In this document: piece after piece, positions 1-64,000 of the stretch
Layout: the number at the start of each line of letters is the position of its first letter
Position numbering within the stretch: the stretch's first letter is position 1
Source of the DNA: Polyangiaceae bacterium
GTDB taxonomy: Bacteria; Myxococcota_A; Polyangia; Polyangiales; Polyangiaceae
Reading direction: 5' to 3'
Assembly: GCA_023150915.1 (NCBI GenBank)
Contig: JAKLKA010000033.1
Location: 29,043-93,042, forward strand
DNA length: 64,000 bases
The notes under the pieces: generated by a model
The model's database searches: none
Told to the model about the DNA's origin: nothing
Seen by the model: the letters and a program-made list of their open reading frames with translations, nothing else
Program-made: the position numbers and the translations under genes

Positions 1-1485
1 GGTTCCCGCGGACCCGGGCGTCGCCTTCTGGATCGGCACCTGCATGGCCGGCAGCTGGTAGGTGAAGTTGGCGTCGTTGGGGCAGACCGGCACGCACTTG
101 TCGCAGGTCAGGCAGTCGAACAGCACCAGGTGCGAGCCGACCTTCTTCGGCGGCTTGTCGGTCGCGGCGCGGGTGTAGCGCGGATCGCTCAGGAGCGACT
201 CGACGTAGGTGGCCGTGTTCGCCAGCTTCGCCTGGGACAGATCCGCCTGCCCCGCCGTCCGCAGCACGAACGCTTCGATGCTCGCCGCACCCACCGCGTC
301 CATGCGCCGCCCCAGCTCGCGAAAGTACGCTTCCATCCGGGCGTAGCCGCCGGTGCGGAGCAAGTCGGTGCAGACCGTGACCGGAACCAGGCCCAGCGCC
401 ACCGCGTCGGGGAAGTTCTTGGCGTCGATCCCCGCCGAGAACGAGATGGGAAAGCGATCGCCGAAGGTGTCGCGGAAGCGCCGCACCAGGCTCATGGCCA
501 GGACGTGGAGCGGCTGCCCGGACAGGTACATCACCTTCTCCGAGGGCGGGAAGAAGCTGCGCTGGTTCTGGACGATCAGCGTGTTGCTGAACTTCACTCC
601 GAAGCCGCGCCCCAGCGCCTTGGCCTTGTCGCCCAGGCGCCCGACGAAGCCCACGGCCTGCTCCCAGCTCGCGTCCTTGTCGAAGGCCTCGTCCGGCACG
701 CGGTCCGCGTAACCGAGCACGTCGTTCAAGAGGCGCCGCACCTCGCCCTTGCCGAGCAGCGTCGGGTTCAGCTTCACGATGGTGTGCAGCCCCTGGCTCT
801 CCAGCAGAAACTCCGAGATGCGCTCGATCTCGTCCGGGGGGCAGCCGTGGAAGGTCGAGAGGGTGAGCGTGTCCGAGATGCGCGTGCGGAAGTCGAGCTC
901 GCGATACCGGGCGAACGCCGGCGGGATCTGACGGCGCAGGCGTTCGACCACCGCCGAGGCATCCAGCATGCCGTGCAAGAAGGCCTGCACGCGCTCGCTC
1001 TGGATGCCCGCCAGGTCGTAGCCCACGCTCATGTCGAACACCACGCGCTCGAATCCCGGCAAGAGCTCGAGCCTGCCGCTGGCGATCAGGATCTCGATGA
1101 GCATCGAGGCCTTGACGTATTCCTCGAGCGACTGCTCGAGTGTCAGCTCTTGCGACCACTCGACGTTGTAACCGATGGTCTGGGCGTCGATGCACGGCCG
1201 CGGGATCTCGAGGCGGTCCATGATCTGCACCGTCTTCAGCTCGAAGATGCGCCCGCCGCCCAGGAACGACAGCACGATGTTCTGCGCCAGCTGCGAGTGG
1301 GGGCCGGCGGCGGGGCCCAGCGGGGTCGAAGCGGCATGGCCGTGGAAGTCGACGGACAGATCCTTGCCGGGCAGGCCCCGCACGATCTTCTTCGCCGGCA
1401 GGTGGAAGAGGGCCTGCTCCCGCTCGAGCTCGGCGAAGGCGCGGGTGATGAGCCGCGCGAACGGATACGGGACCAGCTCGGCCAT
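1..1485 (-). CDS. ygfK: YgfK-like putative selenate reductase / glutamate synthase-related Fe-S oxidoreductase (partial, C-terminus beyond left edge)
   Basis: Reverse-strand frame reads MAELVPYPFARLITRAFAELEREQALFHLPAKK...GPAAGPHSQLAQNIVLSFLGGGRIFELKTVQIMDRLEIPRPCIDAQTIGYNVEWSQELT...FDCLTCDKCVPVCPNDANF; GPAAGPHxQLAQNIV and ELKTVQI.DRLE..RPCIDA match recalled YgfK. Absent from the ORF track because it runs off the edge. Confidence 0.75.
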   Translation of the reverse strand, partial: MAELVPYPFARLITRAFAELEREQALFHLPAKKIVRGLPGKDLSVDFHGHAASTPLGPAAGPHSQLAQNIVLSFLGGGRIFELKTVQIMDRLEIPRPCIDAQTIGYNVEWSQELTLEQSLEEYVKASMLIEILIASGRLELLPGFERVVFDMSVGYDLAGIQSERVQAFLHGMLDASAVVERLRRQIPPAFARYRELDFRTRISDTLTLSTFHGCPPDEIERISEFLLESQGLHTIVKLNPTLLGKGEVRRLLNDVLGYADRVPDEAFDKDASWEQAVGFVGRLGDKAKALGRGFGVKFSNTLIVQNQRSFFPPSEKVMYLSGQPLHVLAMSLVRRFRDTFGDRFPISFSAGIDAKNFPDAVALGLVPVTVCTDLLRTGGYARMEAYFRELGRRMDAVGAASIEAFVLRTAGQADLSQAKLANTATYVESLLSDPRYTRAATDKPPKKVGSHLVLFDCLTCDKCVPVCPNDANFTYQLPAMQVPIQKATPGSAGT

Positions 1486-1505
1486 GTGGCGGCCATGATA
1501 TCCGC

Positions 1506-2525
1506 TCAGGCGCGCGCGCGGAACTTGGCGATCAGCTCTTCCGAGGCGGTGTACGGGTCGGTCTCGAGCCGCGCCACGGCCTGGGCGGCCGCCTCGATCT
1601 CGGCGCCGAGCTCGGCCGCGGCTTCCTCTGCCAGCGCGTCGCGCAAGAAGGTGAGCATCTGCAAATGCAGGCGCTCGGTGCGGCGCGCCCGCCCGGCCTC
1701 GCTCTTTTGCCAGGCAGAGTGCTCGCGCAGCCTTCCTTCCAGCTCCTCGATTCCCTGTCCGCGCGTCGCGCTGGTCTTCACGACCGCCGGCGTCCAGCCC
1801 GAGCCGCGGGCCCCGGCTTCGGCATGAGCGCCCACGGTGACCGCGCTGTGACCGCGCCCCTTCGCCGCCGCCACCGAATAGATGTCGCCGCTCAGCGCCA
1901 GCATCACCTCGAGATCGCGCACCGTGGCGTCGGCGCCGTCGCGGTCGGCTTTGTTGACGGCGAACACGTCCGCGCACTCCAAGATCCCCGCCTTGATGGC
2001 CTGCACGTCGTCGCCCAACCCAGGCGCCATGACCACCAGCGTGGTGTGCGCCATGCGGGTGACCTCGAGCTCGTCTTGCCCCACGCCCACCGTCTCGACA
2101 ATCACCACCTGGGCGCCCCAGGCGTCCAGGATGCGACTGATGTCGCTGGTCGAGCGTGAGAGGCCGCCCAGGGCACCGCGCGTCGCCACCGAGCGAATGA
2201 AGACGTCGGGATCTTCGAAGTGGCGTTGCATGCGGATGCGGTCGCCCAGGATGGCGCCGCCCGTGAACGGGCTGGTCGGGTCCACCGCCACCACGCCCAC
2301 GCGGCCGCCCGCGGCGCGGAATCGCCCGATCAGCTGATCGGTGAGCGTGCTCTTGCCTGCGCCCGGGGTCCCGGTCACGCCAATCACCCAGGCCCCGCGG
2401 CTGTGCGGATACAGCTCCTTCATCAGCTCGCGATGACCGGGCAGGCGATCATCGACGGCGCGGCACGCGCGCGCGGCGGCCCGGGTTTCCCCGGAGAGGA
2501 CCCGCGCGGCGAGCTCGCTCGACAT
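1506..2525 (-). CDS. meaB: MeaB/ArgK family GTPase (copy 1)
   Basis: GVTGTPGAGKSTLTDQLIGRFR...GRVGVVAVDPTSPFTGGAILGDRIRMQRH...VIVETVGVGQDE...VNKADRDGA. Confidence 0.93.
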   Translation of the reverse strand: MSSELAARVLSGETRAAARACRAVDDRLPGHRELMKELYPHSRGAWVIGVTGTPGAGKSTLTDQLIGRFRAAGGRVGVVAVDPTSPFTGGAILGDRIRMQRHFEDPDVFIRSVATRGALGGLSRSTSDISRILDAWGAQVVIVETVGVGQDELEVTRMAHTTLVVMAPGLGDDVQAIKAGILECADVFAVNKADRDGADATVRDLEVMLALSGDIYSVAAAKGRGHSAVTVGAHAEAGARGSGWTPAVVKTSATRGQGIEELEGRLREHSAWQKSEAGRARRTERLHLQMLTFLRDALAEEAAAELGAEIEAAAQAVARLETDPYTASEELIAKFRARA

Positions 2526-2534
2526 CCTGGCCCC

Positions 2535-3893
2535 TCACGCTCGCTCGCGCTTGCGCTGTTCCATGATGCGCTCGACGGTGCGGGTGGTCATGCGGCCCTC
2601 GCGTACCTCGGGATCGGCCAGAAGGCGCTTGTGAAAGTCGATGTTGGTCCGGATCCCACCGATGATGAACTCGTCGAGCGCGCGGTCCATGCGCACGATG
2701 GCCTGCTCCCGGGTCGGGGCGTGCACGATCACCTTGGCCAAGAGCGAGTCGTAGTGCTGCGGCACGGTCCACCCGCCGTAGATGCCCGAGTCGACCCGCA
2801 CGCCGCCACCGCCCGGCGGGTGGTACTCGGTGATGAGCCCCGGCCAAGGCGCGAAGGTCTCCGGGTCCTCGGCCATGATTCGGCACTCGAGCGCGTGCCC
2901 GCGGAACTTCCACGGGCGGGTGTCGGGGAGCTCCAGCTTCTCGCCGGCGGCCACGCGCAGCTGCTCGACCACCAGATCGACGCCGGTCACCAGCTCGGTC
3001 ACCGGGTGCTCGACCTGCACGCGGGTGTTCATCTCCATGAAGTAGAGGCTCTTGTCCTCGTCCATCAAGAACTCGAGCGTGCCCAGGCTGGTGTAGCCGG
3101 TCTCGCGAATGGCCTTGCGGATGCGCTCGCCCATCTCCGAGCGCAGCTTCTCGCTCATGGCCCGGCTGGGGGACTCTTCCACCAGCTTCTGGTTTCGGCG
3201 CTGCAGCGAGCACTCGCGCTCGCCCATCGTCCAGACCTGGCCGTGGTCGTCGGCCAGGGCCTGAAACTCGATGTGACGCGGCCGCTCGACGAAGCGCTCC
3301 AGGTAGAGCTCGGGGTTCTTGAAGCTGGCCATGGCCTCGGCCGTGCAGCTCTCGAACGCGCGCCGGACCTCGGAAAGCTTGCGCACGATGCGCATTCCGC
3401 GCCCGCCGCCGCCGCCCCGGGCCTTCATCATCACCGGCAGCCCCACCCGCTTGGCCTCGCTCTCGGCGTGGCTGGCGCTGGTCAGCGCTTCGCTACCCGG
3501 CAAGAGCGGCAGCCCGAACTTGCGGGCGGCTTCGCGCCCGGTGAGCTTGTCACCCCACTGCTTCATCGCCTCGGGCCTGGGTCCGATGAAGGTCAGGCCG
3601 CAGCGCGCCACGATCTGCGCGAACTCGGAGTTCTCGGAGAGGAAGCCATAGCCGGGGTGGATGGCGTCGGCGCCGGTGATCTCGGCGGCGCTGATGATGG
3701 CAGGAACGTTGAGATAGCTCTGGGCGGCCGGCGCCGGACCGATGCACACCGCTTCGTCGGCGAAGCGCACGTGGAGCGCCTTCGAGTCGACCTCGGAGTG
3801 CACCGCCACGGTCCTGACGTCGAGCTCGCGGCACGCGCGAATCACGCGCATCGCGATCTCGCCGCGGTTGGCGATGAGGACCTTGCGGAACAT
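2535..3893 (-). CDS. accC: Biotin carboxylase subunit of acyl-/acetyl-CoA carboxylase
   Basis: MFRKVLIANRGEIAMRVIRACRELD...GGGGRGMRIV...EMNTRVQVEHPVTELVTGVDLV. Confidence 0.95.
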   Translation of the reverse strand: MFRKVLIANRGEIAMRVIRACRELDVRTVAVHSEVDSKALHVRFADEAVCIGPAPAAQSYLNVPAIISAAEITGADAIHPGYGFLSENSEFAQIVARCGLTFIGPRPEAMKQWGDKLTGREAARKFGLPLLPGSEALTSASHAESEAKRVGLPVMMKARGGGGGRGMRIVRKLSEVRRAFESCTAEAMASFKNPELYLERFVERPRHIEFQALADDHGQVWTMGERECSLQRRNQKLVEESPSRAMSEKLRSEMGERIRKAIRETGYTSLGTLEFLMDEDKSLYFMEMNTRVQVEHPVTELVTGVDLVVEQLRVAAGEKLELPDTRPWKFRGHALECRIMAEDPETFAPWPGLITEYHPPGGGGVRVDSGIYGGWTVPQHYDSLLAKVIVHAPTREQAIVRMDRALDEFIIGGIRTNIDFHKRLLADPEVREGRMTTRTVERIMEQRKRERA

Positions 3894-3896
3894 GGC

Positions 3897-4346
3897 TCAG
3901 CTCTTCTTCAGCTTGAAGAGCTTCTGTCCGAACTCCACGCTCTGACCGTTCTCGACCAGAACCTCGAGGATGGTCCCGGGGAACTCGGCCTCGATTTCGT
4001 TCATCAGCTTCATCGCCTCGACGATGCACAGCGTCTGGCCCTTCTTGACCGCGCCGCCGGCCTCGACGAACGGGTCGGCGTCGGGCGCGGGCGCGCGGTA
4101 GAACGTGCCGACGAACGGCGAGGTGATGAACACCACGCTCGGGTCGCCCTTTTCCTCTTTCGCCGCGGCGTGCGCCGGGGCGGCGGCCACGGTGACTTGT
4201 GGCGCATGCACCGCGCTGACGATCGGGGCGCCGCGCGCCATCGAGACGCGCACGCGCACCTTCTCGTCTTCGTACTCGAACTCGGAAGCGCCGCCGTCTT
4301 CGAGCGTCTTGAGCAGGTTCTTGATCTGCTTCAGCGGGAGGTCCAT
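3897..4346 (-). CDS. accB: Biotin carboxyl carrier protein
   Basis: C-terminal [56 protein letters not shown] (EAMKLMN biotinylation motif). Confidence 0.95.
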
Positions 4347-4461
4347 CGCGCGCGACGCTACTCCGAGAGCAAGAACCGCGTAAAGCGCGTCATTTGCTGG
4401 TCACTCCGCGAAGCGCCTTTCGCGCCGCCCCTTCGGGCGTGACGCCGTGCGGCGCCCCGAC

Positions 4462-5004
4462 TCAGCGCGGCGCGCGCAGCCGATCGACCAGGCCGCGGAG
4501 CGCCAGCAGGTAAGAGTCCGCTCCGAAGCCGCACACCCGGCCGACACAGGCGGGGGCCACGCACGACTTGTGCCGGAACGGCTCCCGCGCTTCGGGGTTC
4601 GTCAGGTGGACTTCGACGGCCGGTTGCGCTGCGCCGGCCAGCGAGTCGTAGAGCGCGTAGGACGTGTGCGTGAGGGCGCCCGGGTTGATCACGATCCCCG
4701 AAACGCCGTCGTCGTCGGCCGAGTTGATCCAGTCGATCAGCTGGCCTTCGTGGTTGCTCTGGCGGCAGATCAGCTGAACGCCCAGCTCGCGCGCCGCCGC
4801 CGACAGCCGCTCGTGGATCTGCGCCAGCGTGGTGGTGCCATAGACCTCGGGCTGGCGACGGCCCAACCGATCGAGGTTGGGCCCGCTCAGCACCAAGATG
4901 CGCTCGACCCGAGCGCCCAGCTTGCGGCGGCGAGGTGGCACGCGCGGCGCGGGCGAACGCCGCCCCTTGACCGCTGGTGCTCCTCGACGCGAGCGCGTCG
5001 TCAT
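4462..5004 (-). CDS. aroQ: Type II 3-dehydroquinate dehydratase
   Basis: ILVLSGPNLDRLGRRQPEVYGTTTLAQI...QSNHEGQLIDWIN...GIVINPGALTHTSYALYDSLA; start set at internal ATG (5004), not the long ORF start. Confidence 0.93.
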   Translation of the reverse strand: MTTRSRRGAPAVKGRRSPAPRVPPRRRKLGARVERILVLSGPNLDRLGRRQPEVYGTTTLAQIHERLSAAARELGVQLICRQSNHEGQLIDWINSADDDGVSGIVINPGALTHTSYALYDSLAGAAQPAVEVHLTNPEAREPFRHKSCVAPACVGRVCGFGADSYLLALRGLVDRLRAPR

Positions 5005-5009
5005 GCCGC

Positions 5010-5369
5010 TCAGCCCAGCTCTTCGACCAACTTGGGCGCCGCCACTCGCAGCAAGAAGCGGCCCTTGCCGAGGTTTCCGTCGGGCGACATGGTGATCGCG
5101 ACGAAATAGTTCTCGTTGAGCACGCGGATCAGCGTGACCATCTTCGCGCTCTTGAAGGCCACCTCGCGTGTGTCGCCCGCGTCGAGCATCTCGGAGGCGC
5201 GCTGGATGGCCTTGACCACCACGCTCACCTCGGCCCCCACGGTCTCGATGTCGAACGGCGAGTCGCCCTTGGCATAGCTCTCGAGCGGAATGCCTTCGAA
5301 GTCCATCAGAAGGCCGGCCATGCCGCCCTCCACCCCGTCGACCATGCCCTGCAAGGCCTGCTTGAACAT
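5010..5369 (-). CDS. Roadblock/LC7 domain protein (MglB-like)
   Basis: MFKQALQGMVDGVEGGMAGLLMDFEGIPLESYAKGDSPFDIETVGAEVSVVVKAIQRASEML...NENYFVAITMSPDGNLGKGRFLLRVAAPKL. Confidence 0.75.
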   Translation of the reverse strand: MFKQALQGMVDGVEGGMAGLLMDFEGIPLESYAKGDSPFDIETVGAEVSVVVKAIQRASEMLDAGDTREVAFKSAKMVTLIRVLNENYFVAITMSPDGNLGKGRFLLRVAAPKLVEELG

Positions 5370-5728
5370 GGGGCAAATCGTACTTTCTTTGGCCCCCGCG
5401 AGTGAATGTTTCTGCGGGGGCGGGGGGCCGACCCAAGGCCCAGGCCCGGCCCCGGCGGCGGGCCGAACAGCCGGCGGCCACCGGGCCGCGAGGCACAAAT
5501 CCCGGGATCTTTGAGGTCGGGTCCCCGTGCCGCCATGGGGCTTGCACCCTGACGCCGGCTGGGGGATGTCCACCAAGGAGATCTGCCCGCTGACCGTCCT
5601 TGACCCCCCCGATGGCGAGCGGCTACCTTCCCGTCCCTCTCGAGGCGTGTGGCTTCGAGTGTTGAACTTGCTCGCTCGATAGGTAGTCGAAGCCCATGCG
5701 TGCGCGAGCGGGGGATCCGCCCCGCACA

Positions 5729-7414
5729 ATGACACAGAAGGTCCTCGCCGGACGGGCCGACGATCCAGAGCTCAAGGGCGAACTGGTACGCGTGAAGGTC
5801 GACCAGGTCATCCTGGCGCGCGAACCGCAACGCGTCCTTGGCGAGGCTCTGAACGCCGGCATGAAGAAGTGCGCGGTCGAGGTCGCGGTGGCGTACGACA
5901 CGCGCTGCGTGACCACCGACGGCGCCGAGACCGCCGGCGATCGCGTGATGCGCGCCGCGCTGGGCACCGGCCTCTTGCTGTCGCGCCCGGGCATCGGGTT
6001 CCCGGCGCCGGTGCACCTGGAACGCTTCGGCAGCCCCGCACGCCTTGCCCTGACCGACGAGCCGCGGCTCGCAGCCGTGGGCGGCGCGGGCATGCTCACC
6101 TTGGTGGCAGCTCCGTCGCAGCTCGCCGAGGCGCTGGCCACCGGCGCGATCTGGCTGCGGCCCCCGCGCAGCGTGCAGGTCCTCTTGTCGGGAAGGATTC
6201 GCCCGTTCGTGTGCGTGCGTGACGTCGCGCTCGAGCTGGTGCGCCGCGGCCTCGGCGACACCATCCAGCGGGTCGATCGCGAGCACCAGGCGCCGGTGGT
6301 CGTCGAGTTCGCCGGGCCAAGCGCGCGCCTTTTGTCGGTCCCCGACCGCGCGGTGCTCGCCGCGCTGGGTCCGCACCTGGGTGCGACGGCGGCGGTGTTC
6401 GTCAGCGACGAGAAGACGGAGGTCTACCTGCGCGACCAGCGGCGGTCGAAGGCCCATCGCAGCCTGGTGCCCGATCCCGGTGCCCCCTGCGACGACGTGA
6501 TCAGCGTCGACCTTTCGGCCGTGGATCCGCTGGCCGGCGCGTCGCTGCGCGACCTCTTGGCTGCCGCCGCCCTGCTCAAGAGCAAGCGCGTGCCGCCTCG
6601 TCTGGACCTTCTGATCGCGCCCCCATCGCGACAAGCGCTCGAGGTCCTGGCGCACTCGGGCGCGCTGGTCGACCTGATCGCCACCGGCGCGCGCTTGATC
6701 GAGCCCGACCAGCGCCTGGTGACGGGTGAGCTCTACCCGCCGCCGGCGGGGGGCGTGTCACTGCGAACCTGCGATCCCGAACCCAGCGCACCGCTGGACC
6801 GGCGCTTCGTGGTCGCCTCTGCCGAGACCATTGCGTACGCAGTGGCATCGGGCACGGTGGGCGATCCGCGCTCGTTCAAGCGCCCGGTGCGAGTCACGGT
6901 GCCGCGCACGCTGCCGACCGACGACGTGCTCATCGTCCGGAAGGCCAAGGCGAAGGGCAAGGCCGACGGCGATGGTGGCAAGGCTGGCGCATCCACGGTG
7001 CCGCCGCCCGTCGGTTGGAGTGGCCCGATCACGCTGGCGGTGATCAAAGAGCGCGCCCTGCCCACGGGCCCGAGCGCCATGCTGCTGTCGAGCCTGGACG
7101 CCGTCCGCTGGGCAGCGCGCCACGCCTCCGAGCTCGGTGCGCTTCGCGCCGTCGTCGCCGAGCACATTCCCGCGGGCATCGTGCCGCTGTTCGCCGCGCT
7201 GGGCATCGCCGCCCTGACCACCGACCAGGCCACCCTGAAGAAGCTGGCTCAAGAGCCCAGCCTGCAGCTCCCGGGCCCGGGCGGCACCGAGGTCACCGCC
7301 ACCGCGGGCGCGACCAAGGCCGAGCTGCGCTGGGCTGCTCTCGGCGCCGAGCGCGGCTGGACCGAGGCGGGCACGGCCCGGGGCTCGGCGACCGTCGCCA
7401 AACCCGGTCGTTGA
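5729..7414 (+). CDS. Aconitase/isopropylmalate dehydratase-fold protein lacking the Fe-S cysteine motifs (putative pseudoenzyme)
   Basis: MTQKVLAGRADDPELKGELVRVKVDQVILAREP (aconitase N-terminus), DVISVDLSAVDPLAG, DRRFVVASAETIAYAVASGTVGDP (cf. SPE.VAA.AI.G.I.DP), swivel-like C-terminus; no SCTNS or CGPC. Confidence 0.7.
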   Translation: MTQKVLAGRADDPELKGELVRVKVDQVILAREPQRVLGEALNAGMKKCAVEVAVAYDTRCVTTDGAETAGDRVMRAALGTGLLLSRPGIGFPAPVHLERFGSPARLALTDEPRLAAVGGAGMLTLVAAPSQLAEALATGAIWLRPPRSVQVLLSGRIRPFVCVRDVALELVRRGLGDTIQRVDREHQAPVVVEFAGPSARLLSVPDRAVLAALGPHLGATAAVFVSDEKTEVYLRDQRRSKAHRSLVPDPGAPCDDVISVDLSAVDPLAGASLRDLLAAAALLKSKRVPPRLDLLIAPPSRQALEVLAHSGALVDLIATGARLIEPDQRLVTGELYPPPAGGVSLRTCDPEPSAPLDRRFVVASAETIAYAVASGTVGDPRSFKRPVRVTVPRTLPTDDVLIVRKAKAKGKADGDGGKAGASTVPPPVGWSGPITLAVIKERALPTGPSAMLLSSLDAVRWAARHASELGALRAVVAEHIPAGIVPLFAALGIAALTTDQATLKKLAQEPSLQLPGPGGTEVTATAGATKAELRWAALGAERGWTEAGTARGSATVAKPGR

Positions 7415-7469
7415 TCGGCGCCCGCCAGCCGTCGACGCGGGCCACGCGCATGCTCTATGCTCGCCGGCC

Positions 7470-8276
7470 ATGCGATACCTGCAGGTGCTGGGGGTGGTGT
7501 GCGGGCTGACCGTCACGGGTCTTTGCCTGGCACAAGAAGCAACGCCGGCGGCTCCGGAACCGACCGGCACCGACGCGCCGAAGGGCGCCGAACCGAAGGC
7601 CGAGCCGAAGGCCGAGAAGCCGGCCGCCGCCGCTGCGAAGGAAGCGGCCGAGGCGGGCACGAGCGAACCGAAGGCGACCAGCGCGGCGCTGGACGAAGCC
7701 GAAGCCAAGGCCAAGAGCGACAGCGCCTACGGACACGGGCGACAGTTCGGCATCCGCGCCGGCCTGGTGGGCGGCTATCGCATGGTGTTCCGCTACGACC
7801 AGTCACCCTTCTGCAACGACTTCGATCAGGACAAGACGGTGAAGGACCAGCAGAAGTTCTGCGGCCACCCGTCGCCGCTGGCCGCCGAGGTCGCGGTCAG
7901 CTTCGCCCCCATCGACTCGATCGAGCCCTTTGCCTTCGGTCGGTTCGGCCTGCAGCCCGAGAAGAAGACCGACACCAAACCTGTGCTGATCTTCGGCGCG
8001 GGCCTCCGCGTCTACACGATGGCGGACTCGGCGTTCAAGATCTTCATCGAACCGGCGCTGGGCGTCGAGCTCGAGGGCGGGCGCGGCAGCGCCGATTGGA
8101 AGCTCAACGACCCGGAGTACAAGAAGGACGTGCTCTTCCACCTGGCGGCTGGCCCGCAGTACGACTTCGCCAAGATGGTCGGGCTGTACCTGGACGCCGG
8201 CATCACCACCGGCATCTTGCGAAGCATCCACTCGAACCTCGAGCTGCAGCTCGGCCTCCAGTTCCGAGCCCCGTGA
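7470..8276 (+). CDS. Outer-membrane beta-barrel-like protein with signal peptide and Ala/Glu/Pro-rich linker
   Basis: [22 protein letters not shown] signal peptide; alternating hydrophobic strands, e.g. [17 protein letters not shown]. Confidence 0.55.
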
Positions 8277-8752
8277 TGTCGCCGCGACCGTTCCGCGTGC
8301 TGGGCGTGCAGCAGGTGGCCATCGGCGCCCGCGACAAGAGCGCGCTCAGGAAGCTCTGGCTCGACACGCTGGGCCTGCCGCTGGTGGCCGAGAAGCGCAT
8401 GGAGCGCGAGAACGTGGACGAGGACATCACCGCGGCGGGCGTCGGTCCGTTCCGCGTCGAGATCGATCTGATGCAGCCCATCGATCCCGAGAAGAAGCCG
8501 GCGGTGCACGAGGTGCCGCTGAACCACATCGGGCTGTGGATCGACGACCTGCCGAAGGCCGTGCAGTGGCTCTCGGCCCAAGGCGTTCGCTTCACCCCCG
8601 GCGGGATTCGCGCGGGCGCCGCAGGCCACGACATCTGCTTCATCCACCCCAAGGGCAACGCCGAGTCACCGCTTGGCGGCGAGGGGGTGTTGATCGAGCT
8701 GGTGCAGGCGCCGCCGGAAGTGATCGCGGCGTTCGACGCCATCGCGGGCTGA
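8276..8752 (+). CDS. VOC family protein, probable methylmalonyl-CoA epimerase
   Basis: [35 protein letters not shown]...[29 protein letters not shown]...[25 protein letters not shown]; start overlaps upstream stop (TGATG). Confidence 0.7.
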
Positions 8753-8909
8753 CGCGGGACATCTGGCAAACGTTGCGCGCGAAGTCGTCCGGCGCGCCGG
8801 CGCGCGCAAACGCTGCGATGACGGCCATCAGCCGGCGTCTTGGAGCTCGATCGCTTCGCGCTCGCTACGAGCTAACCTGGGGGCTCTGCTCGCCGATCCG
8901 GAGGTCGCC

Positions 8910-10538
8910 ATGAAGCCCTGTCGCAAACCCACCGCCACCCTGAGAAGACTGTCGCCCGCGCTCGTGGCGCTGGGGCTGCTCGGCGCCTGCGGCGATGAAG
9001 ACTCGAAGTCGGCGGCGGGTGGGGGCGGCACCGGCGGGGCAACCGGCGGGTCGGCGGGAGCGGGTGGGACCAGCTCAGGCGGGGCGGCCGGCTCTTCGGG
9101 GGCCGACGCGGGCGGCGACGCCAGCGCCGACGCGAGCACCGACGGCGGAGACGCGGGCACCCAAGCGTGCGGCAACTGCCACGGCACGCTCGAGCAGAAG
9201 ATGGCTGCGGGCGCCCACGCCAAGCTCGAGCAAGGCTGCCTCAGCTGCCATCAAGGCGCGCTGGCACACCAGGCGAATCCCGGCCAGGTGAAGGCCAAGG
9301 TCGACTTCGCGGTCAAGCTCTGCGGCACCTGCCACCAGGACCATGCTTCGACCTTCTTGCACAGCGACACGGTGAAGGCGGGCAGCTACGGCGGCTCGAT
9401 CAAGACCTCGAAATACGCCGAATTCCCCGCCTACAAGCACCTGATGGGCGGCCACGGCTTCACGCTCGAATACAACGAGGAGCGCGCGCACGCGTTCGCG
9501 CTGAAAGACCACCGCGAGATCCTGCGAAAGCAGAACACGGCGTGCTTGCAGTGCAAGAGCACGCCCGTCACGTACTACTTCAACGAGCAGCGGCGCGGGC
9601 AATATCCGTTCAGTTTGGCGACGACCTGGGACCAGGCCATCCAGTCGATCACGGCCAACTGGGGCGAGACCCTCGACTACGGCACCGGCTGCACGCACTG
9701 CCACGATCCGCATGGCGGCGGGTTCCGCCTGGTCCGCAAGGCGATGATCGCGTCCATCATGGAGCGCGGAACGGACCCCTATTCGCCGACGCTGAACTAC
9801 TACCCGAAGACGCCCGCCGAGCTCTTTGCGAAGATGAACGAGAAGGCCCCCGACGGGAAGCTCACCTACTCCGCCAAGCGCCTGGCGGGCACTCTCACCT
9901 GTGCACAGTGCCACGTCGAATACGTCTGCGGGCCGGGCATCGACAAGGACAAGGGCATCCTTCGCGACGACTTCCCCTGGCGCAAGCTGAAGGACCTCGA
10001 GCAGTACTACCTGGTCAAGTACAACACCATCCAGGACTGGAAGCACTCGGGCACCGGCCTGCCCGGCATCAAGGCGCAGCACCCAGAGACCGAGTTCTAC
10101 TGGGACAGCAAGCACTACAACGCCGAGGTCTCGTGCGCGGATTGCCACATGAGCAAGAGCGGCAACACCGTCAATCACTTCGCCACGTCGCCCTTCAAGT
10201 CCCCCGAGACCATCTGCTCGAAGTGCCACCTCAGCGACTGGGCCACGCGCGTGCAGACCATGAAGGGGTACCAAGACCAGACTTCTGCCCAGGCCAAGGC
10301 CGTCGAGCAGGGTCTCGACCAGGTGCTGACCAAGATCGAGGCACTGGCCACCGACACCACATTCGACCCACAGAAGCTCAAAGAGGCGAAGCAGCTGTTC
10401 ATGCGGGCGCTGCTCTGGTGGGAGTTCACCGTCGTGTCCGAGAACTCGATGGGCGCCCACAACCCGCCCGAGGCCAAGACCAACTTGGACACGGCGGCCG
10501 CCGACGTGGCCAAGGCTAAGACGCTGCTCGGGCTCTGA
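8910..10538 (+). CDS. Octaheme c-type cytochrome nitrite reductase-like lipoprotein (ONR/NrfA superfamily)
   Basis: Lipobox LLGACG plus Gly/Ala/Ser-rich tether; heme motifs in order CGNCH, CLSCH, CGTCH, CLQCK, CTHCH, CAQCH, CADCH, CSKCH; NrfA-like CAQCHVEY and KAQHPETEFYWDSKHYNAEVSCADCHM. Confidence 0.88.
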   Translation: MKPCRKPTATLRRLSPALVALGLLGACGDEDSKSAAGGGGTGGATGGSAGAGGTSSGGAAGSSGADAGGDASADASTDGGDAGTQACGNCHGTLEQKMAAGAHAKLEQGCLSCHQGALAHQANPGQVKAKVDFAVKLCGTCHQDHASTFLHSDTVKAGSYGGSIKTSKYAEFPAYKHLMGGHGFTLEYNEERAHAFALKDHREILRKQNTACLQCKSTPVTYYFNEQRRGQYPFSLATTWDQAIQSITANWGETLDYGTGCTHCHDPHGGGFRLVRKAMIASIMERGTDPYSPTLNYYPKTPAELFAKMNEKAPDGKLTYSAKRLAGTLTCAQCHVEYVCGPGIDKDKGILRDDFPWRKLKDLEQYYLVKYNTIQDWKHSGTGLPGIKAQHPETEFYWDSKHYNAEVSCADCHMSKSGNTVNHFATSPFKSPETICSKCHLSDWATRVQTMKGYQDQTSAQAKAVEQGLDQVLTKIEALATDTTFDPQKLKEAKQLFMRALLWWEFTVVSENSMGAHNPPEAKTNLDTAAADVAKAKTLLGL

Positions 10539-13182
10539 GCCGCTTCGCGGCGAAGTCGACCGCCCAGAACAGCGGGCAGCCCAGGGCGGCCAGCGCCACG
10601 AACATCGGGGCGACCGGCCCGGTGCCCAGGGCGCTGGCCAGCGGCGCGAAGTGCAGCACCGCCCAGGCGAAGGCCAGCTCGAGGCCCACACCGACCACGA
10701 AGAACGGGTTCGTGAGCAGACCGCGATCGAGCCCCGAGCGGGACTCGAAACGCCGCCCCACCAGGTTGGCGATCTGCACGAAGATCACGCTGACCAGCGT
10801 GATGCCGGTCGCCCCGCGATACAGGGGGTCGCTGGCGCTCGGGATCTCGCCGAAGCGCCAGCCGCCGGCGACGAGCACGGTGAAGAACATGGCCATGGCC
10901 CAGAGCGCCTGGACCATGCCCAAGAACAGGTAGCTGCGCACGAGCAACGATCGGCTGAGCAGTCGCCCCTGGGCGCCGCGCGGCTTGCGCTTCATGGCCT
11001 CGCCATCCGGCGGCTCTTGTCCGAGGCCGATGGCGGGGATCAGGTCGGTCCCCAGGTCGATGGTCAGGATCTGGATCACCGTCAGCCCGAGCGGCACCGG
11101 GAGCACCACGAAGGCCAAGAACGGGACGATTTCGGGCACGTTGCTGGCGAGCACGTAGCTCGTGAACTTCTGCACGTTCGAGAACACCGCGCGCCCCTCT
11201 TCGATCCCCGCCACGATGCTCGAGAAATCGTCGTCCATCAGCACGATCTGGGCGGCCTCCCGCGCCACCTCGGTGCCGGCGATGCCCATCGCCACCCCCA
11301 CGTCTGCCGCCCGCAGCGCCGGCGCGTCGTTCACGCCGTCGCCGGTCATCGCCACGGTTCGGCCCATTCGCTTCAGGGCAGCCACGATGGCGAGCTTCTG
11401 CTCGGGGGTGGTGCGCGCGAAGACGCGGGTCCCCGCACGCAAGACCTCGACCAGCTCGTCTTGGTGAAAGCCCGCCAGGGCTTCGCCGGTGCACACGGCC
11501 GCAGCTGAGGACCCTGCTTCGAGAATGCGCGCCCGCTCGGCGATGGCGCGCGCGGTGTCGGGGTGATCCCCGGTGACCAACAAGACCTGCACGCCGGCCG
11601 CGTGACAGCGCTCGACGGCACCCGGCACGCCGTCGCGCAATGGATCTTCCAGGCACAAGAACCCGAGGAGGGTCAGCTGGTCGTCGAGCTCGGGCTCGCG
11701 CGCGTCGGCCTCTTCGGCCGAGAGGCCGCGACACGCGACGGCGATCACCCGCAGCGCCTGGGACGCCAGGCGGTGAACCGCGTCGTCGGCCGCGCGCAGG
11801 CGTGGCTCGTCGGCCGGCTCGGCGCCGGCGCCACACGCGATGCGCGCCAGGTGCGGTCGGACCACCTCCCACGCCCCCTTGATCACGAACCGCGCCTGCC
11901 CCTCGAGCTGCACGACGCTGGCCGCGCGGCGCAGCGCAACGTCGAACGGCAAGTGCCGCACGATGCTGCCGGCAACCTGCTCCGGAGCGCCTCCGCCCCT
12001 CGAGAGCGCGGTCGCCGCAGCCACGTCGAGCGGATCTCCGGTGAACGTTCCGCCCTGAAGGTGGAGCTCCGACGCGCCGACGGCGGCTTCCAGCACGGCG
12101 CGAGCGCGCTCGTCGGCCAGCACTTCGCCGCCCGCCCCCACCACGACGGCCACGCTGAGCGCGTTCTTCGTCAAGGTGCCCGTCTTGTCGGTGCAGATCA
12201 CCTCCACCGCGCCGAGCGCCTCGACGGCGTTCAGGCTCTTGACCAACACCTTCTTCTTGGCCAGCCGCAGGCCGCCCATGGCCAGGGCCAGGGTCAGCGT
12301 GGGCAAGAGCCCCTCGGGGACGTTGGCCACGATGATGCCCAGCATGAACACCACGTTGGTCCACAGCGGCCGCCCGGCGGCGGCCCCGTAGGCGAAGAAC
12401 GCGAGCCCCATGCCCACTGCGATGACCGTCACGACCCGCACGGTGCGAGCGATCTCGCTCTCGAGCGGCGTGGGCGGGCGCCGCACCGACACGCTGAGCG
12501 CCGCGACCTTGCCGAACTCGGAGCGCCGGCCGGTGGCGAACACCAGCGCCTCGCCCGAGCCACGCAGCACGCTGCAGCCCGCGAACGCGATGTTCGCGGC
12601 ATCGACCAGTCTTCCGGCGGTCGCCGCCTGGGCCACCAGGCTCACGTGCCGACTCTCGCCGGTGAGCGGCGCGTTGTTGACCAAGAGGCCGTTCGCGGCG
12701 ACCACCCGAGCGTCGGCGGGGATCTGGTCGCCCTCGGCGAGCACGATCACGTCGCCAATCACCAGCTCGGCAACCGCGACCCGCTGCTCGCGCCCGGCAC
12801 GCCGCACGGTGATTTCTCGGGGCAAGAGCCGGGCCAGCGCCTGCATCGCCCGCTCGGCCCGAAGCTCTTGCGCGAAGCTGAAGAGCGCGTTCAACACCGC
12901 CACGCCCAAGAGCGCCCAGCCCAGCACGGCCATGCCCTCGCCGGGTTGCATCCGATCGGCAACGAAGCAGAGCGCCGACGAGACCAAGAGCAGCAGGCAG
13001 AACAGGTTCGCGACTTGTTTCAGCGCCGTGCGCAGAAGGTGGTGCCTGGGGGGGGCGCTGAGCACGTTCGGGCCGTGCTCGATCAGTCGCGCGCGTGCCA
13101 CGTCGTCGCCGAGCCCCTGGGCCGAGCTGGCCAAAAGGGCGAACGCTTCGTCCGGGTCCAGGCTGTGGATCTGGCGCGTCAC
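10516..13182 (-). CDS. P-type cation-transporting ATPase (P2-like)
   Basis: APLTGES, ICTDKTGTLTKN, MTGDGVNDAPALRAADVGVAMG, N-terminal cation-ATPase domain; ends overlapping the nitrite-reductase gene (convergent). Confidence 0.93.
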   Translation of the reverse strand: MTRQIHSLDPDEAFALLASSAQGLGDDVARARLIEHGPNVLSAPPRHHLLRTALKQVANLFCLLLLVSSALCFVADRMQPGEGMAVLGWALLGVAVLNALFSFAQELRAERAMQALARLLPREITVRRAGREQRVAVAELVIGDVIVLAEGDQIPADARVVAANGLLVNNAPLTGESRHVSLVAQAATAGRLVDAANIAFAGCSVLRGSGEALVFATGRRSEFGKVAALSVSVRRPPTPLESEIARTVRVVTVIAVGMGLAFFAYGAAAGRPLWTNVVFMLGIIVANVPEGLLPTLTLALAMGGLRLAKKKVLVKSLNAVEALGAVEVICTDKTGTLTKNALSVAVVVGAGGEVLADERARAVLEAAVGASELHLQGGTFTGDPLDVAAATALSRGGGAPEQVAGSIVRHLPFDVALRRAASVVQLEGQARFVIKGAWEVVRPHLARIACGAGAEPADEPRLRAADDAVHRLASQALRVIAVACRGLSAEEADAREPELDDQLTLLGFLCLEDPLRDGVPGAVERCHAAGVQVLLVTGDHPDTARAIAERARILEAGSSAAAVCTGEALAGFHQDELVEVLRAGTRVFARTTPEQKLAIVAALKRMGRTVAMTGDGVNDAPALRAADVGVAMGIAGTEVAREAAQIVLMDDDFSSIVAGIEEGRAVFSNVQKFTSYVLASNVPEIVPFLAFVVLPVPLGLTVIQILTIDLGTDLIPAIGLGQEPPDGEAMKRKPRGAQGRLLSRSLLVRSYLFLGMVQALWAMAMFFTVLVAGGWRFGEIPSASDPLYRGATGITLVSVIFVQIANLVGRRFESRSGLDRGLLTNPFFVVGVGLELAFAWAVLHFAPLASALGTGPVAPMFVALAALGCPLFWAVDFAAKRLRARAAS

Positions 13183-14012
13183 CGCGCGCTCCGCACCACC
13201 GCCACGTCACACGGCGCGTCGCGCAACACCTGCTCGATGGGGTTGCCGTACACCAATCGCTGCGGCATCGAACGCTCGCTGGCGCCGAGGCAGATCAAGC
13301 GCGAACGGTGCCGACCGGCCTGCACCAGGATTTCTTTCGGCACGTCGTCGGACACCACCACGCTGGCATCCATCGCGAAGTGTCGCTCGCAGAGCTCGCG
13401 CCGCAGCTCGTGCTCGACGCGGCGCACGAAACCCCGCCCCTCGGCCAAGAGCCGCTCGGCCGAGGCGGCGTTCAGGCTGCGAAACCTGAGGTGCGAGACC
13501 TGGCGCACGAACAGCACGTGCAGGTGAGAGAGCCCCGCCCCCAGCCGGCTGAGCAGGGGCAGCGCGCCCGAGGCGCCCCGTGGATGCCCGGCCAGGGGCA
13601 AGAGCACCCGCTCGGGGTGGCCCAGCGTTCCCGGGTGCACCACTCGGAGGGCGGCCACCGCGCAGGGCGCGTGGGCAAAGAGGTCTGCGCTGACGGTCCG
13701 CGCCAGATAGGCCAGGTTCCGGGGCCGCAGTCGGGTGCCGGCCATCAGCAACGCGCTCCGTTCCCGCTCTGCACGTTCGAGGATCAGCGCGGCAACGCCC
13801 CGGCCCCTCTGCGGCACCAGCTCGACCTCGAGTGTCACGCCGGCGACGCGACACTCGCTCTCGATGCGCTGGATCCGATCGCCAACGTGCACGTCACCTT
13901 CGTGCACGTGCACCAGCCAGAGGGCCTTGTCGGCCGACGCTGCGGCACAGCGCACGGCATAGTGCGCGACGAAGTCCCCGTTCAGGCTGCCGTCGTAGGC
14001 GAAGAGCAGCAT
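13179..14012 (-). CDS. Universal stress protein family protein, probably two Usp domains
   Basis: MLLFAYDGSLNGDFVAHYAVRCAAA...ALLMAGTRLRP...APCAVAALRV...; C-terminal LICLGASERSMPQRLVYGNPIEQVLRDAPCDVAVVR. Confidence 0.8.
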   Translation of the reverse strand: MLLFAYDGSLNGDFVAHYAVRCAAASADKALWLVHVHEGDVHVGDRIQRIESECRVAGVTLEVELVPQRGRGVAALILERAERERSALLMAGTRLRPRNLAYLARTVSADLFAHAPCAVAALRVVHPGTLGHPERVLLPLAGHPRGASGALPLLSRLGAGLSHLHVLFVRQVSHLRFRSLNAASAERLLAEGRGFVRRVEHELRRELCERHFAMDASVVVSDDVPKEILVQAGRHRSRLICLGASERSMPQRLVYGNPIEQVLRDAPCDVAVVRSAR

Positions 14013-14022
14013 GGTCCCCCCC

Positions 14023-15006
14023 TCAGCGCTGGCGGAATGTCGCGAGAAGCCGGCGCGCACCCTCGGTGGGGGTGATCGCTCCGCTCTGGACCAGCGCTTC
14101 GATGCCGGGCGCCTCGCGCTGCACGCCCGGGGTCGACCACAGCTCGGCTTCGAGCGCTTCGCGCACCAGGCTGGACAGCCAGCGCTTGCGCTGAGCGCTG
14201 CGCCGCTCGGTGAGCTGGCCGCTGGCCGCGAGGAAGCTCCGATGCTCTTCTACCAGCGCCCACACGCGGTCGATGCCCCGAGCTTCGAGCGCGCTGACAG
14301 TGGTCACCCGCGGCACCCATGGGGCGTCGTCGCCGCGCAAGAGCCGAAGCGCGCTCTTGTACTCGACGGCCGTGCGCTCGGCCCGCTCGCGCTCTGCACC
14401 GTCGGCCTTGTTGATGGCGATGACGTCCACCAGCTCCAAGATGCCGCGCTTGATCCCCTGGAGCTCGTCCCCCGCCCCCGCCAGCGCGAGCAGCAAGAAC
14501 GTGTCGACCATGCTCGACACGATGTGCTCGCTCTGCCCCACGCCCACCGTCTCGACCAGCACCACGTCGAACCCTGCGGCCTCGCACAGCAGCAGCGCCT
14601 CGCGGGTGTGCCGCGCGACGCCCCCCAGCGCGCCCCCGGCGGGGCTAGGCCGGATGAACGCGGCGTCCGCCGCCGCGAGCCGGGGCATGCGGGTCTTGTC
14701 GCCCAAGATGCTGCCCCCCGTGACGGCGCTGGACGGATCCACCGCCAGCACCGCGACGCGGCGACCGGCGCCGATCAGGTACAGACCCAGTGCCTCGATG
14801 AAGGTGCTCTTGCCGGCGCCGGGCACGCCGCTCACCCCCAGCCGGGCCGCACCGCCCGTGCTCGGCAAGACGCTCTCGAGCAGCCTTTGCGCGGCCGCCT
14901 GGTGATCCGCCCGGCTCGATTCCACCAGGGTGATGGCCTTGCCCAGCGCCCGACGGTCGCTGGCCAGCACACCGCGAGCGAGCCTCTCGATCTCGTCGGC
15001 GGTCAC
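14023..15006 (-). CDS. meaB: MeaB/ArgK family GTPase (copy 2)
   Basis: GVSGVPGAGKSTFIEALGLYLIGAGRRVAVLAVDPSSAVTGGSILGDKTRM...VLVETVGVGQSE...INKADG; adjacent to mutase gene. Confidence 0.95.
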   Translation of the reverse strand: MTADEIERLARGVLASDRRALGKAITLVESSRADHQAAAQRLLESVLPSTGGAARLGVSGVPGAGKSTFIEALGLYLIGAGRRVAVLAVDPSSAVTGGSILGDKTRMPRLAAADAAFIRPSPAGGALGGVARHTREALLLCEAAGFDVVLVETVGVGQSEHIVSSMVDTFLLLALAGAGDELQGIKRGILELVDVIAINKADGAERERAERTAVEYKSALRLLRGDDAPWVPRVTTVSALEARGIDRVWALVEEHRSFLAASGQLTERRSAQRKRWLSSLVREALEAELWSTPGVQREAPGIEALVQSGAITPTEGARRLLATFRQR

Positions 15007-15010
15007 GGCA

Positions 15011-17161
15011 TCACCGCGCTCGTCGTGCCTCGATCACTTCGATGACCTTGGCGGCCGAGACCGGTACCGGCGTGCCGGGACCGAAGACGGCGGCGACACC
15101 GGCCGCCTCTAGCGCCGGGTAGTCCTGCGCGGGGATCACCCCCCCACAGACCACGGCCACGTCGCCGGCCCCTGCCTTGCGGAGCTCGGCCACCAGCTCG
15201 GGCACCAGCGTCAGGTGACCGGCCGCCTGGGTCGAGACGCCGACCGCGTGCACGTCGTTCTCTACCGCCTGCCGGGCGACCTCGGCCGGCGTCTGGAACA
15301 GCGGCCCCACGTCCACGTCGAAGCCGGCGTCGGCGAACGCGGTCGCGATCAGCTTCGCGCCGCGGTCGTGGCCATCTTGCCCCATCTTCGCCACCAAGAT
15401 GCGGGGCCGCCGGCCCTCGGCCTTCAGGAAACCCTCGATGCGCTCGCGCAGCGCGCCCCACTGGGCGTCGCCTTGATAGAAGCTGCCGTACACGCCCGCA
15501 ATGCTCCGGGTCTCGGCCTGGTGCCGCCCCCACGCTGCCTCGAGCGCCCCCGAGATCTCGCCCACGGTGGCCCGGGCCCGCGCGGCCGCAATGCTGAGCT
15601 CGAGCAGGTTGCCTGCCCCGCTCTGCGCCGCAGCCCTGAGCGCAGCGAGCGCGACGTCCACGGCCTTGCCGTCGCGCGTGGCGCGGATCTGCTCGAGCCG
15701 CGCGACCTGCGACGCGCGCACCGCGCTGTTGTCCACCACCCGCACCTCGACCGGCTCGACGCTCTGGGCTTGGTACTTGTTCACTCCCACGATCACGTCG
15801 GTGCCGCGGTCGATCCGGGCCTGGCGCCGAGCGGCGGCGTCTTCGATGCGCAGCTTGGGCATGCCGGCTTCGACCGCCCGGGTCATGCCGCCCAGCTTCT
15901 CGACCTCGTCGATGAGGCCCTCGGCCTTGCGCGCCAAGGCGTGGGTCAGATTCTCCATGAAATAGCTGCCCGCCCAGGGGTCCACCACCCGGGGGATCCC
16001 GGTCTCGTGCTGGATCACCAGCTGGGTATTGCGTGCAATGCGCGCGGCAAAGTCGCTGGGCAGCGCCATCGCCTCGTCGAACGAGTTGGTGTGCAAGCTC
16101 TGGGTGCCGCCCATCACCGCGGCCATGGCCTCGATGGTGGTGCGGATCACGTTGTTGTGTGGATCTTGCTCGGTCAGGCTGACTCCGCTGGTCTGGCAGT
16201 GGGTGCGCAGCATCAGCGAGTCAACCTTCTTCGGCGCGAAGTGCCGCTTCAGCAGGGTGGCCCAGAGCAGGCGCGCGGCCCGAAGCTTGGCCACCTCCAT
16301 GTAGAAGCTCATGCCGATGCCGAAGAAGAACGACAGCCGCGGTGCGAAGCTGTCGATGTCGAGACCCTTGCCGAGCGCGGCGCGCACGTACTCGAGACCG
16401 TCGGCCAGCGTGAAGGCCAGCTCCAGATCGCAGGTCGCGCCGGCCTCTTGCATGTGGTAGCCCGAGATCGAGATCGAGTTGAACTTGGGCATGTGCAGCG
16501 CGGTGTGCTCGATCACGTCCGCCACGATGCGCATCGAAGGCGCCGGCGGATAGATGTACGTGTTGCGGACCATGAACTCTTTCAGGATGTCGTTCTGAAT
16601 GGTCCCGGTCAGCTCGGCCTGCTTCACGCCCTGCTCTTCGCCGGCCACGACGAACATGGCCAAGACCGGTAGCACCGCCCCGTTCATGGTCATCGACACG
16701 CTCATCTCGCGGAGCGGGATGCCGTCGAACAAGATCTTCATGTCTTCGACGGTGTCGATCGCGACGCCCGCCTTGCCCACGTCGCCCAGCACGCGTGGGT
16801 GATCGCTGTCGTAGCCGCGGTGGGTGGCCAGATCGAAGGCCACGCTCAGGCCCTTCTGGCCTCCGGCCAGGCCGCGCCGGTAGAACGCATTCGACTCTTC
16901 GGCCGTCGAGAACCCGGCGTACTGCCGGATGGTCCACGGGCGCCCGGCGTACATCGTCGCCTTCGGGCCGCGGACGAAGGGGAAGTCGCCCGGGATGCTA
17001 TCGGCAAAGTCGAGCCCCTCGACGTCCCTTCGGGTGTACAGCGGCCTCACGTCGAGGCCTTCCGGCGTGTGCCACACCAGCGTCTCGGGGTCCTTGTCAC
17101 GAAGCTCGGCTCGCGCGAGCCGGGTCCAGAGCTCGAGGTCTGCGCTGCCCTTGGGATCCAT
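15011..17161 (-). CDS. scpA: Methylmalonyl-CoA mutase, B12-dependent, single chain
   Basis: [35 protein letters not shown]...[16 protein letters not shown]...; B12 domain [36 protein letters not shown]. Confidence 0.97.
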
Positions 17162-17266
17162 GGCCGCAGCGTTCTAGCATTTTCTGGTTTCGCTCCCGAG
17201 GGCGCCCGGGTGGCCGCACCCGCGGCCGGCCTCGGCGCATGGCCGCGCCTGGTGTACCCTTGGGCG

Positions 17267-17803
17267 ATGCGCTCGAAAGTGGTCGGTTTGCTGTGTCTCG
17301 CCCTGTTTGGCTGCGGCTCGTCGGACGACGACGCAGGGGGTGGCAGCGGCCCCGGCGGCAGCTGCGACAGCTCGGCGACTGGCCCCGAGGCGTTCGAGTG
17401 CAAGGTGCTCGAGATCGTGAACCAACACCGCGCTGCGGGCGCCACCTGCGGGGGCAACCCACAGCCCGCCGCCCCGCCCCTGGCCATGCACGCGGTGTTG
17501 CGTGGCACGGCCCGCGCCCACGCCGGCGACATGGCGAGCAAGGCCTACTTCGCCCACGACAATCTAGAGGGCAAGTCGCCGTTCGATCGCATGCAAGCCG
17601 CGGGCTATCAGTACAGCACCGCCGGCGAGAACATCGCCGCTGGCAGCCCGACCCCCGAAGGCGCGATGGACCAGTGGATGAACAGCCCCGGCCACTGCCA
17701 GAACATCATGAAGGCCGAGTACCAGGACCTGGGCGTGGGCTACGTCGAGAAGGCGGGCAGCCCGTACACCCACTATTGGGTGCAGAACTTCGGCGCGCCG
17801 TGA
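17267..17803 (+). CDS. CAP/SCP (PR-1-like) domain lipoprotein
   Basis: MRSKVVGLLCLALFGCGSSDDD lipobox; VNQHRAAGATC...RGTARAHAGDMASKAYFAHDNLEGKSPFDRMQAAGYQYSTAGENIAAG...MNSPGHCQNIM. Confidence 0.9.
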   Translation: MRSKVVGLLCLALFGCGSSDDDAGGGSGPGGSCDSSATGPEAFECKVLEIVNQHRAAGATCGGNPQPAAPPLAMHAVLRGTARAHAGDMASKAYFAHDNLEGKSPFDRMQAAGYQYSTAGENIAAGSPTPEGAMDQWMNSPGHCQNIMKAEYQDLGVGYVEKAGSPYTHYWVQNFGAP

Positions 17804-18600
17804 GCACGCGCCGCGCCCACCAGCGCCCTCACCCGCGCCGCGTCCACCGGCTGCTCCACACGCCCGTCGCGCTTGAGGTGGGTGCCGACGATCACCCCGT
17901 CGGCGATTGCCAGAAGCTCGCTCAGGGTCTCGGCCGTGGCGCCGCTGCCGACCAAGAGCGGGCGATCGGGCACGGCCGTTCGCACGGCTGATAGCCGCGC
18001 GACGCTGGTCGCCTCCCCGGTTCCGCTGCCGGTGACGATCAGCCCGTCGGCGAGCCCGCGATAGGCCGTGTCCTTGGCGCTCTGCGCCAGATCGAACCCG
18101 GCGGGCGGCGTGGCGTGCTTCACCGCCACGTCTGCCAGGATCTCGATCGGGCTCGCGCCGCGCTCGCGCAGGGTGTCTGCCGCGCGGCCTTCCAGCGCCC
18201 CCTGGTCGGTGAACATCACCCCGACATGAACGTTGACGCGGATGAAGTCCGCGCCGGTGGCCGCAGCGATGGCCAAGGCGGCGCGCGCGTCGTTGCGCAA
18301 CACGTTCACGCCGATCAGCGGCTCGGGGCCCACGGCCACCCGAAGCCGCTCGGTGAGCGCAGTCATCTCGGCGATGGTGCTGGGCGGCACGCGCTCGCCG
18401 AAGAACGGCGCGTCGCCGAAATTCTCGACCACGAAGCCGCAGAGGCCGCCCCGGACGAGCGCCGCGGCGTCGGCAAGCGCCCGCTCGAGGACAGCGGCGC
18501 GACTGGAGAAGCGTGGGCTGCCCGGCAGCGGCAGCAGGTGGACCACCCCCAGAAGGACCTTGTCCCCCGCGCCCACGCGCGCTGCGATCGTGCGTGGCAC
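17773..18600 (-). CDS. BtpA/SgcQ family TIM-barrel protein
   Basis: GVVHLLPLPGSPRF...GGLCGFVVENFGDAPFF...GVNVLRNDARAALAIAAATGADFIRVNVHVGVMFTDQG...GLIVTGSGTGEAT...LLVGSGAT. Confidence 0.9.
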   Translation of the reverse strand: MPRTIAARVGAGDKVLLGVVHLLPLPGSPRFSSRAAVLERALADAAALVRGGLCGFVVENFGDAPFFGERVPPSTIAEMTALTERLRVAVGPEPLIGVNVLRNDARAALAIAAATGADFIRVNVHVGVMFTDQGALEGRAADTLRERGASPIEILADVAVKHATPPAGFDLAQSAKDTAYRGLADGLIVTGSGTGEATSVARLSAVRTAVPDRPLLVGSGATAETLSELLAIADGVIVGTHLKRDGRVEQPVDAARVRALVGAARAHGAPKFCTQ

Positions 18601-19446
18601 TCAGAGCCCCACGCGCTCGAGCACCGCGTCGAGGCTCTCGGAGAGGCCGCTCTTCTCTTGGGCGGCCACGAAGCGCCGCTCGTAGTCCGGCGTCACCTCG
18701 CTGGCGATCAGGTGGATCGACACCCCCAGGTGGAAGGGCATGGCCAGATCGAGCTCGTAGATGTCGCCGACCAAGAGCGTGCGCTCGGGCCGGGTCCCGG
18801 TCTCGTGCCAGATGTCGCGCAACACCTCGTAATAGCGCCCGCGGCGCAGATACACCGGTCGCGCGAGCCCCTCGAGGCTCTGACGCTCGGGGAGCCCCGC
18901 GAACGCGCCGTCGATCTGACCGGGCGGCTCGATGAAGGCCTTCTTGGCGTTGCCGCGCACGATCGGCCGGCGCACCGCGCCGGGGAGCAACTGCTCCACC
19001 TTGCGCGTGACCGCATCGGTGCCCGAATTGGTGACCACGTACACGGGCACGCCGGAAGCCAGCAGCACCTCGAGCACCTGCTTGGCGCCGGGCCGAAAGA
19101 CCGTGGCCGACCGCTCGTAGCTCTTGAAGTAGAGGTCCGAAAGGGCCTGCTCGCGCTCGGCCGGGTCGCGATAGGCGTCGAACCGATCCATCAGCATGCG
19201 CGCGACGGTGGTCGAACGGATGTAGGGGTCGGCGTTGCCGGGCGCGACCAGCTTCCCTTGAAACAGCCAGCCGTACTCGGTGGGTCGCGCGCGCACGGTG
19301 GCCTCGCACTCACACCATTCGGCGCCAACCTCGCGGCCCAGGCGCTCGGCCAGATCGGCGCGATAGGCCACGACGAACGGGGCGCCCTCTTCTTCCGCAA
19401 GGGTGAAGGTTCCGTCGAAATCGAGCAGGACGCAGTCGAAGCGCAT
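18601..19446 (-). CDS. HAD-superfamily hydrolase
   Basis: MRFDCVLLDFDGTFTLAEEEG...VPVYVVTNSGTDAVTRKVEQLL...RTLLVGDIYELDLAMPFHLGVSIHLI. Confidence 0.8.
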   Translation of the reverse strand: MRFDCVLLDFDGTFTLAEEEGAPFVVAYRADLAERLGREVGAEWCECEATVRARPTEYGWLFQGKLVAPGNADPYIRSTTVARMLMDRFDAYRDPAEREQALSDLYFKSYERSATVFRPGAKQVLEVLLASGVPVYVVTNSGTDAVTRKVEQLLPGAVRRPIVRGNAKKAFIEPPGQIDGAFAGLPERQSLEGLARPVYLRRGRYYEVLRDIWHETGTRPERTLLVGDIYELDLAMPFHLGVSIHLIASEVTPDYERRFVAAQEKSGLSESLDAVLERVGL

Positions 19447-19516
19447 GGCGGTGAGCGGCCCGCAGCCTAGCGCATTTCCCCCCCAGCGCGCTCGACCTCG
19501 GGCATGATCGCGCGGC

Positions 19517-20374
19517 ATGCCGCTGTTCGGCCGCTCCGACGGGGATCTGGTGCGCGATCTGCCGCCGATTCGCCGGATCGTGCCCTACCTGATGCGCACC
19601 CGGGCCGGCGCGGTGGTGTTCCACGACACCACCTACGAGATCGCACGCGCACGCGCCTGGCTCGAGGCCTTCAACGCAGCCCGCCCGGACCGACCCAAGG
19701 CGACGCTGTTCCACCTGTTCATCTGGGCCTGCGCGCGGGCACTCCACGCCCGCTCCGGCCTGAACCGCTTCGTGTCGGGCTCGCGCATCTACCAGCGCCG
19801 CGAGGTCACCATCTCGTTCGCGGCCAAGCGCGGGTTCGAGGACGACGAGCCGATTGTCACCCGCAAGTTCGCCTTCGCGAAGGACGAGGGCTTCGCCGCC
19901 ACGGTCGATCGGCTGGTGGGCGGCATCTCCGGCGTGCGCGCCGGCAAGGAAGAGCGCGCCGACAAGGAGATGAAGCTCGCGGTGCACGTTCCGGGCTTCC
20001 TGCTCTCGGCCGCCCTGCGCCTCTTGGTCTGGCTCGATCAGGTGAACCTGCTCCCGGACTCGATGATTCGCCCCGATCCGCTCTTCGCCAGCTTGTTCGT
20101 CGCGAACCTGGGCTCCCTCGGCCTGGACCGCGTCACCCACCACCTCTACGAGTACGGCAACGTCAGCCTGTTCGGCGCGCTGGGCGTCACCGGGCCGCGC
20201 GTGGTGGTGGGCGAAGACGGCGCGCCGGCCGTGCGCGACACCGTCGAGGTGCGCTGGAGCTTCGACGAGCGGATCAACGACGGCTTCTACTGCGCGGCGT
20301 CGCTCGAGCAGGTCAAGGACGTGATCGAAGATCCGGAGCGGGTGCTCGGGACACCGAGCGCGGCGGCAGGCTGA
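19517..20374 (+). CDS. 2-oxoacid dehydrogenase E2 catalytic-fold (CAT-like) protein without lipoyl domain
   Basis: PIRRIVPYLMRTRAGAVVFHDTTYEIARA...SLFVANLGSLGLDRVTHHLYEYGNVSLFGALGVTGPRVVV...VEVRWSFDERINDGFYCA (DERINDG where E2 has DHRxxDG). Confidence 0.65.
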   Translation: MPLFGRSDGDLVRDLPPIRRIVPYLMRTRAGAVVFHDTTYEIARARAWLEAFNAARPDRPKATLFHLFIWACARALHARSGLNRFVSGSRIYQRREVTISFAAKRGFEDDEPIVTRKFAFAKDEGFAATVDRLVGGISGVRAGKEERADKEMKLAVHVPGFLLSAALRLLVWLDQVNLLPDSMIRPDPLFASLFVANLGSLGLDRVTHHLYEYGNVSLFGALGVTGPRVVVGEDGAPAVRDTVEVRWSFDERINDGFYCAASLEQVKDVIEDPERVLGTPSAAAG

Positions 20375-20410
20375 CTCGGCGGTGGGCAGTGCCTCTGCTA
20401 TAGTCGCCGC

Positions 20411-20737
20411 ATGTCCGAGCGGAGCGTCCCCCAAGTCGCGGTCGAGCTGCGACGGCGGCTCGAGGCGCGGTTCGGGCCTCGCCTTCGCCAGGTGCGCCTG
20501 TTCGGCTCGTATGCGCGCGGGTCCGCGCACGAAGCGTCGGACGTGGACCTGCTCGTCGTCGTCGACGACCTGACCCACTCCGAGAAAGTCGAGGTGAGCG
20601 ACCTCGCCGTCGAGGCCTCGCTCGGCAGCGGGCTTTCGCTCGCACCGCTGGTCTGGTCGGCTGCCGAGCTGGCGCGGCTCCGCAGCCTCGAGCTGGGTCT
20701 GGTGGAGAACATCGATCGCGAGGGGGTGGCGGTGTGA
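20411..20737 (+). CDS. MNT-domain minimal nucleotidyltransferase (MntA-like antitoxin)
   Basis: RLFGSYARGSAHEASDVDLLVVVD (GS-x10-DxD type motif). Confidence 0.85.
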   Translation: MSERSVPQVAVELRRRLEARFGPRLRQVRLFGSYARGSAHEASDVDLLVVVDDLTHSEKVEVSDLAVEASLGSGLSLAPLVWSAAELARLRSLELGLVENIDREGVAV

Positions 20738-21147
20738 CGGACGAGAACCGGCGGATCCAGGTCGCGGCCGAGGTCGCGCGCGCCGAAGAAGCTCACCGCG
20801 CCACCCACGAGCTCTTGCGACTCGGCCTGTTGAACGACGCGGTCAGCCGCGCGTACTACTCGGCGCTGCACTACGCCATGGCCCTGCTGCTCACCGAGGG
20901 CGTCGAGCCGCAGACTCACCGCGGTGTGGGCGCGATGCTCGGGCAGCCCTTCATCGTGCCGCGCAAGCTGCCCGTCGACCGCGCCAAAGATCTCGCGCGG
21001 CTCGAGCAGTTTCGAAGCGAAGCCGACTACAACCGGTTCTTCGTGCTGAGCCCCGAGGGCGCGGCAGAAGAAGCCGCCGTGGCCGACCGCTTCCGCGCCG
21101 CGGCGCGCGCTTACTTGAAGGACGGCGCCTGGCTCGTCGGGGACTGA
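20734..21147 (+). CDS. HEPN-domain protein (HepT-like)
   Basis: LNDAVSRAYYSALHYAMALLLTEGVEPQTHRGVGAML...RSEADYNRFF; GTG start overlaps MNT stop by 4 nt. Confidence 0.82.
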   Translation: MTDENRRIQVAAEVARAEEAHRATHELLRLGLLNDAVSRAYYSALHYAMALLLTEGVEPQTHRGVGAMLGQPFIVPRKLPVDRAKDLARLEQFRSEADYNRFFVLSPEGAAEEAAVADRFRAAARAYLKDGAWLVGD

Positions 21148-21175
21148 ACCTGCGCCGCCGACTCCCGAGCGCCGC

Positions 21176-23080
21176 TCACACGTCCAACACGTCGGCCTGA
21201 TCGGCGCGATCCATGATGAAGTGGAAGCGCGCCTGCGGGTCTTTGCCCATCAGATCGCTGACCACGCGATCGGTGGCCAGCACGTCGGCGATGTCGATCT
21301 TCAGGAGCCGGCGGGTCTTGGGGTTCAGCGTGGTGTCCCACAGCACCTTGGGCATCATCTCGCCCAGGCCCTTGAAGCGCGTGATCTCGGGCTTGGCGTT
21401 GCCCCGCGCCTTGTCCTTCACGATGCGCTCCTTGTCGGCGTCGTCCACCGCCCAGAAGGTCTCTTTGCCGAGATCCACGCGATAGAGCGGCGGCACGGCC
21501 ACGAACAGCCGGCCCTGCCGGATGACCTCGGTCAGGTGGCGATAGAAGAAGGTGAGCAGCAGCGTGGTGATGTGGTGGCCGTCGCTGTCGGCGTCGGCGA
21601 GCAGCACGACGCGCTCGTAGCGCAGCCGGCCAATGTCGAAGTTCTGGCCCACCCCGCAGCCAAGGGCGGTGACCAGATCGGCGATCTCCTTGTTCTCGAG
21701 CACCTTGGCCAGGGTCATGCCCTCGGTGTTCATCACCTTGCCGCGCAGGGGCAAGACGGCCTGGGTGTTGCGATCGCGACCCTGCTTGGCGCTGCCCCCG
21801 GCGCTGTCGCCCTCGACGATGAACAGCTCGGTGCCGCGTCGATCGCTGGCGCTGCAGTCGCTGAGCTTGCCCGGCAGCATGGTGCGGCCACCGGTGGCGG
21901 TCTTGCGTGTCACCGCCTGGCTGGCGGCGCGGGACGCCTCGCGCGCGCGCGCCGCCAGGATGATCCGCGCCACGATCTGCTCGGCGGTGCTGCGGTTCTG
22001 GTTCAGCCACTGCTCGAGCGAGGGCCGAACCGCGCCGTCGACGGCGGCCTGAACTTCGGGGTTGTTCAGCCGGTCCTTGGTTTGCCCCTGGAACTGCGGA
22101 TCGGCGATGAACACGCTGAGCACGCCGGTCAGCCCTTCGCGGATGTCCTCGGCGCTGAGCGTCACCCCGCGCGGCGTCAGGCTGTGGGTCTCGATGTAGT
22201 TGCGGACCGCCTTCACCATCCCGGCGCGGAAGCCCAGCTCGTGGGTGCCGCCCGAGCCGGTCGGAATGCCGTTGACGTAGGACTTCAGCGTCTCGTCGGT
22301 GGACTCCGTCCACTGGAACGCCAGCTCGAGGCGCAGGCCATTTTCGCGGAAAAGCGTGAAGGGCTGCTCGTGCACCGCGCGCGCGCCGCGCTCGGCGACG
22401 ATCCGCCCCAGGAACTCGGCGATCCCCTGGGGGTGGTGGAAGGTGTCCTTCTTGCCGTGGGTCTCGTCGACGAAGGTGACGGTCAGCCCCTTGTGCAGGT
22501 AGCTGGCGATCTCGAGCCGCTCGCGGATCAGCTCGGGCGAGAAGTCCGTCTTGGGGAAGATCTCGGGGTCGGGCCGGAAGAACACGGTGGTGCCGCTGCC
22601 CCGGGCCTTGCCCACCTTCTCGAGCTTGCCGACCGGCGTGCCGGCGCGAAACTCCATCTTGTGCTCGAAGCCGTCGCGCTTGACGGTGGCGACCAGCCGC
22701 GCCGACAGGGCGTTGACCACGCTGGCGCCGACGCCGTGCAGGCCGCCCGCGGTCTTGTAGTTGTCGTGCTCGAATTTGCCGCCGGCGTGCAGGGTGCAGA
22801 AGATGATCTCGAGCGCGGTCTTCTTGTGCTTGGGGTGGATGTCCACCGGCACGCCGCGCCCGTCGTCGCTCACGGTCACGCTCTGCCCGTCCTTGTGCAG
22901 GGTGACGGCGATCTGGCTGGCGTGGCCGTTCATGGCCTCGTCGACCGAGTTGTCGACCACCTCCCAGATCAGATGGTGCAGTCCGGGGCTGCCCACGCCG
23001 CCGATGTACATGCCGGGGCGCTTGCGAACCGGCTCGAGGCCCTCGAGCACGGTGATGTCTTTGGCAGAGTACCCAGCCAT
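21176..23080 (-). CDS. parE: DNA topoisomerase IV subunit B (GyrB/ParE)
   Basis: VLEGLEPVRKRPGMYIGGVGSPGLHHLIWEVVDNSVDEAMNGHA...ELFIVEGDSAGGSAKQGRDRNTQAVLPLRGKVMNTEG...LLADADSDGHHI. Confidence 0.92.
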   Translation of the reverse strand: MAGYSAKDITVLEGLEPVRKRPGMYIGGVGSPGLHHLIWEVVDNSVDEAMNGHASQIAVTLHKDGQSVTVSDDGRGVPVDIHPKHKKTALEIIFCTLHAGGKFEHDNYKTAGGLHGVGASVVNALSARLVATVKRDGFEHKMEFRAGTPVGKLEKVGKARGSGTTVFFRPDPEIFPKTDFSPELIRERLEIASYLHKGLTVTFVDETHGKKDTFHHPQGIAEFLGRIVAERGARAVHEQPFTLFRENGLRLELAFQWTESTDETLKSYVNGIPTGSGGTHELGFRAGMVKAVRNYIETHSLTPRGVTLSAEDIREGLTGVLSVFIADPQFQGQTKDRLNNPEVQAAVDGAVRPSLEQWLNQNRSTAEQIVARIILAARAREASRAASQAVTRKTATGGRTMLPGKLSDCSASDRRGTELFIVEGDSAGGSAKQGRDRNTQAVLPLRGKVMNTEGMTLAKVLENKEIADLVTALGCGVGQNFDIGRLRYERVVLLADADSDGHHITTLLLTFFYRHLTEVIRQGRLFVAVPPLYRVDLGKETFWAVDDADKERIVKDKARGNAKPEITRFKGLGEMMPKVLWDTTLNPKTRRLLKIDIADVLATDRVVSDLMGKDPQARFHFIMDRADQADVLDV

Positions 23081-23081
23081 C

Positions 23082-25496
23082 TCAGCTCCCCCCTTCTTCG
23101 AACGTGGGCGGCGGCGGCGGCGGCTCGGTCACCGGCTCGAGCAGGGCGCCGCGTTTCATCACCTCGCGCCCCTTGCCGCCCCGGCTCGAGAGCTCGTACC
23201 GGCTGGGCGAGATCTTCTGCTCGCCGCCCAGGCTGGTCTTCATGGTCAGGCCGTCGCTCTCTTTCGTGACCGCGCGGAAGCCCACGACCTTGTCGCCCTT
23301 GTCGAGCTTGATGAGCAGCACGCCCTTGCCAGGCCCGGAGAGGTAGTTCACCTCTTCCAGCTTGCAGAGCAGCGCGCGGCGCGCGGCGGTGGCGGCCACC
23401 AGGGTCTCGTCACCGGCCACGGCCATCACGCCCACCACGCTGGCGTCCCCCGCGGGCCTGGCGAAGCGCCGCCCGGCCCGGGTGCTGGGCTCGACGAAGG
23501 GTGAGAGCCCGAACGACAGCGCGTAGCCGTCGCTGGTCGCCGCGCAGGCGTAGGTCGCGGGGAAGTAGCCTTCCTTCTCGGCCACGTCGCCGGTCAGGCG
23601 GGGGTCGAGCGAGAACATTGCCACGATGCTCTCGCGATCTTTCAACTTGAAGAGCTTCTGGATCGGCTCGCCGTAGCCGGTGGTGGCCGGCACGTCCGCG
23701 ATGCGCGCGGTGTAAGCCGTGCCGAAGTTGGAGAAGAAGACCACCGTTGCCCGGGTGGAGCCGGCCACGCAGGCCAGCACCTGATCGCCCTCGCGCAGGC
23801 GCGTCGAGCTCGGGTCCTTGATCTCTTTCTGGCGTTTCACCCAGCCGTCGCGCGTGATCAGGACGTGGTTGTCCTCGGCAATGATCAGATCTTCCGCCGT
23901 GAGCTCGGGCTCGGCCGCCGCCTCTTCGATGATGGTGCGACGCTTGGATGCCTTGCCGAAGGTGGAGCCGATCTCTTCCAGCTCTCTTCTCACCATCGCC
24001 CAGCGCCCGCGGCTGTCGGCCTCGCCCAGCAGCTTCTTGATCTCGCGTACGCGCTTCTTCTTCTCGTCGAGCTCGCGCTGAATGACCAAGATCTCGAGCC
24101 GAGCCAGGCGATAGAGCTTGAGCTCCAAGATGGCGTCGGTCTGCTCGGCGTCGAGGGCGAACTTCGCCATGATCTTCTGGGCCGCGTCGGCCTTGCCCTC
24201 GCTCTTCCTGATGATGCGCAAGATCTCGTCCAGGGCGTCGAAGATCTTGGCGAACCCCTCCAGGATGTGGATGCGGCGCTCGAGCGCCGAGAGCTCGTGC
24301 CCCAGCCGGCGGGTCACCACCTCGAGCCGGAAGTGGAGGAAGTGCCAGAGGATCTGCGCCAGATCCAGCCGCTCGGGCCGCCCCACCTCGGGGTTCTCGG
24401 TGGGCACCAGGCACGTCAGGTTGACGGCGAAGTTCGTCTGCAGCGGCGTCTGCTTGTACAGATACGCCAGCACCTTGCTCTCGTCGGCGTCGCGCTTGAG
24501 CGTCAGCTCGATGCACACGTCGTCGGTGGACACGTCGCGCACGTCGAGCAAGAGCGGCATCTTGCGGCTGGTCACCACCTCGGCGATGCGCTCGACCAGC
24601 ACCGCCTTGTTCACGGCATACGGAATGCTGGTGATGAACAGCTTCTTGTCGCCGCGCCCCGCCGGCGCCGCCTTCCAGGTGCCGCGGACCTTGATGGTGC
24701 CGTGCCCCGTCTCGTAGATCTGCTTGATCTCTTCGTTGCTCGAGACGATCTGCCCGCCCGTGGGGAAGTCTGGCCCCTTGATGGTCCGCGAGAGCTCCCG
24801 CGCGCTCAGGGTCTTCTTCTCGACCAGGGCGTCGAGCAAGCGAATGGCGCCGGCGCACACCTCTTCCAGGTTGTGCGGGGGAATGTTGGTGGCCATGCCC
24901 ACCGCGATGCCGGTGGCGCCGTTGACCAAGAGGTTCGGCACCTTGGCCGGCAAGACCACCGGCTCTTCCTTGGTGCCGTCGTAGTTTGGCCGAAAGTGTA
25001 CGGTGTCTTGCTCGAGCTCGGTCAAGAGCTCGGCCGAGATGGGCGTGAGCCGGCACTCGGTGTAGCGCATGGCGGCGGCGGGATCGCCGTCCAGCGAGCC
25101 GAAGTTGCCGCTGCCGTCCACCAGCGGCGCGCGCAGCGCGAAGGGCTGCGCCATGCGCACCAGGGCGTCGTAGATCGCCGCGTCGCCATGGGGGTGATAG
25201 TTGCCCATCACGTCGCCCACCACCTTGGCGCACTTGCGGTGCTTCGAGTCGGCGGTGATGCGCTGCTGCCACATCGTGTAGAGGATGCGGCGCTGCACCG
25301 GCTTCATGCCGTCGCGCACGTCGGGCAAGGCGCGCGCGGTGATGACGCTGAGCGCGTAGCTCAGGTACTTCTCTTGCGTGACCTCGTGCAGCGCAGCGTG
25401 CTCTTCGGGCTTGGAAAGGCCCAGCTCGAGCTGAGAGCGCCCCCGGCGCGGCGGCTCGCCGCCCGAGGATTTTCCGGTTTTTCTTCGGGTCGCCAC
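23082..25496 (-). CDS. parC: DNA topoisomerase IV subunit A (ParC/GyrA)
   Basis: [35 protein letters not shown]...[62 protein letters not shown]. Confidence 0.95.
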
Positions 25497-25540
25497 CGCG
25501 AAGAGGCTGCTAGCCCGTTCAGCAACAGGCTGTCAAGCGC

Positions 25541-25557
25541 GGTGCGCTGAGCGCACC
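25541..25557. promoter_or_regulatory. Inverted repeat GGTGCGC-TGA-GCGCACC in parC/kelch intergenic region
   Basis: Perfect 7-bp arms with 3-nt spacer read directly. Confidence 0.4.
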
Positions 25558-25569
25558 TACATCGGCGCC

Positions 25570-25591
25570 CAAACGTCCATCAAACGTCCAT
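25570..25591. repeat. Tandem 11-bp direct repeat CAAACGTCCAT x2 followed by a degenerate TTGAACGGCC
   Basis: Read directly from sequence; upstream of the kelch gene. Confidence 0.5.
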
Positions 25592-25658
25592 TGAACGGCC
25601 GCTCCCCGGCAGTGAAGATCCACGCGGCCGGGGTGGAACGGCCGAGCGAGGGACGCGG

Positions 25659-27821
25659 ATGCGCGACATGACGACAAACGACTCAGGGGCTCGGCGCGCG
25701 GCGCGTGCGGGTCGCGCAACGCGGAGCCTCGGGGTCACGCTGGCCGTCGCTGTTGCCACGGCGTGCGCTGCGACGCCGCCGGAACCCCTGCCTGAAGGCG
25801 CCGCAGCAGTCGAAGCGACGGACGAGATCACGGCGCGCGTCGAGGCGCTCCGCGCTCGGTTCGTGACTGCGCGCGGGCCGACACCGACGGCGCTCTCGTC
25901 GTTCATCGGCCGGGGCACCGTGCAGCGGTTTGCGCGAAGCGGAGACGCGCTCGTGCCAGCCGGTGACGGCGCCGAGCCCCTTGCGCGCCAGGGGCTCGAC
26001 GTTCGCCTTCCCGTTCATGCCAACGGCGAGACGCGGCTTTCGGACCGCTCCAGCGGCGTGGCGGTACGTGTGCGTCTCGAAGGCGCGGGCACTTCGGCTC
26101 CAGCGGCGCTGGGCTCTGGAATCGTGGTTTACGAGCACGCAACGCCCGGCGGCGCAACCATCCTGGTGCGCGCCACGCGCACGGCGGTCGAAGACTATGT
26201 GGTGTTCGACGCGCGGCCAGAGCGCGAGGCGGTCGTGTACTCAGTGCAGCTCGAGCAGGTGGCAGGGCTGCGCCTGGTGGCGAGCACGCTCGAGCTGCTG
26301 GACGCCGAAGGCACGCCTCGGCTGCGGGTCGCGCCTCCAGAGATCGCGGACGCGAGCGGGCGGGTGCACGCGGCCACGCTCGAGGTCGACGGCTGCAAAG
26401 CGGACGTCAGCCCGGTGACGCCCTGGGGGCGCGCGGTCACGCCTCCGGGGTCGAGCGTCTGCGCGGTCCGAGTGCGGTGGGACCATGCGTCGGTCCAGTA
26501 CCCCGCGGTCCTCGACCCGAAGTGGTCCGCGACCTCCGCGATGGTCCAGCCTCGCAGGGGCCACTCGGCCGTGCTGATGCAAGACGGCCGGGTGCTGGTG
26601 ACGGGGATGCGCCAAGACTTGCACGGCGCACCGATCGTGAGCGAAGTGTTCGAGCCGGGCTCGCAGACCTGGGCGGTCACGTCGCCGCTGAACGTCCCGC
26701 GGTACCTCGCCCCAGGGGTGCTGCTCGACGACGGCAGAGTGCTGGTCGTGGGCGGAGTGTGCCCATGGAGCAGCTGCCCTTACCCCTATCTGCCGCAGGG
26801 GGAGCTGTACGACCCCAAGACCGGGGTGTGGCAGCCCGTGCCGGGGTCGCCCCAGCGCGGCGGCACGAGCGCGACCAAGTTGCTCGACGGTCGCGTCTTG
26901 GCAGTGAGCGGAACCGGCACGACCCAACCCGCCGGGTTACCGGAGGGCGGGGCCTACGTCTTCGACCCCGCGTCAAACGGGTGGAAGACCCTGCCTGACC
27001 TGCCCGACCAGTACTTGCAGCCGCCCGGACTGGGCGGACCCGGGATGGACCACACCGCGTCGCTGCTGCACGACGGTCGCGTGCTCGTCGTGGGGGGGTG
27101 GCGCACCAATGGCCCGGAGGGCGAACCCGACAAGGCGGTGCCAGCGGTGGCGGCCTTCGACCCCAAGACGGACACGTGGGCCATCGGCCCGCCCCTCCAC
27201 CAAGGGCGCCTTCGTCACGTTGCCCTGACGCTGCCCGATGGCAGGCTGCTGGTCGCCGGCGGGGATGCGACGATGTTCCAGCCGGTTCCCCTGGCAACGG
27301 GTGAGATCTTCGACCCGGCCACGAACACGTGGACCACGTTTCCGGCCACGCCTCGAAGCGCGTTTGCCGGGGCGCTGCGGCAGGACGGCACGGTTCTGCT
27401 GGCAGGTGGCGAGGCGGCGGTGCCCACCGCCGAGCTCATCGACCCAGCCACGCTCGAGAGCGTCCCCATGGAGATGCCCGGGGGGCGGTATGGTCACACG
27501 GCCACCGCCCTGGCCGACGGGCGCGCCCTCGTGGCCGGCGGTTATCAACTGATCCCCGACGGCGAAGAGCTGGCCGAGCCCTCCAGCCTGGTTCTCAGCA
27601 ACGAACCGCTCCATCCCCCCGTTCCCGACGCGGGCACCGGGGGCGTCGCGGGTGCCGCCGGCGCGGCCGGCCACGCTGCGGCTGCACCGGATGACCAGGG
27701 CGGCTGTGGCTGTCGGGTGGCAGGGCCAGCGCAACAGCGCCAGGCGCCGTGGGCGCTCGCCGCGGCGCTGGCGCTCTGGGTGTTTCACCGCCGAGGCGGT
27801 GGGAAGAAGGCAACTACATGA
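25659..27821 (+). CDS. Kelch/galactose-oxidase-like beta-propeller surface protein with MYXO-CTERM-like tail
   Basis: N-terminal signal/lipobox-like VAVATACAATPP; YPAVLDPKWSATSAMVQPRRGHSAVLMQDGRVLVTG and further kelch blades (LLDDGRVLVVGG, LLHDGRVLVVGG, LPDGRLLVAGG, ALADGRALVAGG); C-term GGCGCRVAGPAQQRQAPWALAAALALWVFHRRGGG. Confidence 0.85.
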   Translation: MRDMTTNDSGARRAARAGRATRSLGVTLAVAVATACAATPPEPLPEGAAAVEATDEITARVEALRARFVTARGPTPTALSSFIGRGTVQRFARSGDALVPAGDGAEPLARQGLDVRLPVHANGETRLSDRSSGVAVRVRLEGAGTSAPAALGSGIVVYEHATPGGATILVRATRTAVEDYVVFDARPEREAVVYSVQLEQVAGLRLVASTLELLDAEGTPRLRVAPPEIADASGRVHAATLEVDGCKADVSPVTPWGRAVTPPGSSVCAVRVRWDHASVQYPAVLDPKWSATSAMVQPRRGHSAVLMQDGRVLVTGMRQDLHGAPIVSEVFEPGSQTWAVTSPLNVPRYLAPGVLLDDGRVLVVGGVCPWSSCPYPYLPQGELYDPKTGVWQPVPGSPQRGGTSATKLLDGRVLAVSGTGTTQPAGLPEGGAYVFDPASNGWKTLPDLPDQYLQPPGLGGPGMDHTASLLHDGRVLVVGGWRTNGPEGEPDKAVPAVAAFDPKTDTWAIGPPLHQGRLRHVALTLPDGRLLVAGGDATMFQPVPLATGEIFDPATNTWTTFPATPRSAFAGALRQDGTVLLAGGEAAVPTAELIDPATLESVPMEMPGGRYGHTATALADGRALVAGGYQLIPDGEELAEPSSLVLSNEPLHPPVPDAGTGGVAGAAGAAGHAAAAPDDQGGCGCRVAGPAQQRQAPWALAAALALWVFHRRGGGKKATT

Positions 27822-28252
27822 TGGGCAACAGATCCGGTCCGCTCGCGAAAAAGTGGTGGGTGCTGCTCGTGGGCGTCGCAGCAGGCGTCGTGGCTTGTGC
27901 GAAAGATGACGGCGAGGCCACTCCGAGGGCACCGGCCGACGCCATACCCGCGGCCGTGGCCATCTCGGGCTCCGAGGTCGAGCTGGGGGTGTATCTCGGC
28001 CCGGCGGTTCTGCATCGCGAAATGCGTCCAAAGATCATAGACGCAAACCGAAAGGCGGCGTGCGAGGGGTTCTGCGGTCCCGATGAGTACCCGTTTGCCT
28101 CGACCGTGGAGGGTGGTGCGGGCGCGCAGGTGACCGCAGTCCCGTTGGCGGAGCAGCGCATCCAGGGAGGCGTGATGTCGCAGTTCTACCGGCAGCATGG
28201 CATCAAGCAGGGAGATGCCTTTAGAGTGTTCGTCAAGAAGAACAAGGACTGA
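27818..28252 (+). CDS. Lipoprotein with NucA/NucB-type DNase domain (candidate toxin)
   Basis: WWVLLVGVAAGVVACAKDDGE lipobox; CGPDEYPFASTVEGGAGAQVTAVPLAEQRIQGGVMSQFYRQHGIKQGDAFRVFV = DEYPFAST.EGG and QGG..S.FY of NucA/NucB; ATG overlaps upstream TGA. Confidence 0.85.
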   Translation: MMGNRSGPLAKKWWVLLVGVAAGVVACAKDDGEATPRAPADAIPAAVAISGSEVELGVYLGPAVLHREMRPKIIDANRKAACEGFCGPDEYPFASTVEGGAGAQVTAVPLAEQRIQGGVMSQFYRQHGIKQGDAFRVFVKKNKD

Positions 28253-28254
28253 GG

Positions 28255-28566
28255 ATGGGACTGCTCGCACGCGCCAAGGTGATCCCGTACAACGCCCAGG
28301 TGGAGTTGAGTGATCTGAACGCGACCGACTACCCGCAATGGCGGACCGGGCACGAGGCGGCTGTGGCACTGGCTGACTGCGTCGCAGTAGCGACGCAAGG
28401 CGATGAGGCAGGAAAGGTGGTCGTTGAGATCTGGTACGGCGAACTTCAACTCGACGACCCCGCCATTCGGGAGCCGGTCTTCGAAGCGGGTCGGTATCAT
28501 CTGCGAGTTTTCACCTCGCCGGTGGGAGCGCCGCCCGCACGCGTGTACTTCCTGCTGAGTTCGTAG
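28255..28566 (+). CDS. Small cytosolic-looking protein, putative cognate immunity to the nuclease
   Basis: 103 aa, no signal peptide, starts 2 nt after the nuclease stop; no family recognised. Confidence 0.5.
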   Translation: MGLLARAKVIPYNAQVELSDLNATDYPQWRTGHEAAVALADCVAVATQGDEAGKVVVEIWYGELQLDDPAIREPVFEAGRYHLRVFTSPVGAPPARVYFLLSS

Positions 28567-28860
28567 AGGGCGCTTTGTGCGGCTGGGAGTGGACGCCGCG
28601 TTCCGTCCAACGTCGGCGTTGAGCTGCGGCGGCGCGTTCCAGTGTCGGGCCTCGCGTAATCAGAGCCGAGCTCGCCGCCGTCAGCTCCAACGCTCTGTTG
28701 GACAGTGTCCCGGTGTCCCGGTCCACCGACGTTTCCGCTGAAAGAATGACGCCTCTTTCAAGCCTCCATCCGACGATCCCGGCCTCCCGGAGGCGCTGGT
28801 CTGGCCGTCCGGGACGCTTATGCTTGGCTCGCGGCTGCACCCGCGCGGACCACGCGTGGC

Positions 28861-29796
28861 GTGAAGAGGACGGAGCTCATGCCAGGCTCCCGCGCGCCGG
28901 GCCGCCGGGCCCTGCGCTGGGCCAAATGGGCTCGCCCGACGGAGCGCGGTGCGATAGGCTTGGCTCGCAAGAAAGCACGCAACTCGCGGCGGCAACGCGC
29001 CGACCAGAAGCTCAAGTTGGAACCGGCCGAGACTCCGCCTGATGGCTTGTGGTTGGGACCGAGGGGAGAGCCCCGCCGGCCCGCGCTCTGGCCCGGCGAG
29101 CCGCCCTCGGCGGTGGTGGTCGGCTCCCACGCGGCGGGCGTGCTCGAGCTCACGCGAGCGTTGCGGCGCATGGAGTGTCCCGCAGACGGTCTCTCCTCCG
29201 TGGCGGCGCTGCTCGACCACGTCCAGGCCAGCGTCGATGTGATCCTGGTCGATCTGGCCGACGCACCCCTCGGCGCGTTCGATGCCGCCCTGAAGCTGCG
29301 CGCCGACCAGCGTGCGCGGTGCGTGGTGGCGATCACCGCCGCCCCGCGCGCCGATCTCAGGTCCGACGCGCTCCGCCGGGGCGCCGATGACGTCGTGAGC
29401 CGACCCTTCGAGCTGGACGAGCTGTTCGCACGGATCCACGCGCTGCTTCGCCGCCTGCGCAGCCACTCGGGGGTCATGGCGGCGGTCGTGGACGTGCCCG
29501 CCGAGCGCAACGCAACCTGGCCCGAGCTGGTCGCGCAGATCGAACGCGCGCTTCCGGAGCTCGACCGTGCCGTGAAGCACCGGCAGCGCCGCTTGTTCGC
29601 GCTCTTCAAGGGCTCCGGTGGCCGCCCGGTCCGCTGGGAGGCCGCGGCGGCTCAGGCGCTGGAGACACCCTGCATGAGCCAGGCAGCTTTCTACAAGCAG
29701 GTCCGACGCCTGAACGCGAAGCTGGCGCCCTTCGGCCTGGTGATCGTCGCCGAACGCGGTTTCGGCTGGTATCTCGATCGGCTGGCGCCGCGCTGA
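28861..29796 (+). CDS. Response-regulator-like protein: receiver domain plus C-terminal winged-helix-like region
   Basis: AVVVGSHAAGVLELTRALRRM...VDVILVDLADAPLGAFDAALKLR...VVAITAAPRADLRSDALRRGADDVVSRPFELDELFARIHALLRR; C-term FGLVIVAERGFGWYLDRL; GTG start. Confidence 0.7.
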   Translation: MKRTELMPGSRAPGRRALRWAKWARPTERGAIGLARKKARNSRRQRADQKLKLEPAETPPDGLWLGPRGEPRRPALWPGEPPSAVVVGSHAAGVLELTRALRRMECPADGLSSVAALLDHVQASVDVILVDLADAPLGAFDAALKLRADQRARCVVAITAAPRADLRSDALRRGADDVVSRPFELDELFARIHALLRRLRSHSGVMAAVVDVPAERNATWPELVAQIERALPELDRAVKHRQRRLFALFKGSGGRPVRWEAAAAQALETPCMSQAAFYKQVRRLNAKLAPFGLVIVAERGFGWYLDRLAPR

Positions 29797-29829
29797 GCGT
29801 GGGTGAACGCGAAGCCGCCCGGCGATCCG

Positions 29830-31302
29830 CTACGCCCGCCGCAGCACGAACAACCGGGCCGCCGGCGCCTGGGCGGGACCGGGGAAGGTGCTGGCGTGAT
29901 CCTCGACGATCTCGAACGCGCTTCCGAAGAGGCGCGCCAGCGTCTCGGCGGTGTGGGGCATCGTGCCGTGCCGATCACCCTCTTCGGTGGCGTGGGTCTT
30001 GAGCAGCAAGTGTCCGCCGGGTGCCAGCAGCGTGGCCAGGTTCTCGGCATAGCGGGCGGCGGCGTCGGGGGTGAGCAGGTGCAAGCACCCGCGATCGACC
30101 GCGATGTCGAACGAGCTGCGGCGGCGGGTGTTCGTGATGTCGTCTTCCAACCAGAGCACCGAAAGCTCGGGGGAGCGCCGCCGAGCGTCTTCCAGGGCAC
30201 GCCCCGATAGGTCGGTGGCCACCACCCGGTGTCCGCGCTCGGCAGCGGCCACGGCCATGGTGCCGAGCCCCGTCCCGATGTCGAGCACCAAGGCGTGACG
30301 GGGCGCGAGGCGCTCGAACGACGCGAGCAGGTCGTCGTCGACGCGGTCGGTGTACCAGGGCAGACGCTCGGGGCGCTCGGAGGCGTACACCTGATCCCAC
30401 TCGGCGCCGCTCCGCGGGGTGACGCGCGTGCCTGCGCGGCGGAGCGCCAGCGCGGTCTCGAGCATCTGCACCACCACCTCGATCGGCGGCGCCGGGCCCA
30501 GCTTGCGCGGGCGATCGAGCGGCGGGTCGGCGACCTCGATGCCGAACGACGGATGAATGACGTGCAGGCCGTCCCGGGCCAGCTGCTCGATGTTGCGCTG
30601 CACCGCCGCGCGGGCGTACATGCCCGCGTTCATCGAGGGCGCGATGATGACCGGCGCCGCGGTGGCGAGCGCGACGGCGGAGACGATCGAGTCGAAGTTT
30701 CCGGTGGCGAGCCGGGACAGCGTGGTTGCCGTCGCCGGCCAGACCAGCACCGCGTCGGCCCAGGCAGCCAGGTCGATGTGCGGCACCGCCGTCTCGCCTT
30801 CGTACAAGTCCTGGGCCACCGGGCGATGCACCAGGCGCTCGAGGGCGTAGGCACTGACGAAGCGGAGCGCATTCTTGGTGGCCGCCACGCGCACCTCGAA
30901 ACCGCGATCGAGCAGCCGAGCGACCATCGCCGGCGCGTGCATCGCCGCCACCCCGCCGGCCAGGCACAAGACGACGCGATCGTGGCGCGGCGGCGACGCC
31001 GGCGCGGCGGGGGCGCTGTCGGGCTCGAACCGCTCGATGGCTCCGGCGTCGAGCAAGAGGCCGAGCAGCTGATCGACGACGCTGCCTTCGCCAAGCGCCG
31101 CGCCACTGAGCGCCTCCACGTGTGCCACGACCTCTCGGGGCGACCGCGGCTGCAGCAGAAAGCCGAGCACCACCCGTGCGAGCTGGGCCGACTCGGCGTG
31201 CAGCTGGTGCGCGCGACCGTCGGGCCCGAGCAGGACGGTCGTGTCCCCGGCGTCGTAGATGCGCGCCACGCGCGCGCGCCGCAGGCGGGCGGTTTCGGAC
31301 AT
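29830..31302 (-). CDS. PqqD-like / HFCD flavoprotein (CoaC/EpiD-like) / SAM methyltransferase fusion
   Basis: N-term PqqD-like (PDGRAHQLHAESAQLARVVLGFLLQPRSPREVVAHVEAL...VVDQLLGLLLDAGAIERF); HFCD VPHIDLAAWADAVLVWPATATTLSRLATGNFDSIVSAVALATAAPVIIAPSMNAGMYARAAVQRNIEQL; MT ALVLDIGTGLGTMAVAAAERGHRVVATDLS. Confidence 0.82.
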   Translation of the reverse strand: MSETARLRRARVARIYDAGDTTVLLGPDGRAHQLHAESAQLARVVLGFLLQPRSPREVVAHVEALSGAALGEGSVVDQLLGLLLDAGAIERFEPDSAPAAPASPPRHDRVVLCLAGGVAAMHAPAMVARLLDRGFEVRVAATKNALRFVSAYALERLVHRPVAQDLYEGETAVPHIDLAAWADAVLVWPATATTLSRLATGNFDSIVSAVALATAAPVIIAPSMNAGMYARAAVQRNIEQLARDGLHVIHPSFGIEVADPPLDRPRKLGPAPPIEVVVQMLETALALRRAGTRVTPRSGAEWDQVYASERPERLPWYTDRVDDDLLASFERLAPRHALVLDIGTGLGTMAVAAAERGHRVVATDLSGRALEDARRRSPELSVLWLEDDITNTRRRSSFDIAVDRGCLHLLTPDAAARYAENLATLLAPGGHLLLKTHATEEGDRHGTMPHTAETLARLFGSAFEIVEDHASTFPGPAQAPAARLFVLRRA

Positions 31303-31345
31303 CGTCCCGGATTCTCGCGGTCCAGACCGGACCGCCGTCAGGCTA

Positions 31346-31597
31346 TCAACTACTGCCGCCCGTCTTACAGCCGCCCGAGCTGGTCTTGTAGCAATCCTTG
31401 GTCGGCCCGCACGTGGTCTTGCCCTGGTCGTCCTTGCACGGCTCGCAGTCGCCGGACGGAAGCTCCGAACAGGCGACCACCGCGCTCGTGTTCTTCTGCG
31501 TCTCGTCGTCGTCGCCGCCGCACGCCAGCACCGCCGCAAAGGTGGTCACCGAGAGAGCGGTGGGTAGAAGCAACTCCCGCACGATGGGTCGAGCCAT
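31346..31597 (-). CDS. Small Cys-rich lipoprotein
   Basis: MARPIVRELLLPTALSVTTFAAVLACGGDDDETQKNTSAVVACSELPSGDCEPCKDDQGKTTCGPTKDCYKTSSGGCKTGGSS; ends about 43 nt before the fusion-enzyme start, same strand. Confidence 0.65.
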   Translation of the reverse strand: MARPIVRELLLPTALSVTTFAAVLACGGDDDETQKNTSAVVACSELPSGDCEPCKDDQGKTTCGPTKDCYKTSSGGCKTGGSS

Positions 31598-31616
31598 CCC
31601 TGGAGCCTACCACGAT

Positions 31617-31633
31617 TGTTCCCAATGGGAACA
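31617..31633. promoter_or_regulatory. Perfect palindrome TGTTCCCA-A-TGGGAACA in divergent intergenic region
   Basis: 8-bp arms, 1-nt centre, read directly. Confidence 0.55.
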
Positions 31634-31657
31634 TTGATCAATCCTCGACGGACAGGC

Positions 31658-31669
31658 TCTCTCGAGAGA
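31658..31669. promoter_or_regulatory. Perfect 12-bp palindrome TCTCTCGAGAGA in divergent intergenic region
   Basis: Read directly from sequence. Confidence 0.45.
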
Positions 31670-31690
31670 AGCCGGCTATATTTCCAGCCG

Positions 31691-32239
31691 ATGGGCCGTT
31701 GGGTCGCGCTTCTGGCTTTTCTCGTGTGTGTTCCCAGCTGTAGCAGTGGGGAGCGCAGCGCCGGCGGCGAGCTGCGGTCGCTCCCCGAGCTCGAGCTCTG
31801 GGGACACCTTCGCCACGATCCCAGCGGGCTCGCGACCGCCGCGACGCCCGGACCGCTGGGCTTCGACGCGATCGGGCAGAGCGCCCCGCGCCCTCACGCG
31901 CTGATCCACGTCTCGGGGTTCACCTGAAGCGCTTGCAAGGCAGCGGCCCGGGACATGGCCCTGGACTACCCGACCTACGCCGACAAGGCGATCTTCGTCG
32001 ATCTCCTGGCCGAAGGCGCCGACCCCACCGAACCCGCGACCCCGGTGGAGCTCGAGGCCTGGATCGTGGATCGCGAGATCCCGTTCACGACCGCCGTCGA
32101 TCTCCCGGGCGCCGGCCAGCGCATCTTGAAGGACTTCTCGCCGATCGAGAGCACCTTCTTGGTCGAGCTCGGCAGCATGACGATCGTGGAACACGCCCGG
32201 GCGCCGACCACGCTCTATCCGGCGCTCGATGCGCTGTGA
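31691..32239 (+). CDS. Thioredoxin-like (TlpA-like) lipoprotein, candidate selenoprotein with UxxC motif (TGA at 31925-31927 read as Sec)
   Basis: ORFs ending 31927 and starting 31955 are in the same frame; reading through the single TGA gives MGRWVALLAFLVCVPSCSSGE...PHALIHVSGFT-U-SACKAAARDMALDYPTYADKAIFVDLLAEG...IPFTTAVDLPG...ESTFLVELGSMTIVEHA. Confidence 0.8.
31941..31963 (+). promoter_or_regulatory. Candidate bacterial SECIS hairpin
   Basis: CAG-(c)-GGCC [CGGGACAU] GGCC-CUG: 7 bp with one bulge, 8-nt apical loop with G at positions 2-4, 13 nt after the TGA. Confidence 0.6.
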
Positions 32240-32248
32240 CGGAGCGAA

Positions 32249-33166
32249 TCAAACCACCCGCGCGGCAACGCCGAACCCGGTCAGCCCATGACGGTTGCCG
32301 TTGTAGAACATCAGCTCGCGCCCGTGCACGCGCAGCACCGCCGCGTAGCACACCATCTCCGAGTCCCACCCGGAGTCGGATCGCGCGAGCCCGATCCGCG
32401 CATCGTCGCGCGCCCAGCTCCGCCCGTCCGTCGAGGTCGCGAGGCCGATGGCGTCCGGCGCGGCATGCGAGCGAATCGTGTACCAGAGCTCCCAGCCCCG
32501 GTCGCCGTGAGCGACCCACGGCCGCCCCAGCGAAAACTCCCCGCAGTCGGGGCGCCGCGCCACGGCGCACGCACCCTCGGCTGGCCAGTGCAGACCGTCG
32601 GCGGAGAAGATCTCGCACAGGTCGTTGTTGTAGTGGGGGGAGCCGCCCGGCGCGCTCCACCCCCGCGACGCCCAGTACCAGCCGCGAAAGCCCCCGCCCG
32701 GCTCCGAGACCACGAACGGCGCACCCCGCGAGAACGGCTCGACCACGCTGCGATCGAGCACGGGCACCTGGCTGACGCGCACGAACGACCGGCCCCCATC
32801 GCGACTCTTGGCGAGACCCGCGAAGAGCAGATACGGCACGCGCTCGGCGCGCTGCCAGCCGACGTAGTACATCCACAGCTCGGCGCCGACCCAGAGCACG
32901 CACGACGGCGTGACCCCGCTGTCGTCGAAGGTGCCGAGGGCTCCGAGATCGAGCGCGGGCTCCGGGGCCTGATCCACGACGCGCGTCGGGTCCCGCGCGT
33001 CCAGATCCACCCAGCCCGCGCGCCCGAACGACTGCGCGTCGAGGGAGGCGAAGTACACGCGGATCACGTCGCCCAGCACGACCGGGGTCGGCATCAGCGC
33101 GTGGGTCTTGGCCCAGCTCCGGGTGCCGTCGGGACAGAAGATCCGGCCGAGCTTCTTCCAGCTCAT
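32249..33166 (-). CDS. Glycosidase-like five-bladed beta-propeller protein
   Basis: MSWKKLGRIFCPDGTRSWAKTHALMPTPVVLGDVIRVYFASLDAQSFGRAGWVDLDARDP...GLAKSRDGGRSFVRV...GFRGWYWASRGWS...LWYTIRSH; family level only. Confidence 0.65.
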   Translation of the reverse strand: MSWKKLGRIFCPDGTRSWAKTHALMPTPVVLGDVIRVYFASLDAQSFGRAGWVDLDARDPTRVVDQAPEPALDLGALGTFDDSGVTPSCVLWVGAELWMYYVGWQRAERVPYLLFAGLAKSRDGGRSFVRVSQVPVLDRSVVEPFSRGAPFVVSEPGGGFRGWYWASRGWSAPGGSPHYNNDLCEIFSADGLHWPAEGACAVARRPDCGEFSLGRPWVAHGDRGWELWYTIRSHAAPDAIGLATSTDGRSWARDDARIGLARSDSGWDSEMVCYAAVLRVHGRELMFYNGNRHGLTGFGVAARVV

Positions 33167-33912
33167 CGGCGGCGGACCTCGGCCAGCATCTCTGCTCCGT
33201 GCTCGGGGAAGCGCTCGGCCACACGTTCGAGTGCGGCAAGGGCACTCCGGTCGAGAATGCCCGAGTCGAACAGCGCCTCCATCTGCGCGTGGGAAAATGG
33301 CTTGAGAAAGTAGGTAGCGAAGCGCAGCACCTCGAAGCCAGCGGCCTCGAGGCTGTTCACGAATCCCTCGCGGTCGAAGCGCGTGTGGCGCCCGAAGCGC
33401 CGCTCCATCTCCGAGGGCTCGGACAGCTGACCCAAGAGGCCCATCTCCAGCGCCAGCACGCGGTGCAGCGAGCGGACGTTCGGCACGTTGACGTGCACCA
33501 CCGTCTCGCGGGCGCACAGACCGTGCACGGCCTGAAGCAGCCGGGTCGGCTCCGGCACCTCGTGCAAGAGGCTCGAGACCACGATCAAATCGAAGTCTTG
33601 CCCAAGCTCCGGCGCGAGCGCTTCCAGCGTGCCCTGGTGCACGCGGACGCGCGCGCTGTCGCCGGCCAGAGCCCGCGCCCGGGCGCAGAACTCGGGAACC
33701 GGCTCGACCAGGGTGTACGCCTCGACGCTGGGCAGGTGCAGAAACAGCGGTTCGAGCCCGGAGCCCACCTCGAGCAGTCGGCGGTGCGGGTAGCGCGCGG
33801 CAGTCCCCAGCACCTGCCGCCGGCGCGCGTCGACCATCACCGTCTCGAACCAACCGGTGCCCCCGGCGTATTGCGCCGCGTAGCGCTCACCGTAGTCGCT
33901 CAGGGTGGTCAC
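33163..33912 (-). CDS. SAM-dependent class I methyltransferase
   Basis: RRLLEVGSGLEPLFLHLPSVEAYTLVEPVPEFCARARAL...FDLIVVSSLLHEVPEPTRLL; GTG start. Confidence 0.8.
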   Translation of the reverse strand: MTTLSDYGERYAAQYAGGTGWFETVMVDARRRQVLGTAARYPHRRLLEVGSGLEPLFLHLPSVEAYTLVEPVPEFCARARALAGDSARVRVHQGTLEALAPELGQDFDLIVVSSLLHEVPEPTRLLQAVHGLCARETVVHVNVPNVRSLHRVLALEMGLLGQLSEPSEMERRFGRHTRFDREGFVNSLEAAGFEVLRFATYFLKPFSHAQMEALFDSGILDRSALAALERVAERFPEHGAEMLAEVRRR

Positions 33913-34877
33913 GCCTCGCCTCGCCCGCCGAGGGCCCAGAGGTAGTGATCGTGCACCACGGCACGGGCGCCGAAGCCCTCTTTCTGATCGATCAGACCCA
34001 CGTTGAGCACCTGCCCGGCTTGCTCGTTGGAGATCCCGAGGTCGAACCAGCGCTTCTGCGAGCACACCTCGCCCAAGAGCCGCTCGAACACCAGATCCAG
34101 CGCGCCACACTCGCGTCCTTCGTCGCTCGAGGCGATGTACTGCGCATGCGCGACCCTCGGGGTGTCGAACATCACCACTCCCGCCAGCAGGCGGTCGTCG
34201 CGCTCGGCGACCCAGAGCGTGATTGCCTTCGGGAAGCGCGCCGCGAGCAGAGCGATCTCGCTCAGGCTGTGGGTCGGCGTCGCGCCGTGACGGGTCGCGA
34301 GCGCCGCCGTGAGCAACGGCCAGAAACGCTCGAAGCTCTGCTCGGCCCGCACCCGGACCCCCGAAGCCCGCGCCCGCCGGACGGCGCGCTGCCGGCGGTC
34401 TTGCATGCGCGGCCGCTGCGCGGGCTCGATCACCGAGAGCACGTCACGCCGGACCAGCGCGGCGCCGGCGCGGAACAGCGCATAGCGGTCCTCTTCGGCC
34501 GGCAGGCGGTGGTAGACGTGCGGCACCGTCTTGTAGAGCACCTCGGTCGCGCCCTGGGCCGCCAGAAAGCGCTCGGTCGTCGCGAACACTTCGAGCATCA
34601 GCGGTGTGGTCATGCGTTCGCCGACCACGAAGCCGCCGTAGCTGAGCCCACCGTGGGTTTCGACCCGAGCGCCGCGGCGGTGCGCCGGGAGCAGCGCCAG
34701 CCACTCGCCCCCCGCGCGGCCGACGATCAGAGAGTGATCGGCGAAGCGGTCCGCGTGGTAGCCCATGAACCCGCGCTCGAACAGGAAGGTCCCGTTCTTC
34801 GACGCCCGCACGAACGCGTCCCAGCGCTCGCCCAGCTCGGGCGAGAAGGCGCGCACCTCGAGCGGTCGCCGGCTCAT
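33909..34877 (-). CDS. GNAT/FemAB-like acyltransferase
   Basis: FVRASKNGTFLFERGFMGYHADRFADHSLIVGRAGGEWLALLPAHRRG...LTAALATRHGATPTHSLSEIALLAARFPKAITLWVAERDDRLLAGVVMFDT. Confidence 0.75.
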   Translation of the reverse strand: MSRRPLEVRAFSPELGERWDAFVRASKNGTFLFERGFMGYHADRFADHSLIVGRAGGEWLALLPAHRRGARVETHGGLSYGGFVVGERMTTPLMLEVFATTERFLAAQGATEVLYKTVPHVYHRLPAEEDRYALFRAGAALVRRDVLSVIEPAQRPRMQDRRQRAVRRARASGVRVRAEQSFERFWPLLTAALATRHGATPTHSLSEIALLAARFPKAITLWVAERDDRLLAGVVMFDTPRVAHAQYIASSDEGRECGALDLVFERLLGEVCSQKRWFDLGISNEQAGQVLNVGLIDQKEGFGARAVVHDHYLWALGGRGEA

Positions 34878-35557
34878 GCCTCGCTCGGCACCCCGAAGTA
34901 AGCGCTGGCGCTCTTGTCTCGGGCCGGGGTGCTCGTGGCGCCGAACAGGCGATCGGGCTCGGTGTCGCGCAAGATGGTCGCGCCCGCGCCTATCAGGCAG
35001 TCCCGAGCCACCGTCACGTTGTTTGCCAGGGTGGCGTTCACCCCGAGAAAGCAGCTCTCGCCGATGTCGCAAAACCCGCTCACCACCACGTGGGACGCCA
35101 GAAAAGCGTTGTCGCGGATCACGCTGTGGTGACCGATGTGATTTCCGCTCCACAGCACCACGTTGTTGCCGATCTTCACGAACGGCTGCACGGTGTTGTC
35201 TTCGAACACGAAGCAGTGCTCGCCCAGCGTGACGTTGCGCCAGACGAACGCGCAGCTGCTCACGTACGACGCCAGCCGATAGCCCATGGCCTTGCAGCGC
35301 GCGGCAAAGCGCGTTCTCAGCCGATTGAGCTGGGTGTAGGTCATGGCGGCGTACGCCGCGTGCGCGCGCGGCTCGAAGCGTTGCGCGAGCTCGTCGAACG
35401 GCACCACCGGCCGCCCGAAGAGCGAGCTCTCGCGGATGAACTCGCGGTCCACGCTGAAGGCGACCACCTCGTAGGGCGAGTCGTGGGTGAAGTATTCGTA
35501 GGCGATCTCGGCAAACGCGGTGTTACCGACGATCACCAGCTTCTCGGTCTTGGTCAT
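34874..35557 (-). CDS. NeuD/PglD-like sugar acetyltransferase (left-handed beta-helix)
   Basis: VIVGNTAFAEIAYEYFTHDSPYEVVAFSVD...hexapeptide-like NVTLGEHCFVFEDNTVQPFVKIGNNVVLWSGNHIGHHSVIRDNAFLASHVVVSGFCDIGESCFLGVNATLANNVTVARDCLIGAGA. Confidence 0.88.
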   Translation of the reverse strand: MTKTEKLVIVGNTAFAEIAYEYFTHDSPYEVVAFSVDREFIRESSLFGRPVVPFDELAQRFEPRAHAAYAAMTYTQLNRLRTRFAARCKAMGYRLASYVSSCAFVWRNVTLGEHCFVFEDNTVQPFVKIGNNVVLWSGNHIGHHSVIRDNAFLASHVVVSGFCDIGESCFLGVNATLANNVTVARDCLIGAGATILRDTEPDRLFGATSTPARDKSASAYFGVPSEA

Positions 35558-36666
35558 GCGTCACCTCGGGCGAAAGCGCGGCAGCTCGCGATCACGTGCT
35601 CGACGGCCGCGTCCGAGAGGTGCGGGCCGATGGGCAAGCTCAGGTGCGTGCGACTGGCTTCTTCGGTCACCGGAAACGAGCCGGCAGCGAGCCCCAGCTC
35701 GGCGTAGGCCAGACACTGGTGCGCGGGCACCGGATAGTGCACCAGCGTCCCCACGCCCCGCTCGGCCAGAAACCCCTGAAGGCGATCGCGCTCGGGATGA
35801 TCGATCACGAACAGGTGCCAGACCGGCTCGGTGAAGGGCAACCAGCGCGGCAGCGTGAACGCCGAGAGGCCCGCCAGGCCGTCCAGGTAGCGCCCCGCAA
35901 TGGCGCGTCGCCGCGCGTTCCACCCATCGAGATGCCGGAGCTTCACGCGCAGCGCCGCGGCCTGGATCTCGTCGAGGCGCGAGTTCTGTCCCTTGAGCTC
36001 GTGCTGGTACTTCCTGGGGCTTCCGTAGTTGCGCAACAGCCGCACGCGTTCGGCGATGGCCGACGAGCGCGTCGTCACCGCGCCCGCGTCGCCCAGGGCG
36101 CCCAGGTTCTTGGCCGGATAGAAGCTGAAGCACACCGCATCGCCGTGGCCGCCGATGCGGCGTCCACGATGGCGCGCGCCGTGGGCCTGGGCGGCGTCCT
36201 CGACCAGCGCGATGCCGCGCTCGCGGGCCAGCGCGAGCAGCGGCTCCAGATCGCAGGGCTGGCCAAACAGGTGAACCGCCACGATGGCACGCGTCCTGGG
36301 GGTGATGGCCTGACACGCGGCTTCGACGTCGAGCCCCCAGGTTCCCGGCGCTGGCTCGACCGGCACCGGGCGAGCGCCCACCTGCGACACCGCCAGGAAC
36401 GTCGCGATGAAGGTGTTGGCCGGGACGATCACCTCGTCGCCGGGGACGACCCCCACCGCGCGGAGCGCGAGCACCAGCGCATCCAGACCGCTGCCCACGC
36501 CGATGGCGTGGTCGGCTTCCACGTAGTCGGCCAGCTCGCGCTCGAACGCCTCGAGCTCGGGACCGAGCACGTACTGGCCGGCGTCGAGCACGCGCAACAG
36601 CGCGCCCGCCAGCTCGTCGCGAATCGCGGCGTGGGTCGCCGCCAGATCCAGCACCGGAACCTTCAT
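35554..36666 (-). CDS. DegT/DnrJ/EryC1/StrS sugar aminotransferase (FdtB/QdtB-like)
   Basis: MKVPVLDLAATHAAIRDELAGALLRVLDAGQYVLGPELEAFERELADYVEADHAIGVGSGLDALVLALRA...VEDAAQAHGARHRGRRIGGHGDAVCFSFYPAKNLGALGDAGAV. Confidence 0.93.
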   Translation of the reverse strand: MKVPVLDLAATHAAIRDELAGALLRVLDAGQYVLGPELEAFERELADYVEADHAIGVGSGLDALVLALRAVGVVPGDEVIVPANTFIATFLAVSQVGARPVPVEPAPGTWGLDVEAACQAITPRTRAIVAVHLFGQPCDLEPLLALARERGIALVEDAAQAHGARHRGRRIGGHGDAVCFSFYPAKNLGALGDAGAVTTRSSAIAERVRLLRNYGSPRKYQHELKGQNSRLDEIQAAALRVKLRHLDGWNARRRAIAGRYLDGLAGLSAFTLPRWLPFTEPVWHLFVIDHPERDRLQGFLAERGVGTLVHYPVPAHQCLAYAELGLAAGSFPVTEEASRTHLSLPIGPHLSDAAVEHVIASCRAFARGDA

Positions 36667-37073
36667 GCGGCCGTGACCTCCCGGGTGAACGCGGCGTAGT
36701 CACGGATGTAGTCCGCCTCGCGGTACACCTCCGAGGCGGCGACCAGACAGACGGTGCCGGGCAAGAAGGCGAACAGCTCGCGCCAGACCCGCGGAGGTAC
36801 GTACAGGCCGCGGTCCGGGCGATTGAGCTCGAACGTGCGCCGGACCGCTCCGTCGTCGAGCACGATCGACAGCCCGCCGGACAAGGCGATCACCACCTGC
36901 TCGAGCTCGCGGTGCGCGTGGGCGCCGCGGGACGCCGACTCGGGAACCCCGTAGAGCCAGTACAGGCGCCGGATCTCGAACGGCACGTGCGCCTCGGCCT
37001 CGATCAGCGAGAGCGCCCCACGCTCGTCTTCGAGGCGAGGCAACTCGATGATGCGGGCGAGCGCGACGCACAT
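36663..37073 (-). CDS. FdtA/QdtA-like dTDP-keto-sugar isomerase (WxcM-like cupin)
   Basis: IIELPRLEDERGALSLIEAEAHVPFEIRRLYWLYGVPESASRGAHAHRELEQVVIALSGGLSIVLDDG...RGLYVPPRVWRELFAF. Confidence 0.9.
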   Translation of the reverse strand: MCVALARIIELPRLEDERGALSLIEAEAHVPFEIRRLYWLYGVPESASRGAHAHRELEQVVIALSGGLSIVLDDGAVRRTFELNRPDRGLYVPPRVWRELFAFLPGTVCLVAASEVYREADYIRDYAAFTREVTAA

Positions 37074-37082
37074 GCTACCCCC

Positions 37083-38144
37083 TCAGAGCCCCACGGCGCT
37101 CCGATCGCCCAGCACGAAGCGCAAGGCGCGCGGCTTGTGCGCTCGACCGTGAACGACGGCGGCGCGGCCGAGGAGTGAGTCGATGACGCGCTCTTCCAGG
37201 CCGACCAGCTGGGCTTCCGCCAGCAAGATCGAGTTCTCGACCTCGCTGCCTCGCACCACGCAACCGTCGCCGATGGTGGTGAACGGCCCCACGTAGGCGT
37301 CCTCGATCACCGCGCCCTCGCCGATCAGCGCGGGCCCGCGGATCACCGAGTTTCGCACCCGCGCGCCCTTGCCAATCACCACCCGGAACTCGACTCGGCT
37401 CGCGGTGTCGACGTCCCCGGCCTGGCTGGGCTCGAGCCGGTCGAGCACCATGCGGTTCGCGTCGAGCAGATCCTCCGGCCGCCCGGTGTCCTTCCAGTAG
37501 CCACCGACCGTGGCCGCAACGACCCGCCGCCCGCTGTCGATCAAGTGCTGGATGGCGTCGGTGATCTCCAGCTCTCCCCGCGGGGAAGGCCGGATGGCGC
37601 GACAGGCGTCGAAGATCGCCGACTGGAAGACGTAGACCCCGACTATCCCGAGGTTGCTCGGCGGGCGGGCGGGCTTTTCGACCACGGCCCGGACCAGTCC
37701 GCCTTCCACCCGCGCAACGCCGAACTCTTCGGGCCGCTGCACGTGCGCGAGCAAGACCAGCGCGTCGTCGCGCGCCGGATCGAAGCGCCGCACCACGTCG
37801 GAGACCCCGTCGAGCAGGAAGTTGTCCCCCAGGTACATCATGAATGGCTCACGACCGAGCAGCGGCTCGGCGGTGAGCACGGCGTGGGCCAGCCCGCGTG
37901 GCGCGTCTTGCTCGACGTACTCGACGTGCACGCCGAAGCGGGAGCCGTCGCCCACGGCCGACACGATCTCGCTCTTGGTGTGCCCCACCACGATCACGAT
38001 CTGGCGGATGCCGGCATCCCGCAGCGCCTCGATGCCGAAGAACAGCACCGGCCTATTGGCGATGGGGATCAGCTGCTTGGCGCTGGTGTGCGTCAGCGGC
38101 CTGAGCCGCGTCCCGTGCCCGCCAGCAAGGATCAGACCGCGCAT
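37083..38144 (-). CDS. rmlA: Glucose-1-phosphate thymidylyltransferase, long form
   Basis: MRGLILAGGHGTRLRPLTHTSAKQLIPIANRPVLFFGIEALRDAGI...MYLGDNFLLDGV...VEKPARPPSNLGIVGVYVF; C-terminal beta-helix. Confidence 0.92.
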   Translation of the reverse strand: MRGLILAGGHGTRLRPLTHTSAKQLIPIANRPVLFFGIEALRDAGIRQIVIVVGHTKSEIVSAVGDGSRFGVHVEYVEQDAPRGLAHAVLTAEPLLGREPFMMYLGDNFLLDGVSDVVRRFDPARDDALVLLAHVQRPEEFGVARVEGGLVRAVVEKPARPPSNLGIVGVYVFQSAIFDACRAIRPSPRGELEITDAIQHLIDSGRRVVAATVGGYWKDTGRPEDLLDANRMVLDRLEPSQAGDVDTASRVEFRVVIGKGARVRNSVIRGPALIGEGAVIEDAYVGPFTTIGDGCVVRGSEVENSILLAEAQLVGLEERVIDSLLGRAAVVHGRAHKPRALRFVLGDRSAVGL

Positions 38145-39196
38145 GGCGCCGCCGCCTCCAGCCGGCTTCGGTAGGTGTCTTCGAGGTAGCGCCGGTAGCT
38201 GCCGTCGCGGACGCGGCGCGACCAAGCCTCGTGCTCGACGTACCATTGGATGGTCCGCGCGAGCCCGAGCTCGAAGCGATAGCGGGGCGAAAACCCCAGC
38301 TCGGCGCGCGCCCGCCTGGCGTCCATGGCGTAGCGCCGATCATGGCCGGGTCGATCGGCGACGAAGCGGATCAGGCTCTCGGGCTTGCCGAGCTCTGCCA
38401 AGAGCTGGCACACCACCGCGAGGTTCTCGCGCTCCGCGTCGCCCCCGAGGTTGTACACCCTCCCGGCCACGCCGCGTTCGAGCGCGAGCACGATGCCCGT
38501 GCAGTGGTCCTCGACGTGGATCCAGTCCCGAATGTTCCGCCCGTCGCCGTACACGGGCAGAGGCTCGTCGGCCAGCGCCCGGGAGATCATCAGCGGGATG
38601 AGCTTCTCGGGAAACTGGTACGGCCCGTAGTTGTTGGAGCAGCGCGTGACCACCACGTCTTGGCCGAAGGTGCGGTGGTACGAGAGCGCGAGCAGGTCGG
38701 CCGCGGCCTTGCTCGCCGAGTAGGGGCTCGACGGCGCGAGCGGCGAGTCTTCGCTGAATCTTCCGCTCGGACCCAGGGATCCGTACACCTCGTCGGTGGA
38801 TACGATCACCACGCGGGGGCCACCGTGCGCGCGCGCGACGTCCAGCAGTGTTGCCGTGCCATGCACGTTGGTGCGGACGAACGCTGCCGGGCCGGCGATG
38901 CTGCGATCGACGTGGGATTCGGCGGCCAGATGGAGCACGCCGTCAGGCTGGTAGTCCGCGAAGATCCGCCCGAGCCGATCTGCATCACAGACGTCGGCGT
39001 TTTCGAAGCGAAGCCGTGGGTCGTCCAGCACGCCGGCTAGGTTCTCGAGGTTACCGGCGTAGGTCAGCGCATCCACGGTCAGCACGCGCACGCCGGGGCG
39101 ATGCAAAAGCAGCCAGCGCACCAGGTTCGCGCCGACGAACCCCGCCCCGCCAGTGACGACCAGGCGCGCCGGGCGCTGGGCGAGGCGCGCGTTCAT
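38132..39196 (-). CDS. rmlB: dTDP-glucose 4,6-dehydratase
   Basis: VTGGAGFVGANLVRWLL...VLHLAAESHVDRSIAGPAAFVRTNVHGTATLL...STDEVYGSL...YSASKAAADLLALSYHRTFG...TRCSNNYGPYQFPEKLIPLMI. Confidence 0.96.
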   Translation of the reverse strand: MNARLAQRPARLVVTGGAGFVGANLVRWLLLHRPGVRVLTVDALTYAGNLENLAGVLDDPRLRFENADVCDADRLGRIFADYQPDGVLHLAAESHVDRSIAGPAAFVRTNVHGTATLLDVARAHGGPRVVIVSTDEVYGSLGPSGRFSEDSPLAPSSPYSASKAAADLLALSYHRTFGQDVVVTRCSNNYGPYQFPEKLIPLMISRALADEPLPVYGDGRNIRDWIHVEDHCTGIVLALERGVAGRVYNLGGDAERENLAVVCQLLAELGKPESLIRFVADRPGHDRRYAMDARRARAELGFSPRYRFELGLARTIQWYVEHEAWSRRVRDGSYRRYLEDTYRSRLEAAAPCAV

Positions 39197-40566
39197 CCTG
39201 CGCAGGCCTCTGCCAGGGGGGCGGGCGCGCCGGCCGCGGGGCGTGGCCCAACACTGCCGCTCTTGCTAGCGCGATGGGCCTTGGCGATGGTCAGCACGCG
39301 GGCTGCGCGCTCTGCCCAGGTGTGCCGGTCGCGCGTCTTCTCTCGCACACGGCGCGTGACGAGGGTCCGCTCTTCGGGGTTAGCCAGAAAGTGGGCGATG
39401 CGCTCCCGGGCGTGCGCCATGGACGCGGGCTCGAGCGAGAACGGCACGAAGTCTGCCCCCGCATCCAGCTCAGCCGCCAGGAAGCGACTCTCGGAGGTGA
39501 CGAGCAGGGCCCCGTTGAGCAGCGCCCCGAGCGCCCGCTCACCCGCGGCGTGCGCCGCCAGGGTCTGCGCGTTGAGCACGATCTTGCTCCGACAGATCTC
39601 TTCTTGCGACTGCGCGAACGAGACGTTCGGATAGAAACGGAAAGCGCTGTTCGGGAAGAGCTCCCGGAAACCGGAACCGTAGACCGAGATCGGAAGGTCG
39701 GAGAAGGCCCGGAAGATCTGCACCCGGTGCAGGCTCTTCACGTAGCGGATCACGTTGCCCAAGATCACGGGCTCGACGAGCTTGCGATCCTCTTCGGGAA
39801 GCTCGACCCCCAGAGCCCGCAGCACGGCGTCGAAGTGCCCGTGGACCGGCTCGGCCACCCGCGGCGCCCACGATTCAGCCACCAGCTCGGCGACCCGCAC
39901 GGCACCCGGAGAGAGGATGGTGCTCCACCCGCGGCGCACTTCTTCGGGATCATGCACGGTGCCCACGAAGAGCAAGTCGTGGATCCGTTCCGTGTCCTCG
40001 ACCCAAGGGCCGAGGTGGCCCCCGGCGTGGACGAGGTGCGTCCGTTCCGCCGGCACGCCGAGGCGTGCGGCGCTGAGCAGACTCTGCGGATCGCCGAACA
40101 GCGGGACGACGTGGGGTCGTCGCAGGAAGGGGCCCCAGTCCTGGTGGAAGACGGGGTCGTCGACCATGAAGGTGAGCCAGGGGCAGCCCTCCGACTCGAG
40201 CCGCTGCCCGGCGGGACGCGTGTAGTGACACCCCGCGGCGTTGAACGAGAAGATGAAATCCGGCCTGTGGTCGGAGAGCGCGCGATCGATCAATGCCGGC
40301 GACGTCGGGCGCCCCACGTCGATCGAGGCGGCGCGGCAGCCGAGCCGCTCGAGCTCGAACTGCATTTCGTACGAGAACGCGCGCAGATGGTCGAAGTTCG
40401 CCATCGGATGGATGACGAGCACGCTCGGTGAGTCGCTCTCGCTCCCTAAGGCACCCCGCGGATCCATGCAGGCCGCAATGCAACCCGTGGGCCAACCGCG
40501 CGCCGGCTCGGAACCGACCCGGCTGCTGCCACCGAGTGCCAACCGGCTGACGCGCCGGGCGCACAC
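39193..40566 (-). CDS. CgeB-like / glycosyltransferase-family protein (start possibly 40467)
   Basis: PDFIFSFNAAGCHYTRPAGQRLESEGCPWLTFMVDDPVF...VYGSGFRELF...FYPNVSFAQSQEEICRSKIVLNAQTLAAHAAGERALGALLNGALLVTSES. Confidence 0.75.
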   Translation of the reverse strand: MCARRVSRLALGGSSRVGSEPARGWPTGCIAACMDPRGALGSESDSPSVLVIHPMANFDHLRAFSYEMQFELERLGCRAASIDVGRPTSPALIDRALSDHRPDFIFSFNAAGCHYTRPAGQRLESEGCPWLTFMVDDPVFHQDWGPFLRRPHVVPLFGDPQSLLSAARLGVPAERTHLVHAGGHLGPWVEDTERIHDLLFVGTVHDPEEVRRGWSTILSPGAVRVAELVAESWAPRVAEPVHGHFDAVLRALGVELPEEDRKLVEPVILGNVIRYVKSLHRVQIFRAFSDLPISVYGSGFRELFPNSAFRFYPNVSFAQSQEEICRSKIVLNAQTLAAHAAGERALGALLNGALLVTSESRFLAAELDAGADFVPFSLEPASMAHARERIAHFLANPEERTLVTRRVREKTRDRHTWAERAARVLTIAKAHRASKSGSVGPRPAAGAPAPLAEACAG

Positions 40567-40589
40567 GGCGCCAACTTCCCGGCGCTCGG

Positions 40590-41747
40590 TCAGCGCTGCT
40601 TCTTGTCGCGCACGATGCGTTCGAGCACGCGCGCGGCGCGTTCGGCGATGGCGTCGGCGCCGCGGGTGGACTCGAGCGACGAGTGCATCCCCGAAAGCAC
40701 CAGGCAGATCGGCGCCCGCTCGCCGAGGCGGACCGGCACGACGTAGATCTCGGCGGGCCCCAGGGCGCCCGCCAGATCGTGGTGGGCCTCGTCCCCGGGG
40801 ATCGGACCGAGATAGTGGCCTTCGACCAGAGCCAAGCCCGCGACCGTCTCGCCGGCGAGCCGCACCACCACGTCGCCGGGATGCGCGGCGCGGGCTTCGT
40901 AGCCCTTGCCGCGCGCGCCGAGCACCAGCACCCGCTCGGCCAGCGGCAGCGCGACCTCGAGCAGGCGGCTGACCAGCTCTTCGGCACTCTCGGCGCCGTC
41001 GAGGCGCGCCAGATCGGGGTCACGCGGCGGCGCCGACTTCGATCGGCTCAGGGCGATGACCTCGGTGCCCGTCTCGTCGACGCCGAAGGTGTGCGCGCTG
41101 GAGCGCGACCCCACGCCCGGGTGAGTGTCGACCCGCGCACGGCTGGGCGGCGGCATCGAGCGCCGCACCAGCGGGATCGGCGGCCAGCTGGGCTGCTCGC
41201 GGGCGGCTTCGTTGCCGGCGTCATCCGCCGTTCGGCGAAACGCCTGGCGAAACGCCGGCGACGCCTCGCGGCTCACCGCCTGGGTTCCGAAGGCCGGCGT
41301 GCGCGTGCTGCGCACCCCGGCGCGATCGCGCTCGTCGAGCCAGCGATCGATGGCCAACAGCAGCTCGCCCAGGGGCGCGCGCACGATCGACACGGGCGCG
41401 CCCAGCTGGTGCGACAGCTCGCTGCCGACTGCAGGGTCGACGGGATCCACCGCCGCCACCTCGACGGCGCCGCTCGGGCCGCGGCCCACCGGCACGGCCA
41501 GCAGGCGCTCGCACAGCCCGGTCGGAAGCCGTTCTGCCAGCTCGAGCGAGACGGCCACCGACGACAGCACCGGACCGCGCAGACGCGACAGCTCGCGATC
41601 CACCAGATCGGCGGTGTGCGGGCCGCGCGTGACCAGCGCCTGCACGAACGGCACCCCCAGCGTGACCGCATCGGACAGCGCCGCGTAGATCTCGTCGGCC
41701 GGAACCACCCCGGTCTCGAGCAGACGCCGCGCCAGCTCTGCGCTCAT
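40590..41747 (-). CDS. MshEN (GspE N-terminal-like) domain protein with C-terminal GAF-like region
   Basis: LLETGVVPADEIYAALSDAVTLGVPFVQALVTRG...LPTGLCERLLAVPVGR...VAAVDPVDPAVGSELSHQLGAPVSIVRAPLGELLLAIDRWLDE; parallels N-terminus of GspE at 62167-63939. Confidence 0.7.
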   Translation of the reverse strand: MSAELARRLLETGVVPADEIYAALSDAVTLGVPFVQALVTRGPHTADLVDRELSRLRGPVLSSVAVSLELAERLPTGLCERLLAVPVGRGPSGAVEVAAVDPVDPAVGSELSHQLGAPVSIVRAPLGELLLAIDRWLDERDRAGVRSTRTPAFGTQAVSREASPAFRQAFRRTADDAGNEAAREQPSWPPIPLVRRSMPPPSRARVDTHPGVGSRSSAHTFGVDETGTEVIALSRSKSAPPRDPDLARLDGAESAEELVSRLLEVALPLAERVLVLGARGKGYEARAAHPGDVVVRLAGETVAGLALVEGHYLGPIPGDEAHHDLAGALGPAEIYVVPVRLGERAPICLVLSGMHSSLESTRGADAIAERAARVLERIVRDKKQR

Positions 41748-41788
41748 GCCCGGAAGCGAACACCGTCACGCACGGCAGCGCAACAGGC

Positions 41789-42082
41789 TCATTCCTTGAA
41801 CTGAAAGACGACCTCGGTCTGCCGGATGAGGCCCAGCTCGTCGCGGGCCACCCGCTCGACCGCGGCCGGGTCGTCCTTGATGCGCTTCACTTCGGCGCGA
41901 AGCTCGGTGATCTGCTGCCCCAGCCGCGAGATCTCTTCGTCCGCCTTGGTGCGCTCCTGGCGCAGCCCGCTCAGCCGCCCGAGGCCGGTGGGGGACAGAA
42001 TCATCACCGGCACGGCCACCACCGCCACCACCAGGATCGCCAGGGGGAGGGCCCGCTCGAGGAGGACAGCTCGCGAAGACAC
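41789..42082 (-). CDS. FtsB/DivIC-like septum formation initiator
   Basis: LPLAILVVAVVAVPVMILSPTGLGRLSGLRQERTKADEEISRLGQQITELRAEVKRIKDDPAAVERVARDELGLIRQTEVVFQF. Confidence 0.88.
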   Translation of the reverse strand: MSSRAVLLERALPLAILVVAVVAVPVMILSPTGLGRLSGLRQERTKADEEISRLGQQITELRAEVKRIKDDPAAVERVARDELGLIRQTEVVFQFKE

Positions 42083-42269
42083 GACGGATCAGCCTTCTCA
42101 TGCCCGGTGGGGCGGGGTCCAGAAAGCGGCCGAGGCGGGCGCCGCGCTGCGCCATTTTCCTCCGTTTTTCCGCGGTGTTTTTCGGCGGGTGCTTTGGCTA
42201 TCATGCGCCGCCGCCGGCCGGGTCCCCCCACCCCGTTGGGACGACGTGACCGCGGCACATGGGACGGAC

Positions 42270-45200
42270 ATGGAGACGGACATCCTTCGCGCAGAGCTGG
42301 AACGAACCTTCGAGCTGGAAGAGCTCCTGAACCTCAGTCGCAACGTGCTCGGTTTCGACCCCGACGCGGTGGGTGGCGCCGCGGCCAAGGGCTCATTCGC
42401 CAACGCACTGACGCAGCACTGCGTCGAGGCCGACGCCATCGAGGCGCTGTGCGATGCGCTCTTGGCGTCGAAGCCCGACGTGAACACCAAGGTGGCGAGC
42501 ATCCGCATCAGCGGCCTGCCGTTCGACGAAGAGCTCCGGCCCGGCTCGGTGCTGGGCGACTTCACCATCGTGCGCAAGCTGGGCGAGGGCCGCCTGGCCC
42601 TCACCTACCTGGCCAAGGGCGCCGACGGTGAGTACCGCCTTCGCGTCCTGCGTCGCGAGGCCACGCGCGACCGCCGCGGCTTGCACCGCTTCCTGACGGT
42701 CAGCCGGCTGGTCGGCACCATCGACCACGCGGGCCTGCCCCGAAAGCTCAGCGCCGGCCAGGTCGGCGAGCGTTTCGCGGTGGCGCACCAGTACATCGAC
42801 GCGCAGCCGCTCTCGGTGCGCATCGCGCGCACCGGTCCGATGCACATCAACGAGGCGCGCCCGCTGCTCCGGGCGGTGCTCGAGGCGCTGAAGGCCATCC
42901 ACGATCGCCGGCTTTCGCACGGCGACCTTCGCTTGGAAAACCTGCTGGTGCATCGCAATCCCGACGGCAGCCAGCAGCTGGTGTTGGTCGACGCCGGCTC
43001 GGACCGGTTGCGCGCCCGCGCCCGCGTGCAGAGCGCCGGACAGAACGAGCTGTTCTCGACCGTGGGCTCGCCCAAGACGGTGGCGCCCGAGCAGATCCGC
43101 GGCATTCCATCGGACCCGCGCAGTGACGTCTACTCGTTCGGCTGCGTGCTCTACGAGATCTTGTGCGGCAAGCCGGTGTTCGGCGGCGCCACCGCCATCC
43201 ATGCCGCCATCGGGCACCTGACCGAGGCAGCGCCCGTTCCGAGCAGCGTGGCGCCCCGCGGCTGGATCACCAAAGAGATCGACGAGTGGGTCCGCACCAT
43301 GCTCGAGAAGGATCCCGAGAAGCGCCCGAAGAACGCCGGCGCGTTGCTCGAGGCGCTCGAGACCATGGGGCGCTCGGCGGTCGCCAAGAAAGAGTCGAAG
43401 ATCTCCGACGCGGATCTGGACAAGCGCATCGAGGCGCTGGTCGCCGACCCCTCGGACGAAGACGCCGCCGTGGCGCTGGAAGCCGCGGTGGAAGAGGGCG
43501 CCGACGCCGCGCGCATCGGCGAAGCGTTCAGCATGGCCGCGGATGGCATCGAGGTCGGCGACGACAAAGCCCAGCGCGAGACCAAGAAGAGCCTGCTCTT
43601 CCGCGCCGCCCGGCTGTTCGAGTATCAGGCGAAGAACCTGGAAAAGGCCGAGCAGATGTACGTCTGGCTGGTCGACCTGGACCCGGCCGACGACATTGCG
43701 CTGACCGCGCTGGAAGACGTACGCAAGCAGCTCGGCAAGTACGAAGAGCTGATCGAGATGCTGCTCACGCGCACCGAGAAGTCCGAGAGCAGCAGCGAGC
43801 GTTCGCGCGCCTACGCCGAGATCGGGCGCCTGTACGCCAGCGAGCTCGACGACGCCGAGCAGGCCATCGTGGCGTACACCCAGGCCTTCTGCGAAGACCC
43901 GAGCCAGACCAGCTCGGCCGACGAAATCGAGCGCCTGGCCGGCTCGAGCGCCGAGCGCTGGAACGACGTGCTGGCCACCTCGGCCCAGACCGTCACCAGT
44001 GACGTGCCGCAAGAGATCAAGAACCCGCTGCTCACGCGGATGGGGCGCTGGTACACCGACAAGCTGAGCCGTCCGGATCTGGCGCTGCCCTGCTACCAGA
44101 CGGTGATCGCCAGCGATCCCGCCAACGACGCTGCGCTGGACGGCATGACGCAGATCTACCGCAAGGCCCAGCAGTGGCCCGAGCTGGTGATGGTGCTGGC
44201 GCGCCGCGCCGACGGCGCCGTCACCCCGGCCCGCGCCCGCGACCTGCGGGCCGAGGCCGCCGAGATCCTCGAGATGCAGCTCTCGGACACGGGCCGCGCC
44301 CGCGATCTGTACGAGCAGGTGCTGGCGCAAGATCCGGGGCACGAGAAGGCCAGCGAAGCGCTGGCACGCATCTACGAGCGCACCGGCGACTTTGCCGGCT
44401 TCGTCAAGCTGCTGGAGCGGCGGGCCGAGGCGCTGCGGGGTGAAGAGCGACTGAAGGTGTTGTGCCGCATCGCCGACGTCTACGAAGACCACCTGAAAGA
44501 CGAGGCCGAAGCCGTGCGCCGCCTCGACGTCGTGCTCAGCGAGGATCCGAAGAACCTCGACGCGCTGCGCTCCCTCGATCGGCTGTACAGCAAGATGGGG
44601 CTGTTCCAGGACTTGCTCGAGAACCTCCACGGGCAGCTGGCGCTGGCCGCCACGCCCCGGCAGAAGATCACGCTCTGGGAGCGGATCGCCGGCATCCACG
44701 ACGAAGAGTTCCTGAACCACCAGAAGGCCGCCGAGGCCTGGGAACAGGTGCTTGCCATCGACAGCGCCCACGAAGCCGCGCTCTCGGCGCTGGCCCGCCA
44801 CTATCGGGCGCTCGATCGCTGGGAAGACGTCGCCAGCCTGGCCGAGAAGCAACTCAAGGTGGCCACCGAGCCGGATCGCCAGCTCGAGATCTGCCTGGGC
44901 CTGGGCCGCGTGCTGATGGAACAGGTCGGTAACCCCGAGCGCGCCACCAAGGCTTACGAGCGCGCCCTGGCCATCAACCCCGAGCACCCCGGCGCGCTGG
45001 AAGCGCTGGCCCGCATTCGCGAGACGTCGGGCGATGCCGACGCCGCCCTCGCGGCCATCGAGGCGCTGGCCGAAAAGGCCAGCAGCAAAGAGGCCCGCGC
45101 CGAGCAATACGTGCGCGCCGCCAAGCTGCTCGAAGGGCGCGGCGACCGCGACGGGGCCATCGAGCGCTACAAGCTGGCGCTGGACGCGAACCCGAAAGAC

Positions 45201-47594
45201 ACCGGGGCCTCTGCCGCGCTGCGCGGCGCCTATCTGGCCCGCGGCGACGTCAACGCCGCGGTGCAGCTCCTCGATCGCGAGATCAGCGAGACCGACGGCG
45301 AGCGCGCCAAGGCCAAGCTCTCGGGCGAGATGGCCATCTTGTTCCGCGACCGCCTCAAGGACGACAAGCGCGCGGAAGAGGCAGCCAAGCGCGCGCTCTC
45401 GTTCGACCCCACCAACCTGCAAGCGCTGATGGTGATGGGCGACCTGGCCTTCGAGGCCAAGCGCTACCTGGAGGCCGCCAAGCACTTCGGTCTGATCGCC
45501 GAGCGGGCCGGCAGCTTCGACAAGAAGGACGCGATTCGCATCTTGGTCCACTATGTCGACGCGCTGAGCCAGACCGGCTCGACCGAGCAGGCGCTGGCAC
45601 CGATGGACACCTTGGTGCGCATCGCGCCGGACGACGCCGAGGCCATCGGGCGCGTCGCCGCGGTGACGTTCGAGCACGGCTCGCCGTCCCGAGCCGCCGA
45701 GCTCTACAAGGACCTGCTCGAGCGCTTCGGCAAGCAGCAAAAGGGGAAAGACCGCGCGCTCAGCCTGTATCGCCTGGGCGAGTCGATGCGCCGCGCCGGC
45801 GAGCTCGACGCGGCCCTGCCCCACCTGGAAGAGGCGGCAGAGCTCGATCCGTCGTTGCTCGGTCCGCTCGAGTCGCTGTCCAAGTACTGGGAGGCGAAAG
45901 AAGAGTGGGAGAAGGTGCTGAAGGTCAAGAACCGGCACCTGGATCTGGCAACCGGTGAAGAGCGCGTGCAGGTCTTGCTCGACATGGGCGACATCGCAGC
46001 CACCAAGCTGAACGACCGCACCCGCGCCGCCAAGAGCTACGTCGCCGCGCTGGAAGACAAGCCCGACGATCGGCGCTTGCTCACCAAGCTGATGCAGCTC
46101 TACAGCGAAGAGAAGGACTGGGGGAAGCTGGTCGACGTGGTGCTGCGCCTGGCCGACTTCGTCGAAGACGCCAAGCAGCGCGTGAAATACCTGCACACCG
46201 CCGCGGTGGTGTGCGCCCGTCAGATGGGCGACGTGGACCGCGCCCTCGAGCTCTATCAGAAGGTGCTCGAGCTGGATCCGAAGCTCGAGAAGGCACTGAA
46301 CGAGGCCATCGACCTGCGCCGCGAGAAGGGTGACTTCGAGGGCGTCGAGCGCCTCTTGCAGCGCAAGCTCGAGACCGCCACCGCCGACAAGGACCGCTCG
46401 GCCATGCTGGCCACCTTCTCGGATCTGGCCGAGCTGTACGAGAAGAACCTGGGCTGGATCGATCGTGCCGTGGACGCCTACGAAGCGGCGCAGACCCTGG
46501 AGGCGGACAACGCCGCCCGCCAGGCCAAGCTGGCCGACCTGTACGCTTCGGATCCGAAGAAGTACCTCGACAAGGCGGTCGCAGCGCAGCAGGTGATCTT
46601 GCGCCAGAACCCGTATCGCGCCGACACCTACAAGGCGATGCGCAAGCTCTACACCGAGGTGAAGCACGCCGACGCGGCCTGGGCGCTCTGCCAGGCGCTG
46701 TACGTCCTCAACCTGGCCGAGCCCGACGAAGAGCGCTTCTTCAAGCGCATGCGCCCCGAAACCGCGGCGCCGGCCCAGGCCGCCCTGACCGACGACGACT
46801 GGCTCGCGCACCTGATGCACGCGGACGCCGATCCGCTGCTCACCAGCGTCTTTGCCCTGATCGAGCCGGCGGTGATCGCCGCCCGCGGCCAGCACTTCGA
46901 GACCCTGGGCTTCGACCGCCGCTACGCCATCGATCTGGCGCGTCACCCCTACCCCATGAGCCAGACGTTGTTCTACGCCTGCGGCGTGCTGGGCATGGAG
47001 CCGCCACCCACCTTCCAGAACAACAACGATCCGGGCGGCCTGTCGTACCTGCACGCGTACCAGCCGTCGGTCGTCCTGGGCATGGCGGCGCTCTCGGCCG
47101 ACGTGCCGCCGCAAGCGGCGGCGTTCATCGCGGCGCGCCACATCACCTACTTCCGCCCGGGCATGTACGTGCGCCACCTGGTGCCCAGCGGCACGGGCCT
47201 GAAGGCCTGGCTGTTCGCGGCCATCAAGATGATCGCACCGCAGTTCCCGGTCGCGGCCGAGATGGAAGGGCCGGTGGGCGAGGCGCGGCAGGCGCTCGAG
47301 CGCAGCCTGCACGGTCAGGCCAAGGACCAGCTGGCACGCATCGTGGCCAAGCTGATCCAGTCCGGCGGCGCCCTCGATCTCAAGAAGTGGCTGGGCGGCA
47401 TCGACATGACCGCCGACCGCGCCGGCTTCGTCTGCGCGCACGATCTCGAGACGGCCGTCGAGATCATCAAGGCCAGCGACGAGAGCTCGAGCGCGGTGCC
47501 CCAGCAAGATCGGCTGAAAGAGCTGGTGCTCTACAGCGTGAGCGAGCCGTACTTCAAGTTGCGCAAGAAGCTGGGTATTTCGGTCGATTCGTGA
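42270..47594 (+). CDS. Giant protein: N-terminal pseudokinase-like domain plus long TPR array (about 1774 aa)
   Basis: [30 protein letters not shown]...[14 protein letters not shown]...LVDAGSDR...[33 protein letters not shown], then repeated TPR-like units ([36 protein letters not shown]). Confidence 0.88.
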   Translation: [1774 protein letters not shown]

Positions 47595-47692
47595 GCGAGC
47601 AGCCTCGCCTGGCCGGCCCCTGTCAGGGCATGTCAGGCGAGGTTCGTTGAGAGGGCGCACGCCTGGGGGCACCCTGGCCGCGAGGTCGCCCC

Positions 47693-48510
47693 ATGCTTCG
47701 CACGTTCGCCTGGCTCGCTCCGCTCGTGTCGCTGGTTGCCTGCGCTTCGCCGGTCGGGCTCGAGCCCGACGACGCCGGTGGAATTTCGGGCAGCGCAGGC
47801 AACGGCTTCGCCCCAGGGGGCGGCGGCGCCAAGCCCAGCGGCAGCGGCGGCGCGCTGGGCGGCGGGTCGAGCGCGGGCGGCGGCGGCGCAGTGGGGGGCG
47901 CGGGCTCGGCCGCAGGGGTCGAAGCAAGCGGCGGTGCTTCGGCGGGGACCGGCGGTGCGTCCGCGGGGACCGGCGGCTCGGCGGTGGGCACCGGGGGCGG
48001 CGGCGGCGTGAGCGGCGGCAGCGGCAGCGGCGGCAGCGGCAGCGGCGGGCTGGGCGGCTCGACTGCGGGCGGCGGCGGCGCGTCGACCGGAGGCACCGGC
48101 GGCGCGGCCGCGTGCGTGCCGGTGGTTCCCGGCGGGCTGTGCAACCCCGTCGTGCAGTGCGGCTGCGGGGCGGGGCAGAACTGCGACGTCGCCGGCCCGA
48201 GCGGCTTCACGTCGTGCTTCCCGGTCGGGCCGAAGGGCGCGTACCAGAGCTGCGTGTCGCAGACCGACTGTGGCAAGGGTACGAGCTGCGTTTCGTACGC
48301 GTGCAAGCCCTTCTGCCTGGCAGACACCGACTGCCCTCTCAGCGGGTCGAAGTGCGTGCAGGTCTACATGGGCGCCCCGGTTCCAGGCTGGAAGTCCTGC
48401 GTTGCCAGCTGCGCGCTCGAGAACCCCGCGGCGCGCTGCGGCGCTGGCAGCACCTGCATGCTGGTGCTGCCCGACACCACCGACTGCGTCGGCGGGGCCG
48501 GAAGCGGCGT
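47693..48510 (+). pseudogene. Gly/Ser-rich Cys-containing lipoprotein; C-terminus apparently lost at a junction (ORF formally continues to 48664)
   Basis: MLRTFAWLAPLVSLVACASP lipobox, long Gly-rich tether, Cys-rich C-terminal domain to DTTDCVGGAGS, then composition changes abruptly to an Arg/Pro-rich out-of-family tail. Confidence 0.65.
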
Positions 48511-48743
48511 TGGCCCAGCGCCAGGCGCGCTTCGTCGAGCAGAGCGTCCACCGAGCCACCGGCGGCGTGAACGAAGATCACCGGGCGCCCACCCCGCGCG
48601 GCGTACGCCGCGGCCAGGGTGGTCTTACCCACGCCCGCCACGCCGAAGATCCAGCCCACGCTGACGCGGTCGAGGGCGCGCGACAGGCGCGCGAGCTCGG
48701 CGTCGCGGCCCGTGAACAGCGGCGATGGCAGCGGCGGCTGCAT
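48500..48743 (-). pseudogene. N-terminal fragment of STAND/AAA-type ATPase
   Basis: MQPPLPSPLFTGRDAELARLSRALDRVSVGWIFGVAGVGKTTLAAAYAARGGRPVIFVHAAGGSVDALLDEARLALGQRRF (Walker A) then nonsense-like RPRRRSRWCRAA. Confidence 0.65.
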
Positions 48744-48780
48744 CCTCGCCTCCACTCGTAGCACGAGGTACCATCGCCCG

Positions 48781-50196
48781 GTGAGCGTCGAGGCGGGCTC
48801 CATCATCGGCCAGCGCTATCGGGCCGTGCGGTGCCTGGGCGCCGGCGGCGTGGGCGAGGTCTGGGCCGGCGTGCGCCTGGCCGACGATCACGAGGTGGCG
48901 ATCAAGACCCTCTTGCCGGCGGCGGCGGCGCACCGCGAGCTGGTCGCGCGCTTCAAGCGCGAGGCAGATCTGCTCGCGCGGATCCGCAGCAAGTACGTGT
49001 CGCGCGTCATCGACTTCCTGTCCGATCCGAACCACGGCCTGGTGCTGGTGCTCGAGCTCGCGCCCGGCGAGCCGCTGAGCCAGGTGCTCGAGCGGGGGCC
49101 GATCGCCGTCGAAGAAGCCATCGACCTGTGCTGGGACGTAGTCGGCGGCATCGCCGATCTCCATCGGCAGCAGATCATTCACCGCGATCTGAAGCCGGGG
49201 AACGTGATCTTGCAGCGCCGCCCGGGCGGCCGCAGCCACGCGGTGATCATCGATTTCGGCATGAGCCGCTTCGCCGGCGTGGACCACGAGGGCGAAGAGA
49301 TCACCGCGCTCACCAGCGTGGACATTGCCGTGGGCACGCTCGCGTACATGGCGCCTGAGCAGATCTTGAACTCGCGCCAGGTGACCGGCGCCGCGGACAT
49401 CTACGCTCTGGGCGCCATGCTTCACCGCGCCGTGACGGGCCGGCACGTCTTCGGAGATCTGACCGACGTGGCGCTGGCCCGGCACAAGCTCAGCCACGAC
49501 GCTCCACCGCTCGTCACGGGCCGCAGCGACGCCATGGCCAAGGGCTTCGAGGCAATCGTCGACCGGATGCTGCAGAAACACCCGAAGAACCGCTACGCGC
49601 AGGCCGAGGACGTGTTTCCCGACCTGATCGCGCTGCGCGAGGTGCCGTCGGCGCCGCGCGCGTCGCTGCCGTCGTGGCCCACCGCGCCCTCGCAACCCTT
49701 CCCGTCGGCGCCGACCTCCGCCGATCCGGTGGCGCTGCCGACCCCCACTCCGGTGGCCAGCGCCAGCGCGCTGCCGGTTGCCCCGCCCGCCCCCGCGCCG
49801 CGCGGTCGCGGCGCGGCCGTGGCGCTGGCGATTGCCGTGCCGCTGGCGCTTGCCGCCGCGGCCGGCGGGTGGCTGATCTGGCGACGCCTGCCGCCGGCCG
49901 AAGCCAGCGACGGCCCGGTGGTGGGCGAGGCGTCTCCGGCGAGCGCGGTGCCGGCGCCGTCGATCACCGGCAGCGGACCCAGCGCGCCCAGCCCGAGCAC
50001 GAGCGCCGCCCCGCCGCCCTCTGCGTCCGCGGCACCGGTCGCCGTCGCCCCGCCCAAACCCAAGCCCAAGCCGCCTGCGCCGCCGGCGCCCCCCAGCACG
50101 GCCGTCGTCGCGTCGTCCCCCACCCGGGCCACGCCGCCGAAGCCAGCGCCGTCGGTCGGCCCGAGCCCTGCGCCGGTGCTGCTGGACGAACCTTAG
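48781..50196 (+). CDS. Ser/Thr protein kinase with TM helix and Pro/Ala-rich extracytoplasmic tail
   Basis: GQRYRAVRCLGAGGVGEVWAGVRLADDHEVAIKTL...IIHRDLKPGNVIL...IIDFGMSRF...GTLAYMAPEQ; TM VALAIAVPLALAAAAGGWLIW; GTG start. Confidence 0.95.
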   Translation: MSVEAGSIIGQRYRAVRCLGAGGVGEVWAGVRLADDHEVAIKTLLPAAAAHRELVARFKREADLLARIRSKYVSRVIDFLSDPNHGLVLVLELAPGEPLSQVLERGPIAVEEAIDLCWDVVGGIADLHRQQIIHRDLKPGNVILQRRPGGRSHAVIIDFGMSRFAGVDHEGEEITALTSVDIAVGTLAYMAPEQILNSRQVTGAADIYALGAMLHRAVTGRHVFGDLTDVALARHKLSHDAPPLVTGRSDAMAKGFEAIVDRMLQKHPKNRYAQAEDVFPDLIALREVPSAPRASLPSWPTAPSQPFPSAPTSADPVALPTPTPVASASALPVAPPAPAPRGRGAAVALAIAVPLALAAAAGGWLIWRRLPPAEASDGPVVGEASPASAVPAPSITGSGPSAPSPSTSAAPPPSASAAPVAVAPPKPKPKPPAPPAPPSTAVVASSPTRATPPKPAPSVGPSPAPVLLDEP

Positions 50197-50876
50197 GTCT
50201 TCGGCACTGCCCCGGCGGGCGTGTGGGCCAGATCGATGCGCGCGGCCAGATCCGGATCCGCGCGCTCCGAGAGCGACTCGTAGCGCTCGGTCACCGGATC
50301 GTAACCAAAGACGTCGCCCTGCTCGATGTCGAACACCCAGCCATAGATCTCGAGATCCCCGCGGGAAAGCCGGTCACGCACCGAGGGGTGAGTTCGCAGG
50401 TTCTCGATCTGGATCAGCACGTTCTTCTCGACGGCAGCCCGCAAGAGCTCGGCCCCTTCCAGCCCCGAGTGCCAGAGCTCGCGCTGCACGGCCTTGCCGT
50501 GCTCGAGCCACTGCCGCACCTCTTTGAGCCCCGAGACATCGACCTGCCCCACCAGCGCCGCCATGGCGCCGCAGTTGCTGTGCCCACACACCACGATGCA
50601 GCTCACCTCGAGCTTGGCCAGCGCAAACTCGATGGTCGCCTCTTCGCTGCCATCCACGGTGCCGTGGGGCGGCACGATGTTGCCCGCGTTGCGGATCACG
50701 AACAGCTCGCCCGGCAACGCCTGCGTGATCAAGTGCGGGTCGAGGCGCGAGTCCGAGCACGAGACCATCAGCGTGTGCGGCGACTGGCCCTGGGCCAGGC
50801 TCTTGTAGAGCTGCTCGTGGCGCGGATAGATCTCGGTGCGAAACCGCCGGATGCCGGCGATGAGCTTGTAGATCAT
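50193..50876 (-). CDS. Beta-class carbonic anhydrase
   Basis: LMVSCSDSRLDPHLITQALPGELFVIRNAGNIVPPHG...ATIEFALAKLEVSCIVVCGHSNCGAMAAL. Confidence 0.96.
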   Translation of the reverse strand: MIYKLIAGIRRFRTEIYPRHEQLYKSLAQGQSPHTLMVSCSDSRLDPHLITQALPGELFVIRNAGNIVPPHGTVDGSEEATIEFALAKLEVSCIVVCGHSNCGAMAALVGQVDVSGLKEVRQWLEHGKAVQRELWHSGLEGAELLRAAVEKNVLIQIENLRTHPSVRDRLSRGDLEIYGWVFDIEQGDVFGYDPVTERYESLSERADPDLAARIDLAHTPAGAVPKT

Positions 50877-50915
50877 GCCCCGAGCTTGTCGCGGCTCTTC
50901 CCGGGTGTCACGCCC

Positions 50916-52535
50916 TCAGGGGCAGGTGACACGCCAGGCGCCCAGGTCCAGCGTCTTGATCAGCGTCGAGAAGCCGGCCGTGCTCGCGGCCCCGCACACC
51001 TGGGCCTTCTTGGCCGCCGACGCCGACGACGAGCTGACGTACTCGACGTGGAACACGGCCTTGCCCGCGTTGATGAAGGGTGCCATCGCCGAGCACTCGT
51101 CGTACTCGAGGCACTGCTCGTTGAGCGCCCAGTCGAAGTCCGAAACCACCGCCGGGATCAACCCCAGGGCGTTCTTCAGCCCGATCGACAGCCCCCGCGC
51201 GTGGGCCTCGCTCGACAGGAACTTCAAGTAGTCCTTCTGCGTCGCCGCGGTGAGCGGAAACCCGGAAGCGTTCTGGTAAGCGTCCACGTTGTCGGGCTCC
51301 ACGCCGTCGCACTGCTTCTGCAATGCCAGATCCAGGCGCTTCTTCATGATGGCTCGCACGTTGGCCGAGCGCGTGTCGAGCCAGGTCTCGCCAGCCCAAC
51401 CGTCGAGCGGGCTGCCGTGGTCGGCGCTCGCGAACTGCCCGGCGTCGCCGCGCCAGCTCTCCCGACTTCCGGCCGAGAAGTAGCAGATCACGGTGCGACC
51501 CTTGGCGTGCAGCGCATCGATGGTGGTGGTGCCGACGTCGAACAGATCGATGTCGAACATCGATGCCTGGACGCCGGTGTCGATGCCGCCGGTCAGCTGC
51601 CACTGCCAGGTCGCGCCGGGCGCCGGCGACCAGATGCCGTTGCCGCCACCGGCACCTCCCGCGCCCCCGCCGCCGGCGCCGCCCGCGCTGCCGCCGGTGC
51701 CCCCGCTGCCGCCGCCGCCGGTACCTCCACCCCCTGCGCCGCCGGTGCCTCCGGGGGGCGGCGGCGCGCCGCAGCTGGCCCCCAACGGAAACCCATCCGC
51801 CGGCGCCTTCGCGAGGCGCGCCGCTGTCTCGGGGCCGAAGCTGCCGTCTTCGTCGATGAGATCGCCCGGGTGGTTGCGGTTCCAGAGGATCTGAAAGGCG
51901 CGGACCCCGGCCCCCGCCAGCGACTTCTTTCCGGGGCCGTCGTAATCGAAGTGCACGCTGTCGGCGCTCCCGAACCAGTCGAACCCCTTCGCCGCCAGTG
52001 CACCCTTCCACGTTCCATACTGACTGGTGTCGATGGCCAGCCCCGACTCGTGGTTGGACTTCCCCGGCGTGGCCGCCGCGGACACCCCGCAGCGACCCGC
52101 CTTCTTCCAGCGTTGAAGCAGGTACTGTTGCGCCACCGTTCGGTACATCGAGTTCACGCCCAGCGTCTTCGCCGGGTTCTGGTCCAGCGCCTGAACCAGC
52201 GCGTCCCGCGCCGCGGTCTGCAAGAACATGAACGCCGCCGGTCCGGGAGACAGGTTCGGACGGGCCGGGACCTTGGCGAGCGCGCCAGGCACCAGGCAGT
52301 TGATCTGCGCGACCAGTTGCTCGCTCAGGCCCTTGACCGAGGTGGTGGAGCAGGTGGCCTCGACCGCTTTCGCCACGGTCGCGCCGCTCAGCTCCTCGCC
52401 GACCCCGACCGACTCGGGCTCCGCACCGTCGCTCTCACCGGGCACGCTCGACTCTGGAGCCGCGGGTCCGCATCCCGCCTGACCGGCAGCCCCGAACGCC
52501 ACGCCCACGAACACCCACTTGGCCAGCTTTCGCAT
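50916..52535 (-). CDS. Secreted fusion: peptidase M15/VanY-like + peptidoglycan-binding-like + Gly-rich linker + GH114-like TIM-barrel
   Basis: GVNSMYRTVAQQYLLQRW...ATPGKSNHESGLAIDTSQYG...VHFDYDG; FQILWNRNHPGDLIDEDGSFGPETAARL; Gly-rich linker; ATWQWQLTGGIDTGVQASMFDIDLFDVGTTTIDALHAKGRTVICYFSAGSRESWRGD...CDGVEPDNVDAYQN. Confidence 0.85.
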   Translation of the reverse strand: MRKLAKWVFVGVAFGAAGQAGCGPAAPESSVPGESDGAEPESVGVGEELSGATVAKAVEATCSTTSVKGLSEQLVAQINCLVPGALAKVPARPNLSPGPAAFMFLQTAARDALVQALDQNPAKTLGVNSMYRTVAQQYLLQRWKKAGRCGVSAAATPGKSNHESGLAIDTSQYGTWKGALAAKGFDWFGSADSVHFDYDGPGKKSLAGAGVRAFQILWNRNHPGDLIDEDGSFGPETAARLAKAPADGFPLGASCGAPPPPGGTGGAGGGGTGGGGSGGTGGSAGGAGGGGAGGAGGGNGIWSPAPGATWQWQLTGGIDTGVQASMFDIDLFDVGTTTIDALHAKGRTVICYFSAGSRESWRGDAGQFASADHGSPLDGWAGETWLDTRSANVRAIMKKRLDLALQKQCDGVEPDNVDAYQNASGFPLTAATQKDYLKFLSSEAHARGLSIGLKNALGLIPAVVSDFDWALNEQCLEYDECSAMAPFINAGKAVFHVEYVSSSSASAAKKAQVCGAASTAGFSTLIKTLDLGAWRVTCP

Positions 52536-52672
52536 CGCGGGCAGCGCTCAGCAAGTTCTGGACCAGCGGAAATCTCGCAGGTTTCTGCAACGAAGCGCCG
52601 AGAATTCCAACACGCGGCTGGATTTTTCCGGACGGCTGCTCGCTCCACGAAAACCTCCTACTATTCGAGCGC

Positions 52673-52911
52673 GTGGCGGACCGGACCCTCACCGAACGCG
52701 CCGAACCCGCGCCGGCGAGCCGCACCCACAGCGCGCGCCGCCTGGGAGTGCTCGTGGTCTTCTCGCGAGGCTCGTCCACGCCCGTGGCCCACCCGATTAC
52801 CAAGAGCACGGTGGTCGGGCGCGACCCCGAGACGGGCATCTTCACCGATGATGCGAGCTGCTCGCGCGAGCATGCGCGAGTCGAGCCGCGGGACGATGCT
52901 CTGTGGGTCTC
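52673..52911 (+). pseudogene. FHA-domain N-terminal fragment
   Basis: VFSRGSSTPVAHPITKSTVVGRDPETGIFTDDASCSREHARVEPRDDALWVSD, then FHA pattern stops. Confidence 0.6.
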
Positions 52912-53225
52912 GGATTGCGCTGGGCGCGATCTGCTATCGCGCGCTGACCGGGCAGCCGGCGTTCGCCGCCTCGGACTCGATGGCAGCCATGTACCGCGTG
53001 GGGCGCGTGCAACCCGCCAAACCCAGCTGGATGGCGAGCGTGCCGCCGGACGTGGACCGAGTGCTGGCGCTGGCGCTGGCGAAGGAGAAAGAGCACCGCT
53101 TCCGGTCCGCCAGCACCTTCGCCTCCGCATTTCGGGACGCCGCCCGCGGCGAGCTGGACGAGCCCTACCGGCTGGCGGCGGATGCCCTGCTCGCGCGGCA
53201 CCCGTGGATGCGCGAGATCCGATGA
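52912..53225 (+). pseudogene. C-terminal fragment of Ser/Thr kinase in a different frame
   Basis: IALGAICYRALTGQPAFAASDSMAAMYRVGRVQPAKPSWMASVPPDVDRVLALALAKEKEHRFRSASTFASAFRDAARGELD (kinase C-lobe, no N-lobe). Confidence 0.65.
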
Positions 53226-53242
53226 ACCGCCGAAGTGACGGC

Positions 53243-54286
53243 TCAGCGCGCCCCGGAAAACCCGCGGGCGCCACCCTTGCCCGCGCCGGCGCCGCCGCCG
53301 GCCGAGCCCAGCGGGGCCGGCACCGCGTCCAGCTTGCCCAAGGGGCCAGTGAGCCGATAGGCGTAGAAGCCGTCGGGGCGCTTCGCGCTCTTGTTCTTGG
53401 GGTCGAGATCGAAGAGGCCCGGCACCGACGAGCCCGGCTCGCCGAACAACGCCTTGGTGGTGTCGTTCTTGGTCTTCAGCTTGTCCGCGAACTTGAAGCG
53501 GAACGACAGCTCCGCCAGGCTCATGTCCAGCGGCTCGCGGAGGCGGATGGTGCCGTCGGCAGCCAGCTCGATGTCCGAGCCGTTGGCCGCCAGCTTCTCG
53601 ACCTTCAGCCGACCTTCGGTCGCCTCGGCGACCAGCTCGAGCTCGCCGGCCTCGACCCGCGGCAGCGCAATGGTGTCGCGGATCTTGGCCTTGCCGTCGC
53701 CGAACGCCAGGTCGACGATCTTGAGCGAGACCTTGCCTTCGGCCTTCGAGAGCTTCGCCTCGGGCATCCGCAGGTCGATGTTGCCGCTCAGCTTGCCCTC
53801 GAGCGGCAACCCCACCACCTCGCGCATCAAGGGCAGGTCGCCGACGTTCACGCCGTCGAGCTCGATCACGATGTTGCGCGCGCCGTCGGCGTCGGAGGTG
53901 CTGCCCGCCAAGGTGCCGCCGAAAGCCTCGCCGCCGAAGGTGACCTGAAAGGTGCCGAAGATCAGCTTGAGCAGCGAGAGCCGCAGGTGAATGTCGTCGA
54001 CGGTGACCACCCGACCCTCTTCGGTCTTGCCGTCGGCCTTGGGCGGCGGCGGCGCAGCGTGAAGCTTCACCCCCTGGGCCTCGACCCCCGAAACCCAATA
54101 CCCGCTCATCTTGTCGATCTCGAGCCGCGCGCCGGCGCCTGCCGGCTGGCGCGCGTTGAACTCGGCCACCAGGCGGTCCCGGAGGCGGTCGTAGGGGAAA
54201 GTGAGCAGCACGAAGCCCGACAGCGCCACGCAGTAGAACGTGGGATAGAGCACGCCCTTGAGCACCTTCTTCGCGCTCGGGCTCAT
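53243..54286 (-). CDS. gspN: GspN-like type II secretion protein
   Basis: YPTFYCVALSGFVLLTFPYDRLRDRLVAEFN...; position at end of gsp operon. Confidence 0.8.
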   Translation of the reverse strand: MSPSAKKVLKGVLYPTFYCVALSGFVLLTFPYDRLRDRLVAEFNARQPAGAGARLEIDKMSGYWVSGVEAQGVKLHAAPPPPKADGKTEEGRVVTVDDIHLRLSLLKLIFGTFQVTFGGEAFGGTLAGSTSDADGARNIVIELDGVNVGDLPLMREVVGLPLEGKLSGNIDLRMPEAKLSKAEGKVSLKIVDLAFGDGKAKIRDTIALPRVEAGELELVAEATEGRLKVEKLAANGSDIELAADGTIRLREPLDMSLAELSFRFKFADKLKTKNDTTKALFGEPGSSVPGLFDLDPKNKSAKRPDGFYAYRLTGPLGKLDAVPAPLGSAGGGAGAGKGGARGFSGAR

Positions 54287-54879
54287 GGCGCCGCTCCCTT
54301 CTCGGGCTTCTCGGGCTTGTCGGGCTTGCCTTCCTTCTTCTTCTCGTCGGCCTTGCGGTCGAAGGCGCTGACGATCATCTCCACGTCGTAAGAGTCGGGT
54401 TCGGTGGCCCGCTTGCGGATGTTGAGCCGCGTGACGTTCACGGGGTGACCCGACTGCGCCATCTTCTCCATGAACGTGACCAGCTTCAGCATGCCCACCT
54501 TGCGCAGCACGATCTTGGTCGAGCGCTCTTCGAAGCGCTTGCCGTGCGGCACCGCCGCCCGATCCTGGCTCTCGGGGATCTCGATCTGGGCCCCGGTGGC
54601 CAGCTTCTCGAGGAACGAGGCCAGCGGCGGGGTCACGTTGGCGTAGGCCTTGCTCAGCTGCTTCTTCTCGTGGTCGCGGGTCGCGATCTGCGCGCGGCTG
54701 GCCTGAATGCTGGTCACCACTTCGCGCAGCGAGTCGTTGGTGCCGCGCTTGCCGGCCAAGAGCGCCGCCACGCCCGCCGGCACCGCCAGCAAGAACAGCG
54801 CGGCGAAGACCGTGAGCAAGATCCCGAGAAGCTGTCGCTCGCGCGGCTCGAGCTGTCCAATGCGATCACCCAAGGCCAT
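54283..54879 (-). CDS. gspM: GspM-like type II secretion protein
   Basis: LEPRERQLLGILLTVFAALFLLAVPAG...; position between gspL and gspN. Confidence 0.75.
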   Translation of the reverse strand: MALGDRIGQLEPRERQLLGILLTVFAALFLLAVPAGVAALLAGKRGTNDSLREVVTSIQASRAQIATRDHEKKQLSKAYANVTPPLASFLEKLATGAQIEIPESQDRAAVPHGKRFEERSTKIVLRKVGMLKLVTFMEKMAQSGHPVNVTRLNIRKRATEPDSYDVEMIVSAFDRKADEKKKEGKPDKPEKPEKGAAP

Positions 54880-54882
54880 GGC

Positions 54883-56358
54883 TCACTCCGGCGAAGCTTC
54901 GCCGCCCTCCGTCTTCTTCTTCGGCCGCTTGTCCTCGGGGCACTTGACCTCGAGCTCGAGCACGTATTTCTGCCGGTCGCTGTTGATGACCTGGGTCACC
55001 TTCGAGATCTTCACGTCGTTGAAGCAGCGCGCGTTCTTCAGGTTCGAGGCCACGGTCTGGGCGTCTTCGGCAGACCCGACCACGCCGTTGATCTTCACGT
55101 GCCCGCGCTGCACGTCCAGCTCCTCGATGTCATGCGTCACGCTCGACGGCACGGCCTTCGAGATCTCGACCATCACGTCGAAGGCGTCCACCTGCGGGCG
55201 GGGGTCCACCTCGTCTTTGCCCAGCGCCTTGTCGAGCAGCGCCTTGGCCTCTTCCGGGTCGGTGGTCTCTTGCCCCAGCACGTCTTTGCTCAGGGTGGCC
55301 AGGGCCCGCGACAGAACTTCTTCGTCGTGCCCCAAGGTGCGCAACTCGGCCCACGCTGCAAAAGCGAAGCTGACCAAGATGGCGACGCCCAAGCCCGTGA
55401 GCAGCGGCACCCGCTCTTTGATGAAGCCATAGCCGCGCTGGAAGGCCAGGGGGCCGCGGCGCAGATCGAGATCGCGCGCCCGCCCGCTCATGCCCAGCGC
55501 GATGGAGATGGCCTTGGCGAAGCGTGGCATGGCGTCGGCCAGCTCGGGGGGCACGCCCTCGATGCCGAGGCGCGGCAGCGGACCGACCGGTACGCCCAGC
55601 TCGTGCGACAGGTAGGCCTCGGCCCCCGGGGCCGCGGCGCCGCCGCCGATCAGGTAAATCTGCGACAGCGGCTCACCCCCCTGGGCGGCGAACGCCGCCG
55701 CGGTCTGGCGCAGGTCGGACGCCAGGGCCGGTGCGCTCTCGGGCAGCCCCGCCACCCCGCGCGACAGGGTCCGGGCGAACACCGGCTCGCCCCCGGCCAG
55801 CACCACGATCTCGGTGTGCTTGCCGCCCAGATCGACCAGCGCCAGCGGGCCTTGCGCGGCCAGCTCGGGGCAGACTGACGCCAGGTTGGCGAGGGGCAAG
55901 GGGCCCACCGCCATGCGCTCGACCGGACGCCCGAGCACGCGCGCCACCTGCTCGATGCGCGCCCTCACGTGCTCGATGCGCGCTGCCGCGGAGAGCACCA
56001 CGACGGGCTGGCCCGCACCGGCGCGGCGCAGCACGCGGTAGTCGTAGACCAGCTCGTCGAAGTCGACCGGGATCTGCGCCTCGAGCTCGAAGGGGATGAC
56101 CTCTGCCAGCTGCTTCATGGCAGTGCCCGGCAGCTTGAGTCGGTGGAGGAAGGCCTGCTCGCCGTCCATGGCGACGGACACGGACTCGCTGTGCTGCATC
56201 AGCGGCAGGGCGCAGGCGGCCAGGGCCTGCTCCAGATCGCCGAACGCCGCGACGTCCACCTCGAGCATGCGCTCGATCGCCACCCGCCGGTAGCTGGTAT
56301 GCAGCACCACCGCCCGGACGTGCGAGGCGCGAAAGTCGATTCCAACCAGTCTTGCCAT
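54883..56358 (-). CDS. gspL: PilM/GspL-like actin-fold protein
   Basis: MARLVGIDFRASHVRAVVLHTSYRRVAIERMLEVDV...LKLPGTAMKQLAEVIPFELEAQIPVDFDELVYDYRVL...ALVDLGGKHTEIVVLAGGEPVFARTLSRG. Confidence 0.85.
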   Translation of the reverse strand: MARLVGIDFRASHVRAVVLHTSYRRVAIERMLEVDVAAFGDLEQALAACALPLMQHSESVSVAMDGEQAFLHRLKLPGTAMKQLAEVIPFELEAQIPVDFDELVYDYRVLRRAGAGQPVVVLSAAARIEHVRARIEQVARVLGRPVERMAVGPLPLANLASVCPELAAQGPLALVDLGGKHTEIVVLAGGEPVFARTLSRGVAGLPESAPALASDLRQTAAAFAAQGGEPLSQIYLIGGGAAAPGAEAYLSHELGVPVGPLPRLGIEGVPPELADAMPRFAKAISIALGMSGRARDLDLRRGPLAFQRGYGFIKERVPLLTGLGVAILVSFAFAAWAELRTLGHDEEVLSRALATLSKDVLGQETTDPEEAKALLDKALGKDEVDPRPQVDAFDVMVEISKAVPSSVTHDIEELDVQRGHVKINGVVGSAEDAQTVASNLKNARCFNDVKISKVTQVINSDRQKYVLELEVKCPEDKRPKKKTEGGEASPE

Positions 56359-56367
56359 GTCAGTCTT

Positions 56368-57840
56368 TCACTCGACCCGATAGTAGATGATGTTGCCCCC
56401 GGGGTTCGGCTGAAGCACCGCCGCGATGGCGCCCTCGGTGGCGCCCTCGGGCAGCGCACCGGCGGCGCCACCCGTGCCGGCGCCGGCAGAGCCCGCCGCG
56501 CTGGCGGCCGCCTCGATGGCGGTCATCGCGCCGGGCGCCATGCCCGGCGGCGGGGCACCGCGGAAGTCCACCACCGCGTGGACCTTCACCCGCGTCTCGC
56601 GCTGACCCGCCTTGACGTACCCCGTGGAATAGATGCTGAACACCAGGCTCTCGGTGGTGATTCCCTTGATCGTCTCGGTGTCCGACAAGAGCTGGATGGG
56701 CTTCATCTCGAGGGCCGAGAGGGCCGCGCCGAACATGCCCTTGCCCTTGAGCGCGCTGATGAACGCCTTGGGCGAGCCGAACAGCGGCGCGCCGGCGGTG
56801 AACGACTTGACCAGGTCGAACGCGGTCAAGAACTTCATCGCCTCGGCGGGGTCGCTGCACAGCGGGGTCCCCGGAACGGCCGCGCCACAGATCACCGCCA
56901 GCACCGTCTGCGGGTTGGCGGTGTTGACGTTCACCTTGCCCTGGCCCCAGACCGTCATCACCCGCTTGTCGGGCCGGCTCGGATCCGGGTCGACGAACGT
57001 CGCCCAGAAGTCTTCCCCCACCCCGCGCACCAGGCGCAGCTCTTCCAGGCTGTCGAAGGCCGCGTTCTTGCGCGGGTAGGGCTTCTTCAGCAATTGATAG
57101 TACGAGTCTTCCGCCCCCGCCTGCTGGGCCGAGCCCGAGTGCGGGTCGCAGACGTACCCTTCCTGGTCCGGATCCGTCCAGTCGATGATCGCGCCGCAGA
57201 TGGCCTGGCGATCCGAGAACTGCCCGTCGGCGTCCCGGCTCGAGAACATCGGGTCGTACTGCGGGCCCGCGAGCAGCCCGATCAGCTGAGCTGCCAGGCG
57301 CGACTGGCTGAAGGCGTCGCCGCGGGCGGGGGTGTTGACGTTGACCTTGGCGTCTTCGTCCACGATCTTGATCTCGAAGCCCGCGCCCTCGAGCCCCAGG
57401 TTCTTGCCCTCGCCGATGGCCATGCCCGAAAGGCTGAGGAAGCCCTCGGCGCCCTCGCTGTCGTTGAAGGCGCCCAGCACCCGGTCAGCGAACTCCCAGA
57501 CCGGGATCTGCGGCGGCCCCTGCTTCATCAGCAAGAAGAGCGGCGCGATCGCCTTGCGGATGGTGGGCTCGGACGCGATCAAGAGCCGCGACAGGTTGAG
57601 CGAGCTCTTGGCGGCGTATTCGGCTTTGAGCGCGTCGCGCTGCGACAGCGCGCTCCCCAGCTCGGCGCTGGTCTCGTCCTGGAACTCGGCCAGCATCACC
57701 GCCAAGATGGTCAACGCCGAGAGCACGAGCACGATGGCCACGCCGCGCTTTTCGCCGCGCTTTCCGCCGCGCCGGCGCGCGGATCTGCGCCCGGGCCTGG
57801 AAGGCGCGGCGCGGCGTAGGAGTGCTGGCAGAGTGAACAT
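56368..57840 (-). CDS. gspK: GspK-like minor pseudopilin
   Basis: RGVAIVLVLSALTILAVMLAEFQDETSAELGSALSQRDALKAEYAAKSSLNLSRLL...VNVNTANPQTVLAVI. Confidence 0.88.
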   Translation of the reverse strand: MFTLPALLRRAAPSRPGRRSARRRGGKRGEKRGVAIVLVLSALTILAVMLAEFQDETSAELGSALSQRDALKAEYAAKSSLNLSRLLIASEPTIRKAIAPLFLLMKQGPPQIPVWEFADRVLGAFNDSEGAEGFLSLSGMAIGEGKNLGLEGAGFEIKIVDEDAKVNVNTPARGDAFSQSRLAAQLIGLLAGPQYDPMFSSRDADGQFSDRQAICGAIIDWTDPDQEGYVCDPHSGSAQQAGAEDSYYQLLKKPYPRKNAAFDSLEELRLVRGVGEDFWATFVDPDPSRPDKRVMTVWGQGKVNVNTANPQTVLAVICGAAVPGTPLCSDPAEAMKFLTAFDLVKSFTAGAPLFGSPKAFISALKGKGMFGAALSALEMKPIQLLSDTETIKGITTESLVFSIYSTGYVKAGQRETRVKVHAVVDFRGAPPPGMAPGAMTAIEAAASAAGSAGAGTGGAAGALPEGATEGAIAAVLQPNPGGNIIYYRVE

Positions 57841-57841
57841 C

Positions 57842-58555
57842 TCACTGGGTGGCGAACGTCAGGGCCTTTTGGATGGGAATGCCAATCTTCGAAGTGAACC
57901 GGATGGGCTCGCGGCCGCGCCCTTCGGCGGAGCGGCGACCCTCGTTCAGCACCAGGATCACCCGGACCTGCAGCGGCAGGCGGCCGAGCTGCCCGGTGGC
58001 CTGGCTGGTGTCCCAGGTCTCGGTCCATTGACCGGTGAGCGGGTCGAGGTACTCGAGGTCGAACAGGTCGATGTCGGTGGCCAGGATCTCGACCCGTCCG
58101 CCACGCTCGGGCTTGAGATCGGGTCGCGCGGCCACCCGCCGCACCAGGTGCGTGCCGGATTGCTTCTTGTCGGCCTCGCCGAAGTACGAGATCTCTGCCT
58201 GGTCCGAGTCGTGGGCGTCGCGGTCCCGACGCACGTTGGAGAAGGTCGCGAAGTCGACGCGATCGGCCGGGGTGCCACGGGTGCCGATGAACGCGGTCTT
58301 CACCACCACGATGCTCTGGTCGATGGGGACGTGCGCCGATACATAGGCGCTCGAGAGCTCGCGGGTGATGCGGTCCATCGCCATGCGCCCCTCGCGGTAG
58401 CGATCGCCCATCCGCTGAATGCCCTCTCGGCTGCGCTTCATCCCGGCAAAGGCCGAGTAGATCAGGATCGAGATCATCGACAGCACGGCGATCGCCACCA
58501 GCAGCTCGATCAGGGTGAAGCCGCGCAGCAGGCGGCGAAGGCGCCGGCGATTCAT
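57842..58555 (-). CDS. gspJ: GspJ pseudopilin
   Basis: MNRRRLRRLLRGFTLIELLVAIAVLSMISILIYSAF. Confidence 0.9.
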   Translation of the reverse strand: MNRRRLRRLLRGFTLIELLVAIAVLSMISILIYSAFAGMKRSREGIQRMGDRYREGRMAMDRITRELSSAYVSAHVPIDQSIVVVKTAFIGTRGTPADRVDFATFSNVRRDRDAHDSDQAEISYFGEADKKQSGTHLVRRVAARPDLKPERGGRVEILATDIDLFDLEYLDPLTGQWTETWDTSQATGQLGRLPLQVRVILVLNEGRRSAEGRGREPIRFTSKIGIPIQKALTFATQ

Positions 58556-59316
58556 TGCCGCCCCCCCGCTCCCGAGCTGCGCGACGCGCCGCTGCCGCCC
58601 CCGGCGCCCGAGCCCGAGCCCCCAACGCCCATGGCTCCGAGCTGATCGCCCAGCGCGCCGAGGCCGGCGGCCGCCTTCGGGTCGAAACCGCCCAGTTGCG
58701 GGTTGGTGATGTACTGCGTGACCGCCAGGTCGCGCTCGTTCTTGCCCTCTTTCCAGTGCACGGTGAGCGTCACCTTGCGGATGCTCGCCTCGAGCATGGG
58801 CTTCAGATCGGGGTAGACCATGCCCATCACCAGCGGCGCCATGCCCTGCACGCCGCCGGCCGCGGCGCCCGACGAGAGCAAGCTCGAAAGCCCGCCGATA
58901 CCGCCGTCGGCGCCCAGCACCGCCGAGCCGCCGGACTGAAGCGCCGCCAGGCCACCGAACGCCCCCAGGCCCCCCGGGTCGTCGGTGCCGCCGTCCCCCG
59001 AGCTGGCCAGATCTTTGGGCTCGGGCAGCTGCACCGTCTCGATCTTCCACGAGCACCGGAAGCGACTCTCGCTCTCGTCCTCGCAGCAGGCCCCCTCGTC
59101 GTTCTGATCGATCAGCGAAAATCCCTTCTTCTGCAGCTCGAGCTCGACCTCGCCCATCTTGCAGCGGGCAAGGCCAGTGGCCACGCTCAGGTTCTGCGCG
59201 CGCTGCGAGCTCGAGAACAGCCCGGCTTGCGAGCTCAAGAGCACCGTCATGCCCAGCCCGAGGATGGCGATCGCCACCAGCACCTCGAGCAGGGTGAAGC
59301 CGCGGCGTGCGCTCAC
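58552..59316 (-). CDS. gspI: GspI-like pseudopilin with extended Gly-rich C-terminal region
   Basis: MSARRGFTLLEVLVAIAILGLGMTVLLSSQAGLF. Confidence 0.85.
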   Translation of the reverse strand: MSARRGFTLLEVLVAIAILGLGMTVLLSSQAGLFSSSQRAQNLSVATGLARCKMGEVELELQKKGFSLIDQNDEGACCEDESESRFRCSWKIETVQLPEPKDLASSGDGGTDDPGGLGAFGGLAALQSGGSAVLGADGGIGGLSSLLSSGAAAGGVQGMAPLVMGMVYPDLKPMLEASIRKVTLTVHWKEGKNERDLAVTQYITNPQLGGFDPKAAAGLGALGDQLGAMGVGGSGSGAGGGSGASRSSGAGGRQ

Positions 59317-60053
59317 CGCTCTTCCTCCTCGGTCTGGCCGAACTCTTCGTCGCTCTTCGAGCCTTCGATGGGCACCGCGCCGCGGGCGATCTTGGCGCGA
59401 CCGGTGAGCGGGCTCACCACCACGCTCAGGCCTTCTTTGTCGCCCTCGCGGACGATCTGCACCACCGCGCGCTCGGTGCCGCCCCCCGGCCAGAAGTAGA
59501 GATAGGCGCGCCCGCTGGTGCGGGGCTCTTCGTCGTGATCGGTCTGGACCTGCTTGAGCTTCACGCCAGCGCCCAGCTCGCGCCCCGCGGCGGGGTCGTC
59601 GCCGTCGAAGCCGAACTGCTTCACCGGTGAGAACTCGGGCTTGGGCGCCCGCGGGCCCTCGAGGATGCGACTCGCCTCGGCGCTGGCCTGCTTCTCCACG
59701 TCGGTGGCCGCCTCGGCCCCGCCCCCGGTGTTCTTCTCTTCCTTCTTGCGCAGCATCACGCCGCGGGTCTCTTCCAGCGCGACGCGGTGCTTCTCCAGGT
59801 CGAACACCAGCCGCACCGGCCGCCCGCTGGTGTTGGCCCGGGTGATGCCCATGCGCACCGCGCTGGCGATCAGCGTGGCCGCCGCGCGCTGCCGACTCGA
59901 GGTCAGCATGCCCGAGCCGTAGACCACCGCGCCGCCCATCAGCGCGATCAGCGCGACCACGATCAGCGTCTCGACCAGGGTCAGGCCGCGCTGACGGGCC
60001 ACACGCCCCGGGGTGGGCGCGCGCCGGTTGGGCTGGGGTCGGCGTGGGGTCAT
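59313..60053 (-). CDS. gspH: GspH-like pseudopilin
   Basis: RQRGLTLVETLIVVALIALMGGAVVYGSG... Confidence 0.82.
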   Translation of the reverse strand: MTPRRPQPNRRAPTPGRVARQRGLTLVETLIVVALIALMGGAVVYGSGMLTSSRQRAAATLIASAVRMGITRANTSGRPVRLVFDLEKHRVALEETRGVMLRKKEEKNTGGGAEAATDVEKQASAEASRILEGPRAPKPEFSPVKQFGFDGDDPAAGRELGAGVKLKQVQTDHDEEPRTSGRAYLYFWPGGGTERAVVQIVREGDKEGLSVVVSPLTGRAKIARGAVPIEGSKSDEEFGQTEEEER

Positions 60054-60063
60054 CCGGCGCTGT

Positions 60064-60498
60064 TCACTCCCCGCCGCCCTCGGCGGCCGCGGCACCCTTC
60101 GGCACCTTCACGTCGTCCTTGGTGCCCTTCTTCTTGTCGGGGCCCGTCGAGGTCACGCTGACGTCGCCGTCGGTGCAGGTGATCTGGAAGGGCTGACCCC
60201 AGGGGTCGTTGGTGTTGGCGCCGGGGTCGAGCTGCTTGTCCTGGACCAGCTGGCTGATGGTCGGGCAGTTGGTCTCGTTGTTCGAGGCCTGCCAGCTCTG
60301 GGTCGCCTGGCGAATGACCCGCGCGCCGGTCTCTGCCGTCTTGATCTGCGCCTCACGGAAGCGCGGCAAGGCGAAGAACGCCACGCCACCGGCCACCATC
60401 GCGATGATCGCCACGACGATCAGCACCTCGAGCAGCGTCACGCCGCGGATCGCCCGCCGGCTTTTCACGAGGGCCAGGATCTTCTTCTTACTCATCAT
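60064..60498 (-). CDS. gspG: GspG major pseudopilin
   Basis: RGVTLLEVLIVVAIIAMVAGGVAFFALPRFREAQIKTAETGARVIRQATQSWQ...DPWGQPFQITC. Confidence 0.9.
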   Translation of the reverse strand: MMSKKKILALVKSRRAIRGVTLLEVLIVVAIIAMVAGGVAFFALPRFREAQIKTAETGARVIRQATQSWQASNNETNCPTISQLVQDKQLDPGANTNDPWGQPFQITCTDGDVSVTSTGPDKKKGTKDDVKVPKGAAAAEGGGE

Positions 60499-60511
60499 CC
60501 AATCTCCTGTT

Positions 60512-60925
60512 TCAATCGATGCGATCGAGCCCGCCCGGCTGACCGTCGGGGCCGTCGCTCATCAGCTCGTAGTCCGACCCCTCGCGCTTGCCGGGGCACA
60601 CCAGGCGCAGCGGGCGGCCCCACGCATCTTTCGGCGCGGCCTCTCGGCTCGAAAACCGCACGGTGGCCCCCAGATCCGGCGGGCAGCCGCCGTCGTGCTC
60701 CGCCATGTAGGCGTCCACGGCGCGCCGTGCGTCGAGCAGCGTGGCGCGCGTCTGCCGCACGCCCGAGCGATTGCGCTCGCGCACGCCGACCCAGACCACC
60801 ACCCCGACCACCGCCAGGCCGAGCAGCACCGGCCGCACACGGCCCAGGCCCAGCCGGCGCACCCACCCGCCCCGACCCTCCCAGGGGAAGAAGATGCGCG
60901 GTTCTCGGAGTCGTCGGCGTCGCAT
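60512..60925 (-). CDS. GspG C-terminal-like protein without prepilin cleavage motif
   Basis: TM VLLGLAVVGVVVWVGV; DAWGRPLRLVCPGKREGSDYELMSDGPDGQPGG resembles GspG C-terminus; no GFTLxE. Confidence 0.65.
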   Translation of the reverse strand: MRRRRLREPRIFFPWEGRGGWVRRLGLGRVRPVLLGLAVVGVVVWVGVRERNRSGVRQTRATLLDARRAVDAYMAEHDGGCPPDLGATVRFSSREAAPKDAWGRPLRLVCPGKREGSDYELMSDGPDGQPGGLDRID

Positions 60926-60932
60926 GGCGAGG

Positions 60933-62159
60933 TCATTGCACCAGTTGGTTCATCTGCATCAGCGGCATCAAGATCGACATGGCGATGAAGCCCACCACCG
61001 CCCCCAGCGCCAGGATCATCACCGGCTCGAGCAGGCTGGTGAGCGCGGTCACCCGCGTCTCGACGTCCGATTCATAGGCCCGGCTCACGTTCTCGAGCAT
61101 GGCCTCGAGCTGACCCGAGCGCTCGCCGACCGCAATCATGTGGATCACCATGGGCGGGAACGCGCCGCTGCGCTTCAGCGGCTCGGCAATGCTCTCGCCC
61201 TCGCGGATCGAGCCAATCGCCTCGGTGACCACGCCCTCGAGCTTGGCGTTGCCCAGCACGTTGCGCCCAATCTCCATCGCCTTGAGCAGCGGCACGCCGC
61301 TCGACAGCAGGGTCGAGAGCGTGCGCGTGAAGCGCGCCACGGCCACCAGCAGGTTCAATCGACCGAACACCGGCCAGCGCAGCTGCATGATGTCCCAGCG
61401 CATGCGTCCCACCGGGCTGGCCTTCCACCGCTGGAAGCCCACCCCGCTGATCACCGTGAGCAGAATGAGCAGCCACCAGTAGTCGCCGATGGTGTTCGAG
61501 GCGAAGATCAGGAGCCGCGTGTTCCACGGCAGCGTCTGGCCCAGGTTCTCGAAGATGGTGGTGACCTTGGGCACCACCGCCACCATCAAGAAGCCGACCA
61601 AGAGGCCGCCGATGATCATCATCAGCACGGGGTAGGCCAGGGCCGAGACCACCTTGCCCTTGAGGCGGGCCTGCCCCTCCATGAAGTCGGCCAGACGCTC
61701 GAGCACGTTCTCGAGGGTGCCCGAGGCCTCGCCGGCCGCCACCATGTTCACGTACAGCGGTGGGAACACCTTGGGGTGCATCTCCAGGCTCTTGGCGAAG
61801 CTGGTGCCTTCGTTCAGCGTCTCGCGCACCGCCGACAGCACCCGCACCAGCTGCTCTTTCTCGACCTGCTCGGTGAGCGCCGAGATCGAGTCCACCAGCG
61901 GCACGCCGGCGCGCACCAGGGTGGCGAGCTGGCGCGTCATCACCGCGATGTCTGCCGCGCTGATCCGGCGGAAGATCGCGAAGAAGTCGATCTCGCGCTT
62001 CGACTTCTTCTTCTGCTCGCCCTCTTCGTTGGCGAGCGTGAGCATGATGCCCTCTTTGCGGAGCAATGCCCGAAGCGCCTTGGCGTTGTCGGCGTCGCGA
62101 TAGCCCTTGACCGCCTTGCCGGTCTCGATCTGGATGCCGCGATACTCGAAGACAGCCAT
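60933..62159 (-). CDS. gspF: GspF inner membrane protein
   Basis: MAVFEYRGIQIETGKAVKGYRDADNAKALRALLRKEGIML...MTRQLATLVRAGVPLVDSISAL...SSGVPLLKAMEI. Confidence 0.95.
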   Translation of the reverse strand: MAVFEYRGIQIETGKAVKGYRDADNAKALRALLRKEGIMLTLANEEGEQKKKSKREIDFFAIFRRISAADIAVMTRQLATLVRAGVPLVDSISALTEQVEKEQLVRVLSAVRETLNEGTSFAKSLEMHPKVFPPLYVNMVAAGEASGTLENVLERLADFMEGQARLKGKVVSALAYPVLMMIIGGLLVGFLMVAVVPKVTTIFENLGQTLPWNTRLLIFASNTIGDYWWLLILLTVISGVGFQRWKASPVGRMRWDIMQLRWPVFGRLNLLVAVARFTRTLSTLLSSGVPLLKAMEIGRNVLGNAKLEGVVTEAIGSIREGESIAEPLKRSGAFPPMVIHMIAVGERSGQLEAMLENVSRAYESDVETRVTALTSLLEPVMILALGAVVGFIAMSILMPLMQMNQLVQ

Positions 62160-62166
62160 CGGGAGC

Positions 62167-63939
62167 TCACTCGTCGATCAAGAAGTCTTCTTGCGTCGCT
62201 GCGACGACCTCTTCGACCGTGGTCTTGCCTTCCAGCACCTTGCGCGCGCCGTCGTCACGCAGGGTGTCCATCCCCTGGCCCTGCGCGGCGCGCTTGATGC
62301 TCTGCGCGTCCGAGCTCGAGAGCACCAGCGACCCCACCGCGTCGTCCATCACGAGCAGCTCGTAGATGCCCAGGCGCCCCGAGAAGCCCTTGCCGTCGCA
62401 CCTTTCGCAGCCACGGGCGCGATGCAGAATGGGCATGCCCGGCCCCCGCCAGCCCACCGGCTCGTAAGGCACCCCGGGCACCACGTAGCGTGGCGAGAGC
62501 CGGCGGGCGTCGCGGCGGCGCGTGCGCTCGGGGTCGATGGCCAGCTGCCGCAGATCCCACTCGCTGGCCTCGTAGGGCTCTTTGCACTCTTTGCACAGCA
62601 CGCGCACCAGGCGCTGAGCCAGGATGCCGATCACGGTCGAGCGCACCAAGAACGGCTCCATCTCCATCTCGACCAGCCGCGTGACCGCGCCCGGGGCGTC
62701 GTTGGTGTGGATGGTCGAGAGCACCAAGTGGCCGGTGAGCGACGCGTGGATGGCGATCTCGGCCGTCTCCTTGTCGCGGATCTCGCCGACCATGATCACG
62801 TCCGGGTCCTGGCGCAAGAAGGCGCGGAGCGCGCTGGCGAAGGTCAGGCCGATCTTGGCCTGCACCGGCACCTGGTGAATGCCCGAGATCTCGTACTCGA
62901 CCGGATCTTCGGCGGTGAGAATGTTGACGTTCGGGCGGTTGATCTTGTTCAGGCAGGCGTAGAGCGTGGTGGTCTTGCCGCTGCCGGTCGGCCCGGTCAC
63001 CAAAATGATGCCGTCTGGGCGCTCGATCAGCGAGCTCATCAGGTGATAGTCACGGGACGAAAACCCGAGATCGGTCAGGTCGAGCAAGACGTTCGTCTTG
63101 TGGAGAAGGCGCATCACGATGCGCTCGGCGTCCCGGCTGGTGGGGATGGTCGAGACGCGGATGTCGATGCTGCGGCCGGCGATGCGCAGCGAGATGCGGC
63201 CGTCTTGCGGCAGGCGCTTCTCGGCGATGTTCAGCCCGGCCATGATCTTCACGCGGGCAACCACCGAGCTCATGAACTGCCGCGAGGCGCGACGTGCGAC
63301 GTACAGCTCGCCATCGATTCGATAGCGGACGAGCACCTCTTTCTCTTCCGGCTCGATGTGAATGTCGCTGGCCCGCTCTTTCACCGCCGAGAAGAACAAC
63401 CCGTTCACCCAGCGGATGATCGGCGCGTCTTCGTCGGACTCGAGAATGTCGACCTCGTCGCTGTCGTCGAACTTGTCGTCGGTCTCGAGCTCGCTCTGGG
63501 TGTCTTGCTTCTCGAACACCCGATTGATGGCGTCCACGACCATCTCGGGCGCACCCACCACGGCGCTGACTGGCTTGCCGAACGCCGCCCGCACGTCGTC
63601 CAGCGCCGCGGTGTCCAGCGGGTCGGCCGAGAGCACGTCCACGCTCTCGTCACGCTCGGCGACGACCAAGATCTTGTGGCTCTTGCAGTAGCCAATCGGC
63701 AGGCGGGTCGCCAGCTGGGGCGAGACCGAGGCCACGTCGATGCGCTCGACGAACGGCAGCCCGCACTCGGCGGCCAGCGCCCGGGCCACGTCGCCCTCGG
63801 TGGCGAGGCGCGACTGAACCAAGAGCTCGGGCAACGGCGTCCCCTTCTCGCGCTGCTGCATGAACAGCGGCTCGAGACCCTCGGCCGTCACCACGCCGTG
63901 GCGGACCAGAATGTTGCCGAGGGCTCGCTGCTCGATCAC
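62167..63939 (-). CDS. gspE: GspE secretion ATPase
   Basis: DGIILVTGPTGSGKTTTLYACLNKIN...TAEDPVEYEISGIHQVPVQAKIGLTFASALRAFLRQDPDVIMVGEIRDKETAEIAIHASLTGHLVLSTIHTNDAPGA. Confidence 0.97.
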   Translation of the reverse strand: MIEQRALGNILVRHGVVTAEGLEPLFMQQREKGTPLPELLVQSRLATEGDVARALAAECGLPFVERIDVASVSPQLATRLPIGYCKSHKILVVAERDESVDVLSADPLDTAALDDVRAAFGKPVSAVVGAPEMVVDAINRVFEKQDTQSELETDDKFDDSDEVDILESDEDAPIIRWVNGLFFSAVKERASDIHIEPEEKEVLVRYRIDGELYVARRASRQFMSSVVARVKIMAGLNIAEKRLPQDGRISLRIAGRSIDIRVSTIPTSRDAERIVMRLLHKTNVLLDLTDLGFSSRDYHLMSSLIERPDGIILVTGPTGSGKTTTLYACLNKINRPNVNILTAEDPVEYEISGIHQVPVQAKIGLTFASALRAFLRQDPDVIMVGEIRDKETAEIAIHASLTGHLVLSTIHTNDAPGAVTRLVEMEMEPFLVRSTVIGILAQRLVRVLCKECKEPYEASEWDLRQLAIDPERTRRRDARRLSPRYVVPGVPYEPVGWRGPGMPILHRARGCERCDGKGFSGRLGIYELLVMDDAVGSLVLSSSDAQSIKRAAQGQGMDTLRDDGARKVLEGKTTVEEVVAATQEDFLIDE

Positions 63940-63942
63940 GGC

Positions 63943-64000
63943 TCACTCCACGCGCTCGACGTTGACGTTCCGCGCGATGGGGTTGATGCGGATCGGCGAG
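63943..64000 (-). CDS. C-terminal end of next T2SS gene (probably gspD), partial
   Basis: Frame ends ...SPIRINPIARNVNVERVE-stop 3 nt upstream of gspE start; identity by operon position only. Confidence 0.4.
   Translation of the reverse strand, partial: SPIRINPIARNVNVERVE

Follow-up and report, generated by a model that had tools for sequence, protein, structure and literature searches.

What is modified by an enzyme that joins a RiPP recognition element (RRE), an HFCD flavoprotein and a methyltransferase in one chain, and how? Such an enzyme is encoded in the window, the whole 64,000-nucleotide stretch of Polyangiaceae DNA analyzed here. A first-pass annotation had expected it to decarboxylate a C-terminal Cys. 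We find that the domain architecture, the RRE fold, the association with a small partner protein, the encoding of selenocysteine (Sec) at the partner's C-terminus and the Sec machinery of the host genomes are well supported by sequence-level evidence. As the enzyme pairs with proteins that apparently end in Sec, its probable action is to cut off the end of this residue and to add a methyl group to the selenium.

The enzyme and its domains lie as follows.

29830..31302, minus strand: RRE-HFCD-methyltransferase enzyme, 490 aa (open frame and domain profile matches)
31018..31302, minus strand: N-terminal domain, aa 1-95, predicted PqqD/RRE fold (AlphaFold2, Foldseek, weak PqqD profile matches in homologues)
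30433..30990, minus strand: HFCD flavoprotein domain, about aa 105-290 (profile match, structural match to TvaF 6jls, invariant residues)
29833..30417, minus strand: class I SAM methyltransferase domain, about aa 296-490, TPMT/thiol-methyltransferase-like (profiles, structure matches)

Within the open frame of 490 codons, Pfam places Flavoprotein (PF02441) on residues 109-242 (E=8.8e-25) and Methyltransf_25 on residues 339-430 (E=2.5e-15), with TPMT also matched (1e-9). Together with NCBIfam, this puts the flavoprotein region at about aa 109-250 and the class I methyltransferase region at about 300-470. The nearest HFCD structure to the full enzyme model is TvaF (6jls; target-normalised TM 0.89), also the nearest in sequence, and the NCBIfam profile for CypD, a RiPP Cys decarboxylase, matches at 2.1e-8. 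His175 and the M224, N225 and M228 of PSMNAGM are invariant among orthologues, in which the CoaC-type clamp is replaced by a nearly invariant G-x-E-V-A-x-x-P-x-x-R. Ecm18 (4nec) and halide/thiol methyltransferases are among the nearest methyltransferase structures, and the fused domain is nearest to thiol-type methyltransferases.

The N-terminus was recognized by its fold. Residues 1-95 alone gave no match in Pfam, and a sequence-only profile search against the PDB returned nothing useful, whereas a fold search succeeded. AlphaFold2, with 16 homologues as input, predicted a bbb(b)aaa arrangement (pLDDT 90.9, pTM 0.81) whose top Foldseek matches in the PDB were nearly all RREs, led by TbiB1-leader, TruD and TbtB; further RRE matches were TigE, MadB, MccB, PqqD, ThcOx and the PbtF RRE. 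By profile, the N-termini of three homologues match PqqD (best E 1.5e-3) and those of two match PqqD_rel_X (best 3.5e-3). Because the best E in the Foldseek search is only 1.5e-3, we describe the RRE likeness as similarity at the level of the fold; as such, a PqqD-like winged-helix/RRE fold for residues 1-95 is a well-supported prediction. The first-pass annotation had named a PqqD-like N-terminus, a CoaC/EpiD-type flavoprotein core and a methyltransferase in cis, and had suggested modeling the first 90 or so residues with AlphaFold; all three assignments hold, and the suggested model gave the RRE fold.

Orthologues (E<=1e-68) are present in 29 of 318 Polyangia genomes, while sampled genomes of other Myxococcota classes returned CoaBC-like matches only. 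Full-length orthologues across Polyangia keep the same three-domain order, so the architecture is not a chance fusion. A few lack the methyltransferase (L035 and L071, the latter also frameshifted). Comparing neighborhoods across genera, we saw no conserved operon gene apart from one small gene, mostly immediately upstream of the enzyme; no conserved protease or exporter gene was seen nearby, and no dehydratase, cyclase or pantothenate genes were recognised there. In the window, this small gene (31346-31597 on the minus strand, to the first stop) directly precedes the enzyme gene. It is the adjacent Cys-rich protein pointed out in the first-pass annotation, now established as a partner conserved across genera.

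31343..31597, minus strand: small lipoprotein-like partner from start codon to second stop, ending ...KTGGSS-Sec* (putative selenoprotein gene)
31544..31579, minus strand: RELLLPTALSVT, the motif conserved at the partner's N-terminus (leave-one-genus-out HMM E=4e-8)

The N-termini of partner proteins are hydrophobic and contain the motif R-x-L-x-[VIL]-P-A-x-L-A-[VI]-[ST]; beyond this, the sequences are highly variable. Leave-one-genus-out profiles recovered 8 of 10 held-out partner groups, at E values of 4e-8 to 7e-3 compared with at least 0.03 for non-partners. The two groups missed, each taken alone, were the Cys-type partners of g21 and those of g87; these were assigned by position, g87 also by its tandem stop and hairpin. 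In a whole-genome motif search the top matches adjoin the enzyme in most genomes, and one partner (P0002) is single-copy in its genome. No Pfam or NCBIfam family matched the scanned partners, save for YARHG in two unlinked ones. The motif may be the segment bound by the RRE, an export signal or both; much of this N-terminal segment would also pass for a lipoprotein or Sec signal, and export may account for part of its conservation. The motif and the tandem-stop pattern were spotted before they were tested, which brings in some hindsight, and unlinked partners found through their SECIS are a more independent check.

The end of the partner gene carries three elements.

31346..31348, minus strand: TGA predicted to be read as Sec, the partner's last residue (the first stop is TGA in 19/19 Sec-type partners)
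31343..31345, minus strand: TAG, the true stop, straight after the Sec codon (tandem stop)
31317..31335, minus strand: predicted bacterial SECIS hairpin GCGGUCC-GGUCU-GGACCGC, 3' of the partner (covariation and bSECIS limits)

In all 19 Sec-type partner genes, TGA is followed with no gap by TAG, TGA or TAA, an arrangement seen in only 3 of 261 control genes (other genes from the same loci, partner genes excluded). Then comes the hairpin, whose stem arms in the window lie at 31335-31329 and 31323-31317. Its loop is GGUC or GGUCU among Sec-type partners, with exceptions in G424 (CGGGC or CGUGC). Across 17 distinct hairpin sequences, 99.2% of cells are paired, 6 of the 7 base pairs show compensatory changes, and the covariation score is 0.653 compared with 0.05-0.13 in slid controls. 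The bacterial SECIS model asks for a loop of 3-9 nt with a G in its first two positions, a stem of 4-16 bp, a spacing of 16-37 nt and an MFE <= -7.5 (PMC13188914). With these limits narrowed to a 7-bp stem, 18/19 partners passed, their hairpins starting 16-18 nt past the TGA, and the lone failure has a 6-bp stem; by the same strict test, 9 of 203 TGA-ending controls passed, and one of these nine is in fact a partner gene with a different start assigned.

In the window genome, contig C272 carries selA, selB and tRNA-Sec together. SelB scores above cut-off in 27/29 enzyme genomes versus 136/318 overall (hypergeometric 3.5e-9, relatedness not corrected). Of the two enzyme genomes below that cut-off, G424 encodes SelA as well as tRNA-Sec, and G569, at 65% completeness, a partial SelA. 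Where the enzyme lacks its methyltransferase (L035, L071), the adjoining partner ends in ...GAGCC* and has no SECIS hairpin, which by sequence makes it the expected Cys counterpart of the Sec partners. This suggests that the methyltransferase goes with selenium, in a single genus in which one of the two enzymes is frameshifted. The features that mark bacterial selenoproteins are thus found together: a UGA with a bSECIS, SelA, SelB and tRNA-Sec in the host and, in one genus, a Cys homologue. Because of the tandem stops, the SECIS hairpin and the Sec machinery, the partners are best read as selenoproteins ending in Sec (...SSU*), and it is well supported that their predicted last residue is encoded by a TGA that resembles a stop codon. 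The C-terminal Cys substrate of the first-pass annotation accordingly survives only at the methyltransferase-less loci and gives way to Sec for the methyltransferase-containing orthologues.

Not every partner is linked to its enzyme. We searched 24 enzyme genomes with a covariance model of the partner 3' element (R1) and found in-frame, unlinked proteins with a predicted C-terminal Sec in G041, G061, G062, G063, G264, G444, G539 and G581. Most begin with a lipoprotein-like signal or an N-terminal motif of the LP type, and most genomes without an adjacent partner carry such proteins. In G065, an enzyme genome, no partner was found. For the f6 genomes, among others, we infer the pairing, as enzyme and partner lie apart. 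The first-pass annotation had held that orthologues with no small Cys peptide nearby and with pantothenate genes would count against its reading. About half of the lineages have no such peptide near the enzyme, and no neighboring pantothenate genes were recognised; the peptide-less loci do not refute a peptide substrate, because most of these genomes encode C-terminal-Sec proteins elsewhere. Across 50 genomes without a detected enzyme, matches to the 3' element at E<=0.02 number just three (G060, G465 and G251). The match in G060 (L198; genome 76% complete) is a clear partner-like C-terminal-Sec gene, and that in G465 (L197) is a gene of C-terminal-Sec type whose end resembles the G527 protein.

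A YARHG-domain protein is the C-terminal-Sec protein in G539 and G176. At L184 571-1500 and L192 328-1500, from two distant genera, YARHG-domain proteins have a TGA-TGA end and a SECIS hairpin like that of the partners, which would mean that larger proteins, too, can have Sec at the C-terminus.

Other likely selenoproteins lie near the enzyme. Divergent to the partner, at 31691-32239 on the plus strand of the window, two ORFs are joined by an in-frame TGA (31925-31927). The read-through product, ...LIHVSGFT-U-SACKAAARDMALDYPTYADK..., has a UxxC redox-type motif and a lipoprotein-like signal and gave no match in Pfam; L001, L002 and L033 share this split reading. An adjoining Trx-like selenoprotein was rejected as a component of the system, as we saw it nowhere outside the window genus and G112. 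At L071 (about 4560-5229, plus strand), a peroxiredoxin-like protein has a single stop in FYRGHW-*-PFCRKQ, a UxxC if read as Sec; it adjoins the frameshifted, methyltransferase-less enzyme, so that here, too, the enzyme has a likely redox selenoprotein as neighbor. Elsewhere in the window are a secreted protein resembling the DNase NucA/NucB (27818-28566, plus strand; PF14040, 2.4e-17) with a small ORF directly 3' that is possibly its inhibitor, and a Kelch-repeat protein (25659-27821, plus strand) with a MYXO-CTERM-like C-terminal stretch (TIGR03901, just above cut-off).

What, then, might the enzyme do to its partner? As a family, HFCDs turn a C-terminal Cys into an enethiol by oxidation of its thiol and loss of CO2; TsaF/TvaF are discussed in PMC8153245. 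We propose that the enzyme and the small upstream gene form a two-gene system. The partner would be made with an N-terminal hydrophobic signal or leader, its UGA being recoded through the SECIS in the 3' UTR to place Sec as the very last residue. The RRE domain would dock on the partner, probably at the conserved N-terminal motif, and the FMN-dependent HFCD would oxidatively decarboxylate the free C-terminal Sec to an enselenol, much as C-terminal cysteine is treated by EpiD and TvaF. Its selenium would then be capped by the fused methyltransferase of thiol type, so that the exported protein, lipoprotein-like in most cases, would end in a methylselenovinyl amide. We infer the binding site, the reaction, the order of steps, the Se-methylation and the final fate from the domains and the partner's predicted end. 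EpiD favors hydrophobic residues before its C-terminal Cys. The residues preceding Sec vary among partners; many have a hydrophobic residue there, recalling that preference, and the window partner (GGSS-U) does not. This mismatch weighs against the model, as do the enzyme genome G065, with no partner found, and the C-terminal-Sec genes of G060 and G465, where no enzyme was detected. On balance, we think it likely that the whole model is correct, with one enzyme binding the partner through its RRE, decarboxylating Sec and methylating the selenium. To the broader reading, a dedicated system for modifying encoded C-terminal Sec in which an RRE-guided decarboxylase and Se-methyltransferase sets methylselenovinyl groups on varied exported proteins, we give an even chance; its proposed substrates would range over small lipoproteins, Cys-rich proteins and a YARHG-domain protein.

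The partners could end in Sec and the enzyme still act otherwise, with the HFCD handling the selenol as a redox module based on flavin, or with only the methyltransferase active and the HFCD structural. The proposed chemistry draws its support from sequence, the residues before Sec are variable, and the HFCD clamp region (residues 252-268) is of low confidence in the enzyme model, all of which leave room for this. However, the HFCD His/Asn motif is invariant in all orthologues, the closest structures are cysteine decarboxylases, and the swap between Sec and Cys keeps the thiol or selenol exactly at the chain end, as an HFCD needs; we consider such other chemistry unlikely. Sec itself is at stake if the TGA is an ordinary stop and the enzyme acts on a partner Cys made C-terminal by proteolysis. 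Partners do have a Cys after the hydrophobic stretch, and a C-terminal Cys is seen at the methyltransferase-less loci. We nevertheless rejected the former as the decarboxylation site, as it needs proteolysis and the tandem stops and SECIS supply the terminal residue directly. With no conserved protease gene seen near the enzyme, and with a covarying hairpin at fixed distance and complete Sec machinery, we regard a cysteine system as very unlikely.

More improbable still is a reading in which the hairpin and the double stop have no role in Sec insertion and serve as a commonplace translational signal or terminator. At many loci they do sit between tightly spaced genes, but they recur at unlinked genes, the hairpin has no T-run, its loop sequence, 16-18 nt spacing and stem covariation fit a bSECIS, and SelB is enriched in the enzyme genomes, with relatedness not corrected for. 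We can hardly credit a place for the enzyme in central metabolism, as a CoaC-like paralogue that decarboxylates phosphopantothenoylcysteine: CoaBC is the best NCBIfam match over the HFCD part (7.5e-43), but it is confined to the CoaC half of the profile and under its cut-off, the CoaB ligase half is missing, as the first-pass annotation had pointed out, an RRE and a methyltransferase are fused to the HFCD, no pantothenate genes were recognised nearby, and a separate CoaBC-like gene exists in the window genome (G000, contig C185) and in nearly all relatives.

Our preferred reading, Sec decarboxylation and Se-methylation of a bound partner, has relatives in several known systems. Our searches of the open-access literature, Pfam and NCBIfam brought up neither an HFCD that acts on Sec, nor a fusion of RRE, HFCD and methyltransferase, nor any selenoprotein whose chain stops right at Sec and that has an enzyme dedicated to it. 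We know of no earlier case of an RRE fused to an HFCD. Ordinary annotation cuts one residue off C-terminal-Sec proteins, so such a class stays hidden; it would comprise selenoproteins with Sec as the final residue and a SECIS entirely within the 3' untranslated region. UXX-star and related short selenoproteins are listed in PMC13188914; judged by name, the UXX-star types are small with Sec near the C-terminus, whereas nothing follows Sec in the partners here. Like CoaBC, the enzyme has an HFCD domain, and unlike it, has no CoaB half and an extra RRE and methyltransferase. The N-terminal 95 residues are predicted to share the fold of RREs such as PqqD, TbiB1, TruD and MccB, one difference being that the candidate target motif here lies within a hydrophobic, signal-like segment. 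By its title, a 2021 paper of Lewis et al., reference 90 of PMC13188914, reportedly concerns radical SAM enzymes that make thio(seleno)oxazole RiPPs; selenium RiPP chemistry would be shared, with radical SAM there and an HFCD, a methyltransferase and a terminal Sec here. Closest are the peptidyl-cysteine decarboxylases TvaF, EpiD and MrsD of RiPP AviCys pathways, which have the same HFCD fold, His and PxMN motif and a peptide partner. They differ in that our enzyme has a fused RRE and methyltransferase and no dehydratase or cyclase gene recognised nearby, and its partner is an exported, lipoprotein-like protein predicted to end in Sec rather than a lanthipeptide or thioamitide precursor. The separate enzyme domains are all of known kinds, and what appears to be new is the pairing of such an enzyme with an encoded terminal Sec: a likely selenocysteine decarboxylase and Se-methyltransferase in a single chain, which would join RiPP-type peptide modification and selenoproteins, two fields barely in contact.
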